Shown here in pieces: positions 1 to 64,000 of a stretch of 64,000 nucleotides of DNA (positions within the stretch are counted from its first letter, which is position 1; every line of letters begins with the position of its first letter). Below the pieces are notes generated by a model, which worked only from the letters and a program-made list of their open reading frames with translations, did no database searches and had not been told where the DNA came from. Source of the stretch: Rhizobiaceae bacterium (GTDB taxonomy: Bacteria > Pseudomonadota > Alphaproteobacteria > Rhizobiales > Rhizobiaceae); assembly GCA_029212415.1 (NCBI GenBank), contig JARGOF010000010.1, forward strand, positions 1-64,000. Direction: 5' to 3'. The translations under genes were made by a program, and so were the position numbers.

Positions 1-141
1 CCCGATGACGACGGGATGATTGCCCTGCCGGAAACCCCCGGACTGGGCATGGAGGTCGCCCCCGAAACCCTGGCCGCCTATCTTCAGGAGGTTGTCGTGT
101 CGGTGGGTGGAAAAACGCTGTTTCAAAGTCCGGTTCTTTAG
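1..141 (+). CDS. Mandelate racemase/muconate lactonizing (enolase superfamily) enzyme, C-terminal fragment
   Basis: The window opens inside a gene. Frame 1 runs 46 residues to a TAG at 139-141. The end contains LPETPGLGMEVAPETLAAY, which matches the usual extreme C-terminus of enolase-superfamily sugar-acid dehydratases and MR/MLE enzymes (a Pro-Gly-Leu-Gly-x-Glu motif followed by a helix). The catalytic barrel lies outside the window, so the substrate cannot be inferred. It is convergent with the DUF1428 gene, 35 bp away. The next genes on the opposite strand encode a TAXI-TRAP importer, so a catabolic link is possible but unproven. Confidence 0.6.
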   Translation, partial: PDDDGMIALPETPGLGMEVAPETLAAYLQEVVVSVGGKTLFQSPVL

Positions 142-176
142 GCCACCACGCGCGAGCTTCAACTGCGCTTGCGTGG

Positions 177-530
177 CTAAACCTCCAGCACGGTTTCAAA
201 CCCGCCAAAAATGATGCGCTTGCCGTCATAGGGCATCGGGTTATGGTCAGGACCCATCGTGTCGTCTTGCATGATCTTTGCCCAGCCCTCATCATGGGCC
301 TGCTTTGATGGCCACAGAACCCAGGAAAAGACCACCGTCTCGTCATCCTGTTTTTTCACCGCCATGGAAAATGAGGTGACCTCACCCTCAGGGACCTCAA
401 CTCCCCAGTTTTCAACCACCTTCGTCGCGCCATATTTCTTGAAAATCTCGGCCATCGCCCGGGCGTGCTCAATGAATTCCTGCTTTTTGGCATTTGGAAC
501 TGCTGCAACAAATCCATCCACATAAGACAT
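177..530 (-). CDS. DUF1428 family protein (YbaA-like)
   Basis: A 117-residue cytoplasmic protein beginning MSYVDGFVAAVP. It has the family's spaced aromatic and glycine residues, including VVFSWVLWPSK and the C-terminal segment DGKRIIFGGFE. Both length and sequence fit the DUF1428/YbaA family, which has a dimeric alpha/beta-barrel (ferredoxin-like) fold and no established function. No signal peptide or membrane segment is visible. The gene stands alone. The 158-bp gap upstream separates it from the TRAP permease gene, which is transcribed in the same direction, and I see no obvious terminator there. Family assignment is confident; function is unknown. Confidence 0.85.
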   Translation of the reverse strand: MSYVDGFVAAVPNAKKQEFIEHARAMAEIFKKYGATKVVENWGVEVPEGEVTSFSMAVKKQDDETVVFSWVLWPSKQAHDEGWAKIMQDDTMGPDHNPMPYDGKRIIFGGFETVLEV

Positions 531-688
531 TTTTTGCTCACTTCATGCTGATTGAAAGGCCGCGAATATAGCAGACAATTTGGCCTTATGCATCTGCATC
601 CTGTGCCGTTCTCCAGCGGTTTTCCGCCAAACTGAGCGATGGAAGGCAACGTCTGATTTGCCGAAGATGCGATCCGTTTGATCCGGCT

Positions 689-2863
689 TCAGGCCAATTG
701 TTGGGCGCGCAATTTGCGTTGCGACAGAACAATCGCCAAAATGACCGTGGCCGCGCCGATCAGGTTGGCAATCAGATGCATCGGCCAGAAGCAGCAGACA
801 ACGCCAAAGGCCATCATCGGCCCGGTGATCAGACTCAACGGCCCTTCGGCATAAAGCTGAATGATGGAATTGATGGCGTAAATGCCGAACAGAGCGAAAA
901 AGCCCACCTGCAGAATTTGCATCCAGTCACCGGAAATCAGTGGCGTATAGGCAAACATCAGCGGGACAATGTAGAGGCCTTTGGCGATTTTCCAGGCCTG
1001 AAACCCTGTCTCCATCGGCTTGGAACCGGCAATGCCGGCTGCGGCAAAGGCGGCAAGGCACACGGGCGGTGTGACATTGCTGTCCTGGCTCAGCCAGAAG
1101 ATGATCAGATGGGCGGTCAAAAGGAACACGGCCTGCTGGGCCGGATCAACCAGCAGGGGGCGGATGGTGATGGCCAGTTCAAAGGGCATGGCCGCCAGCA
1201 GCGCCAAGGCCTCGTCCCGCGTCATGCCGCTGGCAACCTTCGCCGTCAACGGATGGTCCACCAATGCGAACATGGCTGATTTGGCCGGATCGACAATCCC
1301 GGCCACCAGCTGATCGACAATGATCGTATCGGCCAGAATGCCCGCCAGAGCCGGCGCGGTCAGAATTGCAAGGATGATATAGGCCGCCGTCACCGGCAGC
1401 CCCATGCCCAGCACCAGAGACGCCAGACCGATCAGCACGATCGCCAGCACGATCGATCCCTGCGACCATTGCGCGATCATCAGGGAAAAACCGTTGCCGA
1501 TGCCGCTTGTGACAATCGCATTGTTCATGATGCCGATGGCGACCAGCAGAATGCCCGTCATGATCGAGGAGCGCACCCCAACGAGCAGCGCCTCGGCAAT
1601 TTTTGACGGGCCCATGGAGACCGGTTTGAAAAATTCCCCCTTGGTCACTCTGGCCAGCAGGCTGGTGCACCAGGAGACAATGATCAGAGCGGCAATTGCC
1701 CAGGAGGCGGCATAGGAGGGTGTGACACCCGTCATCAGCAGCCAGATCATGACAGTCAGCGGCAATACAAAAACCAGCCCACCGGAGATCATCTTGCCTT
1801 TGTCCACCACCAGATCAACACCCTCACCGACCTGATCCTTGACGGCCTCTATGCGCACGATGAACGCTACGGAGAGGAAATAGAGAATGGCAGGAACCAC
1901 CGAGACAGACACGATGGTTGCGTAGGGAATGGCGGTGTAGCTGGCCATGACGAAGGCGCCCGCACCCATGATCGGCGGCATGATCTGACCACCGGTGGAG
2001 GCCGCAGCCTCTACACCGGCGGCAAATTTCGCCTTGAAACCATTTGCCTTCATCAGCGGAATGGTAATGACACCGGTCGACGCCGTATTGGCAATGGCCG
2101 AACCGCTGATGGTTCCGGTCAATGCCGATGAAAGCACCGCCACAAAGGCGGCCCCGCCGCGCACACGCCCGGCCACCACCTTCGAAATTTCAATGACGAA
2201 GTCACTGGCGCCCGATGCCACCAGAAAGCCGCCGAAAATCATGAACAGGGTAATGTTCGAGGAGGAAATGCTCGCCAATATTCCGAACATGCCTTCATCA
2301 TTGTAGAGGGTTCGAAACAGGACGTCATTGGCCGGCAGGCTGGCTGCCCGGAAAACGCCGGGAAGATGTTCGCCCAAAAACAGAATATAGGAAAGCGACA
2401 GGATGATGAGGATCGGTATGACCCAACCGGAGACCCGCCGTGACAGGTCGAGCGCCGCAAAAATCAGCAGGCAGCCCGCAGCCCAGTCAAGGGCGCTGAA
2501 CTGCCAGGATTGCCCGGTCACCGCCAGCGTTCGCTCATAGATCGAATTTTCAGCACCGGCGATCCACAGAGCCGATGCGGCGACCAACAGGCCGTAGATC
2601 GCATTCAACAGGGTCGACAGGCGCGTTTGGCCGCGCTTGGCGAAAGCCGGCATGGTCACGGCTGCGAGAAAGGCGAATCCACCAAAGTGAATGGCGTTCT
2701 GCCACAGTCCCGGTTCGACCAGATAGACATTTGTTGCAATGTGCCAGATGCCGAACACAACGGCGAACAGGGCGACGGCGGCACGGTAGGGATGGCCGCG
2801 CAACCCATTCCAGGACAGCCATTCGGGATGATCCAGAGCGTCCGCCCGTTCGATATCGCTCAT
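689..2863 (-). CDS. TRAP transporter, fused small/large permease (4TM/12TM, TAXI type)
   Basis: A 724-residue polytopic membrane protein fusing the DctQ-like small subunit to the DctM-like large subunit, as is typical of TAXI-class TRAP transporters. The large domain shows GTISGSAIANTASTGVITIP and EAAASTGGQIMPPIMGAGAF, the substrate/Na+-site signatures of the family, and VLGMGLPVTAAYI further on. The ORF opens at 2884, but ATG 2863 (MSDIERADALD) is preceded by a strong GGGGAGG site, so I chose it. The gene lies 113 bp downstream of its binding protein (92 bp if the longer ORF start is used) and probably shares its transcript. TAXI systems import organic acids by secondary Na+ or H+ symport; the ligand here is unknown. 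Confidence 0.93.
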   Translation of the reverse strand: MSDIERADALDHPEWLSWNGLRGHPYRAAVALFAVVFGIWHIATNVYLVEPGLWQNAIHFGGFAFLAAVTMPAFAKRGQTRLSTLLNAIYGLLVAASALWIAGAENSIYERTLAVTGQSWQFSALDWAAGCLLIFAALDLSRRVSGWVIPILIILSLSYILFLGEHLPGVFRAASLPANDVLFRTLYNDEGMFGILASISSSNITLFMIFGGFLVASGASDFVIEISKVVAGRVRGGAAFVAVLSSALTGTISGSAIANTASTGVITIPLMKANGFKAKFAAGVEAAASTGGQIMPPIMGAGAFVMASYTAIPYATIVSVSVVPAILYFLSVAFIVRIEAVKDQVGEGVDLVVDKGKMISGGLVFVLPLTVMIWLLMTGVTPSYAASWAIAALIIVSWCTSLLARVTKGEFFKPVSMGPSKIAEALLVGVRSSIMTGILLVAIGIMNNAIVTSGIGNGFSLMIAQWSQGSIVLAIVLIGLASLVLGMGLPVTAAYIILAILTAPALAGILADTIIVDQLVAGIVDPAKSAMFALVDHPLTAKVASGMTRDEALALLAAMPFELAITIRPLLVDPAQQAVFLLTAHLIIFWLSQDSNVTPPVCLAAFAAAGIAGSKPMETGFQAWKIAKGLYIVPLMFAYTPLISGDWMQILQVGFFALFGIYAINSIIQLYAEGPLSLITGPMMAFGVVCCFWPMHLIANLIGAATVILAIVLSQRKLRAQQLA

Positions 2864-2976
2864 GCTATCCTCCCCGTTCTGCACACAAGGAGAAGCGGAA
2901 ATAACAATTTCCGCCCCTCTTTTTGCAAAACCGCTTCAGCTCTTCGCCGAAGCGGTTCTGGACCAAAGATCGGCTT

Positions 2977-3990
2977 TTACTTGGCCATCAACCGATCCGG
3001 AATATCCAGACCGATTTCCTTGTAGTAGCGTGCAGCGCCCGGGTGGAGAGGCACTGGCAGACCTGCAGTGGCGACCTCTACGGCCATGCCCTTTGTTGCC
3101 GGATGGATGGCCGACAGAAATCCCAGGTTCTCATAGATTGTCTTGGTGAGCAGATAGACATGCTCCTCGTCAACGCTCGCATTGACAGCCAGGAAGTTTG
3201 GCTGCGCGATCGTCTGGACATCCTTGTCCTGGCCCGGATAGGTTCCGGCCTTGATCGTGTATTGTGTCCACAGATCACGGCCGCCATCCATGGCTTTTGC
3301 CTCGTCGGCGGTAACATCCAGAATGACAAATTTGCCATCATTGGCCGCCATCAATTTGGTAATGGCGCCGGTGGGTGGGCCGGAAGGAATGCCGGCACCG
3401 ACGACCTGACCGTTAGCCATGGCATCGACTGTCGGTCCATAGCCCGCATAGACCAATGTGTAGTCCTTCTCGATATCGATACCAAGACCCGACATCAGAA
3501 CCTTGTTGGAACCAATCGTTCCGGAGTTTTGACTGCCCATGCCCATCGACATGCCCTTGAGCGCCTTGAGATCTTCGACCGTTCCGGTCTTGGCCTTGTC
3601 AGCGGCCACGACGAATTGCTCGACATTCTGCCAGAGCATCGTGATCGAGCGCAGATTTTCCTGAGGCGCCGAGACCGGGCCCGTTCCTGTTGCTGCGTAG
3701 GAACCATAGAGACCCTGCAGAATGGCGAAATCAGCGGTGCCTGCACCAAGCGCCTGAACATTGGCGCCGGACCCGGCCGAATTGACTGCGGTCAGGCTGA
3801 AATCCTCTTTTGGAAGCAGCTTGATTTTTGACAGAGTGGAAATGGCCGTGCCGACGGGATGATAGGTGCCGCCGGTTGAAGCTGTGGTGAGAATATAGTC
3901 CTTGGTCTCGGCAAAAGCAGATGTTGCGGACATGCCGGTTGCGGACAGGGCGAAAACGGCGCCTGCCATGAGCGTGGTGAGTTTTTTCAT
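2977..3990 (-). CDS. TAXI family TRAP transporter solute-binding protein
   Basis: A periplasmic binding protein of 337 residues. A Sec signal peptide (MKKLTTLMAGAVFALS...) ends near SAFA at residues 24-27. The mature protein starts with the TAXI signature TTASTGGTYHPVGTAI, with the conserved Tyr in the Gly-Gly-Thr-Tyr motif, and ends with PLHPGAARYYKEIG, the usual C-terminal TAXI motif. The ORF track extends the start to 4086, but ATG 3990 has an AAGGAGG site directly upstream and is followed by the signal peptide. It is the first gene of the transporter operon, with a good sigma-70-like promoter about 70 bp upstream, and it sits next to a two-component system. Confidence 0.95.
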   Translation of the reverse strand: MKKLTTLMAGAVFALSATGMSATSAFAETKDYILTTASTGGTYHPVGTAISTLSKIKLLPKEDFSLTAVNSAGSGANVQALGAGTADFAILQGLYGSYAATGTGPVSAPQENLRSITMLWQNVEQFVVAADKAKTGTVEDLKALKGMSMGMGSQNSGTIGSNKVLMSGLGIDIEKDYTLVYAGYGPTVDAMANGQVVGAGIPSGPPTGAITKLMAANDGKFVILDVTADEAKAMDGGRDLWTQYTIKAGTYPGQDKDVQTIAQPNFLAVNASVDEEHVYLLTKTIYENLGFLSAIHPATKGMAVEVATAGLPVPLHPGAARYYKEIGLDIPDRLMAK

Positions 3991-4022
3991 ATTGGATCCT
4001 CCTTGGAGCGCCGCCTCCACGG

Positions 4023-4037
4023 CACCTGATGCAGGTG
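4023..4037. promoter_or_regulatory. Perfect inverted repeat in the TAXI operon leader
   Basis: CACCTG-ATG-CAGGTG is a 15-bp perfect palindrome between the predicted -10 box (4058-4063) and the start codon of the TAXI binding protein. It falls at roughly +14 to +28 of the predicted transcript. It is a candidate operator or a small leader hairpin. The binding partner is not known. Confidence 0.4.
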
Positions 4038-4057
4038 TAGAGGAAGCACGCATGAGG

Positions 4058-4086
4058 ATACTATGAAGGAAATTGCCTATTGCCAA
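4058..4086 (-). promoter_or_regulatory. Sigma-70-type promoter for the TAXI-TRAP operon
   Basis: On the minus strand TTGGCA (4081-4086) and TAGTAT (4058-4063) are separated by exactly 17 bp, close to a housekeeping -35/-10 pair. The -35 box abuts the T-run of the upstream gene's terminator, so this is the only place a promoter fits between the two units. I found no -24/-12 element with GG-N10-GC spacing in this 123-bp gap. That matters because the neighbouring regulator belongs to the NtrC family. Confidence 0.6.
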
Positions 4087-4087
4087 G

Positions 4088-4112
4088 AAAAACCCTGCGG
4101 ATTTCCGCAGGG
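4088..4112 (-). terminator. Intrinsic terminator after the response regulator gene
   Basis: An 8-bp perfect stem CCCTGCGG / CCGCAGGG with a 4-nt loop (4093-4112) is followed on the minus strand by TTTTTC. It lies 1 bp past the stop codon of the DctD-like gene. It separates the two-component system from the TAXI operon downstream, which therefore needs its own promoter. Confidence 0.85.
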
Positions 4113-4113
4113 C

Positions 4114-5454
4114 TCACGATTGCAGAAGCGTTGCCTTGTCCAGACCCAGTTTGACGATCTTCTCGTTCAGCGTCCGTCTGCCGATCCCCAGGGCCTCGGC
4201 AACATCATCCATCCGGCCGTCATGGCTGACCAGTGCCTTGCCGATGAGCTGGCGTTCAAAGGCGGCGACCGCTTCGCGCAAAGTCTCCGGCGTTGCAACA
4301 TCAGGCCCGCTGACCTGCAGGGCTTCGCGGACAGAACCAGCGCCGCGCCGTGACGCCAGAATATGACGCTCACAGACATTGCGCAGCTCCCTGACATTGC
4401 CCGGCCAGTCATAGGCAATCAGACTGGCAATATCGCTGGAGGTAAGCACCGGCGCCACGGTCTCATAGGTCGCGGCAAACATGTCGAGATAATGCGTGTA
4501 GAGCAGGGCAATGTCATCACGGCGGTCCCGCAGCGGCGGCATGGTCAGCACAATGGTGTTCAGCCGGAAGAACAGATCCTCGCGAAAGGCGCCAGTCTGG
4601 ATCATCGCGTCGAGACGCTCATTGCCCGCAGACACGATGCGAATATCGGCCTGCTTCAGCTCCCGGGAATCCACCAGCGTATATTGCCGGGTCTCGATCA
4701 CCCGGAGGAGTTTTGCCTGCGTCTCCTTCGGGATCGCCCCCAGTTCATCGATGAAAAGGGTCCCGCCCTCGGCCCGCGCCAGCAGCCCCGCACCGGTTTC
4801 CCTGCTGCCAAACAGGGTCTCTTCGAACTTTGGAACCGGAACGGCAGCACAATTGAGCGCGACAAAGGGATCACCCGATCGCGGCCCCAGATCATGCAGC
4901 GCCCGCGCCACCAGTTCCTTTCCGGTTCCCGTTTCACCCAGCAGCATGACATTGGCATTGCTTGTGCTCAGATCCATGATCTCGCCACGCAATGCATCAA
5001 TGGCACTGGTTTTGCCGATCAGGATGCGGTCCAGTCCCGACAGGTCGGCCAGCCGGTCGCGCAGCCTTTGCGTATTGAGGGAAAGGCGATGCAATTGCGC
5101 AGCATTTTCCAAAAGCTTCAGCAGGCGGCGCGGATCAAAGGGTTTTTCCAGAAAACTGTAGGCGCCTTCCTGTATGGCATGCACGGCCATGGGAATATCA
5201 CCATGGGCGGACATCAGCACAATCGGCACGCGGCTTTGCGGCTTCAACTGGCCCAGCAATTCGATACCGGTCACGCCGGGCATGCGCACGTCGCATAGCA
5301 GCACCTCCGTATCCTGCGCTTTCATCCGCGCAAGGATATTTTCTGCCCGGGAAAGACATTGCACCTCAAACCCTGCGGCTTCCAGCAGATGGCTCAGCGA
5401 CTCCCGCATCGATTTGTCGTCATCAATGACCATGATACGATAGGTGGAATTCAT
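4114..5454 (-). CDS. DctD-like NtrC-family response regulator lacking the GAFTGA loop
   Basis: A 446-residue regulator with three domains. The receiver (1-120) has an acidic triad at D11-D13 and phosphoacceptor D55 in LLCDVRMPG. The AAA+ domain (about 145-375) has Walker A GETGTGKE and Walker B GGTLFIDE. A Fis-type HTH ends the protein (VAEALGIGRRTLNEKIVKLG). In NtrC or DctD the Walker region reads ELFGHE-GAFTGA-...-GGTLF. Here it reads TLFGSRETGAGLLARAEGGTLF, so about seven residues including GAFTGA are missing. Loss of that loop normally abolishes sigma-54 activation. The start overlaps the kinase stop by ATGA, showing translational coupling. The probable target is the adjacent TAXI-TRAP operon. 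Confidence 0.9.
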   Translation of the reverse strand: MNSTYRIMVIDDDKSMRESLSHLLEAAGFEVQCLSRAENILARMKAQDTEVLLCDVRMPGVTGIELLGQLKPQSRVPIVLMSAHGDIPMAVHAIQEGAYSFLEKPFDPRRLLKLLENAAQLHRLSLNTQRLRDRLADLSGLDRILIGKTSAIDALRGEIMDLSTSNANVMLLGETGTGKELVARALHDLGPRSGDPFVALNCAAVPVPKFEETLFGSRETGAGLLARAEGGTLFIDELGAIPKETQAKLLRVIETRQYTLVDSRELKQADIRIVSAGNERLDAMIQTGAFREDLFFRLNTIVLTMPPLRDRRDDIALLYTHYLDMFAATYETVAPVLTSSDIASLIAYDWPGNVRELRNVCERHILASRRGAGSVREALQVSGPDVATPETLREAVAAFERQLIGKALVSHDGRMDDVAEALGIGRRTLNEKIVKLGLDKATLLQS

Positions 5455-7190
5455 GACGTCGGCTCATCAATAGGCGGCGCTATCGGCAAATGGATGGTAA
5501 AGACGGCGCCGCCGCCAGGCAGACTTTGCGCCGACAGCGTTCCGTCATGTTCCTTTATGATCCCCGTGGCGATCGACAGGCCAAGCCCCATGCCATCACC
5601 TGAAGCGCGGGTCGTGTGAAAAGGTTCCTGCAACTGATTCAACTGACGCTCTCCAAATCCTGAACCATTGTCCTCAACAGCAATTATGACCGCATCGTCT
5701 GACCGCGAAACGCTGATGGTCAGGCAATCGCCTGATGCCTCCTGCAAAGCGTAAAGGCCGTTTTGCATCAGGTTGACCAGAACCTGTTCAAGCCTGAGCC
5801 TGTTGCCCATGACCGCCAGATCCGGCTCTGCAATATGCTGGCGAACCTGCACTTTTGCCAGCTCGAAGTCGTGTTGCATCAGCTCCATACAACCTGACAC
5901 GACATCGCCAAGCATCACGCGCTGGATTTTTTCATCACCCGGTTTGGTAAAGAAGCGCAATTGTCTGGTGATGTTCTCCATGCGGGCGGCCACGGCGTTC
6001 AATTTCGCCAATGTCGGATGGGATATGCCATTGCCTACAAGTTCTTCCGCCGTCAGATAGTTGCGAAACGCCGATATGGGCTGGCCGAGTTCATGGACAA
6101 CCGACGCGGAGATCTGACCGAGCGCTGCCAATTTGCTGGATCTGGCCAGTTCCGAATGGGCCTTTTCCAGTCGGCTGTTGGCTTCGCGCAACTGATCCCG
6201 GTCTGATTGGGAGGTCAACAGGGCAGCCTGAATGCGCTTTGATCGCTGATAGGCAGCAAAACCCACCAGCAGCGATATGGCCGAACCGAAGACAATGGTG
6301 GCCAGCCAGGCCCGTTCATAGGCACGGGCTTCGCTTAAAAGATAATGCAATTTCCAGTTCAGATGATCCGATTGTGATCCCGCATAAATGTAGGTCCGCT
6401 CGCCAAGCTCGACAGAAGCGCCATCCGGCCTGTTCCATGCCAGCGGCTCCACTGCGATCGCGCCGAATTGCTTGCTCTGCCGGATCGTGCTCAACCGCGC
6501 CGGAGAGACCGGTTCGATGGTGCGAAACAGCCAGTCGCGATTGGAGGCCAGAACCACGATGCCGTCCGGATTGGTGGCAAGCACATTTTCACCGCCATTT
6601 TCCCAGGTCTGCTGCAATTCGCTGGCATCGAGCTTGATGGCGATAACCCCGATAATGGCGTCAGCCCCATCGCGCACCGGCTCGGAGACAAAATAGCCTG
6701 GCCGGCCGGTGGTCACTCCGACACCAAAGTAATTGCCGCGTATGCCCGATATGGCCTGTTTGAAATAGGGCCTGAACCCGTAATTCTGGCCCACAAATGT
6801 CTGTTCCTTATCAAAGTTTGACGCAGCCACGACCAATCCGCTGCGGTCCATCAGGTAGATGGCTTCCAGCCCGGCTTCCCTGGCAAAGCTTGCCAGCCTC
6901 GGATTGAGTGCATCAACCGTTGATCCGCTCAACGCCCCACTGACGAGTGGGTCGCGGGCCAGCACAAAGGGCAGGTGCTGGTATCGTTCTATCGTGTCAT
7001 TCAATGATCGCTTGTAGAGCAGCAAGCGCGTCTGGGCGGCTTCGCGATCAAGCGACTTGAAGTAGGTCAGCGACACAAAGAACAGAAGGCCAATCGCAAT
7101 CGTGGTGATTGAAATCAGAATGATTGCCACGCTTGGCCGGGCGGCCTGTCTGGCTGGATAGGCCTTCAACGGCAAGGATTGCTGCGTCAT
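5451..7190 (-). CDS. DctB-like membrane sensor histidine kinase
   Basis: A 579-residue kinase. TM1 (about 17-40) and TM2 (about 300-320) flank a periplasmic region of about 250 residues of the Cache/PAS-like DctB type. A coiled linker (QLREANSRLEKAHSELAR) follows, then the H-box SVVHELGQPISAFRNY, the N-box NLMQNGLYAL, and the G-boxes DNGSGF and GDGMGLGLSI. The H-x-L-x-Q-P-x-x-A motif is typical of the DctB subclass. The ORF opens at 7244, but MTQQSLPLKAY at 7190 starts shortly before TM1 and has an AGGACG site. It is coupled by ATGA to the response regulator. It presumably senses the TAXI-TRAP substrate directly. Confidence 0.9.
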   Translation of the reverse strand: MTQQSLPLKAYPARQAARPSVAIILISITTIAIGLLFFVSLTYFKSLDREAAQTRLLLYKRSLNDTIERYQHLPFVLARDPLVSGALSGSTVDALNPRLASFAREAGLEAIYLMDRSGLVVAASNFDKEQTFVGQNYGFRPYFKQAISGIRGNYFGVGVTTGRPGYFVSEPVRDGADAIIGVIAIKLDASELQQTWENGGENVLATNPDGIVVLASNRDWLFRTIEPVSPARLSTIRQSKQFGAIAVEPLAWNRPDGASVELGERTYIYAGSQSDHLNWKLHYLLSEARAYERAWLATIVFGSAISLLVGFAAYQRSKRIQAALLTSQSDRDQLREANSRLEKAHSELARSSKLAALGQISASVVHELGQPISAFRNYLTAEELVGNGISHPTLAKLNAVAARMENITRQLRFFTKPGDEKIQRVMLGDVVSGCMELMQHDFELAKVQVRQHIAEPDLAVMGNRLRLEQVLVNLMQNGLYALQEASGDCLTISVSRSDDAVIIAVEDNGSGFGERQLNQLQEPFHTTRASGDGMGLGLSIATGIIKEHDGTLSAQSLPGGGAVFTIHLPIAPPIDEPTS

Positions 7191-7438
7191 GGGTCGTCCT
7201 GGTTCATGACGATCTATATGCCCCATTCGGCCCTGCCGAGGCAAATGGTCAATGGCCAGTCAATTGCAGGACAGAGTAGGGCGACAGGCCTGAAGGGCAG
7301 AGAAACAGATTTTGCCGGCAAAACGACGGCCTTTGAAAACGTGGGGTTGGTATTCCACCAGTCTTCTCTATGGAATGATCACACAGACAAGTATATGTTG
7401 CCATTGAACAAAATGTTTTTAAGACGGAATTATTTTCA

Positions 7439-8185
7439 ATGAACAATGATGGACCGTTTCCCATCCCCACGCCTGTGGATCGCAGCCAGCAAGACCGTCT
7501 GCAGCACGTACACCCTTTGAATCAGAGGATTCTTCTCTGGTTGTTGGCGGGTGTCGGCTTTTTGACCACTGTCAATATTGCGTTGCTTTTCGTCGGGGAT
7601 CGAGGTTTTCTGATCCGCGTCTTTTTCAGCATGGATTTCGACCGCAACATCCCGGCATGGTATTCCTCCATGCTGCTGGCACTGGCCGGCCTCGTGGCAT
7701 TCGAATGCAGTCTTGCCGCGGAACGGTTTGGACAATGGAGCAAATCGGTTTTCCTGCTGCTCAGCCTGCTGCTTGTCTTCATGTCCTGTGACGAGATTGC
7801 CCGTTTCCATGAAACGCTTCCCGAAATCCTGTCCGACCATCTGGGGCTCGACAGCGTAAACCACTTCAAAGCCCACCCCTGGGTTTTCCTGGGAGGGCCC
7901 TTTGTCATCATTCTCCTGGTTACGATGTTCCTGCTGCTGAACAATACCCTGAAACGCTTTCCCAAAAGCCGGTCGCTGATGCTATGGGGTTTTATTGTAC
8001 TGGTCACCGGTGGAATCGTGCTGGAATCGATCATGGAGTTCCTGCCCCGCGGCATCTGGTGGCAGATAGAAATGCTGCTTGAGGAAACGCTGGAAATGGT
8101 CGGAACGCTGCTGATCAGTGCATCTCTGATTTTATGGCGGGATCAGGCCCTTGCGGAAGACCTGTCAAACAAACCTCCCGATTGA
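7439..8185 (+). CDS. Unrecognised six-helix membrane protein
   Basis: A 248-residue integral membrane protein with about six predicted helices, beginning near RILLWLLAGVGFLTTVNIAL, IPAWYSSMLLALAGLVAFE, SVFLLLSLLLVFMSCDE, WVFLGGPFVIILLVTMFLL, LMLWGFIVLVTGGIVLESI and LEMVGTLLISASLILW. Acidic residues and His sit at helix ends (SCDEIARFHE, LESIMEFL, LLEETLEMVG), a pattern I have seen in a widespread uncharacterised membrane family. I cannot assign a function. It is divergent from the kinase gene across 248 bp. A possible promoter (TTGAAC-N18-AATTAT) ends only a few bases before the ATG, so the mRNA may be nearly leaderless. The GC-rich codon use looks native. Confidence 0.75.
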   Translation: MNNDGPFPIPTPVDRSQQDRLQHVHPLNQRILLWLLAGVGFLTTVNIALLFVGDRGFLIRVFFSMDFDRNIPAWYSSMLLALAGLVAFECSLAAERFGQWSKSVFLLLSLLLVFMSCDEIARFHETLPEILSDHLGLDSVNHFKAHPWVFLGGPFVIILLVTMFLLLNNTLKRFPKSRSLMLWGFIVLVTGGIVLESIMEFLPRGIWWQIEMLLEETLEMVGTLLISASLILWRDQALAEDLSNKPPD

Positions 8186-8263
8186 TGCGGATCAAGACGC
8201 AAGGCCGTCCGATCTCCTATGAAACAAGCCGAAGCCGGTTTTTAACACATCAGGATGGATTGC

Positions 8264-10945
8264 ATGGGCCCCAGTCGCTTGGAATATCTCTTCAATCCTC
8301 GTTCCCTGGCGGTCTTTGGCGCCAGTGATTCCGGTCGCTCGGTTGGCTCCAGGGTCTATATGAACCTGCTGGAAGCGGAATTTGACGGGCCAATCTTTCC
8401 GATCAATCCCAAATACAACAAAATCGGTGACAGGCATTGCTATTCCTCCATCGCCGACGTTGATGAGAAGGTCGATCTGGCAATCATCGCAACCCCGGCG
8501 GCGAGCGCAGCCGGGATTATCCGGCAATGCGGTCAGGCGGGCATTCGCAATGCTATTGTCCTGTCTGCAGGCTTTGGCGAATCGGGCGGCGAGGGCAAGG
8601 CACTGGACGCCGAATTGATGGAGGCGGCGCGGCAGAGCAATGTCCGTTTCATGGGCCCCAATTGTGTAGGGCTGGTGCGTCCCTGGCTCAACCTCAATGC
8701 CACATTTCTCAAATCGTCCACACCAAGTGGCGGTCTCGCACTGATTTCACAATCCGGTGCCCTGTGTTCAGCCATTTCCGATTGGGCCGAGCCGCATCAT
8801 CTGGGATTCTCCACGCTGTTTTCCATGGGGAATGCCTCCGACATCGGCTTTGGCGATGCGCTGAAATTCCTTGCCACAGACCCCAAAACCAAAGCAATTC
8901 TGCTTTATGTCGAGGGGGTTCGCCATGCCCGCTCCTTTATCAGTTCCCTGCGCCTGGCTGCCCGGCTCAAGCCGGTCGTGGTCCTCAAGGCCGGCCGTCA
9001 CGCGCAGAGTTCGAAAGCAGCCAATACCCATACCGGCGCCCTGATCGGTTCAGATGCTGTTTTTGATGCCGTGCTGGAGCGTGCCGGTGCGGTGCGGGTT
9101 GATTCCTTCGCCCAATTGTTTGCGGCAGCAGAGATCCTCTCTTCCAACACACGCGCCAGCGGCAACCGGTTGGGCATCATCACCAATGGCGGTGGTGCCG
9201 GCGTATTGGCTGCAGACCGGGCCTGTGATCTGCATGTCGACCTGCCGCAGCCAGATGCCAAGACACTCAGCACCCTCGACACGATACTGCCGGCCTATTG
9301 GTCAAAGGCCAATCCGGTGGACATTCTCGGTGACGCCCCGCCGGAGGTATTTGCCAGCGCCGTTACCGCCTGCCTCGCAGATCCGCAATTTGATGGTGTG
9401 CTTGTCATGCTGACACCGCAGGCCATGACGGATGCAAGCGCAGCGGCCCGCGCCGTGGTTGACGCTGTGCCAAGCCACAACAAAAAGCCGATCCTTGCCT
9501 GCTGGATGGGAGAAACGTCCGTTGCAGAGGCACGACAGATCCTCAGTGCAAACGGCATCGCCGATTTCCATACGCCGGAACTGGCCGTCGAAGCCTTCTC
9601 ACATCTTGCCAGACACGCACAGAACCGCAAGCTGGCGCTGCAGACACCGGACCCGCTTTCCCAAAACAATGTGCCGGATATCGACGGTGCACGCCGGATC
9701 ATCAGGGCAGCCCTTGCCGACAATCGGTCGATGCTCACGGACAATGAGTCGAAACAGATCCTCCAGGCGTTCGACATTCCGGTCAACCTGCCCCTGGTGG
9801 CCAACAGTCTGGCAGAAGCAATCGCTGCTGCAAAAAACCTTGGCTATCCCGTTGCCGTAAAAATCAATGCCACCGGAATCAGTCACAAGTCCGATGTCGG
9901 AGGCGTGCGGCTCAACATCAGGGACGACGATGGCCTGGCGGCGGCATGGTCGGAGGTCACCACGAATACAAAGGCCGCCGTGCCAGACGCGCAGATTCAT
10001 GGCGTCACGGTCGAATCGATGATCCAGACAAGACTGGGCCGTGAACTGCTGGTCGGCACCAGCCGCGATGCCGTATTCGGCCCAACCATCCTGTTCGGAG
10101 CCGGCGGCACATTGGTGGAAGTCCTGCGCGACAGCGCGGTATCACTGCCGCCACTCAACGAAGTGCTGGCCAACCGGCTGATTGATCGCACACGGGTCTC
10201 GCGCCTGCTGGCGGCTTTTCGTGACCAGCCTGCCGTGGACCGTAATGCGGTGGTTCAGGTCCTGCAGCAGATTTCCGACCTCCTTTGCGAACTGCCGGAG
10301 ATTGAAGAACTCGACATCAATCCGCTTTTTGCCGGTCCGGACGGGGTCATCGGCATGGATGCACGCATACGCGTCAGCGAACAGAAACCCGATACGGGTC
10401 GCTATGACCATATGGCCATCGTGCCTTACCCGCGCAATCTGGTGCAGACATTTGATCTTGGCGACGGAACGGTGCTGACCATCAGGCCGATCCGGCCCGA
10501 AGACGCCGAGAGTGAACAGAAATTCGTTCGCGATCTTTCCAGTCAGGTCAAGCAATTCCGCTTCATGTATACGCTCGACGAGCTGTCGCCGATCATGCTC
10601 GCGCGGTTTACCCAGATTGATTACGACCGTGAGATGGCGCTGGTGGCACTGACCGAGGAGGCCGGCAAGCCCGTGCAGCAGGGCGTTGCGCGATATGCCA
10701 TCAACCAGGATGAAAGAAGTTGTGAGTTTGCCATCGTGGTTTCCGACAGGCACCAGCATCGCGGCATAGGCACAAGACTGATGAAATCTCTCATGGATGC
10801 GGCCCGTTCCCATGGCCTTTCGGTCATGGAAGGAACGGTTCTTTCAACCAACAAGGACATGCTGCAACTCATGAGCGAGCTCGGATTTACCACCAAACGT
10901 GTGGATGAGGATCCATCACTTGTCGCTGTCGAGCGGCAACTTTAA
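8264..10945 (+). CDS. ADP-forming acyl-CoA synthetase/GNAT fusion (Pat/PatZ-type protein lysine acetyltransferase)
   Basis: An 893-residue protein. The order is an N-terminal CoA-binding domain (LAVFGASDSGRSVGSRVY), succinyl-CoA-ligase-like domains with the putative phospho-His segment NTHTGALIGSDAVFD, an ATP-grasp domain (from about residue 480: AVKINATGISHKSDVGGVRLN), and a C-terminal GNAT domain (from about 720; acetyl-CoA loop RHQHRGIGTRLMKSL). This is the architecture of Salmonella Pat and E. coli PatZ, which acetylate and inactivate acetyl-CoA synthetase. ATG 8264 has AGGA 8 bp upstream; ATG 8255 overlaps that site and is less likely. A deacetylase-family gene follows 16 bp later. Whether the synthetase half is active is uncertain. 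Confidence 0.9.
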   Translation: MGPSRLEYLFNPRSLAVFGASDSGRSVGSRVYMNLLEAEFDGPIFPINPKYNKIGDRHCYSSIADVDEKVDLAIIATPAASAAGIIRQCGQAGIRNAIVLSAGFGESGGEGKALDAELMEAARQSNVRFMGPNCVGLVRPWLNLNATFLKSSTPSGGLALISQSGALCSAISDWAEPHHLGFSTLFSMGNASDIGFGDALKFLATDPKTKAILLYVEGVRHARSFISSLRLAARLKPVVVLKAGRHAQSSKAANTHTGALIGSDAVFDAVLERAGAVRVDSFAQLFAAAEILSSNTRASGNRLGIITNGGGAGVLAADRACDLHVDLPQPDAKTLSTLDTILPAYWSKANPVDILGDAPPEVFASAVTACLADPQFDGVLVMLTPQAMTDASAAARAVVDAVPSHNKKPILACWMGETSVAEARQILSANGIADFHTPELAVEAFSHLARHAQNRKLALQTPDPLSQNNVPDIDGARRIIRAALADNRSMLTDNESKQILQAFDIPVNLPLVANSLAEAIAAAKNLGYPVAVKINATGISHKSDVGGVRLNIRDDDGLAAAWSEVTTNTKAAVPDAQIHGVTVESMIQTRLGRELLVGTSRDAVFGPTILFGAGGTLVEVLRDSAVSLPPLNEVLANRLIDRTRVSRLLAAFRDQPAVDRNAVVQVLQQISDLLCELPEIEELDINPLFAGPDGVIGMDARIRVSEQKPDTGRYDHMAIVPYPRNLVQTFDLGDGTVLTIRPIRPEDAESEQKFVRDLSSQVKQFRFMYTLDELSPIMLARFTQIDYDREMALVALTEEAGKPVQQGVARYAINQDERSCEFAIVVSDRHQHRGIGTRLMKSLMDAARSHGLSVMEGTVLSTNKDMLQLMSELGFTTKRVDEDPSLVAVERQL

Positions 10946-10961
10946 AGATCGGTCAGGAAAA

Positions 10962-11885
10962 ATGCTCGCCATAATCTCACACCCCGATTGCCTGATGCAT
11001 GATGCCGGTCAGCACCACCCCGAAGATGCAGGACGCCTTTATGCCATCAATGATCAGCTTATCGCCAGCGGCCTCGACATGCTCGTTGAGCATCATGATG
11101 CTCCGCTGGCCACTGTCGAACAGCTGTCACGGGCGCACGACCCGGCCTATGTAAGACGCATTTTTGACGTGGCGCCCAGCGTGGGAGCAATTGAAATTGA
11201 CGGCGATACCGTCATGACACCCCATTCACTTGCCGCCGCACGCAGGGCAGCCGGCGCCGGCATTCTGGGTGTAGACATGATCGTCAAGGGTGATGCCAAT
11301 CCGGTTTTCTGTGCCATTCGTCCACCCGGCCATCACGCCGAATATGACAAGGCCATGGGTTTTTGCCTGTTCAACAATATTGCTGTTGCCGCTGCCCATG
11401 CGCTTGAGACCTATGGCTTGCAGCGCATCGCCATTGTCGATTTCGATGTGCATCATGGCAATGGCACCGAAGATATTTTCGCCAGAGATGAAAGGGTCCT
11501 GTTCTGTTCAAGTTTCCAGCACCCGTTCTATCCCAATACGGGCTTTGATTCCGATACACAGAACCTGGTTGATGTCGCGCTTCCAAGCGGCACGACCGGG
11601 CCGGCATTTCGCCGCGCAATCGCCGAGCGGTGGTTTCCGGCTCTGAACGCATTCAAGCCGGAATTTCTCTTCATTTCAGCGGGCTTTGATGCCCATGTTC
11701 TGGATGAAATGTCCGGGCTTGGTCTGGTTGAGGCGGATTATGGCTGGATCACTGCAGAACTCAGTTCGATCGCCGAAACCCACAGCCAGGGACGCATACT
11801 CTCCATGCTGGAAGGCGGCTATGACCATGGCGCGCTGGCCAGAAGCGTTGTCAGTCATCTCAAGGCTCTGATGCATCTGAGCTGA
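10962..11885 (+). CDS. Histone deacetylase family protein (AcuC/HdaH-like)
   Basis: A 307-residue Zn hydrolase with the arginase/deacetylase fold. Visible landmarks are RPPGHHAEYDKAMGFCLFNN (paired active-site His), IVDFDVHHGNGTEDIF (Zn ligands Asp and His), FISAGFDAH (third ligand Asp) and LEGGYDHGAL (catalytic Tyr). ATG 10962 follows TCAGGAAAA; the ORF track start at 10899 runs back into the preceding gene. It lies 16 bp after the Pat-like acetyltransferase, suggesting a writer/eraser pair. Family members act on acetyl-lysine proteins, acetylpolyamines or other amides, so the protein substrate is an inference from context. Confidence 0.92.
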   Translation: MLAIISHPDCLMHDAGQHHPEDAGRLYAINDQLIASGLDMLVEHHDAPLATVEQLSRAHDPAYVRRIFDVAPSVGAIEIDGDTVMTPHSLAAARRAAGAGILGVDMIVKGDANPVFCAIRPPGHHAEYDKAMGFCLFNNIAVAAAHALETYGLQRIAIVDFDVHHGNGTEDIFARDERVLFCSSFQHPFYPNTGFDSDTQNLVDVALPSGTTGPAFRRAIAERWFPALNAFKPEFLFISAGFDAHVLDEMSGLGLVEADYGWITAELSSIAETHSQGRILSMLEGGYDHGALARSVVSHLKALMHLS

Positions 11886-11938
11886 CGGAAACGTCTGTCC
11901 GGAATGCGGCTAGGACACTAAAGACCCGCTGGCATCCC

Positions 11939-12844
11939 TCAGCGGCCATATCTTTCTTCCAGCACTTTGGCGACCTGCTCGGCAAATCGTGCGACGGCAA
12001 CCGGCAATGTGCGGTCACGCAACTGACCCATATAGAGAAGGCCCAAGGGAACATCGCGTTCATCCACCGGCCGTATGGCGACCCCCGGAACCGTATTGGC
12101 CTGAGGAAGACCAATCGGAATCTGAAACGATATGATGCCCTCCTCAACGGCATGGGAGCGCAGGAACTCGAAACTGTCCGACTCGACAACCGCCTCGAAA
12201 GGCAGGTTGGAGTTGATCAGGGCGGTATCGATAATGTGCCTGACGCCATAACTGCGGGTTGGCAGAGCCACAGGATATTGCAGACACTCCTTGAGGCGGA
12301 TCGTATCGCCTGCCGTCAGTGGATGATCTTCGGGCATGACTGCGTATAGCGGCTGGGGCACGGACAATATCGTATGAAATTCGGCCATGCGGATGGGTTC
12401 GAAGACCAGCGCCAGATCAGCCGTGTGATCCACAAGCGCCTGCTCGGCTGCTGCCCGGTCGCGCAGGTGTACCCGAAAATTGACCCCCGGATGCTCACGG
12501 CGATAGCGGGTGATCTGTTCCGGCAGGAAAAACGGCAGCAGCGCCTGACTGCAGGCAATGGAAACAGTGCCGCGGCGAACACCCGACAAATCCGCAATCT
12601 GGGATTTTACCCTTTCCATATCGGAAATCTGGTTGCGGATGTGATGGATCAATATTTCGCCCGCACTGCTCAGGCGCACACCGCGCGGCAGCCGTTCGAA
12701 AATCTGCACGCCCAGTTCGTCTTCCATTGCCAGAATGCGGCGGTTGAGCGCTGTGGACGTCAAAGCCAGCATTTCTGCTGCCTTGCGGATCGATCCTGCC
12801 CGCGCAATGGCATCCACATAGCGAAGTGTGGTGAGGTGTCTCAT
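11939..12844 (-). CDS. LysR-family regulator divergent from the biuret operon
   Basis: A 301-residue LTTR. The N-terminal winged HTH (MRHLTTLRYVDAIARAGSIRKAAEMLALTSTALNRRI) is followed by a LysR substrate-binding domain. ATG 12844 gives a canonical start and has AAAGG upstream; the longer ORF to 13003 has no family support. It is divergent from biuH, with 211 bp between the start codons. The spacer carries three alternating TGCTGC/GCAGCA half-sites over its own predicted transcription start. By position it is the likely regulator of the biuH-atzF-ABC operon, responding to a ureide or to nitrogen supply. That role is inferred. Confidence 0.92.
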   Translation of the reverse strand: MRHLTTLRYVDAIARAGSIRKAAEMLALTSTALNRRILAMEDELGVQIFERLPRGVRLSSAGEILIHHIRNQISDMERVKSQIADLSGVRRGTVSIACSQALLPFFLPEQITRYRREHPGVNFRVHLRDRAAAEQALVDHTADLALVFEPIRMAEFHTILSVPQPLYAVMPEDHPLTAGDTIRLKECLQYPVALPTRSYGVRHIIDTALINSNLPFEAVVESDSFEFLRSHAVEEGIISFQIPIGLPQANTVPGVAIRPVDERDVPLGLLYMGQLRDRTLPVAVARFAEQVAKVLEERYGR

Positions 12845-12861
12845 GCGGCAACCTTTCGTAG

Positions 12862-12889
12862 TGCTGCATTTTTTGCAGCACATTGCTGC
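12862..12889. promoter_or_regulatory. Candidate LysR operator (triple half-site)
   Basis: TGCTGCA-N5-TGCAGCA (12862-12880) overlaps GCAGCA-CAT-TGCTGC (12875-12889), giving three evenly alternating half-sites. It lies 18-45 bp upstream of the LysR start codon. A TATATT hexamer on the minus strand (12891-12896) could be the regulator's own -10 box, so binding here would cover its transcription start. That fits the usual LysR autorepression and divergent activation. Confidence 0.6.
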
Positions 12890-13055
12890 GAATATAGCAG
12901 AAGACAGATGCAATGCTAGCGGTGCACAGTCCGGCCAGATGCTGAAACGAGCGTCTGGTGAAACGAAACTCGGGGGCACCGCGACCCTGATCACCCGGCA
13001 CATTCGTTGAAGCGACAGGATTTGACCGCCGGATCAGGGCAGAGGCAGCGTTACC

Positions 13056-13733
13056 ATGACAACCATTCCTGCAGATCCCTATGCCTGGCCCTTCAATGGA
13101 GATCTCAGACCCGATAACACGGCGCTTGTCGTCATTGACATGCAGACCGATTTTTGCGGCGAGGGCGGATATGTGGACGCCATGGGATATGATCTGAGCT
13201 TTACCAGAGCTCCTATCGAACCCATCAGTACCGTACTCTCGGCCATGCGCGAAAAAGGTTATCACATCATCCATACCCGCGAGGGACACCGGCCGGACCT
13301 GTCGGACCTTCCGGCCAACAAGCGCTGGCGTTCACAACAGATTGGCGCCGGCATCGGTGATGCGGGCCCCTGCGGCAAAATCCTTGTGCGCGGGGAAGCT
13401 GGGTGGGAGATCATCGCGGAACTGGCGCCGCTTGCAGGCGAACCCATCATCGACAAGCCGGGCAAGGGCAGCTTCTGCGCGACCGATCTGGAATTGCTTC
13501 TGCGTACGCGTCGCATAGACAATCTGGTTCTGACCGGCATCACCACGGATGTCTGTGTGCATACAACCATGCGCGAGGCCAATGATCGCGGCTTTGAATG
13601 CCTCATTTTGGAAGATTGTTGCGGAGCGACGGATCCCGGCAATCATGCCGCCGCGATCAAGATGGTCAAAATGCAGGGCGGCGTCTTCGGTTCCATATCC
13701 GACAGCAGCAGCTTTGTGAAAGCATTGCCATGA
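13056..13733 (+). CDS. biuH: Biuret amidohydrolase
   Basis: A 225-residue isochorismatase-like cysteine hydrolase. It closely resembles the Rhizobium leguminosarum biuret hydrolase as I remember it: [37 protein letters not shown] and [14 protein letters not shown] are near-identical in pattern. The catalytic triad D28, K134 and C167 ([15 protein letters not shown]) has the same spacing as D36/K142/C175 of that enzyme. It hydrolyses biuret to allophanate and ammonia in the cytoplasm. First gene of the operon; GAGG about 10 bp upstream of the ATG. It overlaps the next gene by ATGA. Allophanate hydrolase two genes downstream takes its product. Confidence 0.93.
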
Positions 13734-14431
13734 GCATGCCTCAAGCCGCGCGCACCGACACCGGCCAACGCCCGGTCCAGGCCACACCCTTTCCCTTTTT
13801 GCTCGACCCATCCTCGGCAGCGCTCATCGTGATCGATATGCAGCGGGACTTTGTCGAGGCCGGTGGATTTGGCGAAACCCTCGGCAATGATATCACACCC
13901 TGTCAGGCGATCGTGCCGATCGTTCGGCAATTGCTGAAGGGGTTTCGCGCGGCGAAGCTGACCATCATTCACACCCGGGAATGCCATCAGCCGGACCTGT
14001 CGGATTGTCCGCCTGCCAAACGCAACCGCGGCACGCCGAGCCTGCGCATCGGTGATCACGGACCCCTGGGGCGCATTCTGATCGATGGCGAACCGGGCGC
14101 CGAGATTGTCCCGGACCTTGAGCCCATAGCCGGCGAAATAGTGATCGCCAAGCCTGGAAAAGGTGCTTTTTACGCAACAGATCTTCAGCAGATTTTGCAA
14201 CAGCGCGCGATTACCCAGCTTGTTTTTGCCGGTGTGACCACGGAGGTCTGCGTCCAGACCACCATGCGCGAGGCCAATGACCGGGGTTTTGAATGCCTGC
14301 TCGCGCAGGATGCCACCGCAAGCTATTTCCCGCATTTCAAACAGTCGGCCATCACCATGATGACCGCCCAGGGCGCCATCGTCGGCTGGGCCGCTGACAC
14401 CGCAGACATATTGGCAGCCTTCCATGAATAA
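13730..14431 (+). CDS. Second isochorismatase-like cysteine hydrolase, candidate triuret hydrolase (TrtA-like)
   Basis: A 233-residue paralogue of BiuH from the same superfamily. The triad is D36 ([10 protein letters not shown]), K141 ([12 protein letters not shown]) and C174 ([19 protein letters not shown]), with almost the same spacing as BiuH. The ORF track starts it at 13598 inside biuH, but the true start is ATG 13730, overlapping the biuH stop. BiuH-like enzymes beside biuH and atzF include triuret hydrolase, so conversion of triuret to biuret via carboxybiuret is the best guess. Ureidoacrylate- or N-carbamoyl-type amidase activity is possible. It overlaps the following cupin gene by 8 bp. 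Confidence 0.85.
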
Positions 14432-14798
14432 AGCGCTTCTCGTTCCCAATTTGCTTGAAAACGGCTGGCAGGACCTGCCGTTTGAACCTTTCCGTCCCGG
14501 CGTCGAAATCTGTGAACTGGTGGCAGGCTGGCCGCGGCTGGCGCTGCTTAAATATGAACCGGGCGCAAGCGTGCCGCGCCACCGCCATACAGGTCTTGAA
14601 ACCATATTGGTCCTGTCCGGCGCCCAGAGCGACGAGAACGGAGCCAGCCGTGCTGGCGCATTGATCGCAAATCCAACCGGTTCACAGCATTCCGTCTGGT
14701 CAGACGAAGGCTGCGTCGTGCTCATCCAATGGGAAAAACCAATCGAAATACTGGATGAACCCGAAACAACCACAGACGGGACGACCGACAATGCTTGA
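14424..14798 (+). CDS. Small ChrR-like cupin protein in the biuret operon
   Basis: A 124-residue single-domain cupin. Motif 1 is [16 protein letters not shown] (HxHxxxxE-type metal ligands) and motif 2 contains GSQHSVWS. It resembles the ChrR-like cupin family without the N-terminal anti-sigma part. It overlaps the genes on both sides by 8 bp, so it is translated with the hydrolases and likely works with them. A metal-binding enzyme, a ureide isomerase or decarboxylase, or a sensor are all possible. No experimentally known role in biuret metabolism comes to mind. Confidence 0.85.
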
Positions 14799-16599
14799 CC
14801 TGCCTTTCGACATCGCATCTCTCCATTCTGCCTATGAAAGCGGGATCAGTGCGCAAGCAATCATTGCCGAATGTTATCGTCGCATTGCTGCTGTCAATGA
14901 TCCCGGCATTTTTATCCATCTCATCAGCAAACAGGAACTACTGGCCGAGGCTCAGGTGCTCGGATCCTTTGATGCACAGGCCAAACCGCTGTGGGGCATC
15001 CCCTTTGTGATCAAGGACAATATTGACGCCGCAGGCAAACCCACCACCGCCGCCTGCCCGGACTACGCCTATGTGGCCGAGGAAGATGCCTTTTTGGTCA
15101 GCGCACTGCGCCAGGCCGGGGCGCTGTTGATCGGCAAGACCAACCTCGATCAATTCGCAACCGGCCTGGTGGGTGTGCGCACACCCTATCCGGCGCCGAG
15201 AAATGCAATTGATCCGCTGGTTGTGCCGGGCGGCTCTAGCGGCGGCTCAGCTGTTGCGGTCGCCCATGGCATTGTCAGCTTCTCGCTGGGTACGGACACG
15301 GCCGGTTCCGGCCGGGTGCCGGCCGCCCTCAACAATATCGTCGGCCTCAAGCCAACCCTCGGTGCATTGTCGGCCAGCGGCGTGGTTCCGGCCTGCAGAA
15401 CCCTTGATACCGTATCGATCTTTGCTCTGGATGTGGAAGATGCCTGGCAGGTCTTCCAGGTGGCCTGCGCCTATGATGCGGCGGATTCCTTTTCCCGGCC
15501 GATTGCAGCCCCTGGCCTGGCATCCTTGCCACAGAAATTCTCTGTCGGGGTGCCGAGCAAGGAAAGCATCCGTTTTTTTGGTGATGATATTCAGGCGCAA
15601 TCATTTTCTGCTGCGTTGCGTTCCATCGAGGATCTGGGCGGCCGTATCGTCGAAATCGATTTCGAGCCATTTTATGAAATCGCCGGGTTGCTCTATGCCG
15701 GCAGCTGGGTTGCCGAGCGCTATACCGTCATCGAAGACTATCTCAAAGCCAGTCCGGAGAGTATTTTCCCGGTCACAAGGACCATTATCGGCAAGGCCGA
15801 GTCCTTTTCCGCCGCCGATGCCTTTCGCGATACCTATCGTCTGGCCGATCTGAAGCGAAGGGTTGCGCCGGCACTGGCATCCGTCGACCTTCTGTGTGTC
15901 CCGACGATACCGACCTTCTGTACCTTGGCCGACCTGGAAGCCGATCCGATCGGGCCCAACAATCAGCTTGGTACCTACACGAATTTCGTCAATCTTCTGG
16001 ATATGTGCGGCATTGCAGTGCCTGTCGCAAACCGCGCTGACGGAAGACCGGGCAGCGTCACCATTCTGGCCGGAAAGGGTGAAGATGCAAAACCTGCCGC
16101 CCTTGCCAGCGCTCTGCATCAACAGTCCGGCAGCCAGCTTGGCGCGACATCGTGGCGATTGCCGCCCGCTCCATCGGCCAGCGAGACGCTTGAAAGCGAT
16201 GAAATTGCCATCGCGGCGGTGGGCGCCCATATGTCCGGGCTGCCGCTGAACGGCGACCTGACCCGGCTGGACGGCCGCTTCATCAAGGCTGCAAGAACGG
16301 TGCCCGATTATCGCCTCTATGCCCTGGCCGGCGGACCACCTCATCGCCCGGGCCTGATGCGCGATGAAGGCGGGGCCTCCATAGAACTGGAAATATGGGC
16401 GCTGCCCCTGCGCAACTTCGGTTCCTTCATGAAAGGCATTCCGTCGCCGCTCGGCATTGGCACGGTGGAGCTTGAAAACGGCGAGACCGTCAATGGCTTC
16501 ATCTGCGAGGCCAGCGGCCTTGCCGGTGCCCGCGACATAACGCCATTCGGCGGCTGGCGCAGCTACCTTTTGGACCAGACGACTTCAGTACGTGATTGA
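14791..16599 (+). CDS. atzF: Allophanate hydrolase
   Basis: A 602-residue enzyme. The N-terminal amidase-signature domain has Lys75 (PFVIKDNIDAAGKPTT), cis-Ser149 (PGGSSGGSAVAVAHG) and nucleophile Ser173 (TDTAGSGRVPAALNN). These spacings are identical to K91/S165/S189 of AtzF. The C-terminal domain (about 480-600; AVGAHMSGLPLNGDLTRLDG, PSPLGIGTVELENG) is the allophanate-hydrolase-specific domain that completes conversion to CO2 and ammonia. The ORF opens at 14755, but ATG 14791 overlaps the cupin stop by 8 bp and gives the conserved N-terminus. It takes the BiuH product and ends the pathway. Confidence 0.95.
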   Translation: MLDLPFDIASLHSAYESGISAQAIIAECYRRIAAVNDPGIFIHLISKQELLAEAQVLGSFDAQAKPLWGIPFVIKDNIDAAGKPTTAACPDYAYVAEEDAFLVSALRQAGALLIGKTNLDQFATGLVGVRTPYPAPRNAIDPLVVPGGSSGGSAVAVAHGIVSFSLGTDTAGSGRVPAALNNIVGLKPTLGALSASGVVPACRTLDTVSIFALDVEDAWQVFQVACAYDAADSFSRPIAAPGLASLPQKFSVGVPSKESIRFFGDDIQAQSFSAALRSIEDLGGRIVEIDFEPFYEIAGLLYAGSWVAERYTVIEDYLKASPESIFPVTRTIIGKAESFSAADAFRDTYRLADLKRRVAPALASVDLLCVPTIPTFCTLADLEADPIGPNNQLGTYTNFVNLLDMCGIAVPVANRADGRPGSVTILAGKGEDAKPAALASALHQQSGSQLGATSWRLPPAPSASETLESDEIAIAAVGAHMSGLPLNGDLTRLDGRFIKAARTVPDYRLYALAGGPPHRPGLMRDEGGASIELEIWALPLRNFGSFMKGIPSPLGIGTVELENGETVNGFICEASGLAGARDITPFGGWRSYLLDQTTSVRD

Positions 16600-16625
16600 A
16601 ATGCAACCTTTGAAAGGGACATGAC

Positions 16626-18230
16626 ATGGAAAGACGTGATTTTCTCAAGAGCACCCTGGCTGTATCTGCCGCCACATTGCCGTTCCTGCGATCCTTGCCC
16701 GCCAGCGCTGCGCCATCCGGCACGATCGTCGTGGCCATGGGCCAGACGATCAACAGTCTGGATCTTCATCGAAAGGGCACCAACCGGCCCAGCTATCAGG
16801 TCGCTGTGAATGTCTATGACCGTCTCGTCAGCTTCGGCACAAAGACAACCGAAGACGGCGGACTTTATTATGACTATTCCGTCATCAAGCCGGAAGTGGC
16901 CGAAAGCTGGGACGTCACGCCCGACGGCAAGGCCATCATCTTCAAGCTGAAGCCCCATGGCCTCTTCCATGATGGATCTCCCATCACGGCCCATGATGTC
17001 AAATGGTCCTTTGACCGCGCCGTCACATTGGGTGGTTTTCCTGCCGTTCAGATGAAAGCCGGGTCACTGGAAAGTCCGGACCAGTTTGAAGTGGTCGATG
17101 ACCTGACATTCAAGGTCAATCTGATCAGGCCCTCAAAACTGACCCTGCCAGATCTTGCCGTTCCGGTTCCCATGATCATCAATTCAAAGGTCGCAAAGAG
17201 CAAGGCGACAACCGACGATCCATGGGCAACAGAATATCTGCACACCACCCCCGCAGGTTCGGGCGCCTACAAGGTCGAAAGATGGGATCCCGGCCAGCAG
17301 CTTGTCTATAGCGCCAATGAAAACTGGACATCCGGACCACCGCCTGCCGTCAAACGGGTTATCGTGCGCGAAGTTCCAAGTCCTGCAACACGCCGGGCGC
17401 TTTTTGAACGCGGCGATATCCAGGTCAATTTCGACATGCCCAACAAGGATTCCAAGGAGCTTTCCGGGGTCGAGGGCCTGCGCATTGATTCATCAGCCAT
17501 CGAAAACTCGATCTATTGCCTGAACCCCAATCTCGCCTTTGAGCCTTTCAAGGACAAACGGGTACGCCAGGCCATAGCGATGGCTGTGCCCTATGAGGAT
17601 GTTTTCCAGGCCGCCGCCTATGGCCGGGGCATACCCATGTGGGGTGGTTCGTCAGCCACGCCATCAGATATCGCCTGGCCGCAGCCATTTCCCTATTCCA
17701 CCGATCTGGACAAGGCCAGGGCGCTGCTGGCGGAAGCCGGCTACGCAGATGGTTTTGACGTGCCGCTTTCAATTGCTCTTGATCAGTCGGACTGGATGGA
17801 ACCCACAGCACTGCTGATCCAGGAAAATCTGAACAAGATCGGCATCAGAACAACGATCGAGAAAATACCGGGGGCCAACTGGCGCACGGCGTCGCTGGTC
17901 GAAAAGCGGCTTCCCCTGCATCTGGAGACATTCGGGGGCTGGCTCAACTACCCCTGCTACTATTTCTTCTGGGCCTATCAGGACGGCCATCTGTTCAATT
18001 CCTCCAACTACCGCAATGAGGAAATTGAGACATTGACCAATGAAACCCTGCACATGGAAGTGGACCATCCCGACTATGCGCCAAAGATCAAGCGCATGAT
18101 CGAAATTGTCTGGGATGAAGTGCCGCGCATTGCCCTGTTCCAACCCGCACTCAATGTCGGCACACGAGACATGGGGGGGTACGAATACTGGTTCCACCGC
18201 CAGTTGGACGCCCGCAAGTTCAAGGCGTAA
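16626..18230 (+). CDS. ABC transporter solute-binding protein, family 5 (peptide/nickel/opine type), Tat-exported
   Basis: A 534-residue extracellular solute-binding protein. The N-terminus MERRDFLKSTLAVSAATLPF is a twin-arginine signal with an alanine-rich cleavage region (LPASAAP). The body has the family-5 features PEVAESWDVTPDGKAIIFKL and GAYKVERWDPGQQLVY. It starts 26 bp after atzF with a GAAAGGGA site and is the first of four transport genes in the operon. Family 5 proteins bind oligopeptides, heme, nickel chelates or small polar molecules. Context suggests a ureide such as biuret or triuret; this is inference. Confidence 0.93.
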   Translation: MERRDFLKSTLAVSAATLPFLRSLPASAAPSGTIVVAMGQTINSLDLHRKGTNRPSYQVAVNVYDRLVSFGTKTTEDGGLYYDYSVIKPEVAESWDVTPDGKAIIFKLKPHGLFHDGSPITAHDVKWSFDRAVTLGGFPAVQMKAGSLESPDQFEVVDDLTFKVNLIRPSKLTLPDLAVPVPMIINSKVAKSKATTDDPWATEYLHTTPAGSGAYKVERWDPGQQLVYSANENWTSGPPPAVKRVIVREVPSPATRRALFERGDIQVNFDMPNKDSKELSGVEGLRIDSSAIENSIYCLNPNLAFEPFKDKRVRQAIAMAVPYEDVFQAAAYGRGIPMWGGSSATPSDIAWPQPFPYSTDLDKARALLAEAGYADGFDVPLSIALDQSDWMEPTALLIQENLNKIGIRTTIEKIPGANWRTASLVEKRLPLHLETFGGWLNYPCYYFFWAYQDGHLFNSSNYRNEEIETLTNETLHMEVDHPDYAPKIKRMIEIVWDEVPRIALFQPALNVGTRDMGGYEYWFHRQLDARKFKA

Positions 18231-18236
18231 CGGCAC

Positions 18237-19259
18237 ATGGGTCAGCGTACCAGACTGGTCCTGTCACGCATGCTGCAGGCATTGCCTGCGCTTGCCGGCG
18301 TGGTGATCGTCAGTTTTGCGCTGACCCGCATGCTGCCGGGTGATCCCGCTGTCTATTTCGCAGGCCCCGCCGCCACAGAGCAATCGATAGCGCAAATTCG
18401 CGTCGCCATGGGCCTGGATCTGTCTCTTCCAATGCAGTTTCTCCATTATGCCCGGGATCTCCTGATGGGTGATCTGGGAAACAGCCTGTCAACCGGGCAG
18501 CCGGTTCTGGAAGAACTGGCACGGCGCCTGCCTGCATCTCTGGAACTGACGCTGACAGCGCTCCTTCTGTCCTGCGCCATCGCCCTGCCGCTCGGGGTGA
18601 CGGCGGCGGTCCATCAGGGCAGCTGGATCGACCATGCCTGCCGGGCATTGGTAACGGCAGGGGTCTCACTGCCAACCTTCTTTACCGGGATAGCTCTGAT
18701 CTATGTGTTCTATTACCTGCTTGGCTGGGCTCCGGCACCGCTGGGCAGGCTTGATTTCGTCTATCTCTCACCCCCGGATGTCACCGGTTTTTATGTGGTC
18801 GATGCCCTGATGGCAGGGGATTTCGAGACAGCGGGCGGCGCTATGCGGCAATTGATCCTGCCTGCATCCACGCTGGCGCTTTTCACGCTGGCGCCGATCG
18901 CCCGCATGGCCCGCGCCGCAATGCTCGAAGCCCTGTCATCGGACTATATACGCACGGCGAAGGCTGCGGGTTTGAGCCAGCGCAAGATTGTCTATTTCTA
19001 TGCCTTCCAGAACGCCATGCTGCCGGTCATAACGACGCTCGGGATGGTGTTTTCCTTCACGCTGGGGGCGAATGTTCTGGTTGAGAAGGTCTTCTCCTGG
19101 CCCGGTATCGGCTCCTATGCTGTGGAGGCCCTTGTCGTCTCCGACTATGCTGCCGTGCAGGGCTTCGTGCTGGCCATGGCCATCCTCTTTGTCGCGCTCA
19201 ATCTGGTCATTGATATTGTCTATACGCTCGTTGATCCACGCACCCGGAGCACCACCTGA
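18237..19259 (+). CDS. ABC transporter permease, DppB/OppB type
   Basis: A 340-residue inner-membrane permease of the BPD_transp_1 family with about six helices. It starts with the usual N-terminal helix (RMLQALPALAGVVIVSFALTRMLPGDPA) and has the ATPase-coupling EAA loop near ALSSDYIRTAKAAGLSQRKI. It lies 6 bp after the binding-protein gene and ends directly at the start of the second permease, so stoichiometric expression is likely. It belongs to the predicted ureide importer. Confidence 0.95.
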   Translation: MGQRTRLVLSRMLQALPALAGVVIVSFALTRMLPGDPAVYFAGPAATEQSIAQIRVAMGLDLSLPMQFLHYARDLLMGDLGNSLSTGQPVLEELARRLPASLELTLTALLLSCAIALPLGVTAAVHQGSWIDHACRALVTAGVSLPTFFTGIALIYVFYYLLGWAPAPLGRLDFVYLSPPDVTGFYVVDALMAGDFETAGGAMRQLILPASTLALFTLAPIARMARAAMLEALSSDYIRTAKAAGLSQRKIVYFYAFQNAMLPVITTLGMVFSFTLGANVLVEKVFSWPGIGSYAVEALVVSDYAAVQGFVLAMAILFVALNLVIDIVYTLVDPRTRSTT

Positions 19260-20150
19260 ATGGCTGATCGGCAAAGCGTTGCACCACCTATCGCCCCTGC
19301 ACGGACCCGGCGCCTGCTTGGCCATGCTGTTTATGTCATCGGCGACAACCCCATCACCGCGATCGCCTTCGCCCTGTTCGCCCTGATCATCGGTGTGGCT
19401 GTCTTCGGACCGCTTCTCATTCCCTTCGACCCGCTGGAGACCAATGCCAGCCGGGCATTGATGCCACCCTCCCTGGACAATTGGTTCGGCACCGACAATC
19501 TGGGGCGCGACCTGTTTTCGCGGGTGATCATCGCAACCCGCCTCGATCTGATGATTTCGGTTGCCGCCGTGGCGCTGGCCTTTGTCGTTGGTGCGGCCAT
19601 GGGCTCTGCCGCCGGCTATTGGGGAGGCTGGATCGATATTGTCACCGGACGGCTGATCGATACGATCATGGCCTTCCCGCTCTTTGTGCTTGCCATGGGC
19701 ATTGTTGCTGCCCTCGGCAACACGGTGGAAAACATCATCTACGCGACAGCCATCATCAACCTGCCCTTCTACGCAAGAGTGGCGCGCGCCGAAGTCCGCA
19801 TACGCCGCGACAGCGGCTTTGTGCAGGCGGCGCGCCTTTCCGGCAATTCGGATCTGCGTATCCTGGCCCTTCATATCTTCCCCAATACATTGCCGCCGAT
19901 GATGGTGCAGATTTCCCTCAACATGGGCTGGGCCATTCTCAATGCCGCCGGCCTGTCCTTCATCGGCCTGGGGGTCAGGCCGCCGACGCCCGAATGGGGG
20001 ATCATGGTCGCCGAAGGGGCCAATTTCGTCGTCTCCGGTGAATGGTGGCTGGCTTTCTTTCCGGGGCTCGCCCTGATGATCACGGTCTTTGCTTTCAATC
20101 TTCTGGGCGATGGCCTGCGCGACATTGTCGACCCCCGGCAGAGGACGTAG
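19260..20150 (+). CDS. ABC transporter permease, DppC/OppC type
   Basis: A 296-residue permease. The N-terminal OppC-like segment is followed by the classic NWFGTDNLGRDLFSRVI motif, then the EAA loop (AEVRIRRDSGFVQAARLSGNS) and the terminal LLGDGLRDIVDPRQ. The start codon touches the previous stop (TGAATG), and only 2 bp separate its stop from the ATPase gene. It is the partner of the upstream DppB-type permease. Confidence 0.95.
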   Translation: MADRQSVAPPIAPARTRRLLGHAVYVIGDNPITAIAFALFALIIGVAVFGPLLIPFDPLETNASRALMPPSLDNWFGTDNLGRDLFSRVIIATRLDLMISVAAVALAFVVGAAMGSAAGYWGGWIDIVTGRLIDTIMAFPLFVLAMGIVAALGNTVENIIYATAIINLPFYARVARAEVRIRRDSGFVQAARLSGNSDLRILALHIFPNTLPPMMVQISLNMGWAILNAAGLSFIGLGVRPPTPEWGIMVAEGANFVVSGEWWLAFFPGLALMITVFAFNLLGDGLRDIVDPRQRT

Positions 20151-20152
20151 CC

Positions 20153-21766
20153 ATGTTCCTTGAGGTTGATCATCTGGCTGTTTCCTTTGCAACGCGCCGC
20201 GGCAAGGTTGCAGCCGTGCGCGATGTCCGGTTTTCGCTGGCCAAGGGCGAAACACTCGGCATTGTCGGCGAGAGCGGCTCCGGCAAATCGGTCAGCGCCT
20301 ATGCCATCATGCAGATTCTTGACCGGGGCGGACAATTGGAAAGCGGCCGCATCCAATTCGACGGTATGGAGCTGAACCGTTACACCAACCGGGAAATGCG
20401 CGACATTCGCGGCCGCGAAATATCCATGGTGTTTCAAAATCCCCGCGCCGCGCTCAACCCCATCCGCAAGGTTGGTCATCAGATAGAAGACGTGCTGCGC
20501 CGTCATGCGCGCACCAGTGCCAGCGGCGCCAAAAGCGCGGCGATCGAGGCGATGCGGGCCGTCCATATAAACCAGCCTGAAAAGCGTTATCACAGCTATC
20601 CATTCGAATTGTCCGGCGGCATGAGCCAGCGCATTGTCATTGCTCTGGCGTTGGCATGTGATCCACGTTTGCTGATTGCCGACGAACCGACGACAGGCCT
20701 GGATGTGACCACACAGAAGGTGGTCATGGACCTGATTGCCGAACTGACCAGAAGCCGCGGCATGAGTTCGATCCTGATCACCCACGATCTGGGCCTTGCC
20801 GCGCGCTATTGCGACCGCATCGTGGTGATGAAATCGGGGGAAGTGGTGGAAACGGGAACACCCGACGGCCTGTTCCATGCACCAGCCAACGCCTATACAA
20901 AACGGCTCATCCGGGCAACACCACGTGGTGGCATAGGCATTGGTGATCTCGTCGATCCACCACGACAGGCACCGCAAAGGCCGGCAATCGGCGCGCCCCT
21001 TTTACAGGTCCGGGACTTGCGCAAGACCTTTGGCAAGGGCGTGAACACGGTCACCGCCGTTGATGCCGTATCATTCGACATTCATGCGGGCGAATCGCTC
21101 GGTCTGGTCGGTGAATCGGGATGTGGCAAATCAACCACTTCATCCATGATCATGCGCCTTGCCGATCCGACCTCCGGTGAGATTCTGCTCGACGGACGTT
21201 CGCTGACCGATACGCCCGCATCGCGTTTTGCCCGCGATCCGCGGCGCACCAGCCTGCAAATGGTCTTCCAGGATGCGCTCGCCAGCCTCAATCCGAGGTT
21301 TACGGCGCGCCAGTCCATTGCCGATCCCATCAGGCGCCTGACGCGCGAGAATGCAGACGGCCGCACTGAGGAACTGGCCGGTCAGGTAGGCCTGCCGGTG
21401 GAATTGCTGGATCGGTTTCCCCATCAATTGTCGGGTGGGCAAAACGCCCGCGTCGGCATCGCGCGGGCGCTGGCATCACGTCCCAGACTGCTGATACTGG
21501 ATGAGCCCACGGCAGCCCTTGACGTATCGATTCAGGCCATCGTTCTCAATCTGCTTGCCGATTTGCGGGCAGATCTGGGCATAACCTATCTTTTTGTCAG
21601 TCACGACCTGCATGTGGTGCGCCTCCTGTGCGACCGGATACTGGTGATGAAAAAGGGGCGTATCGTGGAAGAGGGAGATGCACAGCGCGTCATGTCAAAC
21701 CCGACGCATGAATACACACGCACGCTCCTGGACGCTGTACCAAGCCTGCCAAACCTGAAGATTTGA
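20153..21766 (+). CDS. ABC transporter, two fused ATPase domains (DppD-DppF type)
   Basis: A 537-residue tandem ATPase. Domain 1 (about 1-270) has Walker A GESGSGKS, signature LSGGMSQRI and Walker B LLIADEP. Domain 2 (about 285-537) has Walker A GESGCGKS, signature LSGGQNARVGIARAL and Walker B LLILDEP. Peptide transporters often encode these as two genes; here they are one polypeptide. The ORF track starts inside the permease at 20042, but ATG 20153 (MFLEVDHLAVSF) is the domain start. It is the last gene of the eight-gene operon. I see no clear terminator in the 228 bp that follow. Confidence 0.94.
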   Translation: MFLEVDHLAVSFATRRGKVAAVRDVRFSLAKGETLGIVGESGSGKSVSAYAIMQILDRGGQLESGRIQFDGMELNRYTNREMRDIRGREISMVFQNPRAALNPIRKVGHQIEDVLRRHARTSASGAKSAAIEAMRAVHINQPEKRYHSYPFELSGGMSQRIVIALALACDPRLLIADEPTTGLDVTTQKVVMDLIAELTRSRGMSSILITHDLGLAARYCDRIVVMKSGEVVETGTPDGLFHAPANAYTKRLIRATPRGGIGIGDLVDPPRQAPQRPAIGAPLLQVRDLRKTFGKGVNTVTAVDAVSFDIHAGESLGLVGESGCGKSTTSSMIMRLADPTSGEILLDGRSLTDTPASRFARDPRRTSLQMVFQDALASLNPRFTARQSIADPIRRLTRENADGRTEELAGQVGLPVELLDRFPHQLSGGQNARVGIARALASRPRLLILDEPTAALDVSIQAIVLNLLADLRADLGITYLFVSHDLHVVRLLCDRILVMKKGRIVEEGDAQRVMSNPTHEYTRTLLDAVPSLPNLKI

Positions 21767-21994
21767 AGGCCCTACTACAATAGGCTCCGCCTCCCATCCA
21801 AAAGGCGCCGAGAATTGCGCAGCGATGAACAGCCAATGCCGGAGCACCGGTTTCCAGCCTCCTGATAAATATTGCATCACGCAGCATTCATGAGAATTGT
21901 TCATCGATGTCTCGGCAAACTGTTATTGTGCCGTTGCTTCAATGCGTATTACCCTTACCAGTCAGGCGGTGCTGCTGCCGGATGGAGATTGACC

Positions 21995-23404
21995 TTGGCG
22001 CTGATTGAATTCGTATTTAAACATTTCCGCACCGCTACCCGTCGCGATCAACTGCCAAGGCGCATACGCGAAGCGCTGAGCGAGCGCGAACGCGCCAGTG
22101 AAATCATGGCGCGCCTGATTCAGCTGTCGATCGTGGTGACCTTCTCGTTCATTTACACAATCAGCCCGAAAACCAGCCCTGACGAAGCCTTTTCGCCGGT
22201 GCCCTATGTTCTGGGCGCCTATATCGGCATCAGTATCATCGGTCTGATCTGGTCGATTCGTCGACCCTTGCCGCACTGGTCCGTCTATGGATCAATCCTG
22301 TTCGATTTCGGCCTTCTGTATGGGCTGATGGTCAGCTTCCATATTCAATACATGCAACCGGCGTCTTTCATACTGAAAGCCCCCACCCTGCTTTACGTCT
22401 TCATCTTCATCGCCATTCGCGCCCTGCGGTTCGAAGCGCGATTTGTCATCACCGCCGGCCTTGTGGCGGTGGCCGGCTGGGCCGCAGTCATCATCTATGT
22501 CACCCGGTTTGATCCCGGCGACAACATGCTGACCCGCTCCTATGTCGACTATCTGACATCAAATTCCATCTTGATCGGCGCCGAAATCGACAAGATGCTG
22601 TCGATTTTGCTGGTGACCGGTGTCCTGACACTTGTGGTCAACGCCTCCAACAACCTGCTGGTCACCGCTGTCACGGAGCAGGTGGCGGCAAAGGACCTGT
22701 CGCGGTTTTTTGATACAAGCATAGCCAGCGGCATCCGTGAAAACGCTGATCGACTGGAGGCCGGCAAGGGCGAAAAGCGCGATGCGGCAATCCTGTTTGT
22801 CGACATTCGCGGGTTTTCCCAAATGGCAACCACCATGGAAGCATCCGATGTCATGCAGACCCTGTCGCGTTATCAAAGCCGCATCGTGCCGATCGTTCAG
22901 GAATGCGGTGGTGTGATCGACAAGTTCATGGGCGACGGCATCATGGCCACCTTCAGCATCGACAACGACCAGGCGTCCAGTTCGCTTCACGCCATCCAGG
23001 CGGCTGAACGTATCCTGCTCGATGTTGACAAATGGGCTGACGAAGAACCGACTTTGCATGCCATCGGCAACAAGGGCATCGGCATTGGTCTGGCGTCCGG
23101 ACCGGTCGCCTTTGGCGCTGTCGGTCAGGAAAACCGGCTCGAAATAACGGTGATCGGATCGGCGGTGAATTATTCGGCCAAGCTGGAAAAATACAACAAG
23201 GTGCTGGGCTCCCGACTGATTGCGGCAGGCAATACCTATCGCGAAGCATTGGAAAAACACTACGACGGCAACCTTCAGCCGACATTCCAGGTTGCCAATC
23301 TTGACGATCTTGATGCGCCGCAGGATATCGTGGTTCTCAGCCTGCCGGAACCTTTGAAATCGACACTTCGGACCGGCCCGAAGCCGATTGAAAGACCTGC
23401 CTGA
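21995..23404 (+). CDS. Membrane-bound class III adenylate/guanylate cyclase
   Basis: An N-terminal region with about six helices (LIQLSIVVTFSFIYTIS, YVLGAYIGISIIGLIW, SILFDFGLLYGLMVSF and later ones) is joined to a C-terminal catalytic domain. That domain has AAILFVDIRGFSQMATTM (metal Asp), VIDKFMGDGIMATF (second metal Asp) and VIGSAVNYSAKLEKYN. It is expected to make cAMP or cGMP. ATG 21872 opens the ORF but adds an unlikely N-terminus. TTG 21995 has GGAG 7 bp upstream and gives 469 residues, so I prefer it. It is not tied to the preceding operon. Its input signal is unknown. Confidence 0.88.
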   Translation: MALIEFVFKHFRTATRRDQLPRRIREALSERERASEIMARLIQLSIVVTFSFIYTISPKTSPDEAFSPVPYVLGAYIGISIIGLIWSIRRPLPHWSVYGSILFDFGLLYGLMVSFHIQYMQPASFILKAPTLLYVFIFIAIRALRFEARFVITAGLVAVAGWAAVIIYVTRFDPGDNMLTRSYVDYLTSNSILIGAEIDKMLSILLVTGVLTLVVNASNNLLVTAVTEQVAAKDLSRFFDTSIASGIRENADRLEAGKGEKRDAAILFVDIRGFSQMATTMEASDVMQTLSRYQSRIVPIVQECGGVIDKFMGDGIMATFSIDNDQASSSLHAIQAAERILLDVDKWADEEPTLHAIGNKGIGIGLASGPVAFGAVGQENRLEITVIGSAVNYSAKLEKYNKVLGSRLIAAGNTYREALEKHYDGNLQPTFQVANLDDLDAPQDIVVLSLPEPLKSTLRTGPKPIERPA

Positions 23405-23529
23405 GCATTCTATGCTGGTCTCATTGGCCAAACGCTGTGATATTCTGTTCTCGCTTGCCCATTGGCCTCAATCGTCCGGGCCAGTGCATACCTGCGAGAA
23501 GCGGCAATCGCCAACAAGCAGGAGTGAAC

Positions 23530-24507
23530 ATGGACTACAAATTTCTGGGCCGCACCGGCGTCAAGGTGTCCGAACTGTGTTTTGGAACCATGTCCTTTGG
23601 CGGCGATGCCGATATCAACGCCGCGTCCGCCCTGTTCAAAAGCTGCCGGGACGCAGGCATCAACTTTTTCGACTGCGCCAATATCTATAATGGCGGGAAG
23701 GCCGAGGAGATGCTCGGCCAGTTCATGCAGGCTGAACGCGATGAACTGGTTATCACCTCAAAATGCTATTTCCCTGATGGCAAGGATATCAACGCGCGCG
23801 GGGCAAACCGCCGCCACATCGCCCGATCGGTTGAAGACAGCCTGCGCCGCCTCAAGACCGACCGGCTTGATGTTCTGTTCATGCATCGATGGGACAAGAA
23901 CACGCCCCTCGACGAAACGTTGCGGGCACTGGAAGATCTGGTGCGTTCTGGCAAGGTGCTTTATCTGGGCGCTTCAAACTATTCGGCCTGGCAGGTGTCA
24001 AAAGCCCTTGGCATTTCGGACCGCAAGAACTGGACCCGGTTTGACGTGATCCAGCCGATGTACAATCTGGTCAAACGACAGGCCGAGGTTGAATTGCTGC
24101 CCATGGCTGCAGCAGAAGGCCTCGGCGTAATCTCCTACAGTCCGCTCGGCGGCGGTCTGCTGACCGGCAAATATACCGCCAGCCGCAAGGCCGGAACCGG
24201 ACGGATCACCGACAGCGACGCCTATTCCGTGCGCTATGGTGATGAACAGGTCTTTGAGGTGGCGGGTCAATTCTCCGATTTTGCCAGATCCGAAGGCATG
24301 CATCCGGTATCGCTTGCCATTGCATGGGTCGGAGCAAATCCGGCCATTACCTGTCCGATCATCGGTGCCCGCAATGTCGAACAATTGAAGCCCAGTCTGG
24401 CTGCCAGCGACATCACAATGACGCCGGACCTCTATGCACGCATCAGCGCCTTATCGCCGACGCCGCCACCTGCCACCGATCGGTTGGAGGAAGTCGGCCA
24501 AAGCTAG
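23530..24507 (+). CDS. Aldo/keto reductase
   Basis: A 325-residue NADPH-dependent oxidoreductase with a TIM barrel. It starts MDYKFLGRTGVKVSELCFGT. The catalytic tetrad appears as Asp and Tyr in FFDCANIYNGGKAEEMLG, Lys in VITSKCY and His in DVLFMHRWD. The C-terminus has the cofactor-site segment PIIGARNVEQL. ATG 23530 has AGGAG upstream; the ORF track start at 23437 is too early. It belongs to the YajO/Tas-like group of general aldehyde or ketone reductases. Substrate unknown; it appears monocistronic. Confidence 0.93.
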   Translation: MDYKFLGRTGVKVSELCFGTMSFGGDADINAASALFKSCRDAGINFFDCANIYNGGKAEEMLGQFMQAERDELVITSKCYFPDGKDINARGANRRHIARSVEDSLRRLKTDRLDVLFMHRWDKNTPLDETLRALEDLVRSGKVLYLGASNYSAWQVSKALGISDRKNWTRFDVIQPMYNLVKRQAEVELLPMAAAEGLGVISYSPLGGGLLTGKYTASRKAGTGRITDSDAYSVRYGDEQVFEVAGQFSDFARSEGMHPVSLAIAWVGANPAITCPIIGARNVEQLKPSLAASDITMTPDLYARISALSPTPPPATDRLEEVGQS

Positions 24508-24593
24508 CCCGGGAGTTGCCTCGTTATATTCATACATTGCAATATATGAAATTATGCGTTTGAATGCTGCTTGAAACCTCAAGGAGAATTCAG

Positions 24594-26330
24594 ATGAACA
24601 ATGCAACCAGATTGACCTGTCCTCTCCTGTTGAGCGCTGCCTTGATGGCAAGTGGTTCGGCAGGGGCCGGTGACCTGACACTGACGCGCATAGCAACCAT
24701 GCCGGCAGGTGCGGAGGTCACCGGATTGAGCACCAATGCCATTGGTGACCTCTTTCTCAACGCCCAGCATCCGGGTGGAAAAAACACCTTCCGTGACGAC
24801 GCACCACCTGCATTGATCGGCTATCTGGACGGATTTGACAGCGCGACATTTTCCGGCGGCAGCCTGTCCCTGCCAGAAGACGGCGAGCGCAATGAAGTTC
24901 ACGCGACCGGTGGCACCTACAGGACATTTGCCAAGGCCGGTGACACGCTTGGTTCAGGTCAACTGCTCGGCGGCGTCTACGATACGTCAGGCAAGCTGAT
25001 GTATGTCTCCAACACGCCCGACTTCAACGGCTTCATTCCACTTGGCGCCAACCGGGGTTATCTTTACACCGGCTGGGAGGGTGCCGGCCGTGACGGAGCA
25101 AGTGCGGTCAGTCGCCTGACCCTCAACCGCATTGACGGAAAATGGCAATCGGACCTCAGCTCCTCCAAAATGATCGACCTGAGCCCCGTTGACGGCGGCA
25201 GTGTGCTGTGTTCCGGCGTGGTGACGCCCTGGGGCACCCCGCTGCTTGCCGAAGAGTATTTTTTCTACAACACGGCCGTGTGGAACCATCCGGACAATCA
25301 TGATGACGATGAGCGGGCGAGCTTCCAGAAGGGCAACGACAATACCTATATCAAGCCGAAGAACATGAGCCAGTATCTTGGCAAAATGGCCAACCCCTAT
25401 CGCTATGGCTACATGATTGAAATCGACAATGCGGCTTCCCCGGATGCGGAGCGACTGGTCAAACATTATGCCACTGGTCGTCTCAGCCATGAAACAGCAG
25501 CGATCATGCCGGATATGAAAACCGTCTATATGAGCGACGATGATTCAGGCGCCTATGGCGGCGACACATACAACACGGCCTCCGGCGGAGTCCTGTTCAA
25601 ATTCGTCGCTGATGTCAAAGGGGATTTGAGCGCCGGTACGCTCTATGCGGCGAAAATGGAACAGGACAAGGAATCCGACCCGCACAAGGCCGGGTTCAAC
25701 GTCAGCTGGATCATGCTCGGCCAGGCCAATAATGAACAGATCGCCGGGTGGATAGCCGACTATGACGATGTCACGATTGCCGATTATGTTGAAGGCAAGT
25801 CCAGCTACGTCTCGAATGAGGATATCTTCAATTGGGCTGAAGGGCGCACCGGCAAGGATCTCAATGGCGATGGTGTCACAGGATCCCTGAAAGACGATCG
25901 CCCGGCCTTTCTCGAAAGCCGGCGTGCAGCCGCCGCTCTTGGCGCCACCAATGAATGGGACAAGCTGGAAGGTGTAACGTCCAATGGCAACGACGTGTTT
26001 ATCGCTGCATCCAGTCTCTCCTGGACGATGGACAAGGATTGGGGTCACCTGGATTGGGCGACCGGCGTCAAGGACGAAGCCAATGGCGGCGCTATTGCTC
26101 TGGACAAGGAAGACTGCGGTGGCGTCTATCAGGCCCGCACCGGTGCGGATTTCAACATTACCCGGATCGAGCCCTACATCATGGGCAGAACAATTGCCGA
26201 TGGATCCTGCGATGTGAACCTTCCAGCCAGTCCCGACAACATTCTGGCCATGCGCGACGGTTCACTGTTGATCGGCGAGGATGCCGGTAAAAAACGCCAT
26301 CCGCTCGACATGCTCTGGATGGTGAAATAG
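24594..26330 (+). CDS. PhoX-family (DUF839) secreted phosphatase-like protein
   Basis: A 578-residue exported protein. A Sec-type signal peptide (MNNATRLTCPLLLSAALMASGSAGA) replaces the twin-arginine signal usual for PhoX. The PhoX signature is present: VLCSGVVTPWGTPLLAEEYFF (Fe-ligand Cys and Glu region), YATGRLSHETAA, MSDDDSGAYGG and SGGVLFKFV. A calcium-loop-like DLNGDGVTG lies near 430. Known PhoX enzymes are Ca/Fe-dependent alkaline phosphatases of the periplasm. ATG 24594 has AAGGAG. No Pho box was recognised upstream. Phosphatase activity is likely but the substrate range is open. Confidence 0.85.
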   Translation: MNNATRLTCPLLLSAALMASGSAGAGDLTLTRIATMPAGAEVTGLSTNAIGDLFLNAQHPGGKNTFRDDAPPALIGYLDGFDSATFSGGSLSLPEDGERNEVHATGGTYRTFAKAGDTLGSGQLLGGVYDTSGKLMYVSNTPDFNGFIPLGANRGYLYTGWEGAGRDGASAVSRLTLNRIDGKWQSDLSSSKMIDLSPVDGGSVLCSGVVTPWGTPLLAEEYFFYNTAVWNHPDNHDDDERASFQKGNDNTYIKPKNMSQYLGKMANPYRYGYMIEIDNAASPDAERLVKHYATGRLSHETAAIMPDMKTVYMSDDDSGAYGGDTYNTASGGVLFKFVADVKGDLSAGTLYAAKMEQDKESDPHKAGFNVSWIMLGQANNEQIAGWIADYDDVTIADYVEGKSSYVSNEDIFNWAEGRTGKDLNGDGVTGSLKDDRPAFLESRRAAAALGATNEWDKLEGVTSNGNDVFIAASSLSWTMDKDWGHLDWATGVKDEANGGAIALDKEDCGGVYQARTGADFNITRIEPYIMGRTIADGSCDVNLPASPDNILAMRDGSLLIGEDAGKKRHPLDMLWMVK

Positions 26331-26348
26331 GGCTTTTTGACAAAAGCC
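26331..26348. terminator. Stem-loop after the PhoX-like gene
   Basis: GGCTTTT-TGAC-AAAAGCC is a perfect 7-bp stem that begins at the base after the PhoX-like stop codon. It has no long T-run after it. A second, longer stem (TTCCGCA / TGCGGAA, 26365-26403) lies in the same convergent gap and could serve the opposite gene. Confidence 0.45.
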
Positions 26349-26364
26349 TGATTGCGAACTGCAC

Positions 26365-26403
26365 TTCCGCAGGCCTTGATCCGCGTCAGATCAGCTTGCG
26401 GAA
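26365..26403. terminator. Nested inverted repeat in the convergent gap
   Basis: The outer arms TTCCGCA and TGCGGAA are perfect 7-mers. They enclose TTGATC / GATCA, which can form an inner stem. It lies between the convergent PhoX-like and GH13 genes, where a bidirectional terminator is expected. No T-tract was seen. Confidence 0.35.
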
Positions 26404-26437
26404 GCCTGCAACAATGCATGGAGAGCCTGGACAGGCT

Positions 26438-28186
26438 TTACTGATTGGTTATCCAGCGCACCTGATAGGGTGCAAATGTGATGTCACCGCCAAATTCCTG
26501 CAATTGTTGCCCTGAAACCAGATCCTTCCAGTTTTCCCCGTCAAACAGATTGAGTGAACGGGTCGGAATGCTCACGGCCTCGTCTGTCACATTGTGAATC
26601 GCAAAGATGCTTTGGGAGCGGTCACGGCTCTGCCGCCAGAAGCCGAACATCCTGTCGCCCAACTGCAATGTATATTGCGTCGCATTGGGGTGAAAGGCCG
26701 GCTGGCGGATCCGGATGGCGATCAATTGCTTCATTTGCGCAAAGACAATCGCCTGCTGCGATGATGGATCCGCGAGTTTTTCAAGCAGTTCCGGATAGTG
26801 CCAGCGGTGTCGGTTGATCGCCCGGTTATGGTTGGTTTTTTCCACACCGGCCAGATCATTGGGGGTCGCAAGCAGGGAGTGGATATAGAAGGCCGGGATG
26901 CCCTCCAGCGCCATGGCAATGGCCTGCCCGCACAGGAACCGGCCGATATTCCATTCATCCTTACCCTTGACGGTTCCCGACAGGGCATCGAACAGCGACA
27001 CATTGAGTTCATAGGGCCGGCTTGTGCCGCCGGCAGCCTCGCGCATGCTGACCAACCCTCCAAAACCCTTCACCGTATCAATCATCCCGTCGATTTCATC
27101 GTCCGTGAGCAGGCCTTCCGCTGGCCGCAAGCCGATGCCGTCATGAGAGGCGGTGAAATTGAAATAGGTGCAACCGGGCTGCGCCGGCGGCATCGTCATC
27201 TGCCAGGCATTCAGCGTTTTTGAGGTGCCATGGAGAAGCGCCTGCAAAATGAGCGGCGGCAAGGAGAAATTGTAGATGACATGGGCTTCGTTGCGATTGC
27301 CGAAATAGCTCAGGTTCTCATTTTTCGGAACATTGGTTTCGGTGATCAGCACCAGCGGCACATCACTGTAGTCGGCCAGAACCCGCATCAGGCGGACAAT
27401 CGCATGGGTTTGCGGCAGATGGATACAGGACGTTCCGATTTCCTTCCAGATGAAGGCCACGGCATCAAGCCGTATGGTGCGCACGCCCTGGTCAATGTGA
27501 AAGCGCATGATACGCAGGAATTCCAGCAGAACTTCAGGATTGGAAAAATCGAAATCAACCTGATCGTGGCTGAAAGTACACCAGACATGACGGGGACCAT
27601 TGGCCGTCTCCACGGCACGCAACAAAGCGTGGGCGCGCGGCCGCACCACTTCGGACAGATCATCGTCAGGTGACGCTTCAAAGAAAAACTTATCATAGGG
27701 TTCATGGCCCTGCAGATAGTCGTTGAACCAGGCGCTCTGGCTGGAACAATGGTTCAACACCAGATCCGACATCAGTCGGAAATTGTGTGAAATCCGGTTG
27801 ATGTCCTCCCAATCACCCAGGGTGCTGTTGACCGTGCGATAGTCGGTAATGGCAAAACCGTCATCCGAGGTGAATGGAAAAAACGGCAGAATATGCACAC
27901 CATTGACCACGCCCTTCAGATTGGCGAGCAGAAAATCATGGAGCAGATCGAGGGGCTTGTGTTCCCCATCCACGATGGAGTTGCCATAGGCGATCAGGTA
28001 GGAATCCTTCTCGCTCCAGGGTGCCGCACTCAAGGTTCGCGACTTGCGGCGCGGCAGATGATCACCGCTCCAGAAGGCCTCAACGATCTGGGCTAACAGA
28101 ACCTCACTGTCCTGTTGCGGATATATGGACCCGATAAGCTCAATCAGGTCACTCTTCAAACGTGACGATAAAGTCCAATTTCTCAT
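26438..28186 (-). CDS. GH13 subfamily 18 sugar phosphorylase (glucosylglycerate/sucrose phosphorylase-like)
   Basis: A 582-residue (beta/alpha)8 enzyme without signal peptide. Catalytic regions visible: GVVNGVHILPFFPFTSDDGFAI, VRTIRLDAVAFIWKEIGTSC (nucleophile Asp), LVLITETNVPKNENLSYFG (acid/base Glu) and FNFTASHDGIGLRPAEG (transition-state Asp). These are the hallmarks of the sucrose-phosphorylase group. At about 580 residues it is longer than sucrose phosphorylase (about 490-505) and nearer to glucosylglycerate phosphorylase (E. coli YcjM type). It would release glucose 1-phosphate from a compatible solute. There is no sugar transporter or kinase beside it. Confidence 0.88.
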   Translation of the reverse strand: MRNWTLSSRLKSDLIELIGSIYPQQDSEVLLAQIVEAFWSGDHLPRRKSRTLSAAPWSEKDSYLIAYGNSIVDGEHKPLDLLHDFLLANLKGVVNGVHILPFFPFTSDDGFAITDYRTVNSTLGDWEDINRISHNFRLMSDLVLNHCSSQSAWFNDYLQGHEPYDKFFFEASPDDDLSEVVRPRAHALLRAVETANGPRHVWCTFSHDQVDFDFSNPEVLLEFLRIMRFHIDQGVRTIRLDAVAFIWKEIGTSCIHLPQTHAIVRLMRVLADYSDVPLVLITETNVPKNENLSYFGNRNEAHVIYNFSLPPLILQALLHGTSKTLNAWQMTMPPAQPGCTYFNFTASHDGIGLRPAEGLLTDDEIDGMIDTVKGFGGLVSMREAAGGTSRPYELNVSLFDALSGTVKGKDEWNIGRFLCGQAIAMALEGIPAFYIHSLLATPNDLAGVEKTNHNRAINRHRWHYPELLEKLADPSSQQAIVFAQMKQLIAIRIRQPAFHPNATQYTLQLGDRMFGFWRQSRDRSQSIFAIHNVTDEAVSIPTRSLNLFDGENWKDLVSGQQLQEFGGDITFAPYQVRWITNQ

Positions 28187-28659
28187 GATGCTCGAGCCGG
28201 ATATCTGCCTGTTGGAACGCCAATTCCAGAGGCATCAGATTGCATCCACTGGAGATTTCAAAGCGAGCATAACGTGATCACGCTGCAATGCGAAAGTCCT
28301 TTCCCGACATCATGACGGCCAGGGACGTTTTTTTCGCGAGATTTTTCCAGATCGCGCGTCTTTGCTTGCTCTTGCCCAGAGGAACAAATGTTTAAGCCAG
28401 CCGGATGCACAGGAAAGAGGCACGATGGCTCATGTTCCATCAGTTGGCTTCATTTTGGAGGTGGGCACTTTACGGCAGATGATCATCAAATAGTTGTTTT
28501 GACCGATTCGGCCATCATCGGGCTTGATGGGCGCGCTGCCAGACACGCCGGGCAAAGGAAAGATGACGGCCCTCATGAGAGGATTTTCCATCATCAGATG
28601 GTTCTTTTTGAAGACGATCCGCTGTAGTGTCGCGCCGCCCGTCAACAGGAATTATCATC
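28187..28659. other. 473-bp intergenic region with no supported gene
   Basis: This is the divergent promoter region of the GH13 phosphorylase (minus) and the PLP decarboxylase (plus). It holds a perfect palindrome CGTGATCACG at 28273-28282, a possible operator about 90 bp upstream of the phosphorylase start. ORFs of 79, 71 and 60 codons occur on both strands, but they look like composition artefacts with no recognisable domain. A 22-codon frame starting MAHVPSVGFILEV has a fair AAAGAGG site but cannot be supported further. Confidence 0.5.
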
Positions 28660-30072
28660 ATGGACAAGCGCGATTTTCGCAAATGGTCACACCGCGCCAG
28701 TGACTGGTCGGCAGACTATCAGGAGACCCTCGGCCAAAGACCCGTTCGCGCCCAGGTCAAGCCCGGCGATATTGGCCAGCTGATCGATGCTGCGCCGCCG
28801 GAAATCGGCCAGGATATGGAAACCATTTTTGGAGATTTCGAGCGGATCATTCCCGGCGGCATGACCCATTGGCAACATCCTCGATTTTTCGCCTATTTTC
28901 CAAGCAATGCCGCACCCGCCGCACTGATCGCCGAACAGCTTGCCAATACGATCGGTGCGCAATGCATGCTGTGGCAGACCTCGCCGGCGGCAACCGAGCT
29001 GGAAGTCAAGATGATGGACTGGTTGCGCCAGGCCCTCGGCCTGCCGGAGGGATTCAGCGGAACGTTCCAGGATACGGCGTCCTCAACAACCCTTTGCGCT
29101 GTTCTGACCATGCGCGAGCGCGCTTTGGAGTGGACCGGCAACACCAAAGGCCTTGCCGGCCAGAAGACCCTGCGCGTCTATGCATCGAAGGGCACCCACA
29201 GTTCCATCGACAAGGCCATGTGGGTTGCCGGGCTGGGACAGGACAATCTGGTCCATATTCCGCTTGATGACAAGGGCGCCATGCGGCTCGATCTTCTGCA
29301 AGAAGCCATAACCGCCGATCGCCATGCCGGCTATCTGCCGGCCGGTCTTGTTGTCTGTGTCGGCGGCACGTCCGTTGGCGCCACGGATGATGTGGCGGCA
29401 ACCTGTGCGCTGGGCCGCAAGGAGGATCTCTATATCCATGTGGATGCGGCCTGGGCCGGATCCGCCATGATCTGTCCGGAATTCCGCACGTTGTGGAAAG
29501 GCGTTGAAATGGCCGACAGCATTGTCTTCAACCCCCACAAATGGCTGGGTGCGCCGATGGAATGTTCGGCGCATTTTGTCCGTGAACCGGAAGCATTGGT
29601 CCGCACGCTTGCCATTCAGCCGGAATATCTCAAGACCCATGGCAAGGAAGGCCTTGTCAATTTCAGCGAATGGTCGGTGCAGCTTGGCCGTCGCTTCCGG
29701 GCGCTGAAAGTCTGGTTTCTGCTGCGCGCCTACGGGCTTGAAGGCCTGCGCACGATGATCCGCAACCATGTGGCCTGGTCGCAAGACCTGGCACGCCAAC
29801 TGGATGGGGAAGAGGATTTCGAACTGACCTCCCAGCCGGTTCTGTCGCTGTTCTCCTTTCGCTACGCACCGCCCGGATTCAGCGGTGATCTTGATGCGCT
29901 CAATCGCCAACTGGTCAACGCCATCAATGACGACGGCCGCATTTACCTGACCCAGACGATCCATGACGGCAAGCAGGTCATCCGCTTTACTGCCGGGGCA
30001 TTCGAGATGGAAGAGGCCGATATCACCATTGCCTTCGATACAATCTGCGAGATTGCGAGATCATTGCAATGA
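28660..30072 (+). CDS. Group II PLP-dependent amino-acid decarboxylase (aromatic-L-amino-acid type)
   Basis: A 470-residue enzyme of the DDC/TDC/tyrosine-decarboxylase family. It opens with MDKRDFRKW, the typical helical N-terminus. The substrate loop is GGMTHWQHPRFFAYFPSNAA. The PLP region is HVDAAWAGSAMICPEFR, and the Schiff-base Lys lies in NPHKWLGAPMECSAHFV. Such enzymes decarboxylate aromatic amino acids to amines. ATG 28660 (AGGA 9 bp upstream) is preferred over GTG 28627. It overlaps the YbaN-like gene by ATGA. The physiological substrate cannot be fixed from sequence. Confidence 0.93.
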   Translation: MDKRDFRKWSHRASDWSADYQETLGQRPVRAQVKPGDIGQLIDAAPPEIGQDMETIFGDFERIIPGGMTHWQHPRFFAYFPSNAAPAALIAEQLANTIGAQCMLWQTSPAATELEVKMMDWLRQALGLPEGFSGTFQDTASSTTLCAVLTMRERALEWTGNTKGLAGQKTLRVYASKGTHSSIDKAMWVAGLGQDNLVHIPLDDKGAMRLDLLQEAITADRHAGYLPAGLVVCVGGTSVGATDDVAATCALGRKEDLYIHVDAAWAGSAMICPEFRTLWKGVEMADSIVFNPHKWLGAPMECSAHFVREPEALVRTLAIQPEYLKTHGKEGLVNFSEWSVQLGRRFRALKVWFLLRAYGLEGLRTMIRNHVAWSQDLARQLDGEEDFELTSQPVLSLFSFRYAPPGFSGDLDALNRQLVNAINDDGRIYLTQTIHDGKQVIRFTAGAFEMEEADITIAFDTICEIARSLQ

Positions 30073-30455
30073 TCGTCGACACCCGGATTTTGCGGCTGTT
30101 CTGTCTGTTGGCCGGTTGTCTGAGCGTAACGGCGGGCTTTGTCGGCATTCTCCTGCCGCTCTTGCCGACAACACCCTTTTTGCTGCTGGCCGCCTTTTGT
30201 TTTGCCCGCGGCTCCAAACGGCTGCATGACTGGCTCGTCGGCCATCCGCGTCTGGGGCCGCCCATTGATGACTGGCAGACCCATGGCGCCATATCGCGGC
30301 GCGCCAGAAAGCTGGCCGTGGCCTCCATCATCGGTGTTTTTGCCGCGAGCCTGCTGCTGGGCGTCCCAACCCGGATCATCATTATTCAGCTTGTCGTTCT
30401 TTCGGCTGTCAGCCTCTTCATCCTGACCCGCCCGTTGCCGCCAGACGATCAGTAA
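30069..30455 (+). CDS. DUF454 (YbaN-like) inner-membrane protein
   Basis: A 128-residue membrane protein of the YbaN family. An N-terminal hydrophobic hairpin contains GFVGILLPLLPTTPFLLLAAFCFARGSKRLHDWL, the family hallmark. A conserved loop (HPRLGPPIDDW) and two more helices follow. Its function is unknown; in other bacteria it is associated with heme or priB loci. It is translationally coupled to the decarboxylase by an ATGA overlap and is convergent with dnaE2, 6 bp apart. Confidence 0.93.
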   Translation: MIVDTRILRLFCLLAGCLSVTAGFVGILLPLLPTTPFLLLAAFCFARGSKRLHDWLVGHPRLGPPIDDWQTHGAISRRARKLAVASIIGVFAASLLLGVPTRIIIIQLVVLSAVSLFILTRPLPPDDQ

Positions 30456-30461
30456 AATGCT

Positions 30462-33400
30462 CTAATGAAAATTGCGTCCCTTGGGCAGGATGCCACGGGC
30501 AGCAGCAATCAGCTTGCTGCCCATCTGGCGGGTTTGCGGCGCCTGTTCAATCAGATGCTGCAATCGCGATTCCCGTTCCTTTTTGCGCTTCGGATCAATC
30601 GATCCACACCGCACCTCATCAGCTCGGGCAAAACCATCAATCGGTCCATCAATATCGGACAATCTGGTCAAAAGGGGCGTCAGGTCCTCCATCTGGCGGG
30701 CAATGACATGGATGACCCCTTCCTGTGACTGCAGGGTGCCGCGTATACCGACAAACCGGCTGCCCAGCACAATGGTGCGATAACGCTCGAATATTTTCGG
30801 CCAGACAATCACATTGGCAACGCCGCTCTCATCTTCGATGGTTTCAAACACCACGCCTTTTGCCGTGCCGGGCCGCTGGCGCACCAGCACCAGGCCTGCC
30901 ACGCTGACAAAACGACCGGAACGCACATCCTGCAGATCGGCATTCTGCCGGTATCCGGCCTGCTTCAATTGCTGTCGCACAAAGGAAACCGGATGCGCCT
31001 TGAGTGAAAAGGACAGGCTGCGGTAATCATTGATCACCTGTTCGCCGAGCGGCATGGGGGGCAGGCTGACCTCGGCTTCCCTTTGCAGGGCGCCAGGACC
31101 GGCAAGCGCAAAAAGCGGCAAGCGTTCCGCAGCGCCCAGCGGATCAAGCGCGCGCACAGCCCAAAGCGCATCGCGGCGAGCAAGACCGATGGATGAAAAG
31201 GCGTCGGCATCCGCCAGAAGTTCCATGGCGCGGCGTGACAGGCCTGAACGCATCCACAGATCACGAACGCTGTCATAGCCAGCGCCCCTGTGCCGCGTCA
31301 GTTGCTCCGCATTGTCCTTTCCAAAACCCTTGATCCGGTGCAGGCCCAGCCGCACCGCATGGGTGTTTTTCATGATTTTTTCCATGCTGCCATGGCGCGA
31401 TGCGATGGCTGGCCGACCAGCCTGCGCGTCCCTTGTTTCCAGCGCCGACAGCCAATCGGATTGATTGATGTCGACGGGACGCACTTCGACACCATGTTCG
31501 CGCGCGTCCCGCACAAGCTGGGCAGGCGCATAGAAGCCCATCGGCTGGGAATTCAGGATGGCTGCGCAAAAGACATCGGGATAATGGCATTTCAGCCAGC
31601 AGGAAACATAAACCAGCAGGGCAAAGCTGGCGGCATGGCTTTCGGGAAAACCATATTCGCCAAATCCCTCGATCTGGCCGAAACAATGTTCGGCAAAATC
31701 GCGTTCATAGCCATTGGCCACCATGCCCTCGACCATTTTCATGCGGAAGGAATGAATGGTGCCGACCCGGCGAAATGTTGCCATGGCCCGGCGCAACTTG
31801 TCGGCTTCGCCCGGCTCGAAATTGGCCGCGACAATGGCGATATTCATCGCCTGTTCCTGAAACAGCGGCACACCAAGCGTTTTTGCCAAAACGTGCTTCA
31901 GTTCTTCCTTGGGATAGGACACGGGCTCCTTTCCCTGCCTGCGGCGCAAATAGGGGTGCACCATGTCACCCTGGATAGGGCCCGGCCTGACAATCGCCAC
32001 CTCGATGACAAGATCATAATAGCAGCGCGGCTTCAGCCGCGGCAGCATCGACATCTGCGCCCGGCTTTCGATCTGGAAAACGCCGATCGTGTCGGCCCGG
32101 CAGATCATGTCGTAGACATCCGCATCATCAGGCAGCGAAGACAGGCTCTCCCGGCGGTCGTAATGCCGGTCCAGAAATTCAAACGCCTTGCGGATGCAAC
32201 TGAGCATGCCAAGCGCCAATATGTCGATCTTGAGAATGCCGAGACTTTCCAGATCATCCTTGTCCCACTCGACAATCGTGCGATCATCCATGGCGGCATT
32301 TTCAATCGGCACCACCGAACTCAGCCGGTCACGGGTGATGATGAATCCGCCGACATGCTGCGAGAGATGACGCGGAAAACCGATGATCTGCGTCGCCATG
32401 TCGAGAATCTGCATCAGGTGCCTGTCATGCGGATCAAGTCCGGCGCGGCGCGCATCCTCCTCATCCAGTCCGGAAGAGGAATGCCCCCAGCGCGTGCCGG
32501 AAATGGCGGAAATCACGTCATCGGACAGTTCAAAGACCTTGCCCACTTCGCGCAGGGCAGAGCGGCCGCGGTAGGTAATGACCGTTGCCGCCAGCCCGGC
32601 CCGTTCCCGCCCGTATTTTGCATAGATATACTGGATGACCTCTTCGCGTCTTTCGTGTTCGAAATCAACATCGATATCCGGCGGCTCATTGCGTTCTTCG
32701 GAGATGAACCGTTCAAACAGCAGATCAACCTTTCCCGGATCCACCTCGGTGACGCCGAGACAATAGCAAACCGCTGAATTGGCTGCCGAACCACGCCCCT
32801 GGCACAGGATGCCCTTTGCGCGGGCAAACCGCACAATGTCATAGACCGTCAGAAAATACGGCGCATAGTCCAGCTTGCGGATCAGCCCCAGTTCATGATG
32901 GATGGAAGCAATGACCTTTTGCGGCGGACCATCCGGATAACGCCTGCGCAATCCTTCATGGGTCAGCCGTGTAAGCGTCTCTTGCGGTGGTGCCTTGCTC
33001 CCCGTCGGCTCCTCGGGATATTGATATTTCAGCTCATCAAGGGAAAAACAAAGCCGACGAAAGAGTTTGACGGATTCGGCAATCGCATATTCATGATCCC
33101 TGAACAGGCGTTGCATTTGCACGGCATTGCGCAGGTGGCGTTCGGCATTGGGTTCCAGCTGCCTGCCGGCGGAACGAATGGTCAGATGTTCGCGGATACA
33201 GGTCACCACATCCTGCAGAAAACGCCGTTGCGGTCCGTGGTAAAGAACATCGCCAATGGCCAGAAGCGGCAGATGATTGTGCCGGGCAAGACGGGCCAGG
33301 GACACCAGGCGCCGCTGGTCAAAGGCGTCATAACGCCAGGCAGCGGCAAGATAGACATTCCCGGCAAAGCGCGTCGCCAGAACCTGCAGACAATCGGGGG

Positions 33401-33818
33401 TACAAAGGGGCAGCGCCATGGGTGGTACAATGGCCATGATCAGGCCATCGCCATGGGCCAGCAGATCATCCAGCGCAAGGTGGCATTCTCCCTTCGGCGC
33501 CCGGCGCTTGCCGATGGTCAGCAATTCACACAGACGGCCATAGGCATCCCGGTCCTGCGGCCAGACAAGAATGTCCGGTGTGCCATCGGCAAAGACCAGG
33601 CGGCATCCCGGTGCAAAGGCAAGCCCGGCCTCCTTTGCAGCCATATGGGCCCTGACGACGCCGGCAAGGGAATTGCGGTCGGTTACACTCAACCCGGCCA
33701 GACCAAGACGGGCTGCCTCGACAACCATTTCCTCCGGATGCGACGCGCCGCGCAGAAAGGAAAAATTCGTCGTGACGGCAAGCTCGACATAATCGGCGCC
33801 CGAAATGTGCTCGCTCAT
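30462..33818 (-). CDS. dnaE2: Error-prone DNA polymerase III alpha subunit
   Basis: An 1118-residue C-family polymerase. An N-terminal PHP domain (YVELAVTTNFSFLRGASHPEE) precedes palm and fingers with the catalytic Asp pair in PPDIDVDFEHERREEVIQYIY, followed by a C-terminal OB-fold (RFVSVAGLVLVRQRPGTAKG). The length and the position after imuB identify DnaE2 rather than DnaE1, which lies elsewhere and is longer. The start ATG 33818 overlaps the imuB stop by ATGA; the ORF extension to 33842 is not needed. It carries out SOS-induced translesion synthesis with ImuA and ImuB. Confidence 0.97.
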   Translation of the reverse strand: MSEHISGADYVELAVTTNFSFLRGASHPEEMVVEAARLGLAGLSVTDRNSLAGVVRAHMAAKEAGLAFAPGCRLVFADGTPDILVWPQDRDAYGRLCELLTIGKRRAPKGECHLALDDLLAHGDGLIMAIVPPMALPLCTPDCLQVLATRFAGNVYLAAAWRYDAFDQRRLVSLARLARHNHLPLLAIGDVLYHGPQRRFLQDVVTCIREHLTIRSAGRQLEPNAERHLRNAVQMQRLFRDHEYAIAESVKLFRRLCFSLDELKYQYPEEPTGSKAPPQETLTRLTHEGLRRRYPDGPPQKVIASIHHELGLIRKLDYAPYFLTVYDIVRFARAKGILCQGRGSAANSAVCYCLGVTEVDPGKVDLLFERFISEERNEPPDIDVDFEHERREEVIQYIYAKYGRERAGLAATVITYRGRSALREVGKVFELSDDVISAISGTRWGHSSSGLDEEDARRAGLDPHDRHLMQILDMATQIIGFPRHLSQHVGGFIITRDRLSSVVPIENAAMDDRTIVEWDKDDLESLGILKIDILALGMLSCIRKAFEFLDRHYDRRESLSSLPDDADVYDMICRADTIGVFQIESRAQMSMLPRLKPRCYYDLVIEVAIVRPGPIQGDMVHPYLRRRQGKEPVSYPKEELKHVLAKTLGVPLFQEQAMNIAIVAANFEPGEADKLRRAMATFRRVGTIHSFRMKMVEGMVANGYERDFAEHCFGQIEGFGEYGFPESHAASFALLVYVSCWLKCHYPDVFCAAILNSQPMGFYAPAQLVRDAREHGVEVRPVDINQSDWLSALETRDAQAGRPAIASRHGSMEKIMKNTHAVRLGLHRIKGFGKDNAEQLTRHRGAGYDSVRDLWMRSGLSRRAMELLADADAFSSIGLARRDALWAVRALDPLGAAERLPLFALAGPGALQREAEVSLPPMPLGEQVINDYRSLSFSLKAHPVSFVRQQLKQAGYRQNADLQDVRSGRFVSVAGLVLVRQRPGTAKGVVFETIEDESGVANVIVWPKIFERYRTIVLGSRFVGIRGTLQSQEGVIHVIARQMEDLTPLLTRLSDIDGPIDGFARADEVRCGSIDPKRKKERESRLQHLIEQAPQTRQMGSKLIAAARGILPKGRNFH

Positions 33819-35437
33819 GCAAAAACTCCGTGCATGAACCATTTCGGATTGCCGGTCTCGCGCTCGAACAATCCCAGACGAAACATCCAGAAACGATAAC
33901 CCTGATCATCCTCGACACGAAAATAGTCGCGGCTATAACCACCGCGCCCATCGCGCCACCATTCACAGGCAATGCGTTCGGGACCTTCCGAGCGCTCAAT
34001 CCTGTAGAGCGTGCGCCGCCAGCGGAACCGGACGGGGGGGCCATCGGGCACCTCGGCAATTGCCTCAACCTGTTCGGGCCGTTCAAACAGGATGACAGGA
34101 CGGGTCAAAACGGCTGGCCCATCGCCCTCATGGCCGTGATTGTCCTGACGCCATAAAACCGCCTGCGCACCCGCATCTTTCTGACCGCAGGAGGCTTCCG
34201 GCAAAAGCCCGAAGCTGCGCTCGGGAATATGGGTGCCGGCGGCCACAAAACGCTGCACCCGGTCTGTGCCAAGGCGCGCGCCCAGCTTGTCGACAAGGTT
34301 GCTGAAACCCTCGCCGCGCATCGAGCCGCCAGTCAGATCACCCTGTTCGCTTTGCCGCGCCTCGCTTTCCAGAACATTCAGCCGCACAAGGTCAAACCCG
34401 AAGCCTGCTTCCAGATCATCATGGAATCCGGCTATGCGTTCACGAAACAGCATGACGATGCGATCAATGCTGTAGACCGGGCTTGCCGCCCGCACCCGCA
34501 CGCACGCCACATGACCGTCGACACGAAACAGTTTCAGTTCCAATGCCCGCGCGCCAAGCTGGCGTTCGTCGAAGCGCTGCCTGAGATGGCCGGCCAACTG
34601 CCCGACCGTTCGCTCGATATCGTCCTGCAGGATGATCGGTTCGGCAAAAATCCGCTCCGAAGACAGTTCGGGAACCGGCAGACGCGGGGAAATCGCCTCT
34701 TCCTGCCGCCCCAGCGCCTGGTCAAGGCGCTGCAGAAGGCCATTACCAAAACGCGCGGCAAGAGGCGCACGCGGCAAGCCGGCAATGCAGCCTATGGTGC
34801 GCAATCCGAGTTTCTTGAGCATATCAAGCATCGGCATATCAAGGCGCAGGCTGATCAGAGGCAGGTCCAGCAATTGCCTTTGATGATCGCCGGACGTGAT
34901 GATCTGCCGGTCACTGTAACGGGCAAATGCCCAGGCCGCGCCCGGCGTGTCGGCAATGGCAGCGCTGGCCATCAGGCCAGCAGCCCGCAATCGGCCAACC
35001 ACGTCAAGCAGCATGGCTTCCTCGCCGCCAAAAAGATGTGCGCAGCCGGTAATATCCAGCACAAGCCCTGCACAATTTCCCCCGGCGCTGCCATCGCTCT
35101 GGCAAGACCGGTCCAGCGCTACCAGCGGCGTATAGCGATCACACCAGGCGGCAATGGCCGATAACAAAACAGCGTCCGCCGCCGGGTCGTGATCAAAAAC
35201 ATCCAGGTCCGGAAACAAAGCCCGCGCATCGCTCAATGTCTGGTCCATGCGCAGGCCTGCTTCGCGGCCGCATGCATCCACCGCGACAAGCCGCATGGCA
35301 TTCTTGATCTTTGCTATGGCAACAATGGGCGGGGCGTCAGGACGCCCGTTCAAACGCCATGACTTGCCCCATTTGCGGCGCGCCATCCGATCGGTCGGAA
35401 GACAGGGCAGGGCGATCGACATAATGCGTTGGGGCAT
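33815..35437 (-). CDS. imuB: ImuB, Y-family-polymerase-like accessory mutagenesis protein
   Basis: About 540 residues. The Y-family fold is recognisable (GREAGLRMDQTLSDARALFP, LRTIGCIAGLPRAPLAARFG). The acidic catalytic residues of true Y-family polymerases near the N-terminus are absent (MSIALPCLPTDRMARR), as expected for ImuB, which acts as a clamp-binding hub between ImuA, DnaE2 and the beta clamp. The start is taken at ATG 35437 (or 35422); the ORF extension to 35515 lies inside imuA. It overlaps imuA by about 100 bp and dnaE2 by 4 bp, so the three genes are translated together. Confidence 0.95.
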   Translation of the reverse strand: MPQRIMSIALPCLPTDRMARRKWGKSWRLNGRPDAPPIVAIAKIKNAMRLVAVDACGREAGLRMDQTLSDARALFPDLDVFDHDPAADAVLLSAIAAWCDRYTPLVALDRSCQSDGSAGGNCAGLVLDITGCAHLFGGEEAMLLDVVGRLRAAGLMASAAIADTPGAAWAFARYSDRQIITSGDHQRQLLDLPLISLRLDMPMLDMLKKLGLRTIGCIAGLPRAPLAARFGNGLLQRLDQALGRQEEAISPRLPVPELSSERIFAEPIILQDDIERTVGQLAGHLRQRFDERQLGARALELKLFRVDGHVACVRVRAASPVYSIDRIVMLFRERIAGFHDDLEAGFGFDLVRLNVLESEARQSEQGDLTGGSMRGEGFSNLVDKLGARLGTDRVQRFVAAGTHIPERSFGLLPEASCGQKDAGAQAVLWRQDNHGHEGDGPAVLTRPVILFERPEQVEAIAEVPDGPPVRFRWRRTLYRIERSEGPERIACEWWRDGRGGYSRDYFRVEDDQGYRFWMFRLGLFERETGNPKWFMHGVFA

Positions 35438-36185
35438 GTTCAAAACCGTGTGTTTTCTGGTTCCATGCAATGGTCCAGTGCCCCGTTTGACCATGGCGGT
35501 TGCGTTCAAGGACAAGGTTCAGCCGCAAAAGCCCGATGCCCCTTTGAATATCCGGATCGACCATGGATGGCTGTGCGCGCACATGCCAGCGTGTTGCCGC
35601 CGCATTGGCCTCCTCCTCACCACCCTGCCGCAGAATGGCGATGAATTGCCCGTTTTGTTGTGCCTTGAGCATCAGGCGCCGTGTCGCCGTCATGTCAAAG
35701 TTGCGTGGATTGCCCTTCACCTGGAAGATAACGCCTGCAAGTTCCTGGCATTTTGCCGCCTCGTCACTGGCCCACAGAGCGGCTTTCAAATCGACTGGCT
35801 GCACCACGACAAGGCGCGCCGGATCAAGCCCGAACATGGCCAGCCCGGCAGGGAAAAGCTGCCCGCCATCAAGCCGGCACGCCGGATCACAGATCCAGAC
35901 AATCCGGCCCTGTCGCTGTTGCATGCATCCGGCCAGAAGGCCCGCCAGAAACCCCGTCGCCGCACCAATGTCACGGGTCAGCGAACACCGCACCTCATGC
36001 AGGGCAAAAGCCGGAAAACCGCCGTCAAAAACACCATCTATGGCAGCAATGTCAAAATCAACAATGCTGCCGTCATTGTGCCCGCGCGATCGGGCGCGCC
36101 GTGCAAAGGAAGCATGGCGCCCGTCAATCTTGGCGACAGCCTCCTGCAATGTCTCAAGCCTCTGCAGCACTCTGGTCTTTTGCAT
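35337..36185 (-). CDS. imuA: ImuA, RecA/SulA-like mutagenesis protein
   Basis: A 282-residue RecA-fold protein and the first gene of the imuA-imuB-dnaE2 cassette. Visible parts are FPAFALHEVRCSLTRDIGAATGFLAGLLAG in the nucleotide-binding region, although a clear Walker A is not retained, and LVVVQPVDLKAALWASDEA. It is required for DNA-damage-induced mutagenesis together with ImuB and DnaE2. A LexA box lies 14 bp upstream of the ATG. Its C-terminus overlaps the start of imuB by about 100 bp in another frame. Confidence 0.94.
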   Translation of the reverse strand: MQKTRVLQRLETLQEAVAKIDGRHASFARRARSRGHNDGSIVDFDIAAIDGVFDGGFPAFALHEVRCSLTRDIGAATGFLAGLLAGCMQQRQGRIVWICDPACRLDGGQLFPAGLAMFGLDPARLVVVQPVDLKAALWASDEAAKCQELAGVIFQVKGNPRNFDMTATRRLMLKAQQNGQFIAILRQGGEEEANAAATRWHVRAQPSMVDPDIQRGIGLLRLNLVLERNRHGQTGHWTIAWNQKTHGFEHAPTHYVDRPALSSDRSDGAPQMGQVMAFERAS

Positions 36186-36198
36186 CTTCGATCCAATT

Positions 36199-36213
36199 GT
36201 TCTTGTTTTGTTC
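36199..36213. promoter_or_regulatory. LexA SOS box of the imuA-imuB-dnaE2 operon
   Basis: GTTC-N7-GTTC (GTTCTTGTTTTGTTC), an exact match to the direct-repeat LexA site of Alphaproteobacteria. It lies 14 bp upstream of imuA. On the minus strand it sits just after a TATATA hexamer (36215-36220). A TTGACT -35-like hexamer at 36242-36247 allows a promoter with relaxed spacing. LexA binding here would block the transcription start. Confidence 0.92.
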
Positions 36214-36404
36214 TTATATAGATTCCAAAAATGCCGCCGCGAGTCAAGCGATCTGAATCAGATCTCCAAAATCGCCATTTCCTCAGCCATCGATGGCTGT
36301 GGAAAACCCGGCCAATTTCTGCTAGCGTTTTCTCACGGATGCTGAACACGTGCCCGCGCAAACCAGCAATATGAGCCGGTAACAGAATTTTTCCGGAATG
36401 GTCC

Positions 36405-36839
36405 TTGTCAAAATCACCGAATAAAACACAGCCCACCACAACAAGCGCAGCTGATTTCATTGCAACCATTGAAAATCAGCGCCGTCGCGAAGATGCACAG
36501 ATCCTGCTTTCGCTGTTTCACCGTGTCACAGGTTACGAGCCGCAAATGTGGGGCAGCAGCATCATTGGCTACGGACGTTATCACTATAGTTACGAAAGTG
36601 GCAGGCAGGGAGATTTCCTCGTCACCGGCTTCAGCCCGCGCAAAGCAGCCCTGTCCGTCTATATCATGCCCGGATACCGCGACCTGTCGGAAAAATTGTC
36701 ACGCCTCGGCAAGCACAAGATCGGCAAAAGCTGCCTCTATATAAACAAATTGTCCGACATTGATCTCACGGTGCTGGAAGAGATCGTGCGAGACGGCGTG
36801 ACCTACATGAAATCCAAATATGAGGTTTGGGAAAAATAG
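36405..36839 (+). CDS. DUF1801 (YdhG-like) protein
   Basis: A 144-residue soluble protein of the DUF1801/YdhG fold. Typical motifs: FIATIENQRRREDAQILLSLF, MWGSSIIGYGRYHYSYESGRQGDF and LGKHKIGKSCLYINKLSDID. The family is small, widely distributed and functionally unassigned. The start is a TTG at 36405 with a weak purine-rich site upstream; no better ATG exists before the domain. It is divergent from imuA and convergent with trcR. Confidence 0.85.
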   Translation: MSKSPNKTQPTTTSAADFIATIENQRRREDAQILLSLFHRVTGYEPQMWGSSIIGYGRYHYSYESGRQGDFLVTGFSPRKAALSVYIMPGYRDLSEKLSRLGKHKIGKSCLYINKLSDIDLTVLEEIVRDGVTYMKSKYEVWEK

Positions 36840-36860
36840 AACACCGGGAAATCTGTGACC

Positions 36861-36891
36861 AAAAAGCCGCATCGTTTTTCAACAATGCGGC
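36861..36891 (-). terminator. Intrinsic terminator of trcR
   Basis: The stem GCCGCAT / ATGCGGC (36866-36872 and 36885-36891) with a 12-nt loop is followed on the minus strand by TTTTT. It lies about 67 bp past the trcR stop. The same stem could also help end the converging DUF1801 transcript. Confidence 0.75.
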
Positions 36892-36958
36892 CGGATAATT
36901 TTCACACCGCAAACCGGTGCCACCAAAGTCTTGATCAGAAAAGAAAGACAGCCAACGG

Positions 36959-37654
36959 CTATTCCTCGTCTGATCTTTCTTTTTTCAGCGAATTCAGCTT
37001 GGCGAAAACGGCATCGGCATCGATGACATCTTCCTTCTTCTTTGCCGGCATGGTCGTATCGAATGCAAATGTCTCGGTTTCACGCGTCGGAAGCAACGTG
37101 CTGTCTTCACGCACAACAACCTGGTCCGGACGATCCTTGCCAGCCTTTTCAACCTCGATATCAAGGTGAATCTGCGTGCACAACCCCAGCGTGACCGGAT
37201 CAAGCGGCGTCAGATTGGCGGAATTCCAGTGGGTGCGATCACGAATCTGTGCAATCGTTGATTTGGTGGTGCCGACAAGCCGCGAAATCTGTGCATCGCG
37301 CAGTTCCGGATGGTTGCGCACCAGCCACAAGATGGCATTGGGCCTGTCCTGTCGCTTGGATACCGGCGTATAACGCGGTCCTCTGCGCTTCAATTCCGGC
37401 ACATGCACCTTGGGGGTCGACAATTTCAGCTTGTGCGATGAATCGGCCTCTGCCTTGGCGATTTCATCGCGCGACAACTGGCCGGTCTGAATCGGATCAA
37501 GACCCTTGATACCCTGCGCCGATTCTCCATCAGCAATCGCCTTGACCTCAAGCACATGCAATTGGCAGAATTGTGCAATCTGATCAAATGTCAGAGCCGT
37601 ATTATCAACAAGCCAGACAGCGGTTGCTTTCGGCATAAGCAATTGTTGAGTCAT
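36959..37654 (-). CDS. trcR: DUF1013 cell-cycle transcriptional regulator TrcR
   Basis: A 231-residue alphaproteobacterial protein. MTQQLLMPKATAVWLVDNTALTFDQIAQFC is the conserved N-terminal DNA-binding-like segment. It is followed by RRGPRYTPVSKRQDRPNAILWLVRNHPE and a second HTH-like part (DAQISRLVGTTKSTIAQIRDR). The acidic, lysine-rich tail is typical. Family members are annotated as cell-cycle regulators. ATG 37654 has an AGGAGA site; the longer ORF to 37696 is unsupported. Divergent from acs. Confidence 0.92.
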   Translation of the reverse strand: MTQQLLMPKATAVWLVDNTALTFDQIAQFCQLHVLEVKAIADGESAQGIKGLDPIQTGQLSRDEIAKAEADSSHKLKLSTPKVHVPELKRRGPRYTPVSKRQDRPNAILWLVRNHPELRDAQISRLVGTTKSTIAQIRDRTHWNSANLTPLDPVTLGLCTQIHLDIEVEKAGKDRPDQVVVREDSTLLPTRETETFAFDTTMPAKKKEDVIDADAVFAKLNSLKKERSDEE

Positions 37655-37800
37655 GGATAAACTTCTCCTGTCCGCCCGCTCCGGTCTGGCAGGCAATGGG
37701 TATTTTCATGTTTTCCGGGAAATATGCCGTTTCTATAACGCCGTTTGAAAAGAATTGCAATCAAAGTAACCATCAGGCCAAATAACAGCCCATTGTCTAA

Positions 37801-37828
37801 TTGCCCTGACAAAAACACCTGCTATTAA
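37801..37828 (+). promoter_or_regulatory. Candidate acs promoter
   Basis: TTGCCC (37801-37806) and TATTAA (37823-37828) are spaced by 16 bp, 57 bp upstream of the acs start codon. Several TTGCAA-like words occur around it in the 231-bp trcR-acs gap and could be regulator sites. The call rests on motif similarity only. Confidence 0.4.
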
Positions 37829-37885
37829 GGGACCAACACATTGCCTGCAAAGGCGGATGTACGATTGCAAGCGAAGGAGGAACGC

Positions 37886-39835
37886 ATGTTCTCAAAAACC
37901 CACAAGGTGCTCAAGGCTGCAAAAAAACGCGCTCTGATCGACAATGATACCTATCTCGACTGGTATGAGCAGAGCATAAAGAACCCGGACAAGTTCTGGA
38001 ACAAGCACGGCAAGCGCATTGACTGGTTCAAACCCTATACCAAGGTCAAGAACACCTCCTTTTCCGGCGATGTATCAATCAAATGGTTTGAAGACGGCAT
38101 CACCAATGTTGCCTATAATTGCATCGACCGCCATCTGAAGAAACGCGGCGACCAGGTGGCCATCATCTGGGAGGGTGACAATCCCTATGATGACAAGAAA
38201 ATCACCTATAACGAACTCTATGATCAGGTCTGCCGTCTCTCCAATGTGATGAAGAAGCAGGGCGTGAAAAAAGGTGACCGCGTCACAATCTACATGCCGA
38301 TGATTGTTGAAGCAGCCTATGCAATGCTTGCATGCGCGCGCATCGGCGCCATTCATTCCATCGTCTTTGGCGGCTTTTCACCCGATGCGCTGGCCGGGCG
38401 CATTGTCGGATGCGAATCGACCTTCATCATTACGGCCGATGAAGGTCTTCGCGGCGGCAAGAAAATTCCCCTGAAGGCAAATACCGACCGCGCTGTGGAG
38501 ATTGCCAAAAAAGATGGCGTCACCGTCAGCGACGTTCTGGTTGTGCGCCGCACCGGTGGCAAGATCGACTGGGTCGAAGACAGGGACATCTGGTATCATG
38601 AGGCCGTTCAGGCCGCAAAGCCGGACTGTCCACCGGAAAAAATGAATGCGGAAGACCCGCTGTTCATTCTCTACACGTCCGGATCGACAGGAAAACCGAA
38701 AGGCGTATTGCACACGACCGGCGGCTATCTCGTTTATGCCGCCATGACCCACGAATATGTCTTCGATTACCATCCCGGCGACATCTACTGGTGTACGGCT
38801 GATGTCGGCTGGGTGACCGGCCATTCCTATATTGTCTATGGGCCGCTCGCCAATGGCGCGACAACATTGATGTTCGAAGGCGTTCCGAACTACCCTGATG
38901 CAGGACGTTTCTGGCAAGTTGTCGACAAACATGAAGTCAATATTTTCTATACGGCGCCAACGGCCATCCGTGCACTGATGGGCGCCGGCGACAAACATGT
39001 CGCCGACACATCACGCGCTTCACTTCGAACCCTCGGGACAGTCGGGGAACCGATCAACCCGGAAGCCTGGGAATGGTACTATAATATCGTCGGTGAAAAA
39101 CGGTGCCCGATTGTCGATACCTGGTGGCAAACTGAAACCGGCGGGATCATGATCGCGCCGTTGCCGGGCGCAACGGACCTGAAGGCCGGCTCGGCGACGC
39201 GGCCCTTTTTCGGCGTTCAACCCCAGCTTGTCGATGCCGAAGGCATTGTTCTGGATGGCGCAACAGAAGGCAATCTGTGCATTGTCGACTCCTGGCCAGG
39301 CCAGATGCGAACGGTCTATGGTGATCATGAACGGTTCATTCAGACCTATTTTTCAAACTACAAGGGAAAATATTTCACCGGTGACGGATGTCGCCGCGAT
39401 GAAGACGGATATTACTGGATCACCGGCCGTGTCGACGATGTCATCAATGTGTCCGGGCACCGCATGGGCACGGCTGAAGTGGAATCGGCGCTGGTGTCGC
39501 ATCCCGCCGTGTCCGAGGCCGCCGTCGTCGGCTATCCGCATGATATCAAGGGGCAGGGTATCTATTGCTATGTGACCCTGATGGCCGACGTGGAAGGCAG
39601 TGACGCATTACGCAAGGAGCTGGTCGCCCATGTGCGTGAGGAAATCGGCCCGATCGCCTCGCCGGACAAAATCCAGTTCGCACCCGGATTGCCGAAAACC
39701 CGTTCCGGCAAGATCATGCGTCGCATCCTGCGCAAAATCGCCGAGAATGAATTCGGCGCGCTTGGTGACACATCAACGCTGGCAGACCCCAGCGTTGTTG
39801 ATGATCTGGTCGAAAACCGGCAGAATCTGAAATAG
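37886..39835 (+). CDS. acs: Acetyl-CoA synthetase (AMP-forming)
   Basis: A 649-residue adenylate-forming enzyme that makes acetyl-CoA from acetate, ATP and CoA. The family motifs are [20 protein letters not shown] (P-loop-like), [28 protein letters not shown] and the C-terminal [17 protein letters not shown]. The last contains the Lys that Pat-type acetyltransferases modify to switch the enzyme off. ATG 37886 has GGAGGA; the ORF start at 37841 is upstream of the site. Candidate modifying enzymes, a Pat-like and an HDAC-like protein, lie at 8-12 kb. Confidence 0.97.
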
Positions 39836-39868
39836 AATCTACCCGTATTTTTCATTGATCGAAATTTT

Positions 39869-39889
39869 CAAGGGGGCACCGCCCCCTTG
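39869..39889. terminator. Hairpin between convergent acs and methyltransferase genes
   Basis: CAAGGGGGC-ACC-GCCCCCTTG is a perfect 9-bp GC-rich stem with a 3-nt loop, centred in the 55-bp convergent gap. No long T-run follows in either direction, but its position and stability fit a bidirectional terminator. Confidence 0.7.
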
Positions 39890-39890
39890 T

Positions 39891-41183
39891 TCATGTGCGC
39901 TTACTATAGATGTCGTCACGGGTTGGCGGCAGACCGCTTGGGCCGCGTACGCGCTTGCTTGCCAGGGTCTGATTGATCTGCACCGTCCCGCGCTCAAAAG
40001 CCAAGGCGCAGCCGGTCAGGTAAAGCAGCCACAGACGCGCCTTTGGAGCACCCACTTCCCTGATCGCCTCATCGAAATGCGCCTGTAGACGCTCAGCCCA
40101 AAGACGGCAGGTCCGACCGTAGTGTTCACGCAGATTCTCCACGTCGTGAACCTCAAAACCATATCCTTCAAGATTTTCGACACTCATGCCAAGGTGGTCC
40201 AGCTCACCACCGGGAAAGATATATTTGACCAGAGCCAGATGTTCCGCGCTTTTTTTGCCGAATGCCTTCTTGCTGCGCTTGGCACGACGGGAAATCGCAT
40301 GATGCATGTAAAGGCCGCCGGGTTTCAGCAAACGCGCGACCTTTGAAAAATAGGTTCCGTAATTGACACTGCCGACATGTTCAAACATGCCGATGGAGGA
40401 GATCTTGTCGAATGTTCCCGTCACATCCTCATAGGATTTGATGTCAATTCTGATCTTGTCATCAAGGCCGGCCGCACTGATCCGCTCGCGTGCCAGAGCC
40501 GTTTGCTCCTCGGAAAGCGAAACACCGTAACCGCTAACGCCATAATGGCGCGCCGCATGGATCAGCATGGATCCCCAGCCGCAGCCGATATCAAGCAGGC
40601 GTTCACCGGGTTTCAGCCGCAACTTGCGACATATGTGATCAAGCTTGTCTTCCTGCGCCTGATCCAGGGAATTGCCCCAGTCTTTGAAATAACCACACGT
40701 ATAGACCATGCCCTCATCCAGAAAGAGGCGATAAAACGCATTCGACACATCATAATGATGGCCAATGGCCTCTTTGCTGGAGCCGAAATCAAAAGGATTG
40801 TTACCGGCAAGGCCTGAATCCGGACTTCGCCGGCCAAACAATATGGAAGGCACGTCCTTCAGAAGTTGCCATTTGGGCAATTCCTTCAACCGATGTTTGA
40901 GTTTTGTTTTTGTGCCCCTCTCGACCAGATCGAACAGGGATCCATTCTCGACATCCACCTGACCGGAAATCCACAATTCAATCACTGAATCCAACCGCGG
41001 ATGAAGCGCCAGCCGCCGGATGGCCAAAGGGTCATTGATGACAAGAACAGGACCCGTATCGGGTCCAATGCGCTCGCCCGACCAAAGACGGACCGCAAAT
41101 TGCGGCTCCAGAACCCCGACAATGGTTCTGATCATCTTGGCGGCTTTGTCTTCAGGACCAGCAGCTTTTCTTTCAGAACCCAT
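39891..41183 (-). CDS. Cyclopropane-fatty-acyl-phospholipid synthase family methyltransferase
   Basis: A 430-residue SAM-dependent enzyme. An N-terminal domain of about 130 residues (SVIELWISGQVDVENGSLFDL) is followed by the CMAS domain. The SAM-binding motif is LDIGCGWGSMLIHAARHYG, preceded by SNAFYRLFLDEGMVYTCGYF and followed by SIGMFEHVGSVNYGTYF. It transfers a methylene or methyl group to unsaturated phospholipid acyl chains at the membrane surface. Alphaproteobacteria often carry several paralogues, so it need not be the main Cfa. The start is set at MGSERKAAG (41183) with GGGGA upstream; MAITLGN at 41207 is possible. Confidence 0.93.
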   Translation of the reverse strand: MGSERKAAGPEDKAAKMIRTIVGVLEPQFAVRLWSGERIGPDTGPVLVINDPLAIRRLALHPRLDSVIELWISGQVDVENGSLFDLVERGTKTKLKHRLKELPKWQLLKDVPSILFGRRSPDSGLAGNNPFDFGSSKEAIGHHYDVSNAFYRLFLDEGMVYTCGYFKDWGNSLDQAQEDKLDHICRKLRLKPGERLLDIGCGWGSMLIHAARHYGVSGYGVSLSEEQTALARERISAAGLDDKIRIDIKSYEDVTGTFDKISSIGMFEHVGSVNYGTYFSKVARLLKPGGLYMHHAISRRAKRSKKAFGKKSAEHLALVKYIFPGGELDHLGMSVENLEGYGFEVHDVENLREHYGRTCRLWAERLQAHFDEAIREVGAPKARLWLLYLTGCALAFERGTVQINQTLASKRVRGPSGLPPTRDDIYSKRT

Positions 41184-41273
41184 TGTGTTCCCCAAGGTGA
41201 TTGCCAAATGCCCGGGTGGCGCGCATCCTGTATAAAATGCAGCCCATTTTCACAAATTGTAAAGGGCTGAATC

Positions 41274-41303
41274 AAAAAGGCCAGCCGCAGCAAGCGACTG
41301 GCC
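41274..41303 (-). terminator. Intrinsic terminator after the TadG-like gene
   Basis: On the minus strand GGCCAGTCGC and GCGGCTGGCC form a stem that is followed at once by TTTTT (41274-41278). It lies about 23 bp past the TadG-like stop codon and upstream of the methyltransferase gene, insulating the two. Confidence 0.8.
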
Positions 41304-41325
41304 CAAATCTGGCGATCGGCAAAAT

Positions 41326-42822
41326 CTATAGCGTCAGGCGCAGGGAACGGATCGTATTGGCGATATCCTCATACGTCTGTTCCAGTTCAGCCGTCGTATC
41401 GGGTTCATAATGATAGGTCAGTTGACCTTCATCCGGCGTGGCGCAGCTTTTCAGCAGATTCTCGGCGGACCTTGAGGTTTGAAAGCCGACGGTGAAGATC
41501 TTGATCTTCTGCGCCTTGATGGCGTCGCACAGATAGTCCGTATGCGTTTCAGACAGGGAACTCTGGTTGCAGCCTGTGTCCTGTGAATCGGTACCGGCAT
41601 AGGCTTTGTTGAACTCTCCATCCGTCATCAGAATGATGAATTTGGTCAGATCGGCATTCTCGTCCCTGTTTCCCGGAGCCGATGAGGCGGGCACGAAATC
41701 CGCCCACCTATGGGAGATCGTATACCAGGCCCATTGCAGGCCCATATGGCCACCCGTGCAACCACCCGTCGAAAGATTGCTAATGGCATTTTTCAGTTTG
41801 CTCTCATTGCTGGTGAGAAGCACGATTTCCGAATTGGTACAGGCATTCTTGGAAAGGCGCGAATCGCGACTGATCATCCCGGAAAGGGGGTTGGCATCCG
41901 TATACTGGAAGGAGGTGCCGCTTTTGGGCGCCTTGCGATCCGTTGCGCAATCATCCTCACTGGCGCCATTGTCCTTGCCCACATAATCATCCGGCAGATC
42001 GCAGGTGGTCGTGGTGACCCATTGCTTGTTCTTTCCACGGCCTTTCTTTTTCCTTGTTGTCTTACATTCCTCAAGATCTTCCTGAAAGGGTTCCACGTCA
42101 TATCCGATACCGGTATCGGAATAGAGGTCCGGATCATAGACCGGAGCGTTGCTCTTGGCCTCGTTGTAATCCGGGTAGACATATTTGGCGAGCGGTCCTG
42201 CATTGACCGAATCACTATAGGGAACGAGGCTGACACGGACATATTCATCCTCATCGGTATTGACTGCCAACAATTGCTCCACGCCCAGTTGAGCAGCCTC
42301 TTTCAGAGCCCGGATACGCGAGCCGGCCATTGAGCCGGTCACGTCCAGAACCATGGCGACTTCAATTTCAGACTGGCCGTAGCTTGCCGCCGATATGCCC
42401 GCCACGGCAAGATGCGTCTCTTCCGACCCGATCGGCATGAACATCATCTGCTGATCGTAACTAGCCGACGCAGTAACCGTCTGATTGGCCTTGTTGATAC
42501 TGATGTTTTCGACCCTGAATTTGCTTTTGTTCAAATCCTCGAGACTGTCAATTCCCAGATTGGATGCAAATATGACCTTCAGATAATCCTCGGCGTCTCT
42601 TTCCCTGACATCACCAATCGATAAGGCTCTGGCCGTCGCAAGTGTTGCTGAATCCAGTGCGTTGGTAACCCGTGTTCGGTTGCCGATCGATTGTGAATAG
42701 TCCACGGCAAGTCCAACGGACAAGAAGATCGCAACAGAAGAAAGAGCAAAGGTAATGGCAAAGTTCCCGCTCCTGTCGCTCTGAAACTTTTTCCAGATGC
42801 TGCCTTGTTTTCCAATCTTCAT
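41326..42822 (-). CDS. TadG-like pilus-assembly protein with von Willebrand A domain
   Basis: A 498-residue protein. An N-terminal TadE/G-like membrane anchor (RSGNFAITFALSSVAIFLSVGLAVDYS) is followed by an extracytoplasmic vWA domain. The MIDAS motif is LDVTGSMAGSRI, with the later elements VRVSLVPYSD and FIILMTDGEFN. A lysine-rich insertion (CKTTRKKKGRGKNKQ) and six or more cysteines suggest disulfides outside the membrane. TadG proteins help Flp-pilus biogenesis or adhesion, but no other tad gene is in the window. It starts from ATG 42822 and ends at a good terminator. Confidence 0.88.
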   Translation of the reverse strand: MKIGKQGSIWKKFQSDRSGNFAITFALSSVAIFLSVGLAVDYSQSIGNRTRVTNALDSATLATARALSIGDVRERDAEDYLKVIFASNLGIDSLEDLNKSKFRVENISINKANQTVTASASYDQQMMFMPIGSEETHLAVAGISAASYGQSEIEVAMVLDVTGSMAGSRIRALKEAAQLGVEQLLAVNTDEDEYVRVSLVPYSDSVNAGPLAKYVYPDYNEAKSNAPVYDPDLYSDTGIGYDVEPFQEDLEECKTTRKKKGRGKNKQWVTTTTCDLPDDYVGKDNGASEDDCATDRKAPKSGTSFQYTDANPLSGMISRDSRLSKNACTNSEIVLLTSNESKLKNAISNLSTGGCTGGHMGLQWAWYTISHRWADFVPASSAPGNRDENADLTKFIILMTDGEFNKAYAGTDSQDTGCNQSSLSETHTDYLCDAIKAQKIKIFTVGFQTSRSAENLLKSCATPDEGQLTYHYEPDTTAELEQTYEDIANTIRSLRLTL

Positions 42823-43220
42823 ATTTTTCTTCCCAACAGATTGACTGCCCAGGGAACCGAGCCCGATCGTCCATTGATTGGAGATTGCAAGCGGATTCCA
42901 GTTGCCTTGTTTTAGTTGAAGGTAATTGAAACGGGTTTAAACCGATTGATTGCATTTTATCTAATATCGTATTGCATTGTTTTTGCAGGATAAATACCAG
43001 TGAAAATCAACCAGATCAGAGCATGGAAATGACGAAAAACCAGCTGCTTCAACAAAATACTCAGGAAATTTATATTCACCGGCGCAAATCACCCGCCAAA
43101 TATAAGGTCAAAATAGCTTCTATATTGTTAAAAAAGACCCATTGCACAGTCTACTTACATTAAAAACATGGAGCATTGGATATTTCAAACAGGCGTTGAT
43201 ATATTTATGTCGCCTGAACC
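42823..43220. other. AT-rich intergenic region upstream of the TadG-like gene
   Basis: About 400 bp, clearly richer in A+T than its surroundings. It contains the perfect palindrome GGTTTAAACC (42934-42943), about 110 bp upstream of the TadG-like gene. A 63-codon plus-strand frame (42972-43163) has no domain and no good ribosome site, and I do not support it. The region is probably a regulatory upstream region for the TadG-like gene. Confidence 0.45.
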
Positions 43221-43310
43221 GGCCTGTTCAAAAACCCCGGCCTGTTCAAAAACCCCGGCCTGTTCAAAAATCCCGGCCTGTTCAAAAATCCCAGCCTGTT
43301 CAAAAATCAA
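43221..43310. repeat. Five-copy 18-bp tandem repeat over the stop codon of the SdhAF4-like gene
   Basis: The unit GGCCTGTTCAAAAACCCC is repeated five times without spacers. Copies 1-2 are identical, copies 3-4 share a C-to-T change, and copy 5 (43293-43310) diverges at both ends. On the minus strand each unit reads GATTTTTGAACAGGC or GTTTTTGAACAGGC, that is, the last codons and the TGA stop of the SdhAF4-like gene plus 3-prime sequence. Since 18 is a multiple of 3, every copy keeps the stop in the gene's frame. It looks like replication slippage from the gene end. Confidence 0.95.
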
Positions 43311-43572
43311 TGGCACGGCCATCAATCTCCCAGTCACCGAAGCGAGAGGGGTCCTTTCCGCCGCGACCACCGATTTCCGTCGGTCCGCTGGTCTCCGAAC
43401 CAGCCGCTTTTTTCGCCAGCCGTCGCGCTTCAGCCTCTCTCAGTGCTCTTTGCGCAGCAGGTGGTAAATCCTCCACAGGCTTGCGACCGGGAACCTGCGC
43501 GCCAGACGTTGCGGAATCTGTCACACCATCATTTTTACGCACTGCAGCCTGCCGTGACCGATCATCCATCAT
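43300..43572 (-). CDS. DUF1674 family protein (succinate dehydrogenase assembly factor 4-like)
   Basis: A 90-residue basic protein. The C-terminal [25 protein letters not shown] is the family signature (G-x-x-x-x-x-P-x-R-[FY]-G-D-W-E-x-x-G-R-x-x-D-F). It is preceded by a charged helix [21 protein letters not shown]. Mitochondrial SDHAF4 stabilises the flavinylated SdhA subunit, and bacterial members probably do the same. The start is set at ATG 43572 (or 43569), with the ORF-track start at 43605 as alternative. It is divergent from htpX by about 100 bp. Its stop codon is the origin of the adjacent tandem repeat. Confidence 0.88.
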
Positions 43573-43611
43573 TGTTCCAAACCCGTATTCACGTTGCACA
43601 AACAACTACCA

Positions 43612-43633
43612 ATACCCATTATATCAAGGGTAT
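43612..43633. promoter_or_regulatory. Inverted repeat over the htpX promoter region
   Basis: ATACCC-N10-GGGTAT with an AT-rich centre containing ATTATAT. TTGCAC at 43594-43599 with ATTATA at 43618-43623 gives an 18-bp spacing. The repeat therefore overlaps a plausible -10 region and could be an operator. Confidence 0.4.
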
Positions 43634-43636
43634 AAG

Positions 43637-43651
43637 CCGGTCAAAGACCGG
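43637..43651. promoter_or_regulatory. Perfect palindrome in the htpX leader
   Basis: CCGGTC-AAA-GACCGG lies 22 bp upstream of the htpX start codon, between the predicted -10 region and the GGAG ribosome site. It could be an operator or, in RNA, a short stable hairpin near the ribosome-binding site. Confidence 0.45.
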
Positions 43652-43673
43652 TCATTCTCTTGGAGTATTTGCC

Positions 43674-44624
43674 ATGAATATGGTTCGAACTGCAATGCTT
43701 TTGGCTGTCATGACTGCTTTGTTCATGGCCATTGGCTACGCGATTGGAGGAAACACCGGCATGCTCATCGCGCTGGTTGCAGCGGCTGCGATGAATATGT
43801 TTTCCTACTGGAACGCCGACAAAATGGTGCTCAAAATGCATCATGCAGTCGAAGTCACGGAACAATCAGCGCCGGAATATTACGGCATCGTACGACAACT
43901 CGCCCAGAGAGCGGAGCTGCCGATGCCAAAAGTCTACCTGATCAAGAACCAGCAACCCAATGCCTTTGCGACCGGTCGCAACCCTGAAAATGCTGCCGTC
44001 GCAGCAACAACCGGCCTTCTCGAAAGGCTGTCTCATGAAGAGGTTGCCGGGGTCATGGCACATGAGCTGGCACATGTGAAACATCGCGATACACTCACCA
44101 TGACCATCACCGCAACCCTGGCAGGCGCGATTTCAATGCTGGCCAATTTTGCCTTTTTCTTCCGTGGCGGGCGGCGCGACGGTGCCGGTATCATCGGCAC
44201 ATTGGCGGCGATGATATTGGCCCCTCTGGCCGCCATGATCGTGCAAATGGCCATCAGTCGAACGCGGGAATATTCCGCTGATCGCGGTGGTGCCGAGATT
44301 TGCGGGCATCCTCTGTGGCTGGCGTCGGCTCTTGGAAAAATTGCCAGCTCAGCCAATCATGTGATCAATGAAGACGCCGAAAGAAACCCTGCAACTGCGC
44401 ATATGTTCATCATCAACCCGCTTTCAGGCCTGCGCATGGACGGGTTGTTTTCCACCCATCCACCAACTGAAAAGCGAATAGAAGCGCTACGGGCGATGGA
44501 AGCTGGTATAGGGCAGAACAACAGACCGGCAGCATCTGTCCGCGATAGAGATGCCCGATCACATGACAATACACCCTGGGGACGCAATCCGGGCAAACGC
44601 AATCAAAAAGGACCCTGGTCTTGA
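43674..44624 (+). CDS. htpX: HtpX membrane zinc metalloprotease (M48)
   Basis: A 316-residue membrane protease. Two N-terminal helices ([26 protein letters not shown]...) precede the zinc site [11 protein letters not shown] (HEXXH), with the third ligand Glu in [15 protein letters not shown]. Two more helices lie between them. HtpX degrades damaged inner-membrane proteins and acts beside FtsH. The ORF track begins at 43443 in another context; ATG 43674 has GGAG and the correct N-terminus. The Pro/Arg-rich C-terminal tail ([16 protein letters not shown]) is typical of rhizobial HtpX. It overlaps the rsmB start. Confidence 0.96.
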
Positions 44625-45991
44625 ATCAACGCAGACACGGCAACAATGAACAAGCAGGCATGTCACAAAATGAGGCAAAACCCGGACTGAACGCCCGGCA
44701 GACAGCGACAAAGTTATTATCGGCTGTCGTTGACCGCGCGACGTCCCTTGACGGACTGCTGGATGCAGCAAACGGCAATCCGGCATTTCGCAGTCTGAGT
44801 GATGCCGACAAGGGGCTGGTGCGCGCCATTTTGCTGGCGACATTGCGCCATCTGCCAATTATCGAAGCCGTTCTGGCCAGTCTTGTCGAAAAACCTTTGC
44901 CAGCGGGTGCGCGCGCATTGAATCATGTTCTCAATATTGCGGCAGCGCAGATTATCTATCTGGAGGTGCCAGACCATGCGGCCGTTGACATCGCCGTGGA
45001 ACAGGCAAATCGCGACCCGCGCAACAGGCGTTTCGCATCCCTCGTCAATGCAGTATTGCGCCGTCTTGTACGCGAAAAAACCCGTTTGTTGCCGCAGATC
45101 GAAGCAACGACAATCAATGCCCCGCAATGGTTCTATCAAAGACTACAATCAGCCTATGGCGCGCGGGCAAAGGCGATACTTGCCGCCCAGGCTTGTGAAC
45201 CCTCTATTGATCTGACCGTGAAATCCGACCCGCAACACTGGGCCGAACTGCTGGGCGGTATCGTATTGCCGACCGGGTCCGTTCGCCTTGACAAGGTGGA
45301 AGGTTCAATCACCGCCCTGCCGGGCTTTGCTGATGGACAATGGTGGGTGCAGGATGTGGCCGCGTCCATTCCGGCAAAACTGTTTGGAAACATCGAAGGC
45401 AAAAACATTGCTGACCTGTGTGCGGCACCCGGTGGCAAAACGGCACAATTGATATTGGCCGGTGCGAAGGTCTCGGCTGTTGACCTGTCGCGTAACCGCC
45501 TGAAACGCTTGTCGGAAAACCTTTCCCGCCTGGGATACGAGGCCGACATTGTCGAGACGGATCTTCTCAAATGGCAGCCCGATACCCTTTATGATGGTGT
45601 CTTGCTGGATGCGCCATGCTCTTCAACCGGAACGGTCAGAAGACACCCGGATATCCCCTGGACAAAAAGCCTGGCCGATATTGAAAAACTCTCTGAACTG
45701 CAGGAAAAAATGCTGCGCCATGCGGCAACCCTGATCAAGCCCGGCGGCATCATTGTATTTTCCAACTGTTCGCTCGACCCTCTGGAGGGCGAAGATATGG
45801 TGGAACGCGTGCTGGCTTCTGAGAAAAACCTGAAACGCAGACCTGTTGTGGCAGCAGATTGGCCCGGTTTGGAAACTGCAATCACAGATCGTGGCGATAT
45901 TCGCACGACACCTGACATGCTGCCGCATGAAATTGCCCGTCGGTCGGGCATGGATGGCTTTTTTGCCAGCGTACTGGTGCGTCATGAATAA
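44621..45991 (+). CDS. rsmB: 16S rRNA m5C methyltransferase RsmB-like (NusB domain plus SAM domain)
   Basis: A 456-residue protein. The N-terminal NusB-like RNA-binding domain ([39 protein letters not shown]) is followed by a Rossmann methyltransferase with the SAM site [21 protein letters not shown]. The catalytic cysteines lie in [18 protein letters not shown] and [11 protein letters not shown]. It methylates a cytosine of 16S rRNA (position 967 in E. coli). TTG 44621 overlaps the htpX stop (TTGA) and has AAGGA upstream; ATG 44660 is the alternative. Either start leaves both domains intact. Confidence 0.94.
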
Positions 45992-46067
45992 GCAATAATC
46001 GCTGTTTTTGTCGCTGCCGGTGTATAGGTCTTGTGATATTGCTGTTATAAGGGCACCCCAGATGATA

Positions 46068-46164
46068 CCAAAGGAACTGAATATTGATTCATATCCTGCC
46101 CAAAGCAACGTGCTGACAGGTCAGAACCACTTGCGTGACATGAATCTATATCCAGTTCCTTTGG
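46068..46164. repeat. Large imperfect inverted repeat (25-nt arms)
   Basis: The arms at 46068-46092 and 46140-46164 pair at 23 of 25 positions (the outer 12 bases CCAAAGGAACTG / CAGTTCCTTTGG are perfect). The 47-nt centre carries a small CTGA-CAGG-TCAG hairpin. It ends 9 bp before the start codon of the heparinase-like gene. It could be a regulatory RNA hairpin, a terminator-attenuator for rsmB read-through, or a small non-autonomous element. No second copy was noticed in this window. Confidence 0.8.
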
Positions 46165-46173
46165 AATAGGGGT

Positions 46174-47904
46174 ATGCGGGGACCAGAATTGGCGGCGGTA
46201 TTGGTGGAGTTCCGGCAATTTTTGCCATTGTATTTGCGGGAATGCTGGCGTCGGAGTGCACGCCGGGTTGCGATTGGGCGTGGTGGTCCCTGGCCATTTC
46301 TGGGCAAGGCACCCGACAGGCTCGTTGTCGCACCAACCGATTTGCGTATTGCCGACCCCTATATTGCCCATGAAATACACCAGGGCCGCTTTCCGCTTGA
46401 CGGCCGGGTCCTTGATACCGGGGGGCATTCACCCTTTTCCCTTGAAGGCCCATCTGTAGGCTTCGACAAGATATTGCACAGTTTCCGCTGGCTTCGGCAT
46501 TTGCGGGCCGCCAATGATGCAGAAGCTTATGGCGATGCCCGCAAGTTCACGGAATTATGGATCAAGGAGTGCGGCCGCCGCGCCTCCGGGGTCGCCTGGG
46601 AGCCCGATGTCACCGCGCAAAGGGTTATTGCCTGGCTCTCGCACTCCCCCATTGTTCTGAAAAACCAGGATCGCAACTTCTATCGGCGGTTTGTCAAAAG
46701 TCTGGCGACGCAGATTCGCTACCTGCACAAAGTGGCACCAGCCGTGCGTGATGGCGAGAAACGCTTTCGCGTGCGCATTGCATTGGCCATGGCCACTCTG
46801 GCCTTGCCGGCAAATCCCGCAGCCATCAAATCAGCAGCCCGCCAACTGGACAACGAGATTGAAAAGCAGATTTTGGCGGATGGCGGCCACATCTCAAGAA
46901 ATCCTCAGGTCACGTTGATTTTGCTGGCCGACCTGCTGCCCTTGCGTCAAACCTATTTGAATCTGGGTTATACCCCACCCAAGGGACTTGTCTCGGTTAT
47001 CGACCGGATGTTTCAGACCTTGCAGTTTTTCCGCCATGCGGATGGTTCGCTGGCATTGTTCAATGGCGCAACCGCCCAGCCGGCCGACCGCCTCCTGTCG
47101 GTCCTGCGCTACGACGAAGCAACCGGCATGCCGCTCAAGAGCACACCGCAGATGAACTATCAGCGGCTTTCCGCCAAGGGCACGATCATTATTGCAGACA
47201 CCGGACCCATTCCGCAGGACGAATTGTCAGCCACCGCCCATGCCGGCTGTCTTTCCTTTGAATTGTCATCAGGGCGTCAGCGATTCATCGTCAACTCCGG
47301 CACGCCGTCCTATTTTCATGCGCAATATGCCCACCTCGCGCGCACAACAGCGGCACATTCAACATTGATTGTTGGTGATCGGTCCTCTGCGACCATTTCC
47401 AATTCAGCTTTTCTCGGCCCGATTTTGACCGATGGGCCAAAAAACGTCGATGTGGAGCGGAAGGACGATGCAACCGGCAGGCAGGGTTTCATAGCCCGCC
47501 ATGATGGCTATGCAAAGATTCTGGGTCTCGTCCATGAACGATCCATTCTGCTGAGCGCCGATGGCAATGTGGTCAATGGCCGTGATCGGCTGGCCAAGGC
47601 TGCAAACCAGAAAATTTCGATCAATGAGAACACGCCGGCTGTCATACGTTTTCACATCCACCCGAAGGTCAAGCTTTCCTACAACTACAAAAACGACATT
47701 GTGCTGACGGCAGGAAATGGCGAAAGCTGGACATTTCACTCACCCGATGTGAAGCCCGAAGTGGAAGAAGACATATATTTTGCTGACCTTGCCGGTGCCC
47801 GCAGATCATTGCAGATAACGCTTACCTTTGTTGTTTCGCAAACCTCTCAGATAAATTGGTCCTTGTTTCGCTCCATCGCAAAAGCCGCTCCCCCCCAATC
47901 ATAA
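46174..47904 (+). CDS. Heparinase II/III-like protein
   Basis: A 576-residue protein. The N-terminal alpha/alpha-toroid (GHSPFSLEGPSVGFDKILHSFRWLRHLRAA, ASGVAWEPDVTAQRVIAWLSHSP) is followed by a C-terminal beta-rich heparinase II/III-like domain (FELSSGRQRFIVNSGTPSYFHAQYAHLARTTAAHSTL). No signal peptide is obvious. It sits between rsmB and purH, a conserved position in rhizobia, and its substrate is unknown; a role with cell-surface or osmoregulated glycans is plausible. Start ATG 46174 follows GGAATAGGGGT, just after a large inverted repeat. Confidence 0.9.
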   Translation: MRGPELAAVLVEFRQFLPLYLRECWRRSARRVAIGRGGPWPFLGKAPDRLVVAPTDLRIADPYIAHEIHQGRFPLDGRVLDTGGHSPFSLEGPSVGFDKILHSFRWLRHLRAANDAEAYGDARKFTELWIKECGRRASGVAWEPDVTAQRVIAWLSHSPIVLKNQDRNFYRRFVKSLATQIRYLHKVAPAVRDGEKRFRVRIALAMATLALPANPAAIKSAARQLDNEIEKQILADGGHISRNPQVTLILLADLLPLRQTYLNLGYTPPKGLVSVIDRMFQTLQFFRHADGSLALFNGATAQPADRLLSVLRYDEATGMPLKSTPQMNYQRLSAKGTIIIADTGPIPQDELSATAHAGCLSFELSSGRQRFIVNSGTPSYFHAQYAHLARTTAAHSTLIVGDRSSATISNSAFLGPILTDGPKNVDVERKDDATGRQGFIARHDGYAKILGLVHERSILLSADGNVVNGRDRLAKAANQKISINENTPAVIRFHIHPKVKLSYNYKNDIVLTAGNGESWTFHSPDVKPEVEEDIYFADLAGARRSLQITLTFVVSQTSQINWSLFRSIAKAAPPQS

Positions 47905-47973
47905 CAGGTGGCCATGGTCGTTCCGACCGTCATCTGACCGCATATCGTCTCATCAATCAAACAGGATCCAGCA

Positions 47974-49590
47974 ATGGCCGTTGCATCAAAAAATATTCCG
48001 GCACCCGAATTCGTCAAACCCCGCCGCGCCCTATTGTCTGTCTCTGACAAAAGCGGGCTTGTTGACCTGGCCCGGTCTCTTGTTGCGCAGGGTATTGAAC
48101 TTGTTTCCACCGGCGGCACCGCTGCTGCCATTGACGCGGCAGGCCTGCCGGTGTGCGACGTCTCCGATCTGACCAAATTCCCTGAAATCATGGATGGCCG
48201 GGTCAAGACCCTTCACCCATCTGTCCATGGCGGCCTTCTGGCAATTCGCGACGACCCCGATCATGCGCGCGCCATGGAAAACCATGACATCGGACCGATT
48301 GATATCGCCATCATCAATCTCTATCCCTTTGAGACCGTCATGGCAGCGGGCGGCGACTATCCGACGATTGTTGAAAATATCGACATCGGCGGACCGGCGA
48401 TGATCCGTGCTGCGGCAAAGAACCATGCCTATGTGACCATCATCACTGATCCTTGCGACTATGACGGCCTGATTGATGAACTGGCTGCCAACGAGGGCGC
48501 AACACGCTACACTTTTCGGCAGAATATGGCGGCCAGAGCCTATGCAAGAACAGCGGCTTATGATTCTGCCATTTCCAACTGGTTTGCCAGCGAACTGGCC
48601 ATCGAACATCCCCGACATCGATCCGTTGCAGGTGTTTTGAAAGACGTCATGCGCTATGGCGAAAATCCGCACCAGAGTGCAGGATTCTATGTTTCGGGCG
48701 ATACGCGTCCCGGTGTTGCCACCGCGAAACTGCATCAGGGCAAGCAGCTTTCCTATAACAATATCAACGACACGGATGCCGCATTCGAGCTGATCGGGGA
48801 ATTTGCATCTGACGGTGAAGCGGCCTGCGCCATCATCAAACATGCCAACCCCTGCGGTGTCGCCACCGGCTCCAGCCTTGCCCAAGCCTATCAAAAGGCG
48901 CTGGCCTGTGATTCCGTTTCCGCCTTCGGTGGCATTATTGCCTTTAACGCAACATTGGATGCCGAAGCGGCGGAGGAAATCATCAAGATATTCACCGAAG
49001 TCATTATCGCGCCCGACATCACGGACGAGGCAAAGGCCATCATCGCTTCGAAAAAGAACCTCAGACTGCTGACAACCGGCGCGCTGCCGGATCCGCGCGC
49101 TCTGGGCCTGACCGCCAAAACCGTTGCAGGCGGCCTTTTGGTCCAGTCACGCGACAACGTCATGGTGGATGATCTGGACCTCAAGGTTGTGACGGATCGC
49201 GCACCGACAGCAAAAGAACTCAGCGACCTCAAATTTGCTTTCCGCATTGCAAAACACGTCAAATCCAACGCCATCGTCTACGCCCGCGACGGCGCAACGG
49301 TCGGCATTGGTGCCGGCCAGATGAGCCGTGTCGACTCTGCGCGCATTGCCGCCCGCAAGGCCCAGGATGCGGCGGAACTTCTGGGGTTGCCCGCACCTTT
49401 GACACAGGGCTCGGTGGTTGCCTCGGACGCCTTCTTTCCCTTCGCCGATGGCCTTCTGTCTGCCATTGAAGCCGGTGCAACAGCGGTGATTCAGCCGGGC
49501 GGTTCCATGCGTGACGATGATGTCATCCGCGCCGCCAACGAGGCCGGGATAGCCATGGTCATGACCGGAATACGTCATTTCAGGCATTAG
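47974..49590 (+). CDS. purH: Bifunctional AICAR formyltransferase/IMP cyclohydrolase
   Basis: A 538-residue enzyme of the last two purine-synthesis steps. The N-terminal MGS-like IMP cyclohydrolase domain has [20 protein letters not shown] and GGVHP-type motif [17 protein letters not shown]. The AICAR transformylase domain has [13 protein letters not shown] and the catalytic Lys-His in [13 protein letters not shown]. The C-terminal [30 protein letters not shown] is near invariant. AGGA precedes ATG 47974. It lies 69 bp after the heparinase-like gene. Confidence 0.98.
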
Positions 49591-49639
49591 AGGAAAATCC
49601 GCAATAGGGACTCACCGTGTTGATCAGGCCTGACGCGTC

Positions 49640-50542
49640 CTAGCTGCAAATGGCGATGAGCTGTTTGCGCAACCACAGGTGCTTGGGGTCGGCATCGAAC
49701 CGGCGATGCCAGATCAGGTTGTTGGAAATCGGCTCGATCTCCGATGGCACAGGCCGCATAGCCAGCCCATGATTGCGGGCAAAGTAGTCAGCAGTCTTGC
49801 GGGTAAAAACACCAATCAGCGTGCTGCGCCTGAGAAGTTCCGGCACCACTGTGAAATTTGTCAATGAGGTCGCTGCATTGCGGCTCAGCCCACGGCGGGC
49901 CAATGCGCCGTCAAATGCCGCCCGGCGATCCCCGCCCGAACTGACAACGAGATGGGGATAGCTCAGCAGCGTGGCAAAACCGATATCTTCAGGACCGTCC
50001 AGAATTGGATGGTCCGGGCGGCAAAGTACAACAAATTGTTCGTCGGAAACATGCACCTGATTGACTTGAGGGGGCGTCTTGTCAAACCATCCCAGGGCGA
50101 TATCGATTTCCTGATCCATGATCAACTGCAGCGCATAGGTCCTGTCTGTTGTTCTCAGGTCAATCGCAATACCGGGTGCAACCCGTCTGATGCGCTCCAG
50201 AAACGGCAGAAACACCGGCAAGCTGAGGCGGTCCGGTGCCCCGATGACAAAGCGCGCGTCACTGTTTTTCGGATCAAAGGCAATTCCCGGCGCCAGGCAA
50301 TCATTGGCCATGCGAATGATGTCTGCCGATGCCTGCCCCAATTGGATGGCCTTGGGCGTCGGGCTGAGACCTGTCGGCATTCGCACAAAAAGCGGATCAT
50401 CAAATATATCGCGCAATCGTTTGAGCGAGTTGGAAATCGCCGATTGCGTACGCCCCAATCGTTCTCCAGCCCTTGTGACACTGCGCTCTTCCAGCAAAGT
50501 GTGCAGAACCAGAAATAGGTTCATGTCGAAATTTCGCAGCAT
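49640..50542 (-). CDS. LysR-family regulator (NodD-like group) divergent from ligI
   Basis: A 300-residue LTTR starting MLRNFDMNLFLVLHTLLEERSVTRAGERLGRTQSAISNSLKRLRDIFDDPLF. The NFDMNL start and the wording of the HTH are those of the NodD/PcpR/LeuO-like group. The PBP2-like effector domain follows (DARFVIGAPDRLSLPVFLPFL). It is divergent from ligI, with 86 bp between start codons, and a T-N11-A palindrome lies in the gap. It probably activates the ligI-TAXI operon with a pyrone- or dicarboxylate-type inducer. Confidence 0.93.
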   Translation of the reverse strand: MLRNFDMNLFLVLHTLLEERSVTRAGERLGRTQSAISNSLKRLRDIFDDPLFVRMPTGLSPTPKAIQLGQASADIIRMANDCLAPGIAFDPKNSDARFVIGAPDRLSLPVFLPFLERIRRVAPGIAIDLRTTDRTYALQLIMDQEIDIALGWFDKTPPQVNQVHVSDEQFVVLCRPDHPILDGPEDIGFATLLSYPHLVVSSGGDRRAAFDGALARRGLSRNAATSLTNFTVVPELLRRSTLIGVFTRKTADYFARNHGLAMRPVPSEIEPISNNLIWHRRFDADPKHLWLRKQLIAICS

Positions 50543-50556
50543 CCCGGGACCTCACC

Positions 50557-50571
50557 ATCATTTTGAATGAT
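50557..50571. promoter_or_regulatory. LysR-box palindrome between the regulator and ligI
   Basis: ATCATT-TTG-AATGAT is a 15-bp perfect palindrome with a T-N11-A core. It lies 15 bp upstream of the LysR start codon and about 26 bp upstream of the ligI -10 box, near position -45. That is where a LysR activator would contact polymerase. Confidence 0.65.
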
Positions 50572-50573
50572 AA

Positions 50574-50602
50574 ATTACAACACGAATATCAATTTGTATA
50601 AT
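50574..50602 (+). promoter_or_regulatory. ligI promoter with consensus -10 and poor -35
   Basis: TATAAT at 50597-50602 is a perfect -10 hexamer. The -35 position at 17-bp spacing reads ATTACA, a weak match, as expected of an activator-dependent promoter. The LysR-box palindrome abuts it upstream. The ligI ATG lies 26 bp after the -10 box. Confidence 0.6.
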
Positions 50603-50628
50603 GTTAAAGAGGGTCGTAACTTTGCCCC

Positions 50629-51510
50629 ATGAGTGAGGATTATCTGCCATTTTGCGCAGCACCATCGGTGCCGCGTTTTGAGCCACCGGCGGGATCAGTG
50701 GATGCCCATTGCCATATTTTTGGTCCGGCGGCGACCTTCCCCTTTGCGCCCGAACGCAAATACACACCCGTCGATGCTCCCAAGGAAACATTGTTTGCCC
50801 TGCGCGATCATCTGGGTTTTGCCCGCAATGTGATTGTTCAGGCAACATGCCATGGGCGCGACAACAGTGCCATGGTCGACGCCATGCAGGCCTCGGGCGG
50901 ACGCGCCCGCGGTGTGGCGATTGTCGGCGCGGAAGTCACCGACGACGAATTGCAGGCGCTGGATGATGCCGGCGTGCGCGGGGTGCGGTTCAATTTTGTC
51001 AAACGCCTTGTCGGCGAGACCCCAAAGGAAGTGTTCCAGGCCATAGCCGAAAGGGTCGTGAAACTCGGTTGGCACATCGTCGTCTATTTTGAAGCCGCCG
51101 ATCTGCCCGAACTGGTTCCCTTTTTGAAATCTCTGCCCGGTATCGTCGTGGTCGATCACATGGGCCGCCCCGATGTAGCAGCGGGCGTTGAAGGCGCGGG
51201 GTTTCAGACCTTTTTGAAACTGCTGGACGAGAATCCCAATATCTGGGTGAAAGTCACCTGCCCTGAACGTCTGACGATCGCCGGGCCACCCTATCACGAT
51301 GTCATCCCCTTTGGCCGGGAATTGGTGGAACGCTATCCTTCACGGGTTCTGTGGGGAACCGACTGGCCGCATCCCAACATGCGCTCGCACATGCCGGATG
51401 ATGGTGAACTGGTGAATGTCATTGCGCGTATTGCCCTGAGCCCATCACAACAAAAAGCCCTGCTCGTTGATAATCCCATGCGGTTGTACTGGCCCGAGGA
51501 AACCGGTTGA
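50629..51510 (+). CDS. ligI: 2-pyrone-4,6-dicarboxylate lactonase (LigI-type amidohydrolase)
   Basis: A 293-residue amidohydrolase-superfamily enzyme. It follows Sphingobium LigI closely in pattern: GSVDAHCHIFGPAATFPFAPERKY, LRDHLGFARNVIVQATCHG, GVRFNFVKRLV, IVVVDHMGRPDV, VKVTCPERL and WGTDWPHPNM, ending DNPMRLYWPEE. LigI hydrolyses 2-pyrone-4,6-dicarboxylate to 4-oxalomesaconate in the protocatechuate 4,5-cleavage pathway and needs no metal. Start ATG 50629. The stop overlaps the TRAP permease start, so enzyme and transporter are coupled. No LigJ, LigK or LigU homologue is in the window. Confidence 0.93.
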   Translation: MSEDYLPFCAAPSVPRFEPPAGSVDAHCHIFGPAATFPFAPERKYTPVDAPKETLFALRDHLGFARNVIVQATCHGRDNSAMVDAMQASGGRARGVAIVGAEVTDDELQALDDAGVRGVRFNFVKRLVGETPKEVFQAIAERVVKLGWHIVVYFEAADLPELVPFLKSLPGIVVVDHMGRPDVAAGVEGAGFQTFLKLLDENPNIWVKVTCPERLTIAGPPYHDVIPFGRELVERYPSRVLWGTDWPHPNMRSHMPDDGELVNVIARIALSPSQQKALLVDNPMRLYWPEETG

Positions 51511-53426
51511 TGCCGGACCAGCAACGACAGGGTACGCGCACCGAATGGGCCATTGCCGTTCTTGCGACGACCATGTGCGTTGCCTGTATCCTGTGGAACA
51601 TCGAGGCCCCGACGCGCATCGGTCTGGCGGTACTCAAACAACAATATATGGCCTTTCAGCTTGGGTTGGTGCTGGCCATCACATTCCTCAAATATGGTCC
51701 GACCGGGGCGCTCAAAGCCAAAGTCGGCTGGGTCGACGGCGCCTTCGGCCTGATTGCCTTTTCGGTCCTGATGTATGCCGCATGGGATTTTGCCTGGCTG
51801 CTGTATGAACAATCCTATCGGCCCTGGCAGATTACCATGATCGGTGCCGTCGTCACCCTGGCCGTCATGGAAGGCATTCGCAGGCGTGCCGGCTGGATGT
51901 TGTTTTCCATTGTTTCGGTCTTTCTGGTCTATGCGCTGTTTGCCGATCTGGCGCCTGGACGACTGATCGGCAAGGCGCTGAGCCCGACACGGCTGGTACA
52001 ATATGTCGGATTTGATCCGACCGCTGTTTTTTCAACGCCGCTTGCCGTTGGCACCATCATCGTTCTGTTGTTTGTGTTTTTCGGACAATTGCTGTTTGCC
52101 GCCGGTGGCGGCGCATTCTTTACCGATCTTGCCATGGCCGCCACCGGGCGTGCCAGGGGCGGCAGTGCAAAGATTGCCGTTGTCGGATCAGCACTCTTCG
52201 GTTCCATCTCCGGCAGCGCAGTTTCAAACGTGGTGACCACCGGTGTCATCACGATCCCCCTGATGAAGCGCGGCGGCTATTCCGGCAAGGATGCCGGCGC
52301 CATCGAGGCCGTTGCCTCGACAGGTGGCCAGTTGACCCCTCCGATCATGGGCGCCGCGGCCTTCCTGATGGCCGAATTTCTGGAAATTTCCTACATCACG
52401 GTGGCGACAGCCGCATTGCTGCCCGCTGCGCTTTACTATTTCAGTGTTTTTGCCCAGGTCGACCTGATTGCCGGGCGTGATCACATCAAAGCCACCGAAA
52501 CCGATGGTTTGACGACCCGCCAGGTGCTGGCCGAGGGATGGCACTTCGTCTTTCCTTTCGGCATTCTGTTCGCCGCCCTGTTCTGGTGGCGTCTGGACCC
52601 TGAGAAATCCGCCCTCATTGCATCTGTCGCCATCGTCGCGGTCGGTTTTCTGCGTGGCTATCGCGGCCAGAAATTGACTCTGCCGGCTTTTGGGCGTGTC
52701 TTCGTTGAGACCAGTATCGCCATGGTCGACCTTATCCTGATTGTGGCAGCCGCCGGTTTCGTCATCGGTGTACTCAACATCACCGGACTTGGTTTTGCCC
52801 TGACATTGGTGCTGATAGACGCCGTTGGGTCCAACATCCTGCTGCTCCTCGGCATTTCGGCCTTGATCTGCATTGTGCTGGGCATGGGCATGCCGACATC
52901 CGGTGTCTATGTCCTGCTGGCAACCCTGGTCGCGCCTTCACTGGTTGAGGCAGGCATTGAGCCGATCGCGGCGCATTTGTTCATTCTCTACTTCGGCATG
53001 ATGTCGATGATCACACCACCGGTTGCTCTGGCTGCATTTGCAGCTGCTGCCATCACCAAGGAAGATGCTCTGGCGACAGGCCTGGCTGCCATGCGCATTG
53101 GCTGGGCTGCCTTCCTTTTGCCCTTCATTTTCGTTGCATCACCCGCGCTGCTGATGCGCAGTGGCACTGCCGATATCGCATTGGTCCTGGCGCTTTCGGC
53201 GATCGGGATCCTTGGCGTGACGGCAGGCATCGTCGGTTTTTGGGCACGAGGGCTGAATACGGCTGTCCGGTGTCTTGCGATCCTGCTGGGACTTGCAACG
53301 CTGCCGCTGGGATTTCTGCCCTTTGACAATACGCCCCATATCGTGGCGGCTGTCTGTCTCTTCGCACTTGTCGCAATGTTGCAAATTACAAAAGCAGGCA
53401 CCGCCGGAAATGGCGGCACGATATAA
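51510..53426 (+). CDS. TRAP transporter fused permease (TAXI type) coupled to ligI
   Basis: A 638-residue fused small/large TRAP permease, about 85 residues shorter than the first one in the window. It has GSISGSAVSNVVTTGVITIPLMK, IEAVASTGGQLTPPIMGAAAF and VLGMGMPTSGVYVLLATL, the DctM-type signatures. The ATG at 51510 uses the last base of the ligI stop (TGATG); a TTG at 51507 is less likely. The binding protein follows 21 bp later with an AGGAGG site. The genetic coupling to LigI points to a pyrone dicarboxylate or another aromatic-derived acid as substrate (inference). Confidence 0.93.
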   Translation: MPDQQRQGTRTEWAIAVLATTMCVACILWNIEAPTRIGLAVLKQQYMAFQLGLVLAITFLKYGPTGALKAKVGWVDGAFGLIAFSVLMYAAWDFAWLLYEQSYRPWQITMIGAVVTLAVMEGIRRRAGWMLFSIVSVFLVYALFADLAPGRLIGKALSPTRLVQYVGFDPTAVFSTPLAVGTIIVLLFVFFGQLLFAAGGGAFFTDLAMAATGRARGGSAKIAVVGSALFGSISGSAVSNVVTTGVITIPLMKRGGYSGKDAGAIEAVASTGGQLTPPIMGAAAFLMAEFLEISYITVATAALLPAALYYFSVFAQVDLIAGRDHIKATETDGLTTRQVLAEGWHFVFPFGILFAALFWWRLDPEKSALIASVAIVAVGFLRGYRGQKLTLPAFGRVFVETSIAMVDLILIVAAAGFVIGVLNITGLGFALTLVLIDAVGSNILLLLGISALICIVLGMGMPTSGVYVLLATLVAPSLVEAGIEPIAAHLFILYFGMMSMITPPVALAAFAAAAITKEDALATGLAAMRIGWAAFLLPFIFVASPALLMRSGTADIALVLALSAIGILGVTAGIVGFWARGLNTAVRCLAILLGLATLPLGFLPFDNTPHIVAAVCLFALVAMLQITKAGTAGNGGTI

Positions 53427-53447
53427 TCAATTCAACAGGAGGAAACC

Positions 53448-54422
53448 ATGAAACATCTCAGATACAAGCTCACCGCAACACTTTTCGGCCTTGCACTGGC
53501 CGCGACCGGCGCGCAAGCCCAGGTGGTGACGATCGCCACCGGTCAACAGGGCACGATCGCCTTCAATTCAGGCCAGGCGGTTGCAAAGATTGCCAATGAA
53601 AATGGCATCACGGCGCGGACCCAGCCTCTGGTGGGCTATCTGCCCCTGATCAGTTCCGGCGAAGTCGACTTTGGATTTTCCAATGCCGTCGAGGCTGGCT
53701 ATGCACTGACCGGAACCGGCAATTATGACCGCGCCAGCGCGAATTTGCGGTTGGTCGGTGTGATGTTCCCCCTGACCACCGGCCTGATGGCACCGTGCGA
53801 TCTCGGTCTGAAGACCATTGCAGATGTCAAAGCGCGCGCAGGCGATCTGCGGATCGCATCCGAATACACATCATCGACCATTATCCCCTTCTACATCAGT
53901 GGCGGGCTGGCAAATGGCGGCATGACCTATGATGATTTCCAGCAGGTTCCTGTCAGCAGCTTTGTTGCCGGCATGGAAGCTCTCGGCGACAATCTGGTTG
54001 ATATTGCGCTGGTCAGTCTGAACGCCGGCGCTGGCAAACAGGCGGCCGTCAAGCTGCAGTCGCGGGGCGGATTGTGCTATGTCTCTCTGGACAATTCAGA
54101 AGCCGGCGCTTCTGCCTTCAAGAAATTTCTGCCCGCAGGCAGTCTTGCCAGCCTGAAACAGAACGAAAACATCCTCGGTCTGGAAAATGGTCCCGCCACC
54201 ATCATGCGCATTCCCTGGATGATGCTGACCAATGGCGATGTAAGCGATGATCTGGTGTATAATCTCACCAAAGCCATCGTCGAAAACAAGGATGCCCTGA
54301 CCAAAAGCTTCGGTCTGTTCCGACTGGCCAAGGCGGAAACAATGGCCCCGGCCAATGTGGTGCCCTATCATCCCGGCGCCTTGCGCTATTTCAAGGAAGC
54401 CGGGATCAAGGTCGGCGATTGA
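53448..54422 (+). CDS. Divergent TAXI-family TRAP solute-binding protein
   Basis: A 324-residue periplasmic protein with a Sec signal peptide (MKHLRYKLTATLFGLALAATGAQA). The TAXI fold is shown by TIATGQQGTIAFNSGQAVAKI, GEVDFGFSNAVEAGY and the C-terminal VPYHPGALRYFKEAG. Unlike the first TAXI protein of the window, the T-G-G-T-Y ligand motif near the N-terminus is replaced by ATGQQGTIAF without the Tyr. It has cysteines at MAPCDLG and GGLCYVS that could form a disulfide. These changes suggest a ligand different from classic TAXI substrates. Good AGGAGG site at the start. Confidence 0.93.
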   Translation: MKHLRYKLTATLFGLALAATGAQAQVVTIATGQQGTIAFNSGQAVAKIANENGITARTQPLVGYLPLISSGEVDFGFSNAVEAGYALTGTGNYDRASANLRLVGVMFPLTTGLMAPCDLGLKTIADVKARAGDLRIASEYTSSTIIPFYISGGLANGGMTYDDFQQVPVSSFVAGMEALGDNLVDIALVSLNAGAGKQAAVKLQSRGGLCYVSLDNSEAGASAFKKFLPAGSLASLKQNENILGLENGPATIMRIPWMMLTNGDVSDDLVYNLTKAIVENKDALTKSFGLFRLAKAETMAPANVVPYHPGALRYFKEAGIKVGD

Positions 54423-54435
54423 CCCGATAATTGGT

Positions 54436-54457
54436 GCGGGCGGAACCATCCGCCCGC
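54436..54457. terminator. GC-rich hairpin after the ligI-TRAP operon
   Basis: GCGGGCGG-AACCAT-CCGCCCGC is a perfect 8-bp stem, 14 bp past the binding-protein stop. It lacks a T-run. It probably ends or stabilises the ligI-TRAP transcript and separates it from the dienelactone hydrolase gene. Confidence 0.6.
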
Positions 54458-54536
54458 GCATTAACCAGATCTGCAGCGAATTGTCTTTATAAGGGTCCAC
54501 TGCAATACGTTCCGATACAACACAGGAGACTTGCCG

Positions 54537-55199
54537 ATGAACCTCAAGCTAACCGCTGAAGATGGACACGAATTTGACTGCTGGATAGAGAACGCCACCG
54601 GCATCCCACGCGGTGGTCTGGTCATCCTGCAAGAGATCTTTGGCGTAACCGACCAACTCAAGGGTCTGGCCGCGCGCTATGGTGCCCTTGGCTACAATGT
54701 TGCCGTTCCAGCCCTGTTTGACCGGCAACAACCTGGCGCCGTAATTCCTTTCAATGATGCTTTGCCGGGGCGCGACATGATGCTCGCCGCCGATCTCGAC
54801 CAGACGATGCTCGATATCGCTGCAACGGTCGACATGCTGGTTGCCAACGGCAGCGGCAAGATTGCGGCCATGGGCTTTTGCTGGGGTGGCGGTCTTGCCA
54901 TCCGAGCCGCTCAAAAACTGGATATTTCCGCCGCAGTTTCATTCTATGGCACGCGTCTGCCGCAATATCTCGACAGCCCGCTCAAGGCGCCGGTCCTCGG
55001 CCATTTTGGTATCCACGATGACCATGTGCCTGCTGAAATGCTTGACAAGGCGGTGCACTATCTCAAGAGCCTGAAGGTTTATCGCTACGACACCGGTCAT
55101 GCCTTTGCCAATGACGCACGACCAACATTCTACAATGCCGATGCCGCGGAACTTGCCCATCAGCGCACCCAGGAATTCCTGGCCGCTCAGTTGAGTTAG
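54537..55199 (+). CDS. Dienelactone hydrolase family protein
   Basis: A 220-residue alpha/beta hydrolase. The nucleophile is Cys in AAMGFCWGGGLAIRAAQ. The remaining triad members are Asp in GIHDDHVPAE and His in DTGHAFANDARP, as in carboxymethylenebutenolidase. It hydrolyses dienelactones or related esters in the cytoplasm. ATG 54537 has AGGAG; the TTG at 54531 adds two residues only. It lies 114 bp after the ligI-TRAP genes behind a hairpin, so it may be separate, although a link to aromatic catabolism is plausible. Confidence 0.93.
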   Translation: MNLKLTAEDGHEFDCWIENATGIPRGGLVILQEIFGVTDQLKGLAARYGALGYNVAVPALFDRQQPGAVIPFNDALPGRDMMLAADLDQTMLDIAATVDMLVANGSGKIAAMGFCWGGGLAIRAAQKLDISAAVSFYGTRLPQYLDSPLKAPVLGHFGIHDDHVPAEMLDKAVHYLKSLKVYRYDTGHAFANDARPTFYNADAAELAHQRTQEFLAAQLS

Positions 55200-55230
55200 A
55201 GAGCATGTCTTGAAAGAAAGACCGAAAAGG

Positions 55231-55254
55231 ATGATGGGCCCGAGAGCCCGTCAT
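55231..55254. terminator. Bidirectional hairpin between DLH and MFS genes
   Basis: ATGATGGGC and GCCCGTCAT form a 9-bp stem with one G-U pair and a 6-nt loop, in the 58-bp convergent gap. On the minus strand CCTTTTC follows, a weak T-tract that would serve the MFS gene. Confidence 0.6.
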
Positions 55255-55257
55255 CTG

Positions 55258-56637
55258 TCAGGATCCGGCACTTTCCGCCCGTTTGCTGCTGACAAAGGGT
55301 AACAACAGCAAACCCAGCACGAGAAGCAGGATCACGGGTGTAATGCCCAGACGCTGACTGGCAAAAATACCTGTTGCCTGGGCGATCAGCAATGGCCCGA
55401 TAAAGGTCGTCGCCTTGCCTGACAAGGCATAGAGGCCAAAGGCTTCCGTCACCTTTTCCGATGGAACCTGATCAACCAGCAAGGTTCTGGAAGCGGCCTG
55501 GAGGGCACCACCTGCAGCCCCGATGAAACAACCCGCAACATAAAAGACAATATCGGGCAATGAAGACGCTGCATCGGCGCTGCCGACCGTCATGAACAGC
55601 ACTTCATTGGGTGACGTTGAAACAATGACAATGCAACAGGCAGCCAGCACGACAATGCTGGTCGAGACGACCTTTTTGGGTCCAAGACGATCATCAATCT
55701 GCCCGCCGAAATAGGCGCCGATGACACCTGTCAAAGCTGCCAGAATACCGAAAACGCCAATCTGGGTAATCGACCAGCCAAGCACACCGGCCGCATAGAT
55801 ACCGCCAAAGGCATAAAGCGCATTCAGCCCATCGCGATAAAGCATGCTGGATATCAGGTAGGAGAAATAGCTCTTTTGGCCGGGCAGTGATCGCAATGTC
55901 TGTCCAAGATTGCGCAGACCGCGCACGACAGCCCCCTTTGCCGACACCCGACGCGGTATGTCAGGCGTGAACAGGAACATCGGCAGAACAAAGATCAGGA
56001 ACCAGATTGCCGTCAAGGGACCCGATGCGCGGCTGCCTTCATAGGTGGCGCTGTCCAGACCAAACAATGGCACGATGCCAAGCAGGGTCTTGCCCGTTGA
56101 TGGCTCACCGGCCATGAAACCCAGAACAATGATGAGGGAGATAATGCCGCCCACATATCCCAGCGCCCAGGCCGATCCCGACAGGCGGCCAAGCCGTGAG
56201 CGGGGCACCAGATCAGGCATCATGGCATTGTTGAAAACAGCGGCAAACTCCATGCCGATCAGCGCCAGGATCAGCGCAAAAATGATCAGCGAAATATTGG
56301 CGCTGCCAGGCGGCGAAAACCACAAAAGCCAGCAGCCGATAATTCCCAGTATCGAAAAGAACAGGATCCACGGCTTTCGGGGACCGGTTGTATCGGCTAT
56401 GGCGCCCAGAATTGGTGCCATGAAGGCGATTGCCAGGCCGCCAAGGCCGGTGGCATAGCCCCATATTTCCTGGCCTTTGACCGGTGTTTCCGCCACCTGC
56501 GAGACAAAATAGGGTGCAAAGACAAAAGTAATGATCAATGTGTGAAAGGGCTGCGCTGCCCAGTCAAACATCATCCAGCCGAATATACCCTTTCGATCAG
56601 CGCCGACGACACCGGCATCCTCTTCCCGTACGCTCAT
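55258..56637 (-). CDS. MFS permease of the UMF1 (Atg22-like) type
   Basis: A 459-residue transporter with about 12 helices. The opening GIFGWMMFDWAAQPFHTLIITFVFAPYF is the hallmark of the UMF1/vacuole-effluxer-like family, together with GLAIAFMAPILGAIADTTGPRKPWI and ATTFIGPLLIAQ. The substrate is unknown; the fungal relative exports amino acids from the vacuole. It lies 31 bp downstream of the NAD-glutamate dehydrogenase gene on the same strand, a pairing that could link amino-acid export or uptake to glutamate catabolism. Confidence 0.92.
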   Translation of the reverse strand: MSVREEDAGVVGADRKGIFGWMMFDWAAQPFHTLIITFVFAPYFVSQVAETPVKGQEIWGYATGLGGLAIAFMAPILGAIADTTGPRKPWILFFSILGIIGCWLLWFSPPGSANISLIIFALILALIGMEFAAVFNNAMMPDLVPRSRLGRLSGSAWALGYVGGIISLIIVLGFMAGEPSTGKTLLGIVPLFGLDSATYEGSRASGPLTAIWFLIFVLPMFLFTPDIPRRVSAKGAVVRGLRNLGQTLRSLPGQKSYFSYLISSMLYRDGLNALYAFGGIYAAGVLGWSITQIGVFGILAALTGVIGAYFGGQIDDRLGPKKVVSTSIVVLAACCIVIVSTSPNEVLFMTVGSADAASSLPDIVFYVAGCFIGAAGGALQAASRTLLVDQVPSEKVTEAFGLYALSGKATTFIGPLLIAQATGIFASQRLGITPVILLLVLGLLLLPFVSSKRAESAGS

Positions 56638-56668
56638 TCGTCAATTCCCCCAACCGCCGCATGCAGCG

Positions 56669-59600
56669 CTAATTTCTGGTCTTTGCGATGTCATTCATCA
56701 TGCCCGCTGCCACCGTCAGGCGCGCAATATTCATGTCGCCACTCTCGATCAATTCACTGATTCGCTCCTGGGTTCGGTCGATGCGAATCCGGTCAGCCCC
56801 ATGCCAGCCCGCCACCGGATCCTCTTCTGATCCGAACTTTTCCAGTGCTGACGCTGTGATCGATCGCCGGGCTGCGGTAATTTCATCCAGACCCCGCGCA
56901 ATGGCAAGCGCTTCATAATGATCCGAGACACTTGCGTTATTGGCGGCCACATCGATACGTCCGATCCGGAACAATTCGGATACGTCGAAGAATATTTTGG
57001 CTGATTTCTTCAGGTCGGCGCCGGAAACCGCCGCAATCTGCATGATCTCGGGAATAAGCGACAGGCTTGGCAATTGAGACAAACGTGTGGCCAGCTTCGG
57101 CGGAATGCCATTGCTGATGCCCTCCGCATAGCGTCGCGCTGTCTCCTCCTGCATGAAGCCAGGCAGCAGCGATGGCAACGTCGACTCCAACGAGCCAACG
57201 GCGGTCTGAAGTTCCTTGACCGTTGCCTCCAGGTTCATCGCGTAGAGGCCGGTTTTCAAAGCCCAGCGCGATACCGTCAGGATGACATGCCCGACACCGG
57301 CGTATAATCGTTTTTGAACGTCACCGGGTATCAAATTGTCCAGTTCATCTATTGCATCATAGAGTGACGACAGGTTCAGCCCATCGCGAACCATGACATA
57401 GGTCTTGACAATATCGGACGACAACATGCCGGTGGCGTCGCTCAACTTGCTGACAAAGGTCGGTCCGCCCCGATTGATCGTATCATTGGCCAGCAAGGTT
57501 CCAATGATTTCCCGACGCAATCGATGTTCCTTGATATCCTTGCCATGGGCCTTGTGCATTCCCTTCGGGAAATAGGCCATAAGCGCAGTTTCGAAATAGC
57601 CGTCATCCAGCAAGGCGCTCCTGCTGAGGTCATCAAAAAGGAAAATCTTGGCATAGGACAGCAGGACACCGATTTCAGCTCTGGTAAGCGGCTTGCCGGC
57701 AGCAACGCGTTCCACCAGGGTCTGATTGTCAGGCAAGGTCTCAACCACCCGGTCCAGATGCCCCCGGGCTTCAAGCTGCGCCATCAGCCGAATGAGATCA
57801 CCTGTGGCACGGGTGCTGCGTCGTTCGACAAGAGAGATGGCAAGGGTTTGCAGATAATTGTTGCGCAACACCAGCGCAGCCACTTCATCCGTCATCAAAA
57901 TCAGCAATTTGTTGCGGTTTGCCAACGTCAGACGATCATCGCGCATCGCATTGGCCAGCGCGATCTTGATATTGACCTCGACGTCAGACGAATTCACCCC
58001 GGCGGAATTGTCGATTGCATCGGAATTGCTTCGGCCCCCACGCAGGTTGAAGGCAATACGTCCGCGTTGCGTGACACCCAGATTGGCGCCTTCACCAATA
58101 ACCTTGACACGCAACTGATCTGCCGTGACGCGCACCGCATCATTGGCCCGGTCGCCAACCTCCGCATCGCTTTCGCCTGCTTCCTTGACATAGGTGCCGA
58201 TGCCGCCGAACCACAGCAAATCGGCCTCTGATTTCAAAATGGCCGTTATGATATCCAGCGGCGAGGCCTTCAGTGTGGAAAGCCCGATGGCCGCTGCGGC
58301 CTGTTTTGTCAGCGTGACCGATTTTTCCGAACGGGAAATGATCATCGCCCCTTCCGACAGTTTGGACTGATCGTAATCCTGCCAACTGGAACGGCCCAGG
58401 GCGAACATGCGCTTGCGCTCGGCAAAGGACGTTTTGCATACCGGATCCGGGTCAATGAAAATATCGCGATGGTCAAAGGCGGCCACCAGCCTGATTTTTG
58501 GCGACAGCAACATGCCATTGCCAAAAACATCCCCCGACATGTCGCCCACGCCGATGACGGTAAATTCACTCTTCTGGATATCCACATCCATTTCCCGGAA
58601 ATGGCGTTTGACTGCTTCCCAGGCACCGCGGGCGGTGATTCCCATTTTCTTGTGGTCGTAGCCATCCGAACCACCGGAGGCAAAGGCATCATCCAGCCAG
58701 AAATGGTGCGCCTGGCTGATCGCATTGGCCGTGTCTGAAAAGGTCGCTGTCCCCTTGTCAGCCGCAACAACAAAATAGGGGTCCTCACCATCGTGGCAAC
58801 GGGTGCTTTGTGGAAAGACGACCTTGCCGTCGACTATATTGTCCGTGACCGACAGCAATGCGGTGATGAAAGTCTTGTAGGCATTGCGCCCGGCATTGAA
58901 TATGTCGTCACGCGTGCCGCCGGACGGAAGCTGTTTGGGATAGAATCCACCCTTTGATCCGACCGGGACAATGACGGCATTCTTGACCTGCTGGGCCTTC
59001 ACCAGACCCAGCACTTCGGTACGGTAATCCTGCGCCCGGTCCGACCAGCGAAGACCGCCGCGGGCAATCGGCCCAAAGCGCAGATGAACACCCTCCACTT
59101 CCGATCCATAGACGAAAATCTCACGGTAGGGCCGCGGCTCGGGAAGACCATCGAGAGCACGCGGATTGAGTTTGAAGGCCAGTGTTCTTCGGAACGATCC
59201 GTCTTCTTCCCGGTGATAGAAATTTGTCCGCAGGGTGCTTGATATGACATTGACATAGCGACGCAAAATCCGGTCATCATCAAGACTTGGAACGCGTGTC
59301 AGAGCCTCTTCGATAGCCGCGCTTGTCTCCTCAAAGGTCTTTTCAGCCTCCTCGGGAATCATCTCCGGATCAAAACGGCTGCTGAAGAGATTGAACAGAT
59401 TGGACGCTATGTCCGGGTATCGATTGAGCGTGTCGGCAATATAGCCTTGCGAAAAGGTAATGCCTGTTTGACGCAGATAACGCGCATAGGCGCGAAGCAC
59501 CGTGACGTGCCTCACCGGCAGGCCGCAATTGATCACCAGTCGATTGAAACCGTCATTGTCGATCTCGCCGAACCAGGTCGACATGAAGGCGTCGTCCAGC

Positions 59601-61480
59601 ATATTAACCAGACGTGACAGATCAACGGCCCGGCCTTCACGCTGCACCAGTTCCATATCGTGAACGACAACCCCATGGGATTCGGTTTCCTCAATGCCGA
59701 CGCTCAGATCAAAGGTCTGTTCGCTGATCACGCTGAAGCCGAGATTTTCCAGCAGCGGCACGCGGCGCGACAGGGAAACCGGTTCCTCGTGGTGAAAAAT
59801 CTTCAGCGACAGATTTTCACTGGCTTCTCCGGCACGCTGGTAAAAATCGATGCTGATCGGATTGTCAGCATTGCATTGCAAAAGGCTCGGCAGGTCATCA
59901 ACAGCCTGCTCGGGTGTGAAATTGTCCCGATAGGCATGCGATGTGTGGAGAGACAGGCTGTTTTCACCGGCCAGAGTGGCGAAGCGATCTTCCCAACGGG
60001 CCACGATCTCGCGAACATTATGCTCCAGCACGTCCTGCGAAACGCGCGGCGTGCGCCCTGCCGAACGGCCCATAATGAAGTGAACGCGGGCGACGCCGCC
60101 TTCCGGAAACGCCGGATAATAGGCTGACAGCCGTGCCTCGAAGACGTCCTTGAGATAGGCGCTGATACGTTCGCGGGCAATCGAATCATACTGGTCGCGC
60201 GGCACATAGACGAGCACGGATACAAACCGGTCAAAACGATCAATGCGTGGCAGAACACGCACACGCGGCCGGTCATTCAACTCGATAATTTGCTCGCAAA
60301 ACCCGGCAAGCATCGGCGCGTCGATCTGGAACAGTTCATCGCGTGGATAGCTCTCCAGAACATTCAGCAGTATTTTTCCCGAATGGCTGTGCTGGTCGAA
60401 GCCAAAACTCTCGACCACGGCACGGGTTTTGGATCGAAGCAGCGGAATACGTTGCACGGAGCGCGTATAGGCGCTGGATGTAAACAGCCCGACAATGCGC
60501 AATTCGCCGGTGACGCGCCCGCTCTCGTCGTAACGTTTGACCCCGACATAATCCATATAGGTTCGACGATGGACCAGCGAGCGCACATTCGCCTTGGTAA
60601 CAATGAGAACGTCCGGTCCCTGCAGGAAAGCCAGCAATTCCGGTGTTGTCGTCACATGATCGCTGCCGCGCCTGAGAACCCGGACATCCGGGTCGGACAG
60701 GATGCCAAGGCCTGTTTCGTCGACACGCTCGACTGTCGCGTCCTTGCCACTGCCGCGATAGTGGTATTCGCGTATGCCCAGAAAGGTAAAATTGTCATCC
60801 AGCAGCCAGGCAAGAAAGGCCAGCGCTTCTTCGCGTTCCGCCAGATGCTGGTTGCCACCGGCATTCTTCAACTGGGATACGATGGCGTCTACCTTGGTCA
60901 GCATCGGCCGCCAATCGGCAACAGCACGATGGACCTGATCCAGAACCATGATCAGATTGCTCTGCAAGGCGGCGATTTCCGCTTCTGAAAGCAGTGAAAC
61001 GTGAATCTGGATAAAACTGGTCTTTTGCCGGCTTGCATCTTCTTTGCCGGCAACGGCCAGGCTTATGTCCTTGATGGAATTGTCATCGGCTCTCAGCACA
61101 TTGAGAATCGGATGGGCTGCAAGGCAGATATCCCGGTGGCTGTCAGCAATTTCGCCCATGATCGAATCATATAAAAACGGCATGTTGCGATCGATGATCG
61201 TGATAACGCTTAAAGCACGCCCGGCAAGATCGACACTTCCCAGCGGACCATCAATCGGTCCGACCTGCACAATGGCATCCTTGCCGTTCCACTGACTGAG
61301 TTGTTCATGGGCGTGAATGCAGCAGGCAGCCAGCGATTCCGGCCTGAAAGCAAGCACGTCATCGGCACTGACATGACCATAAAACTGGTCCGGCTCTATG
61401 TATTTGGATTTTGACCCGCGCAAAATTTCGGCAATTCTGGCGATCTGTTTGTCACGTTTAGGATGCAGGCGGGTGCCCAT
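56669..61480 (-). CDS. NAD-specific glutamate dehydrogenase, large (180-kDa) class
   Basis: A 1603-residue protein, the usual size for this class. A long N-terminal regulatory region with ACT-like parts (about 1-700) precedes the catalytic domain. Its motifs include RFGPIARGGLRWSDRAQDYRTEVLGLVKAQQVKNAVIVPVGSKGGF (substrate-binding Lys) and the Rossmann region GVGDMSGDVFGNGML. It deaminates glutamate to 2-oxoglutarate with NAD+ in the cytoplasm. The start MGTRLHPKRDKQIARIAEIL at 61480 fits family members, with a GGGAGAGA site. The MFS gene follows. Confidence 0.97.
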   Translation of the reverse strand: MGTRLHPKRDKQIARIAEILRGSKSKYIEPDQFYGHVSADDVLAFRPESLAACCIHAHEQLSQWNGKDAIVQVGPIDGPLGSVDLAGRALSVITIIDRNMPFLYDSIMGEIADSHRDICLAAHPILNVLRADDNSIKDISLAVAGKEDASRQKTSFIQIHVSLLSEAEIAALQSNLIMVLDQVHRAVADWRPMLTKVDAIVSQLKNAGGNQHLAEREEALAFLAWLLDDNFTFLGIREYHYRGSGKDATVERVDETGLGILSDPDVRVLRRGSDHVTTTPELLAFLQGPDVLIVTKANVRSLVHRRTYMDYVGVKRYDESGRVTGELRIVGLFTSSAYTRSVQRIPLLRSKTRAVVESFGFDQHSHSGKILLNVLESYPRDELFQIDAPMLAGFCEQIIELNDRPRVRVLPRIDRFDRFVSVLVYVPRDQYDSIARERISAYLKDVFEARLSAYYPAFPEGGVARVHFIMGRSAGRTPRVSQDVLEHNVREIVARWEDRFATLAGENSLSLHTSHAYRDNFTPEQAVDDLPSLLQCNADNPISIDFYQRAGEASENLSLKIFHHEEPVSLSRRVPLLENLGFSVISEQTFDLSVGIEETESHGVVVHDMELVQREGRAVDLSRLVNMLDDAFMSTWFGEIDNDGFNRLVINCGLPVRHVTVLRAYARYLRQTGITFSQGYIADTLNRYPDIASNLFNLFSSRFDPEMIPEEAEKTFEETSAAIEEALTRVPSLDDDRILRRYVNVISSTLRTNFYHREEDGSFRRTLAFKLNPRALDGLPEPRPYREIFVYGSEVEGVHLRFGPIARGGLRWSDRAQDYRTEVLGLVKAQQVKNAVIVPVGSKGGFYPKQLPSGGTRDDIFNAGRNAYKTFITALLSVTDNIVDGKVVFPQSTRCHDGEDPYFVVAADKGTATFSDTANAISQAHHFWLDDAFASGGSDGYDHKKMGITARGAWEAVKRHFREMDVDIQKSEFTVIGVGDMSGDVFGNGMLLSPKIRLVAAFDHRDIFIDPDPVCKTSFAERKRMFALGRSSWQDYDQSKLSEGAMIISRSEKSVTLTKQAAAAIGLSTLKASPLDIITAILKSEADLLWFGGIGTYVKEAGESDAEVGDRANDAVRVTADQLRVKVIGEGANLGVTQRGRIAFNLRGGRSNSDAIDNSAGVNSSDVEVNIKIALANAMRDDRLTLANRNKLLILMTDEVAALVLRNNYLQTLAISLVERRSTRATGDLIRLMAQLEARGHLDRVVETLPDNQTLVERVAAGKPLTRAEIGVLLSYAKIFLFDDLSRSALLDDGYFETALMAYFPKGMHKAHGKDIKEHRLRREIIGTLLANDTINRGGPTFVSKLSDATGMLSSDIVKTYVMVRDGLNLSSLYDAIDELDNLIPGDVQKRLYAGVGHVILTVSRWALKTGLYAMNLEATVKELQTAVGSLESTLPSLLPGFMQEETARRYAEGISNGIPPKLATRLSQLPSLSLIPEIMQIAAVSGADLKKSAKIFFDVSELFRIGRIDVAANNASVSDHYEALAIARGLDEITAARRSITASALEKFGSEEDPVAGWHGADRIRIDRTQERISELIESGDMNIARLTVAAGMMNDIAKTRN

Positions 61481-61597
61481 GTCTCTCTCCCGGTATAAGT
61501 TAAGGCACTCGACCTAGCCTTGCATTCAATGGTAGCAGAACAACAGCCCGATGTGATGCAAATATTTATAACATCACTACAGTCACCGGAGAATGAC

Positions 61598-62173
61598 ATG
61601 ACCACCCAAGCAAAAAATGCCACGGCCCTGGATCTGCCACCGAGCAAGGAGCTTTCAGAGGAAACCAGAGCCTATTTTGATAAATGCCAGGAAAAACTCG
61701 GCATGATCCCCAATGTGTTGCTGGCCTATGCCTTTGACGATGTCAAACTTCAGGCTTTCAGCGCCTTTTACAATGATCTCATGCTGGGCAATTCAGGCCT
61801 GTCCAAACTTGAACGGGAAATGATTGCCGTTGCCGTGTCGTCCGTGAACCGCTGTTTTTACTGCCTTGCTGCCCATGGCGCAGCGGTCAGACAGCTATCC
61901 GGCAATCCGAAACTGGGTGAACAGATGGTCATGAACTATCGCTCTGCCGATCTTGATGAGCGTCAGCGGGCAATGCTGGATTTTGCCGTAAAACTGACCG
62001 AAACACCCGGCAGGATCGAGGAGCAGGATCGTGAAGCCCTGCGCGCGGTTGGTTTCAACGACCGCGATATCTGGGACATCGGTGCCACGGCATCCTTCTT
62101 CAACATGACAAACCGCATGGCCTCCGCCACTGACATGCGACCCAATGACGAATATCATTCCATGGCGCGCTAA
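61598..62173 (+). CDS. Peroxidase-related / carboxymuconolactone-decarboxylase-like protein with CXXC
   Basis: A 191-residue AhpD/CMD-fold protein. EREMIAVAVSSVNRCFYCLAAHGAAVRQL holds the active CXXC plus downstream His typical of AhpD-like alkylhydroperoxidases. The C-terminal IWDIGATASFFNMTNRMASATDMRPNDEYH matches the uncharacterised peroxidase-related subfamily. The ORF track start at 61520 is upstream of CGGAG; ATG 61598 is the supported start. It is divergent from the glutamate dehydrogenase gene. Likely a cytoplasmic thiol peroxidase. Confidence 0.92.
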   Translation: MTTQAKNATALDLPPSKELSEETRAYFDKCQEKLGMIPNVLLAYAFDDVKLQAFSAFYNDLMLGNSGLSKLEREMIAVAVSSVNRCFYCLAAHGAAVRQLSGNPKLGEQMVMNYRSADLDERQRAMLDFAVKLTETPGRIEEQDREALRAVGFNDRDIWDIGATASFFNMTNRMASATDMRPNDEYHSMAR

Positions 62174-62187
62174 CGCCTTTGGTTGCA

Positions 62188-62820
62188 TCATATCTCGATG
62201 ACGTGATCGGGCAATTCATTGGGATTGTCCGCCGAAGGGGGAAAATGCACGATCAAAATGGTCTGGATCTGTTCCACGGCATTGATCAATGCATGGGCCA
62301 GCTTCTTCTCGGCGGCACCCGCGATCAGGTCTGCAACAATGGTGTTCCACTGATCCTGCGACACCTTGTCGGATATGCCACCATCGGCAACGACTTCCGC
62401 ATAGCGCTCTGCCAGTGAAACAAAGACAAGCACCCCGGTGCGGGCTTGCGTCCGGTGGGTGTTCTGGGCAAAAAACTGCTGCATCGCATTGGCATGAGCG
62501 CGGCGATAGCGCAGGGATTTGGGCACCAGCAGGAGCCTTAGCCGGGGTATCTGATAGAGTATCAACAGCCCGGACCCATAGGCAATGAACTGGGCGGTGA
62601 CAAAGATCCGCAGATCAATATCAATCCACAACCAGTAAAACAGCCAGGCAAACAGCAGGCCCACCATCAGTGTGACGGCTGAAAATACAAAGCCTGCCGC
62701 CAGAAAATAGCTGTCTGACTGGCGACAGACGGCACAATGGATTTCTCCACTTGTCTGCCGCTCCGCCAACTGGATGGCCGCTGCAATTTGCTTATGTTCC
62801 TCATGGGTGAAAATTACCAT
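62188..62820 (-). CDS. TPM-domain membrane protein
   Basis: A 210-residue protein. The first half has an HTEEHKQIAAAIQLAERQTSGEIHCAV-type TPM start, then two helices (YFLAAGFVFSAVTLMVGLLFAWLFYWLW and LRIFVTAQFIAYGSGLLILYQI). The second half has TGVLVFVSLAERYAEVVADGGI, the core of the TPM_phosphatase fold. TPM proteins are linked to membrane-complex repair or assembly; their activity is unsettled. The start overlaps the stop of the preceding TPM gene (ATGGTAA). Confidence 0.9.
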   Translation of the reverse strand: MVIFTHEEHKQIAAAIQLAERQTSGEIHCAVCRQSDSYFLAAGFVFSAVTLMVGLLFAWLFYWLWIDIDLRIFVTAQFIAYGSGLLILYQIPRLRLLLVPKSLRYRRAHANAMQQFFAQNTHRTQARTGVLVFVSLAERYAEVVADGGISDKVSQDQWNTIVADLIAGAAEKKLAHALINAVEQIQTILIVHFPPSADNPNELPDHVIEI

Positions 62821-63650
62821 CCTCCGGATGCCCCTCCGCCGCCTGATGATCCACCGCCACCGGAAAATCCGCCACCGGAACGGCCGGACCGACCCCTGCT
62901 ACCTGCAGAACCACTGGAGGCACCGCCCCCATAGGAAACAGCAATGCCGAGCCATTTGTACCGACCCGGCGCCAGCTTTTTGCCAAATATGGATGCCAGG
63001 ATGGAAAAGCCGAATATGCTGACGAAAAACGAAACAAAAAGCACAAAGACCACCTTGCCCCAGGTGTCCTGCCCAAGGGATTTTTCCGCATTGCGCTCGG
63101 CGCGGGCCTTCAGTTCATCGGCGTTGCCCTCAAGAACGGATATGATGTCATCAACGCCGCGCCTTATGCCCGCCTCATAGTTGCCCGCCCGAAATTCCGG
63201 GACCATTGAATTTTCGATTATGAGCCTTGAAAGCAGGTCTGTCAGAATGCCTTCCAGACCGTAGCCGACTTCAATGCGCATTTTCCTGTCATCAATGGCA
63301 ACAAGCAGCAACACGCCATTGTTTTCTCCGGCCTGCCCCAGACCCCAATGACGAAACAACTGATTGGCATAGGGCTCTATGGGGCTTTCGCCGGTGCTTC
63401 TTACCGTCGCAACCACAAGCTGATCCGAGGATTTGGCTTCGAAAGCCGCCAGCTGTTCAATCAATTGCGCTTTTGTCCCGGAAGACAGGACATGGGCTTC
63501 ATCAACCACCCGTCCCGTCAGTGCAGGAAAATCCTGCGCCCTGGCGCCAGACTGACTGACGACGACAAGGGCAAGCAGCAAGAGAGCCGCTGACAGGCGC
63601 CGAAATCCGAATGTCATCGATCTCATGGGCGCGTGCATGGTGCCGTTCAT
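62814..63650 (-). CDS. YgcG-type TPM-domain protein with glycine-rich C-terminus
   Basis: About 278 residues. A signal peptide or anchor (RRLSAALLLLALVVVSQSGARAQ) is followed by a periplasmic TPM domain (LTGRVVDEAHVLSSGTKAQLIEQLAAFEAKSSDQLVVATV, RKMRIEVGYGLEGILTD). Then come a helix (VVFVLFVSFFVSIFGFSIL) and a Gly/Ser tail (GGGFSGGGGSSGGGGASGGW). It belongs to the LemA/YgcG/TPM module common in bacteria. ATG 63650 is chosen; a TTG at 63668 would overlap lemA, and ATG 63626 is also possible. Confidence 0.9.
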   Translation of the reverse strand: MNGTMHAPMRSMTFGFRRLSAALLLLALVVVSQSGARAQDFPALTGRVVDEAHVLSSGTKAQLIEQLAAFEAKSSDQLVVATVRSTGESPIEPYANQLFRHWGLGQAGENNGVLLLVAIDDRKMRIEVGYGLEGILTDLLSRLIIENSMVPEFRAGNYEAGIRRGVDDIISVLEGNADELKARAERNAEKSLGQDTWGKVVFVLFVSFFVSIFGFSILASIFGKKLAPGRYKWLGIAVSYGGGASSGSAGSRGRSGRSGGGFSGGGGSSGGGGASGGW

Positions 63651-63660
63651 GGAATTGACT

Positions 63661-64000
63661 TCAGTCAAAGCTCACCTTGGGTACCGCGCGGCTTTCGGCA
63701 TCGATACTGAATGTCTGCATGGGTCTGGCGTCCGAATAGATAAATGCAGCCCACCAGCGACCCGGCACGGTCCGCAGCTCCGTATTGTAGAGACGTACCG
63801 CTTCGATATAATCACGGCGCGCCACAGCTATACGGTTTTCCGTCCCCTCCAGTTGTGACTGCAAGGCAAGAAAATTCTGGTTGGCTTTCAAATCCGGATA
63901 ATTTTCAGATATGGCCAGCAATCTGCTCAGCGCAGAGGTGAGTTCCGATTGGTTTTGCTGGAACGTTTCAAAGGCCTTCGGATCCGTCAGGACATCGGCG
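63661..64000 (-). CDS. lemA: LemA family protein (partial, N-terminus outside window)
   Basis: The frame is open from the window edge to TGA at 63661-63663, giving 112 residues. It reads ELTSALSRLLAISENYPDLKA, then LEGTENRIAVARRDYIEAVRLYN, the central signature of LemA coiled-coil membrane proteins. The tail WAAFIYSDARPMQTFSIDA is typical of the C-terminus. LemA proteins have an N-terminal membrane helix, not seen here, and occur next to TPM genes as they do here. The ORF track lists only an internal Met start. Confidence 0.93.
   Translation of the reverse strand, partial: ADVLTDPKAFETFQQNQSELTSALSRLLAISENYPDLKANQNFLALQSQLEGTENRIAVARRDYIEAVRLYNTELRTVPGRWWAAFIYSDARPMQTFSIDAESRAVPKVSFD

Follow-up and report, generated by a model that had tools for sequence, protein, structure and literature searches.

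A clade of DctD-like response regulators has probably lost its sigma-54-contacting loop a single time and moved, together with its target promoter, to the housekeeping RNA polymerase, at which it would act as an activator. One member is encoded in the window, as we call the whole 64,000-nucleotide stretch of Rhizobiaceae DNA analysed here. A shift from sigma-54 to sigma-70 is usually visible only as its end state. In this case, related bacteria show both the earlier and the later state next to operons for the same transporters; the later state has arisen once, has kept the operator and has a different promoter, and two of the genomes lack rpoN altogether.

The regulator and its locus

The regulator gene is an unbroken open reading frame (Table 1), and Pfam assigned to its product a REC domain (residues 7–115), a Sigma54_activat domain (residues 145–303; 152.5 bits), an AAA lid and a Fis-type HTH. 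The residues of the phosphorylation site (D11, the phospho-acceptor D55 and K104) and those for ATP binding and hydrolysis (K179, the switch residue N201, D236, E237, the arginine fingers R291/R297 and the sensor-II residue R355) are present and nearly invariant across the GAFTGA-less clade described below. The protein therefore has the AAA+ features of the sigma-54 enhancer-binding proteins (Walker A and B, the switch asparagine and the arginine fingers), and the Walker motifs and the HTH, which the initial annotation had read as intact, are all there. What it lacks is their GAFTGA L1 loop, the loop that contacts sigma-54.

At the position of this loop the regulator reads FGS-RETGAGLLARAEGG. 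Alignment with GAFTGA-type relatives and outgroups, in which FGHEAGAFTGAxxxxxG stands against FGS, the gap and RETGAG in the regulator, showed that exactly eight residues, GAFTGA included, are missing after S217; the initial annotation had recognized the loss and put it at about seven residues. In the structure model, the AAA+ core was predicted confidently (block pLDDT mostly 87–94) and superposed on the corresponding domains of FleQ, FlrC and PspF at 1.5–2.4 Å, with a short hairpin in place of the L1 loop. A sequencing error or a lesion confined to one strain was ruled out by the identical loop in a congener at 98% identity (MAG JARGOX010000005.1) and by the absence of GAFTGA from 29 more distant relatives.

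As the initial annotation had proposed, the setting is a TAXI locus: the minus strand carries, in this order, a dCache histidine kinase, the regulator, a TAXI solute-binding protein and a fused TRAP permease. A kinase–regulator pair next to a TRAP/Dct transporter is the arrangement of the DctB/DctD-type two-component systems, but the regulator itself falls in a clade separate from canonical DctD. The same genome encodes one rpoN, a canonical DctD that keeps GAFTGA (contig 20) and two NtrC/NtrX-like proteins in tandem; thus, the loss of GAFTGA is not a consequence of sigma-54 loss in the organism.

Table 1. Features of the regulator locus in the window (positions count from the first letter of the window)
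Feature	Position	Strand	Evidence or remark
Fused TRAP permease	689..2884	-	TIGR02123, 520 bits
TRAP solute-binding protein of the TAXI family; its gene is the first one after the operator	2977..3990	-	TIGR02122, 264 bits
-10-like TACACC, a poor match to TAnnnT (clade consensus), 21 nt past the box	4034..4039	-	Comparison of loci
-35-like TAGTAT of the conserved promoter (weak); also -10 of the alternative promoter	4058..4063	-	Comparison of loci
Proximal box AGGCAATTTCCTTCATAG, abutting the -35 region; its 32-nt register is that of the second enhancer dyad in GAFTGA-type relatives	4061..4078	-	Comparison of loci
TTGGCA, -35 of the alternative sigma-70 match	4081..4086	-	Promoter scan; L103 sequence
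Putative distal operator, palindrome TGCGGAAATCCGCA, centre about -75.5	4096..4109	-	Conserved in GAFTGA-less loci; the genome's only non-coding copy
DctD-like response regulator (REC-AAA+-Fis HTH), 446 aa, without GAFTGA	4114..5454	-	ORF, Pfam, alignment
Fis-type HTH, recognition region GIGRRTLNEKIVKLGL	4147..4212	-	Pfam, alignment; nearly invariant in the clade
Walker B TLFIDE (D236, E237)	4744..4761	-	D in 31/31, E in 30/31 clade members
Shortened L1 loop codons, S217–G223 (SRETGAG)	4786..4806	-	Alignment; a short hairpin in the structure model, confidently predicted
Walker A GETGTGK (K179)	4918..4938	-	K in 31/31 clade members
Sensor histidine kinase with dCache domain, the regulator's partner; its start codon is uncertain	5451..7244	-	ORF, Pfam; linked in every clade locus examined

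Two further observations concern the same genome. Contig 31 of this genome encodes a second AAA+ protein without GAFTGA (FGVPAAQGQQRLVGLIEQSESG; L139:5748-7202); it has no receiver domain, lies directly upstream of an apparent spermidine/putrescine-type ABC transporter operon, and is possibly a second sigma-54-independent case in the genome. Elsewhere in the window, two adjacent plus-strand genes (13056-13733 and 13598-14431) encode mutually similar isochorismatase-like hydrolases, as judged by eye from their translations.

Ancestry of the GAFTGA-less regulators

Relatives were collected by searches of the genus, family, order and class and by one scan of named genomes. The GAFTGA-less set has 31 members, the window's included, with 51–100% identity, and spans several families of the order as well as other alphaproteobacterial orders. 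The initial annotation had asked whether the loss defines a clade. On a maximum-likelihood tree, all the GAFTGA-less members lie on one side of a single branch with support of 96/95, and after removal of the loop columns the clade was still recovered (92/94; 94% of bootstrap trees). The nearest outgroup (L087/L088) retains GAFTGA or GSFTGA. These trees point to a single loss of the loop, which took place in an ancestor shared by many alphaproteobacteria.

The kinase adjoins the regulator in all clade loci examined, and where a transporter follows the regulator, it is encoded by a TAXI operon or by a DctP-DctQ-DctM-like operon. Both settings also occur among the GAFTGA-bearing relatives (TAXI in L126, L134, L135 and L141; DctPQM in L133, L136 and L140), and the nearest GAFTGA-bearing sister likewise adjoins a TAXI operon. 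Orthologues that keep GAFTGA in the same context had been named beforehand as evidence against a sigma-54-independent role. The four TAXI-linked ones do keep it, but on the tree they fall outside the clade, and their promoters are of the sigma-54 type, so that they provide a contrast and not a refutation.

Loop changes of other kinds were seen as well. In one clade member from a Rhodobacteraceae contig (L041:6001-7287), the gap is larger, at about 19 residues, and takes in the preceding FG. On the canonical DctD branch, three proteins have altered loops (GAFPSA, GAFRGA and GAFPGA in L023, L070 and L075, respectively); the Walker B glutamate is also changed in L023 and L070, and next to L023 (context in L142) is a TRAP-like operon that has a TGGCAAATTTATTGCG site.

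Promoters with and without the loop

All 11 GAFTGA-bearing loci have a strong -24/-12 match before the transporter, between the genes for the regulator and the solute-binding protein, with TGGCACATGCATTGCT and TGGCACGGCAATTGCT as examples. The site lies 66–101 nt before the start codon in 10 of them. The 11th, L094/L136, was considered as an exception and rejected as such, because its site, farther from the regulator, was seen when the whole intergenic stretch was read. Most of these loci also have tandem dyads, GGCRG-N4-YTGCC, spaced by 31–33 nt and placed 78–108 nt before the -24 element (in L126, the spacing is 32 nt and the distance to this element 78 nt); in L093 this arrangement was not clearly readable.

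For comparison, we used 20 non-redundant GAFTGA-less loci carrying a conserved box. Between regulator and transporter, these loci have a palindrome, TGCGGAWWTCCGCA, which corresponds to the surviving distal dyad, and the box, GCGCAATTTTCTTCATAG, 23–26 nt from the palindrome centre. The box starts 31–33 nt after the palindrome start, the register of the second enhancer dyad in the GAFTGA-bearing kin, and it resembles the left half of that dyad (GGCAATTTT); the right half now reads TTCATAG and has no dyad match. A convincing -24/-12 site, which a sigma-54 enhancer-binding protein would have at its adjacent target, was found in none of the 20. Instead, a sigma-70-like -10 hexamer (consensus TAnnnT) follows 20±1 nt after the box, and none of 2000 shuffles was as good. 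A 17-nt spacer then puts the -35 hexamer at TAGnCA, which consists of the end of the box and a C and an A enriched outside it (13/20 and 11/20; binomial probabilities of 0.0004 and 0.002, which are optimistic since the sequences are related). With this spacer, the palindrome is centred at about -75.5 and the proximal site at about -43.

These comparisons support the notion that the promoter changed along with the regulator, from a -24/-12 type to a housekeeping type. The switch maps to one branch and is one historical event, not 31 independent confirmations. The box is absent from the early-branching loci L012, L014 and L015, and L014 has a weak -24/-12-like site (score 9.3, p=0.037). Among the early-branching GAFTGA-less regulators, those of L111, L113 and L114 (genomes G007, G004 and G002, respectively) are without the box; L111 and L114 have no TRAP operon directly behind the regulator, and the pattern used did not find the element in the genomes of these two.

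We rejected two other readings of the conserved element. The palindrome is not an intrinsic terminator, as the T-run behind it is not conserved and a terminator scan found none. The box might be a degenerate -24/-12 site (GGCA-N6-TTCAT), but no locus retains the GC of the -12 element and most have also lost the GG of the -24 element, and the second-dyad register and the downstream -10 hexamer account for the box better.

The -10 and -35 hexamers of the window itself (TACACC and TAGTAT) are among the weaker copies in the clade. A different register, TTGGCA-17-TAGTAT, matches sigma-70 better (9/12) and occurs only in the window's species pair.

The palindrome has five copies in the window's genome; the other four lie in coding sequences and have no box, which led us to discard a wider regulon based on it. 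The composite pattern matched 15 times in 398 genomes of the order, seven times at GAFTGA-less TRAP loci and eight times elsewhere without the box. In genome G787, the regulator is on one contig, not beside a TRAP operon, and the element is on another, where it precedes a DctP operon and its box is followed at exactly 20 nt by TATAGT; this locus had no part in deriving the pattern. Thus, as predicted, the element stays with the transporter where the regulator and the transporter are separated.

Mode of action and known systems

The families of the two proteins suggest that the dCache kinase autophosphorylates upon ligand binding and that the phosphate is transferred to D55. The regulator would then bind two sites three helical turns apart, the palindrome around -75.5 and the proximal box around -43, beside the -35 hexamer. 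Its binding to the proximal box is likely rather than certain, because the right half of the box has no dyad match. From the proximal site, the regulator may act like a class II activator and recruit sigma-70 polymerase to a promoter composed of a weak -35 hexamer and a TAnnnT -10 hexamer. ATP binding, and probably hydrolysis, would serve oligomer assembly and no longer the remodelling of sigma-54; that ATP is still used in this way is suggested by the retention of all the catalytic residues. In the most specific version of this scheme, an enhancer-dependent sigma-54 regulator became a class II activator of sigma-70 polymerase jointly with its tandem enhancer, with the three-turn register kept, the -24/-12 site lost, the proximal site merged with a new -35 region, and an ATP-dependent AAA+ oligomer acting beside the promoter; we consider this version about as likely as not.

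We infer that the effect of the regulator on sigma-70 polymerase, exerted at the proximal site, is activation and not repression, although repression would leave much the same footprint. A sigma-54-independent repressor could occupy the proximal box over the -35 region and block sigma-70 polymerase until the kinase signals. The box does abut the -35 region, the window's alternative promoter would sit under it, and Caulobacter NtrC, which has no GAFTGA, represses CtrA-activated promoters while activating others (PMC10274813). We nevertheless regard a repressor as unlikely: the clade's -35 hexamer (TAGnCA) is poor, as expected of an activated promoter, the ATPase and phosphorylation residues are all retained, and the promoters of the GAFTGA-bearing kin are built for sigma-54, which cannot work there without an activator.

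Independence of sigma-54 is in line with the distribution of rpoN. The gene is present in 16 of the 19 GAFTGA-less genomes tested, and no match was found in G477, a genome only 86% complete. Two Pfam models, which found the positive control, detected no rpoN in the complete genomes G705 and G933, and both carry the regulator, the palindrome and the box before a DctPQM-like operon (L128 and L129). The presence of rpoN in the window's genome and in most genomes with the regulator would suit a protein that still uses sigma-54 through a different contact of its shortened loop. Such a contact is very improbable in view of the two rpoN-less genomes, the absence of -24/-12 sites from the boxed promoters, and a loop shorter by eight residues and by still more in L041; moreover, loss or change of the central GAFTGA residues reduces or abolishes activation in the proteins studied (PMC3162934). 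Together with the single origin of the clade, the confinement of -24/-12 sites to loci that keep GAFTGA and the -10-like element, these data agree with the housekeeping promoter proposed in the initial annotation, and sigma-54 independence is well supported by the comparisons. That a part essential to the family is gone might also mean a regulator on its way to a pseudogene. This reading is hardly credible: the frame is open in all 31 members, the most distant at about 51% identity, their catalytic residues and HTH hardly vary, and the operator is conserved. The loss looks selected, as had been supposed.

NtrC relatives without GAFTGA are known, whereas a clade like this one, DctD-like, linked to TRAP transporters and with a promoter conversion that can be traced, appears to be undescribed; in the open-access literature we found no published DctD- or TAXI-linked regulator lacking GAFTGA. 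The clade offers a testable system for the role of ATP in an AAA+ activator once the remodelling of sigma-54 is no longer its task. A further lesson is that the annotation 'sigma-54-dependent', when based on domains (Sigma54_activat, 152 bits here), can mislead for a whole clade.

The regulator belongs with the sigma-70-acting NtrC-family regulators in having NtrC-family domains with GAFTGA lost and in being conserved in genomes without rpoN. The nearest precedents are two NtrC proteins. In Rhodobacter capsulatus NtrC, the sites are farther upstream of the promoter. This protein, also an NtrC-type response regulator without GAFTGA, belongs to another orthologue group (nitrogen control); activation through sigma-70 has been reported for it (as cited in PMC10274813), and its loop deletion is larger than that of Caulobacter NtrC (PMC10274813). 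Caulobacter NtrC has, like the window's regulator, an L1 deletion of eight residues, and it acts at sigma-70-type promoters and requires its Walker A/B residues in vivo (PMC10274813). It lies outside the DctD-like branch, however, its deletion is independent, and it has a wide regulon of activated and repressed genes, whereas for the window's regulator one putative non-coding operator was found in the genome.

In VpsR, TyrR, DhaR and HupR, GAFTGA is lost or altered, and sigma-54 independence has been reported or argued (PMC3162934); these proteins differ from the window's regulator in signals and targets, and mostly in domain make-up. The VpsR structure was among the fold matches of the regulator model, with 24% identity over the structural alignment. 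DctD of C4-dicarboxylate transport shares the domain order, about 42–44% identity, a kinase partner and a transporter target, but keeps GAFTGA and has a different recognition helix (SRKGLYDK versus GRRTLNEK in the window's regulator). The GAFTGA-less TRAP clade is an independent case within the DctD-like branch.
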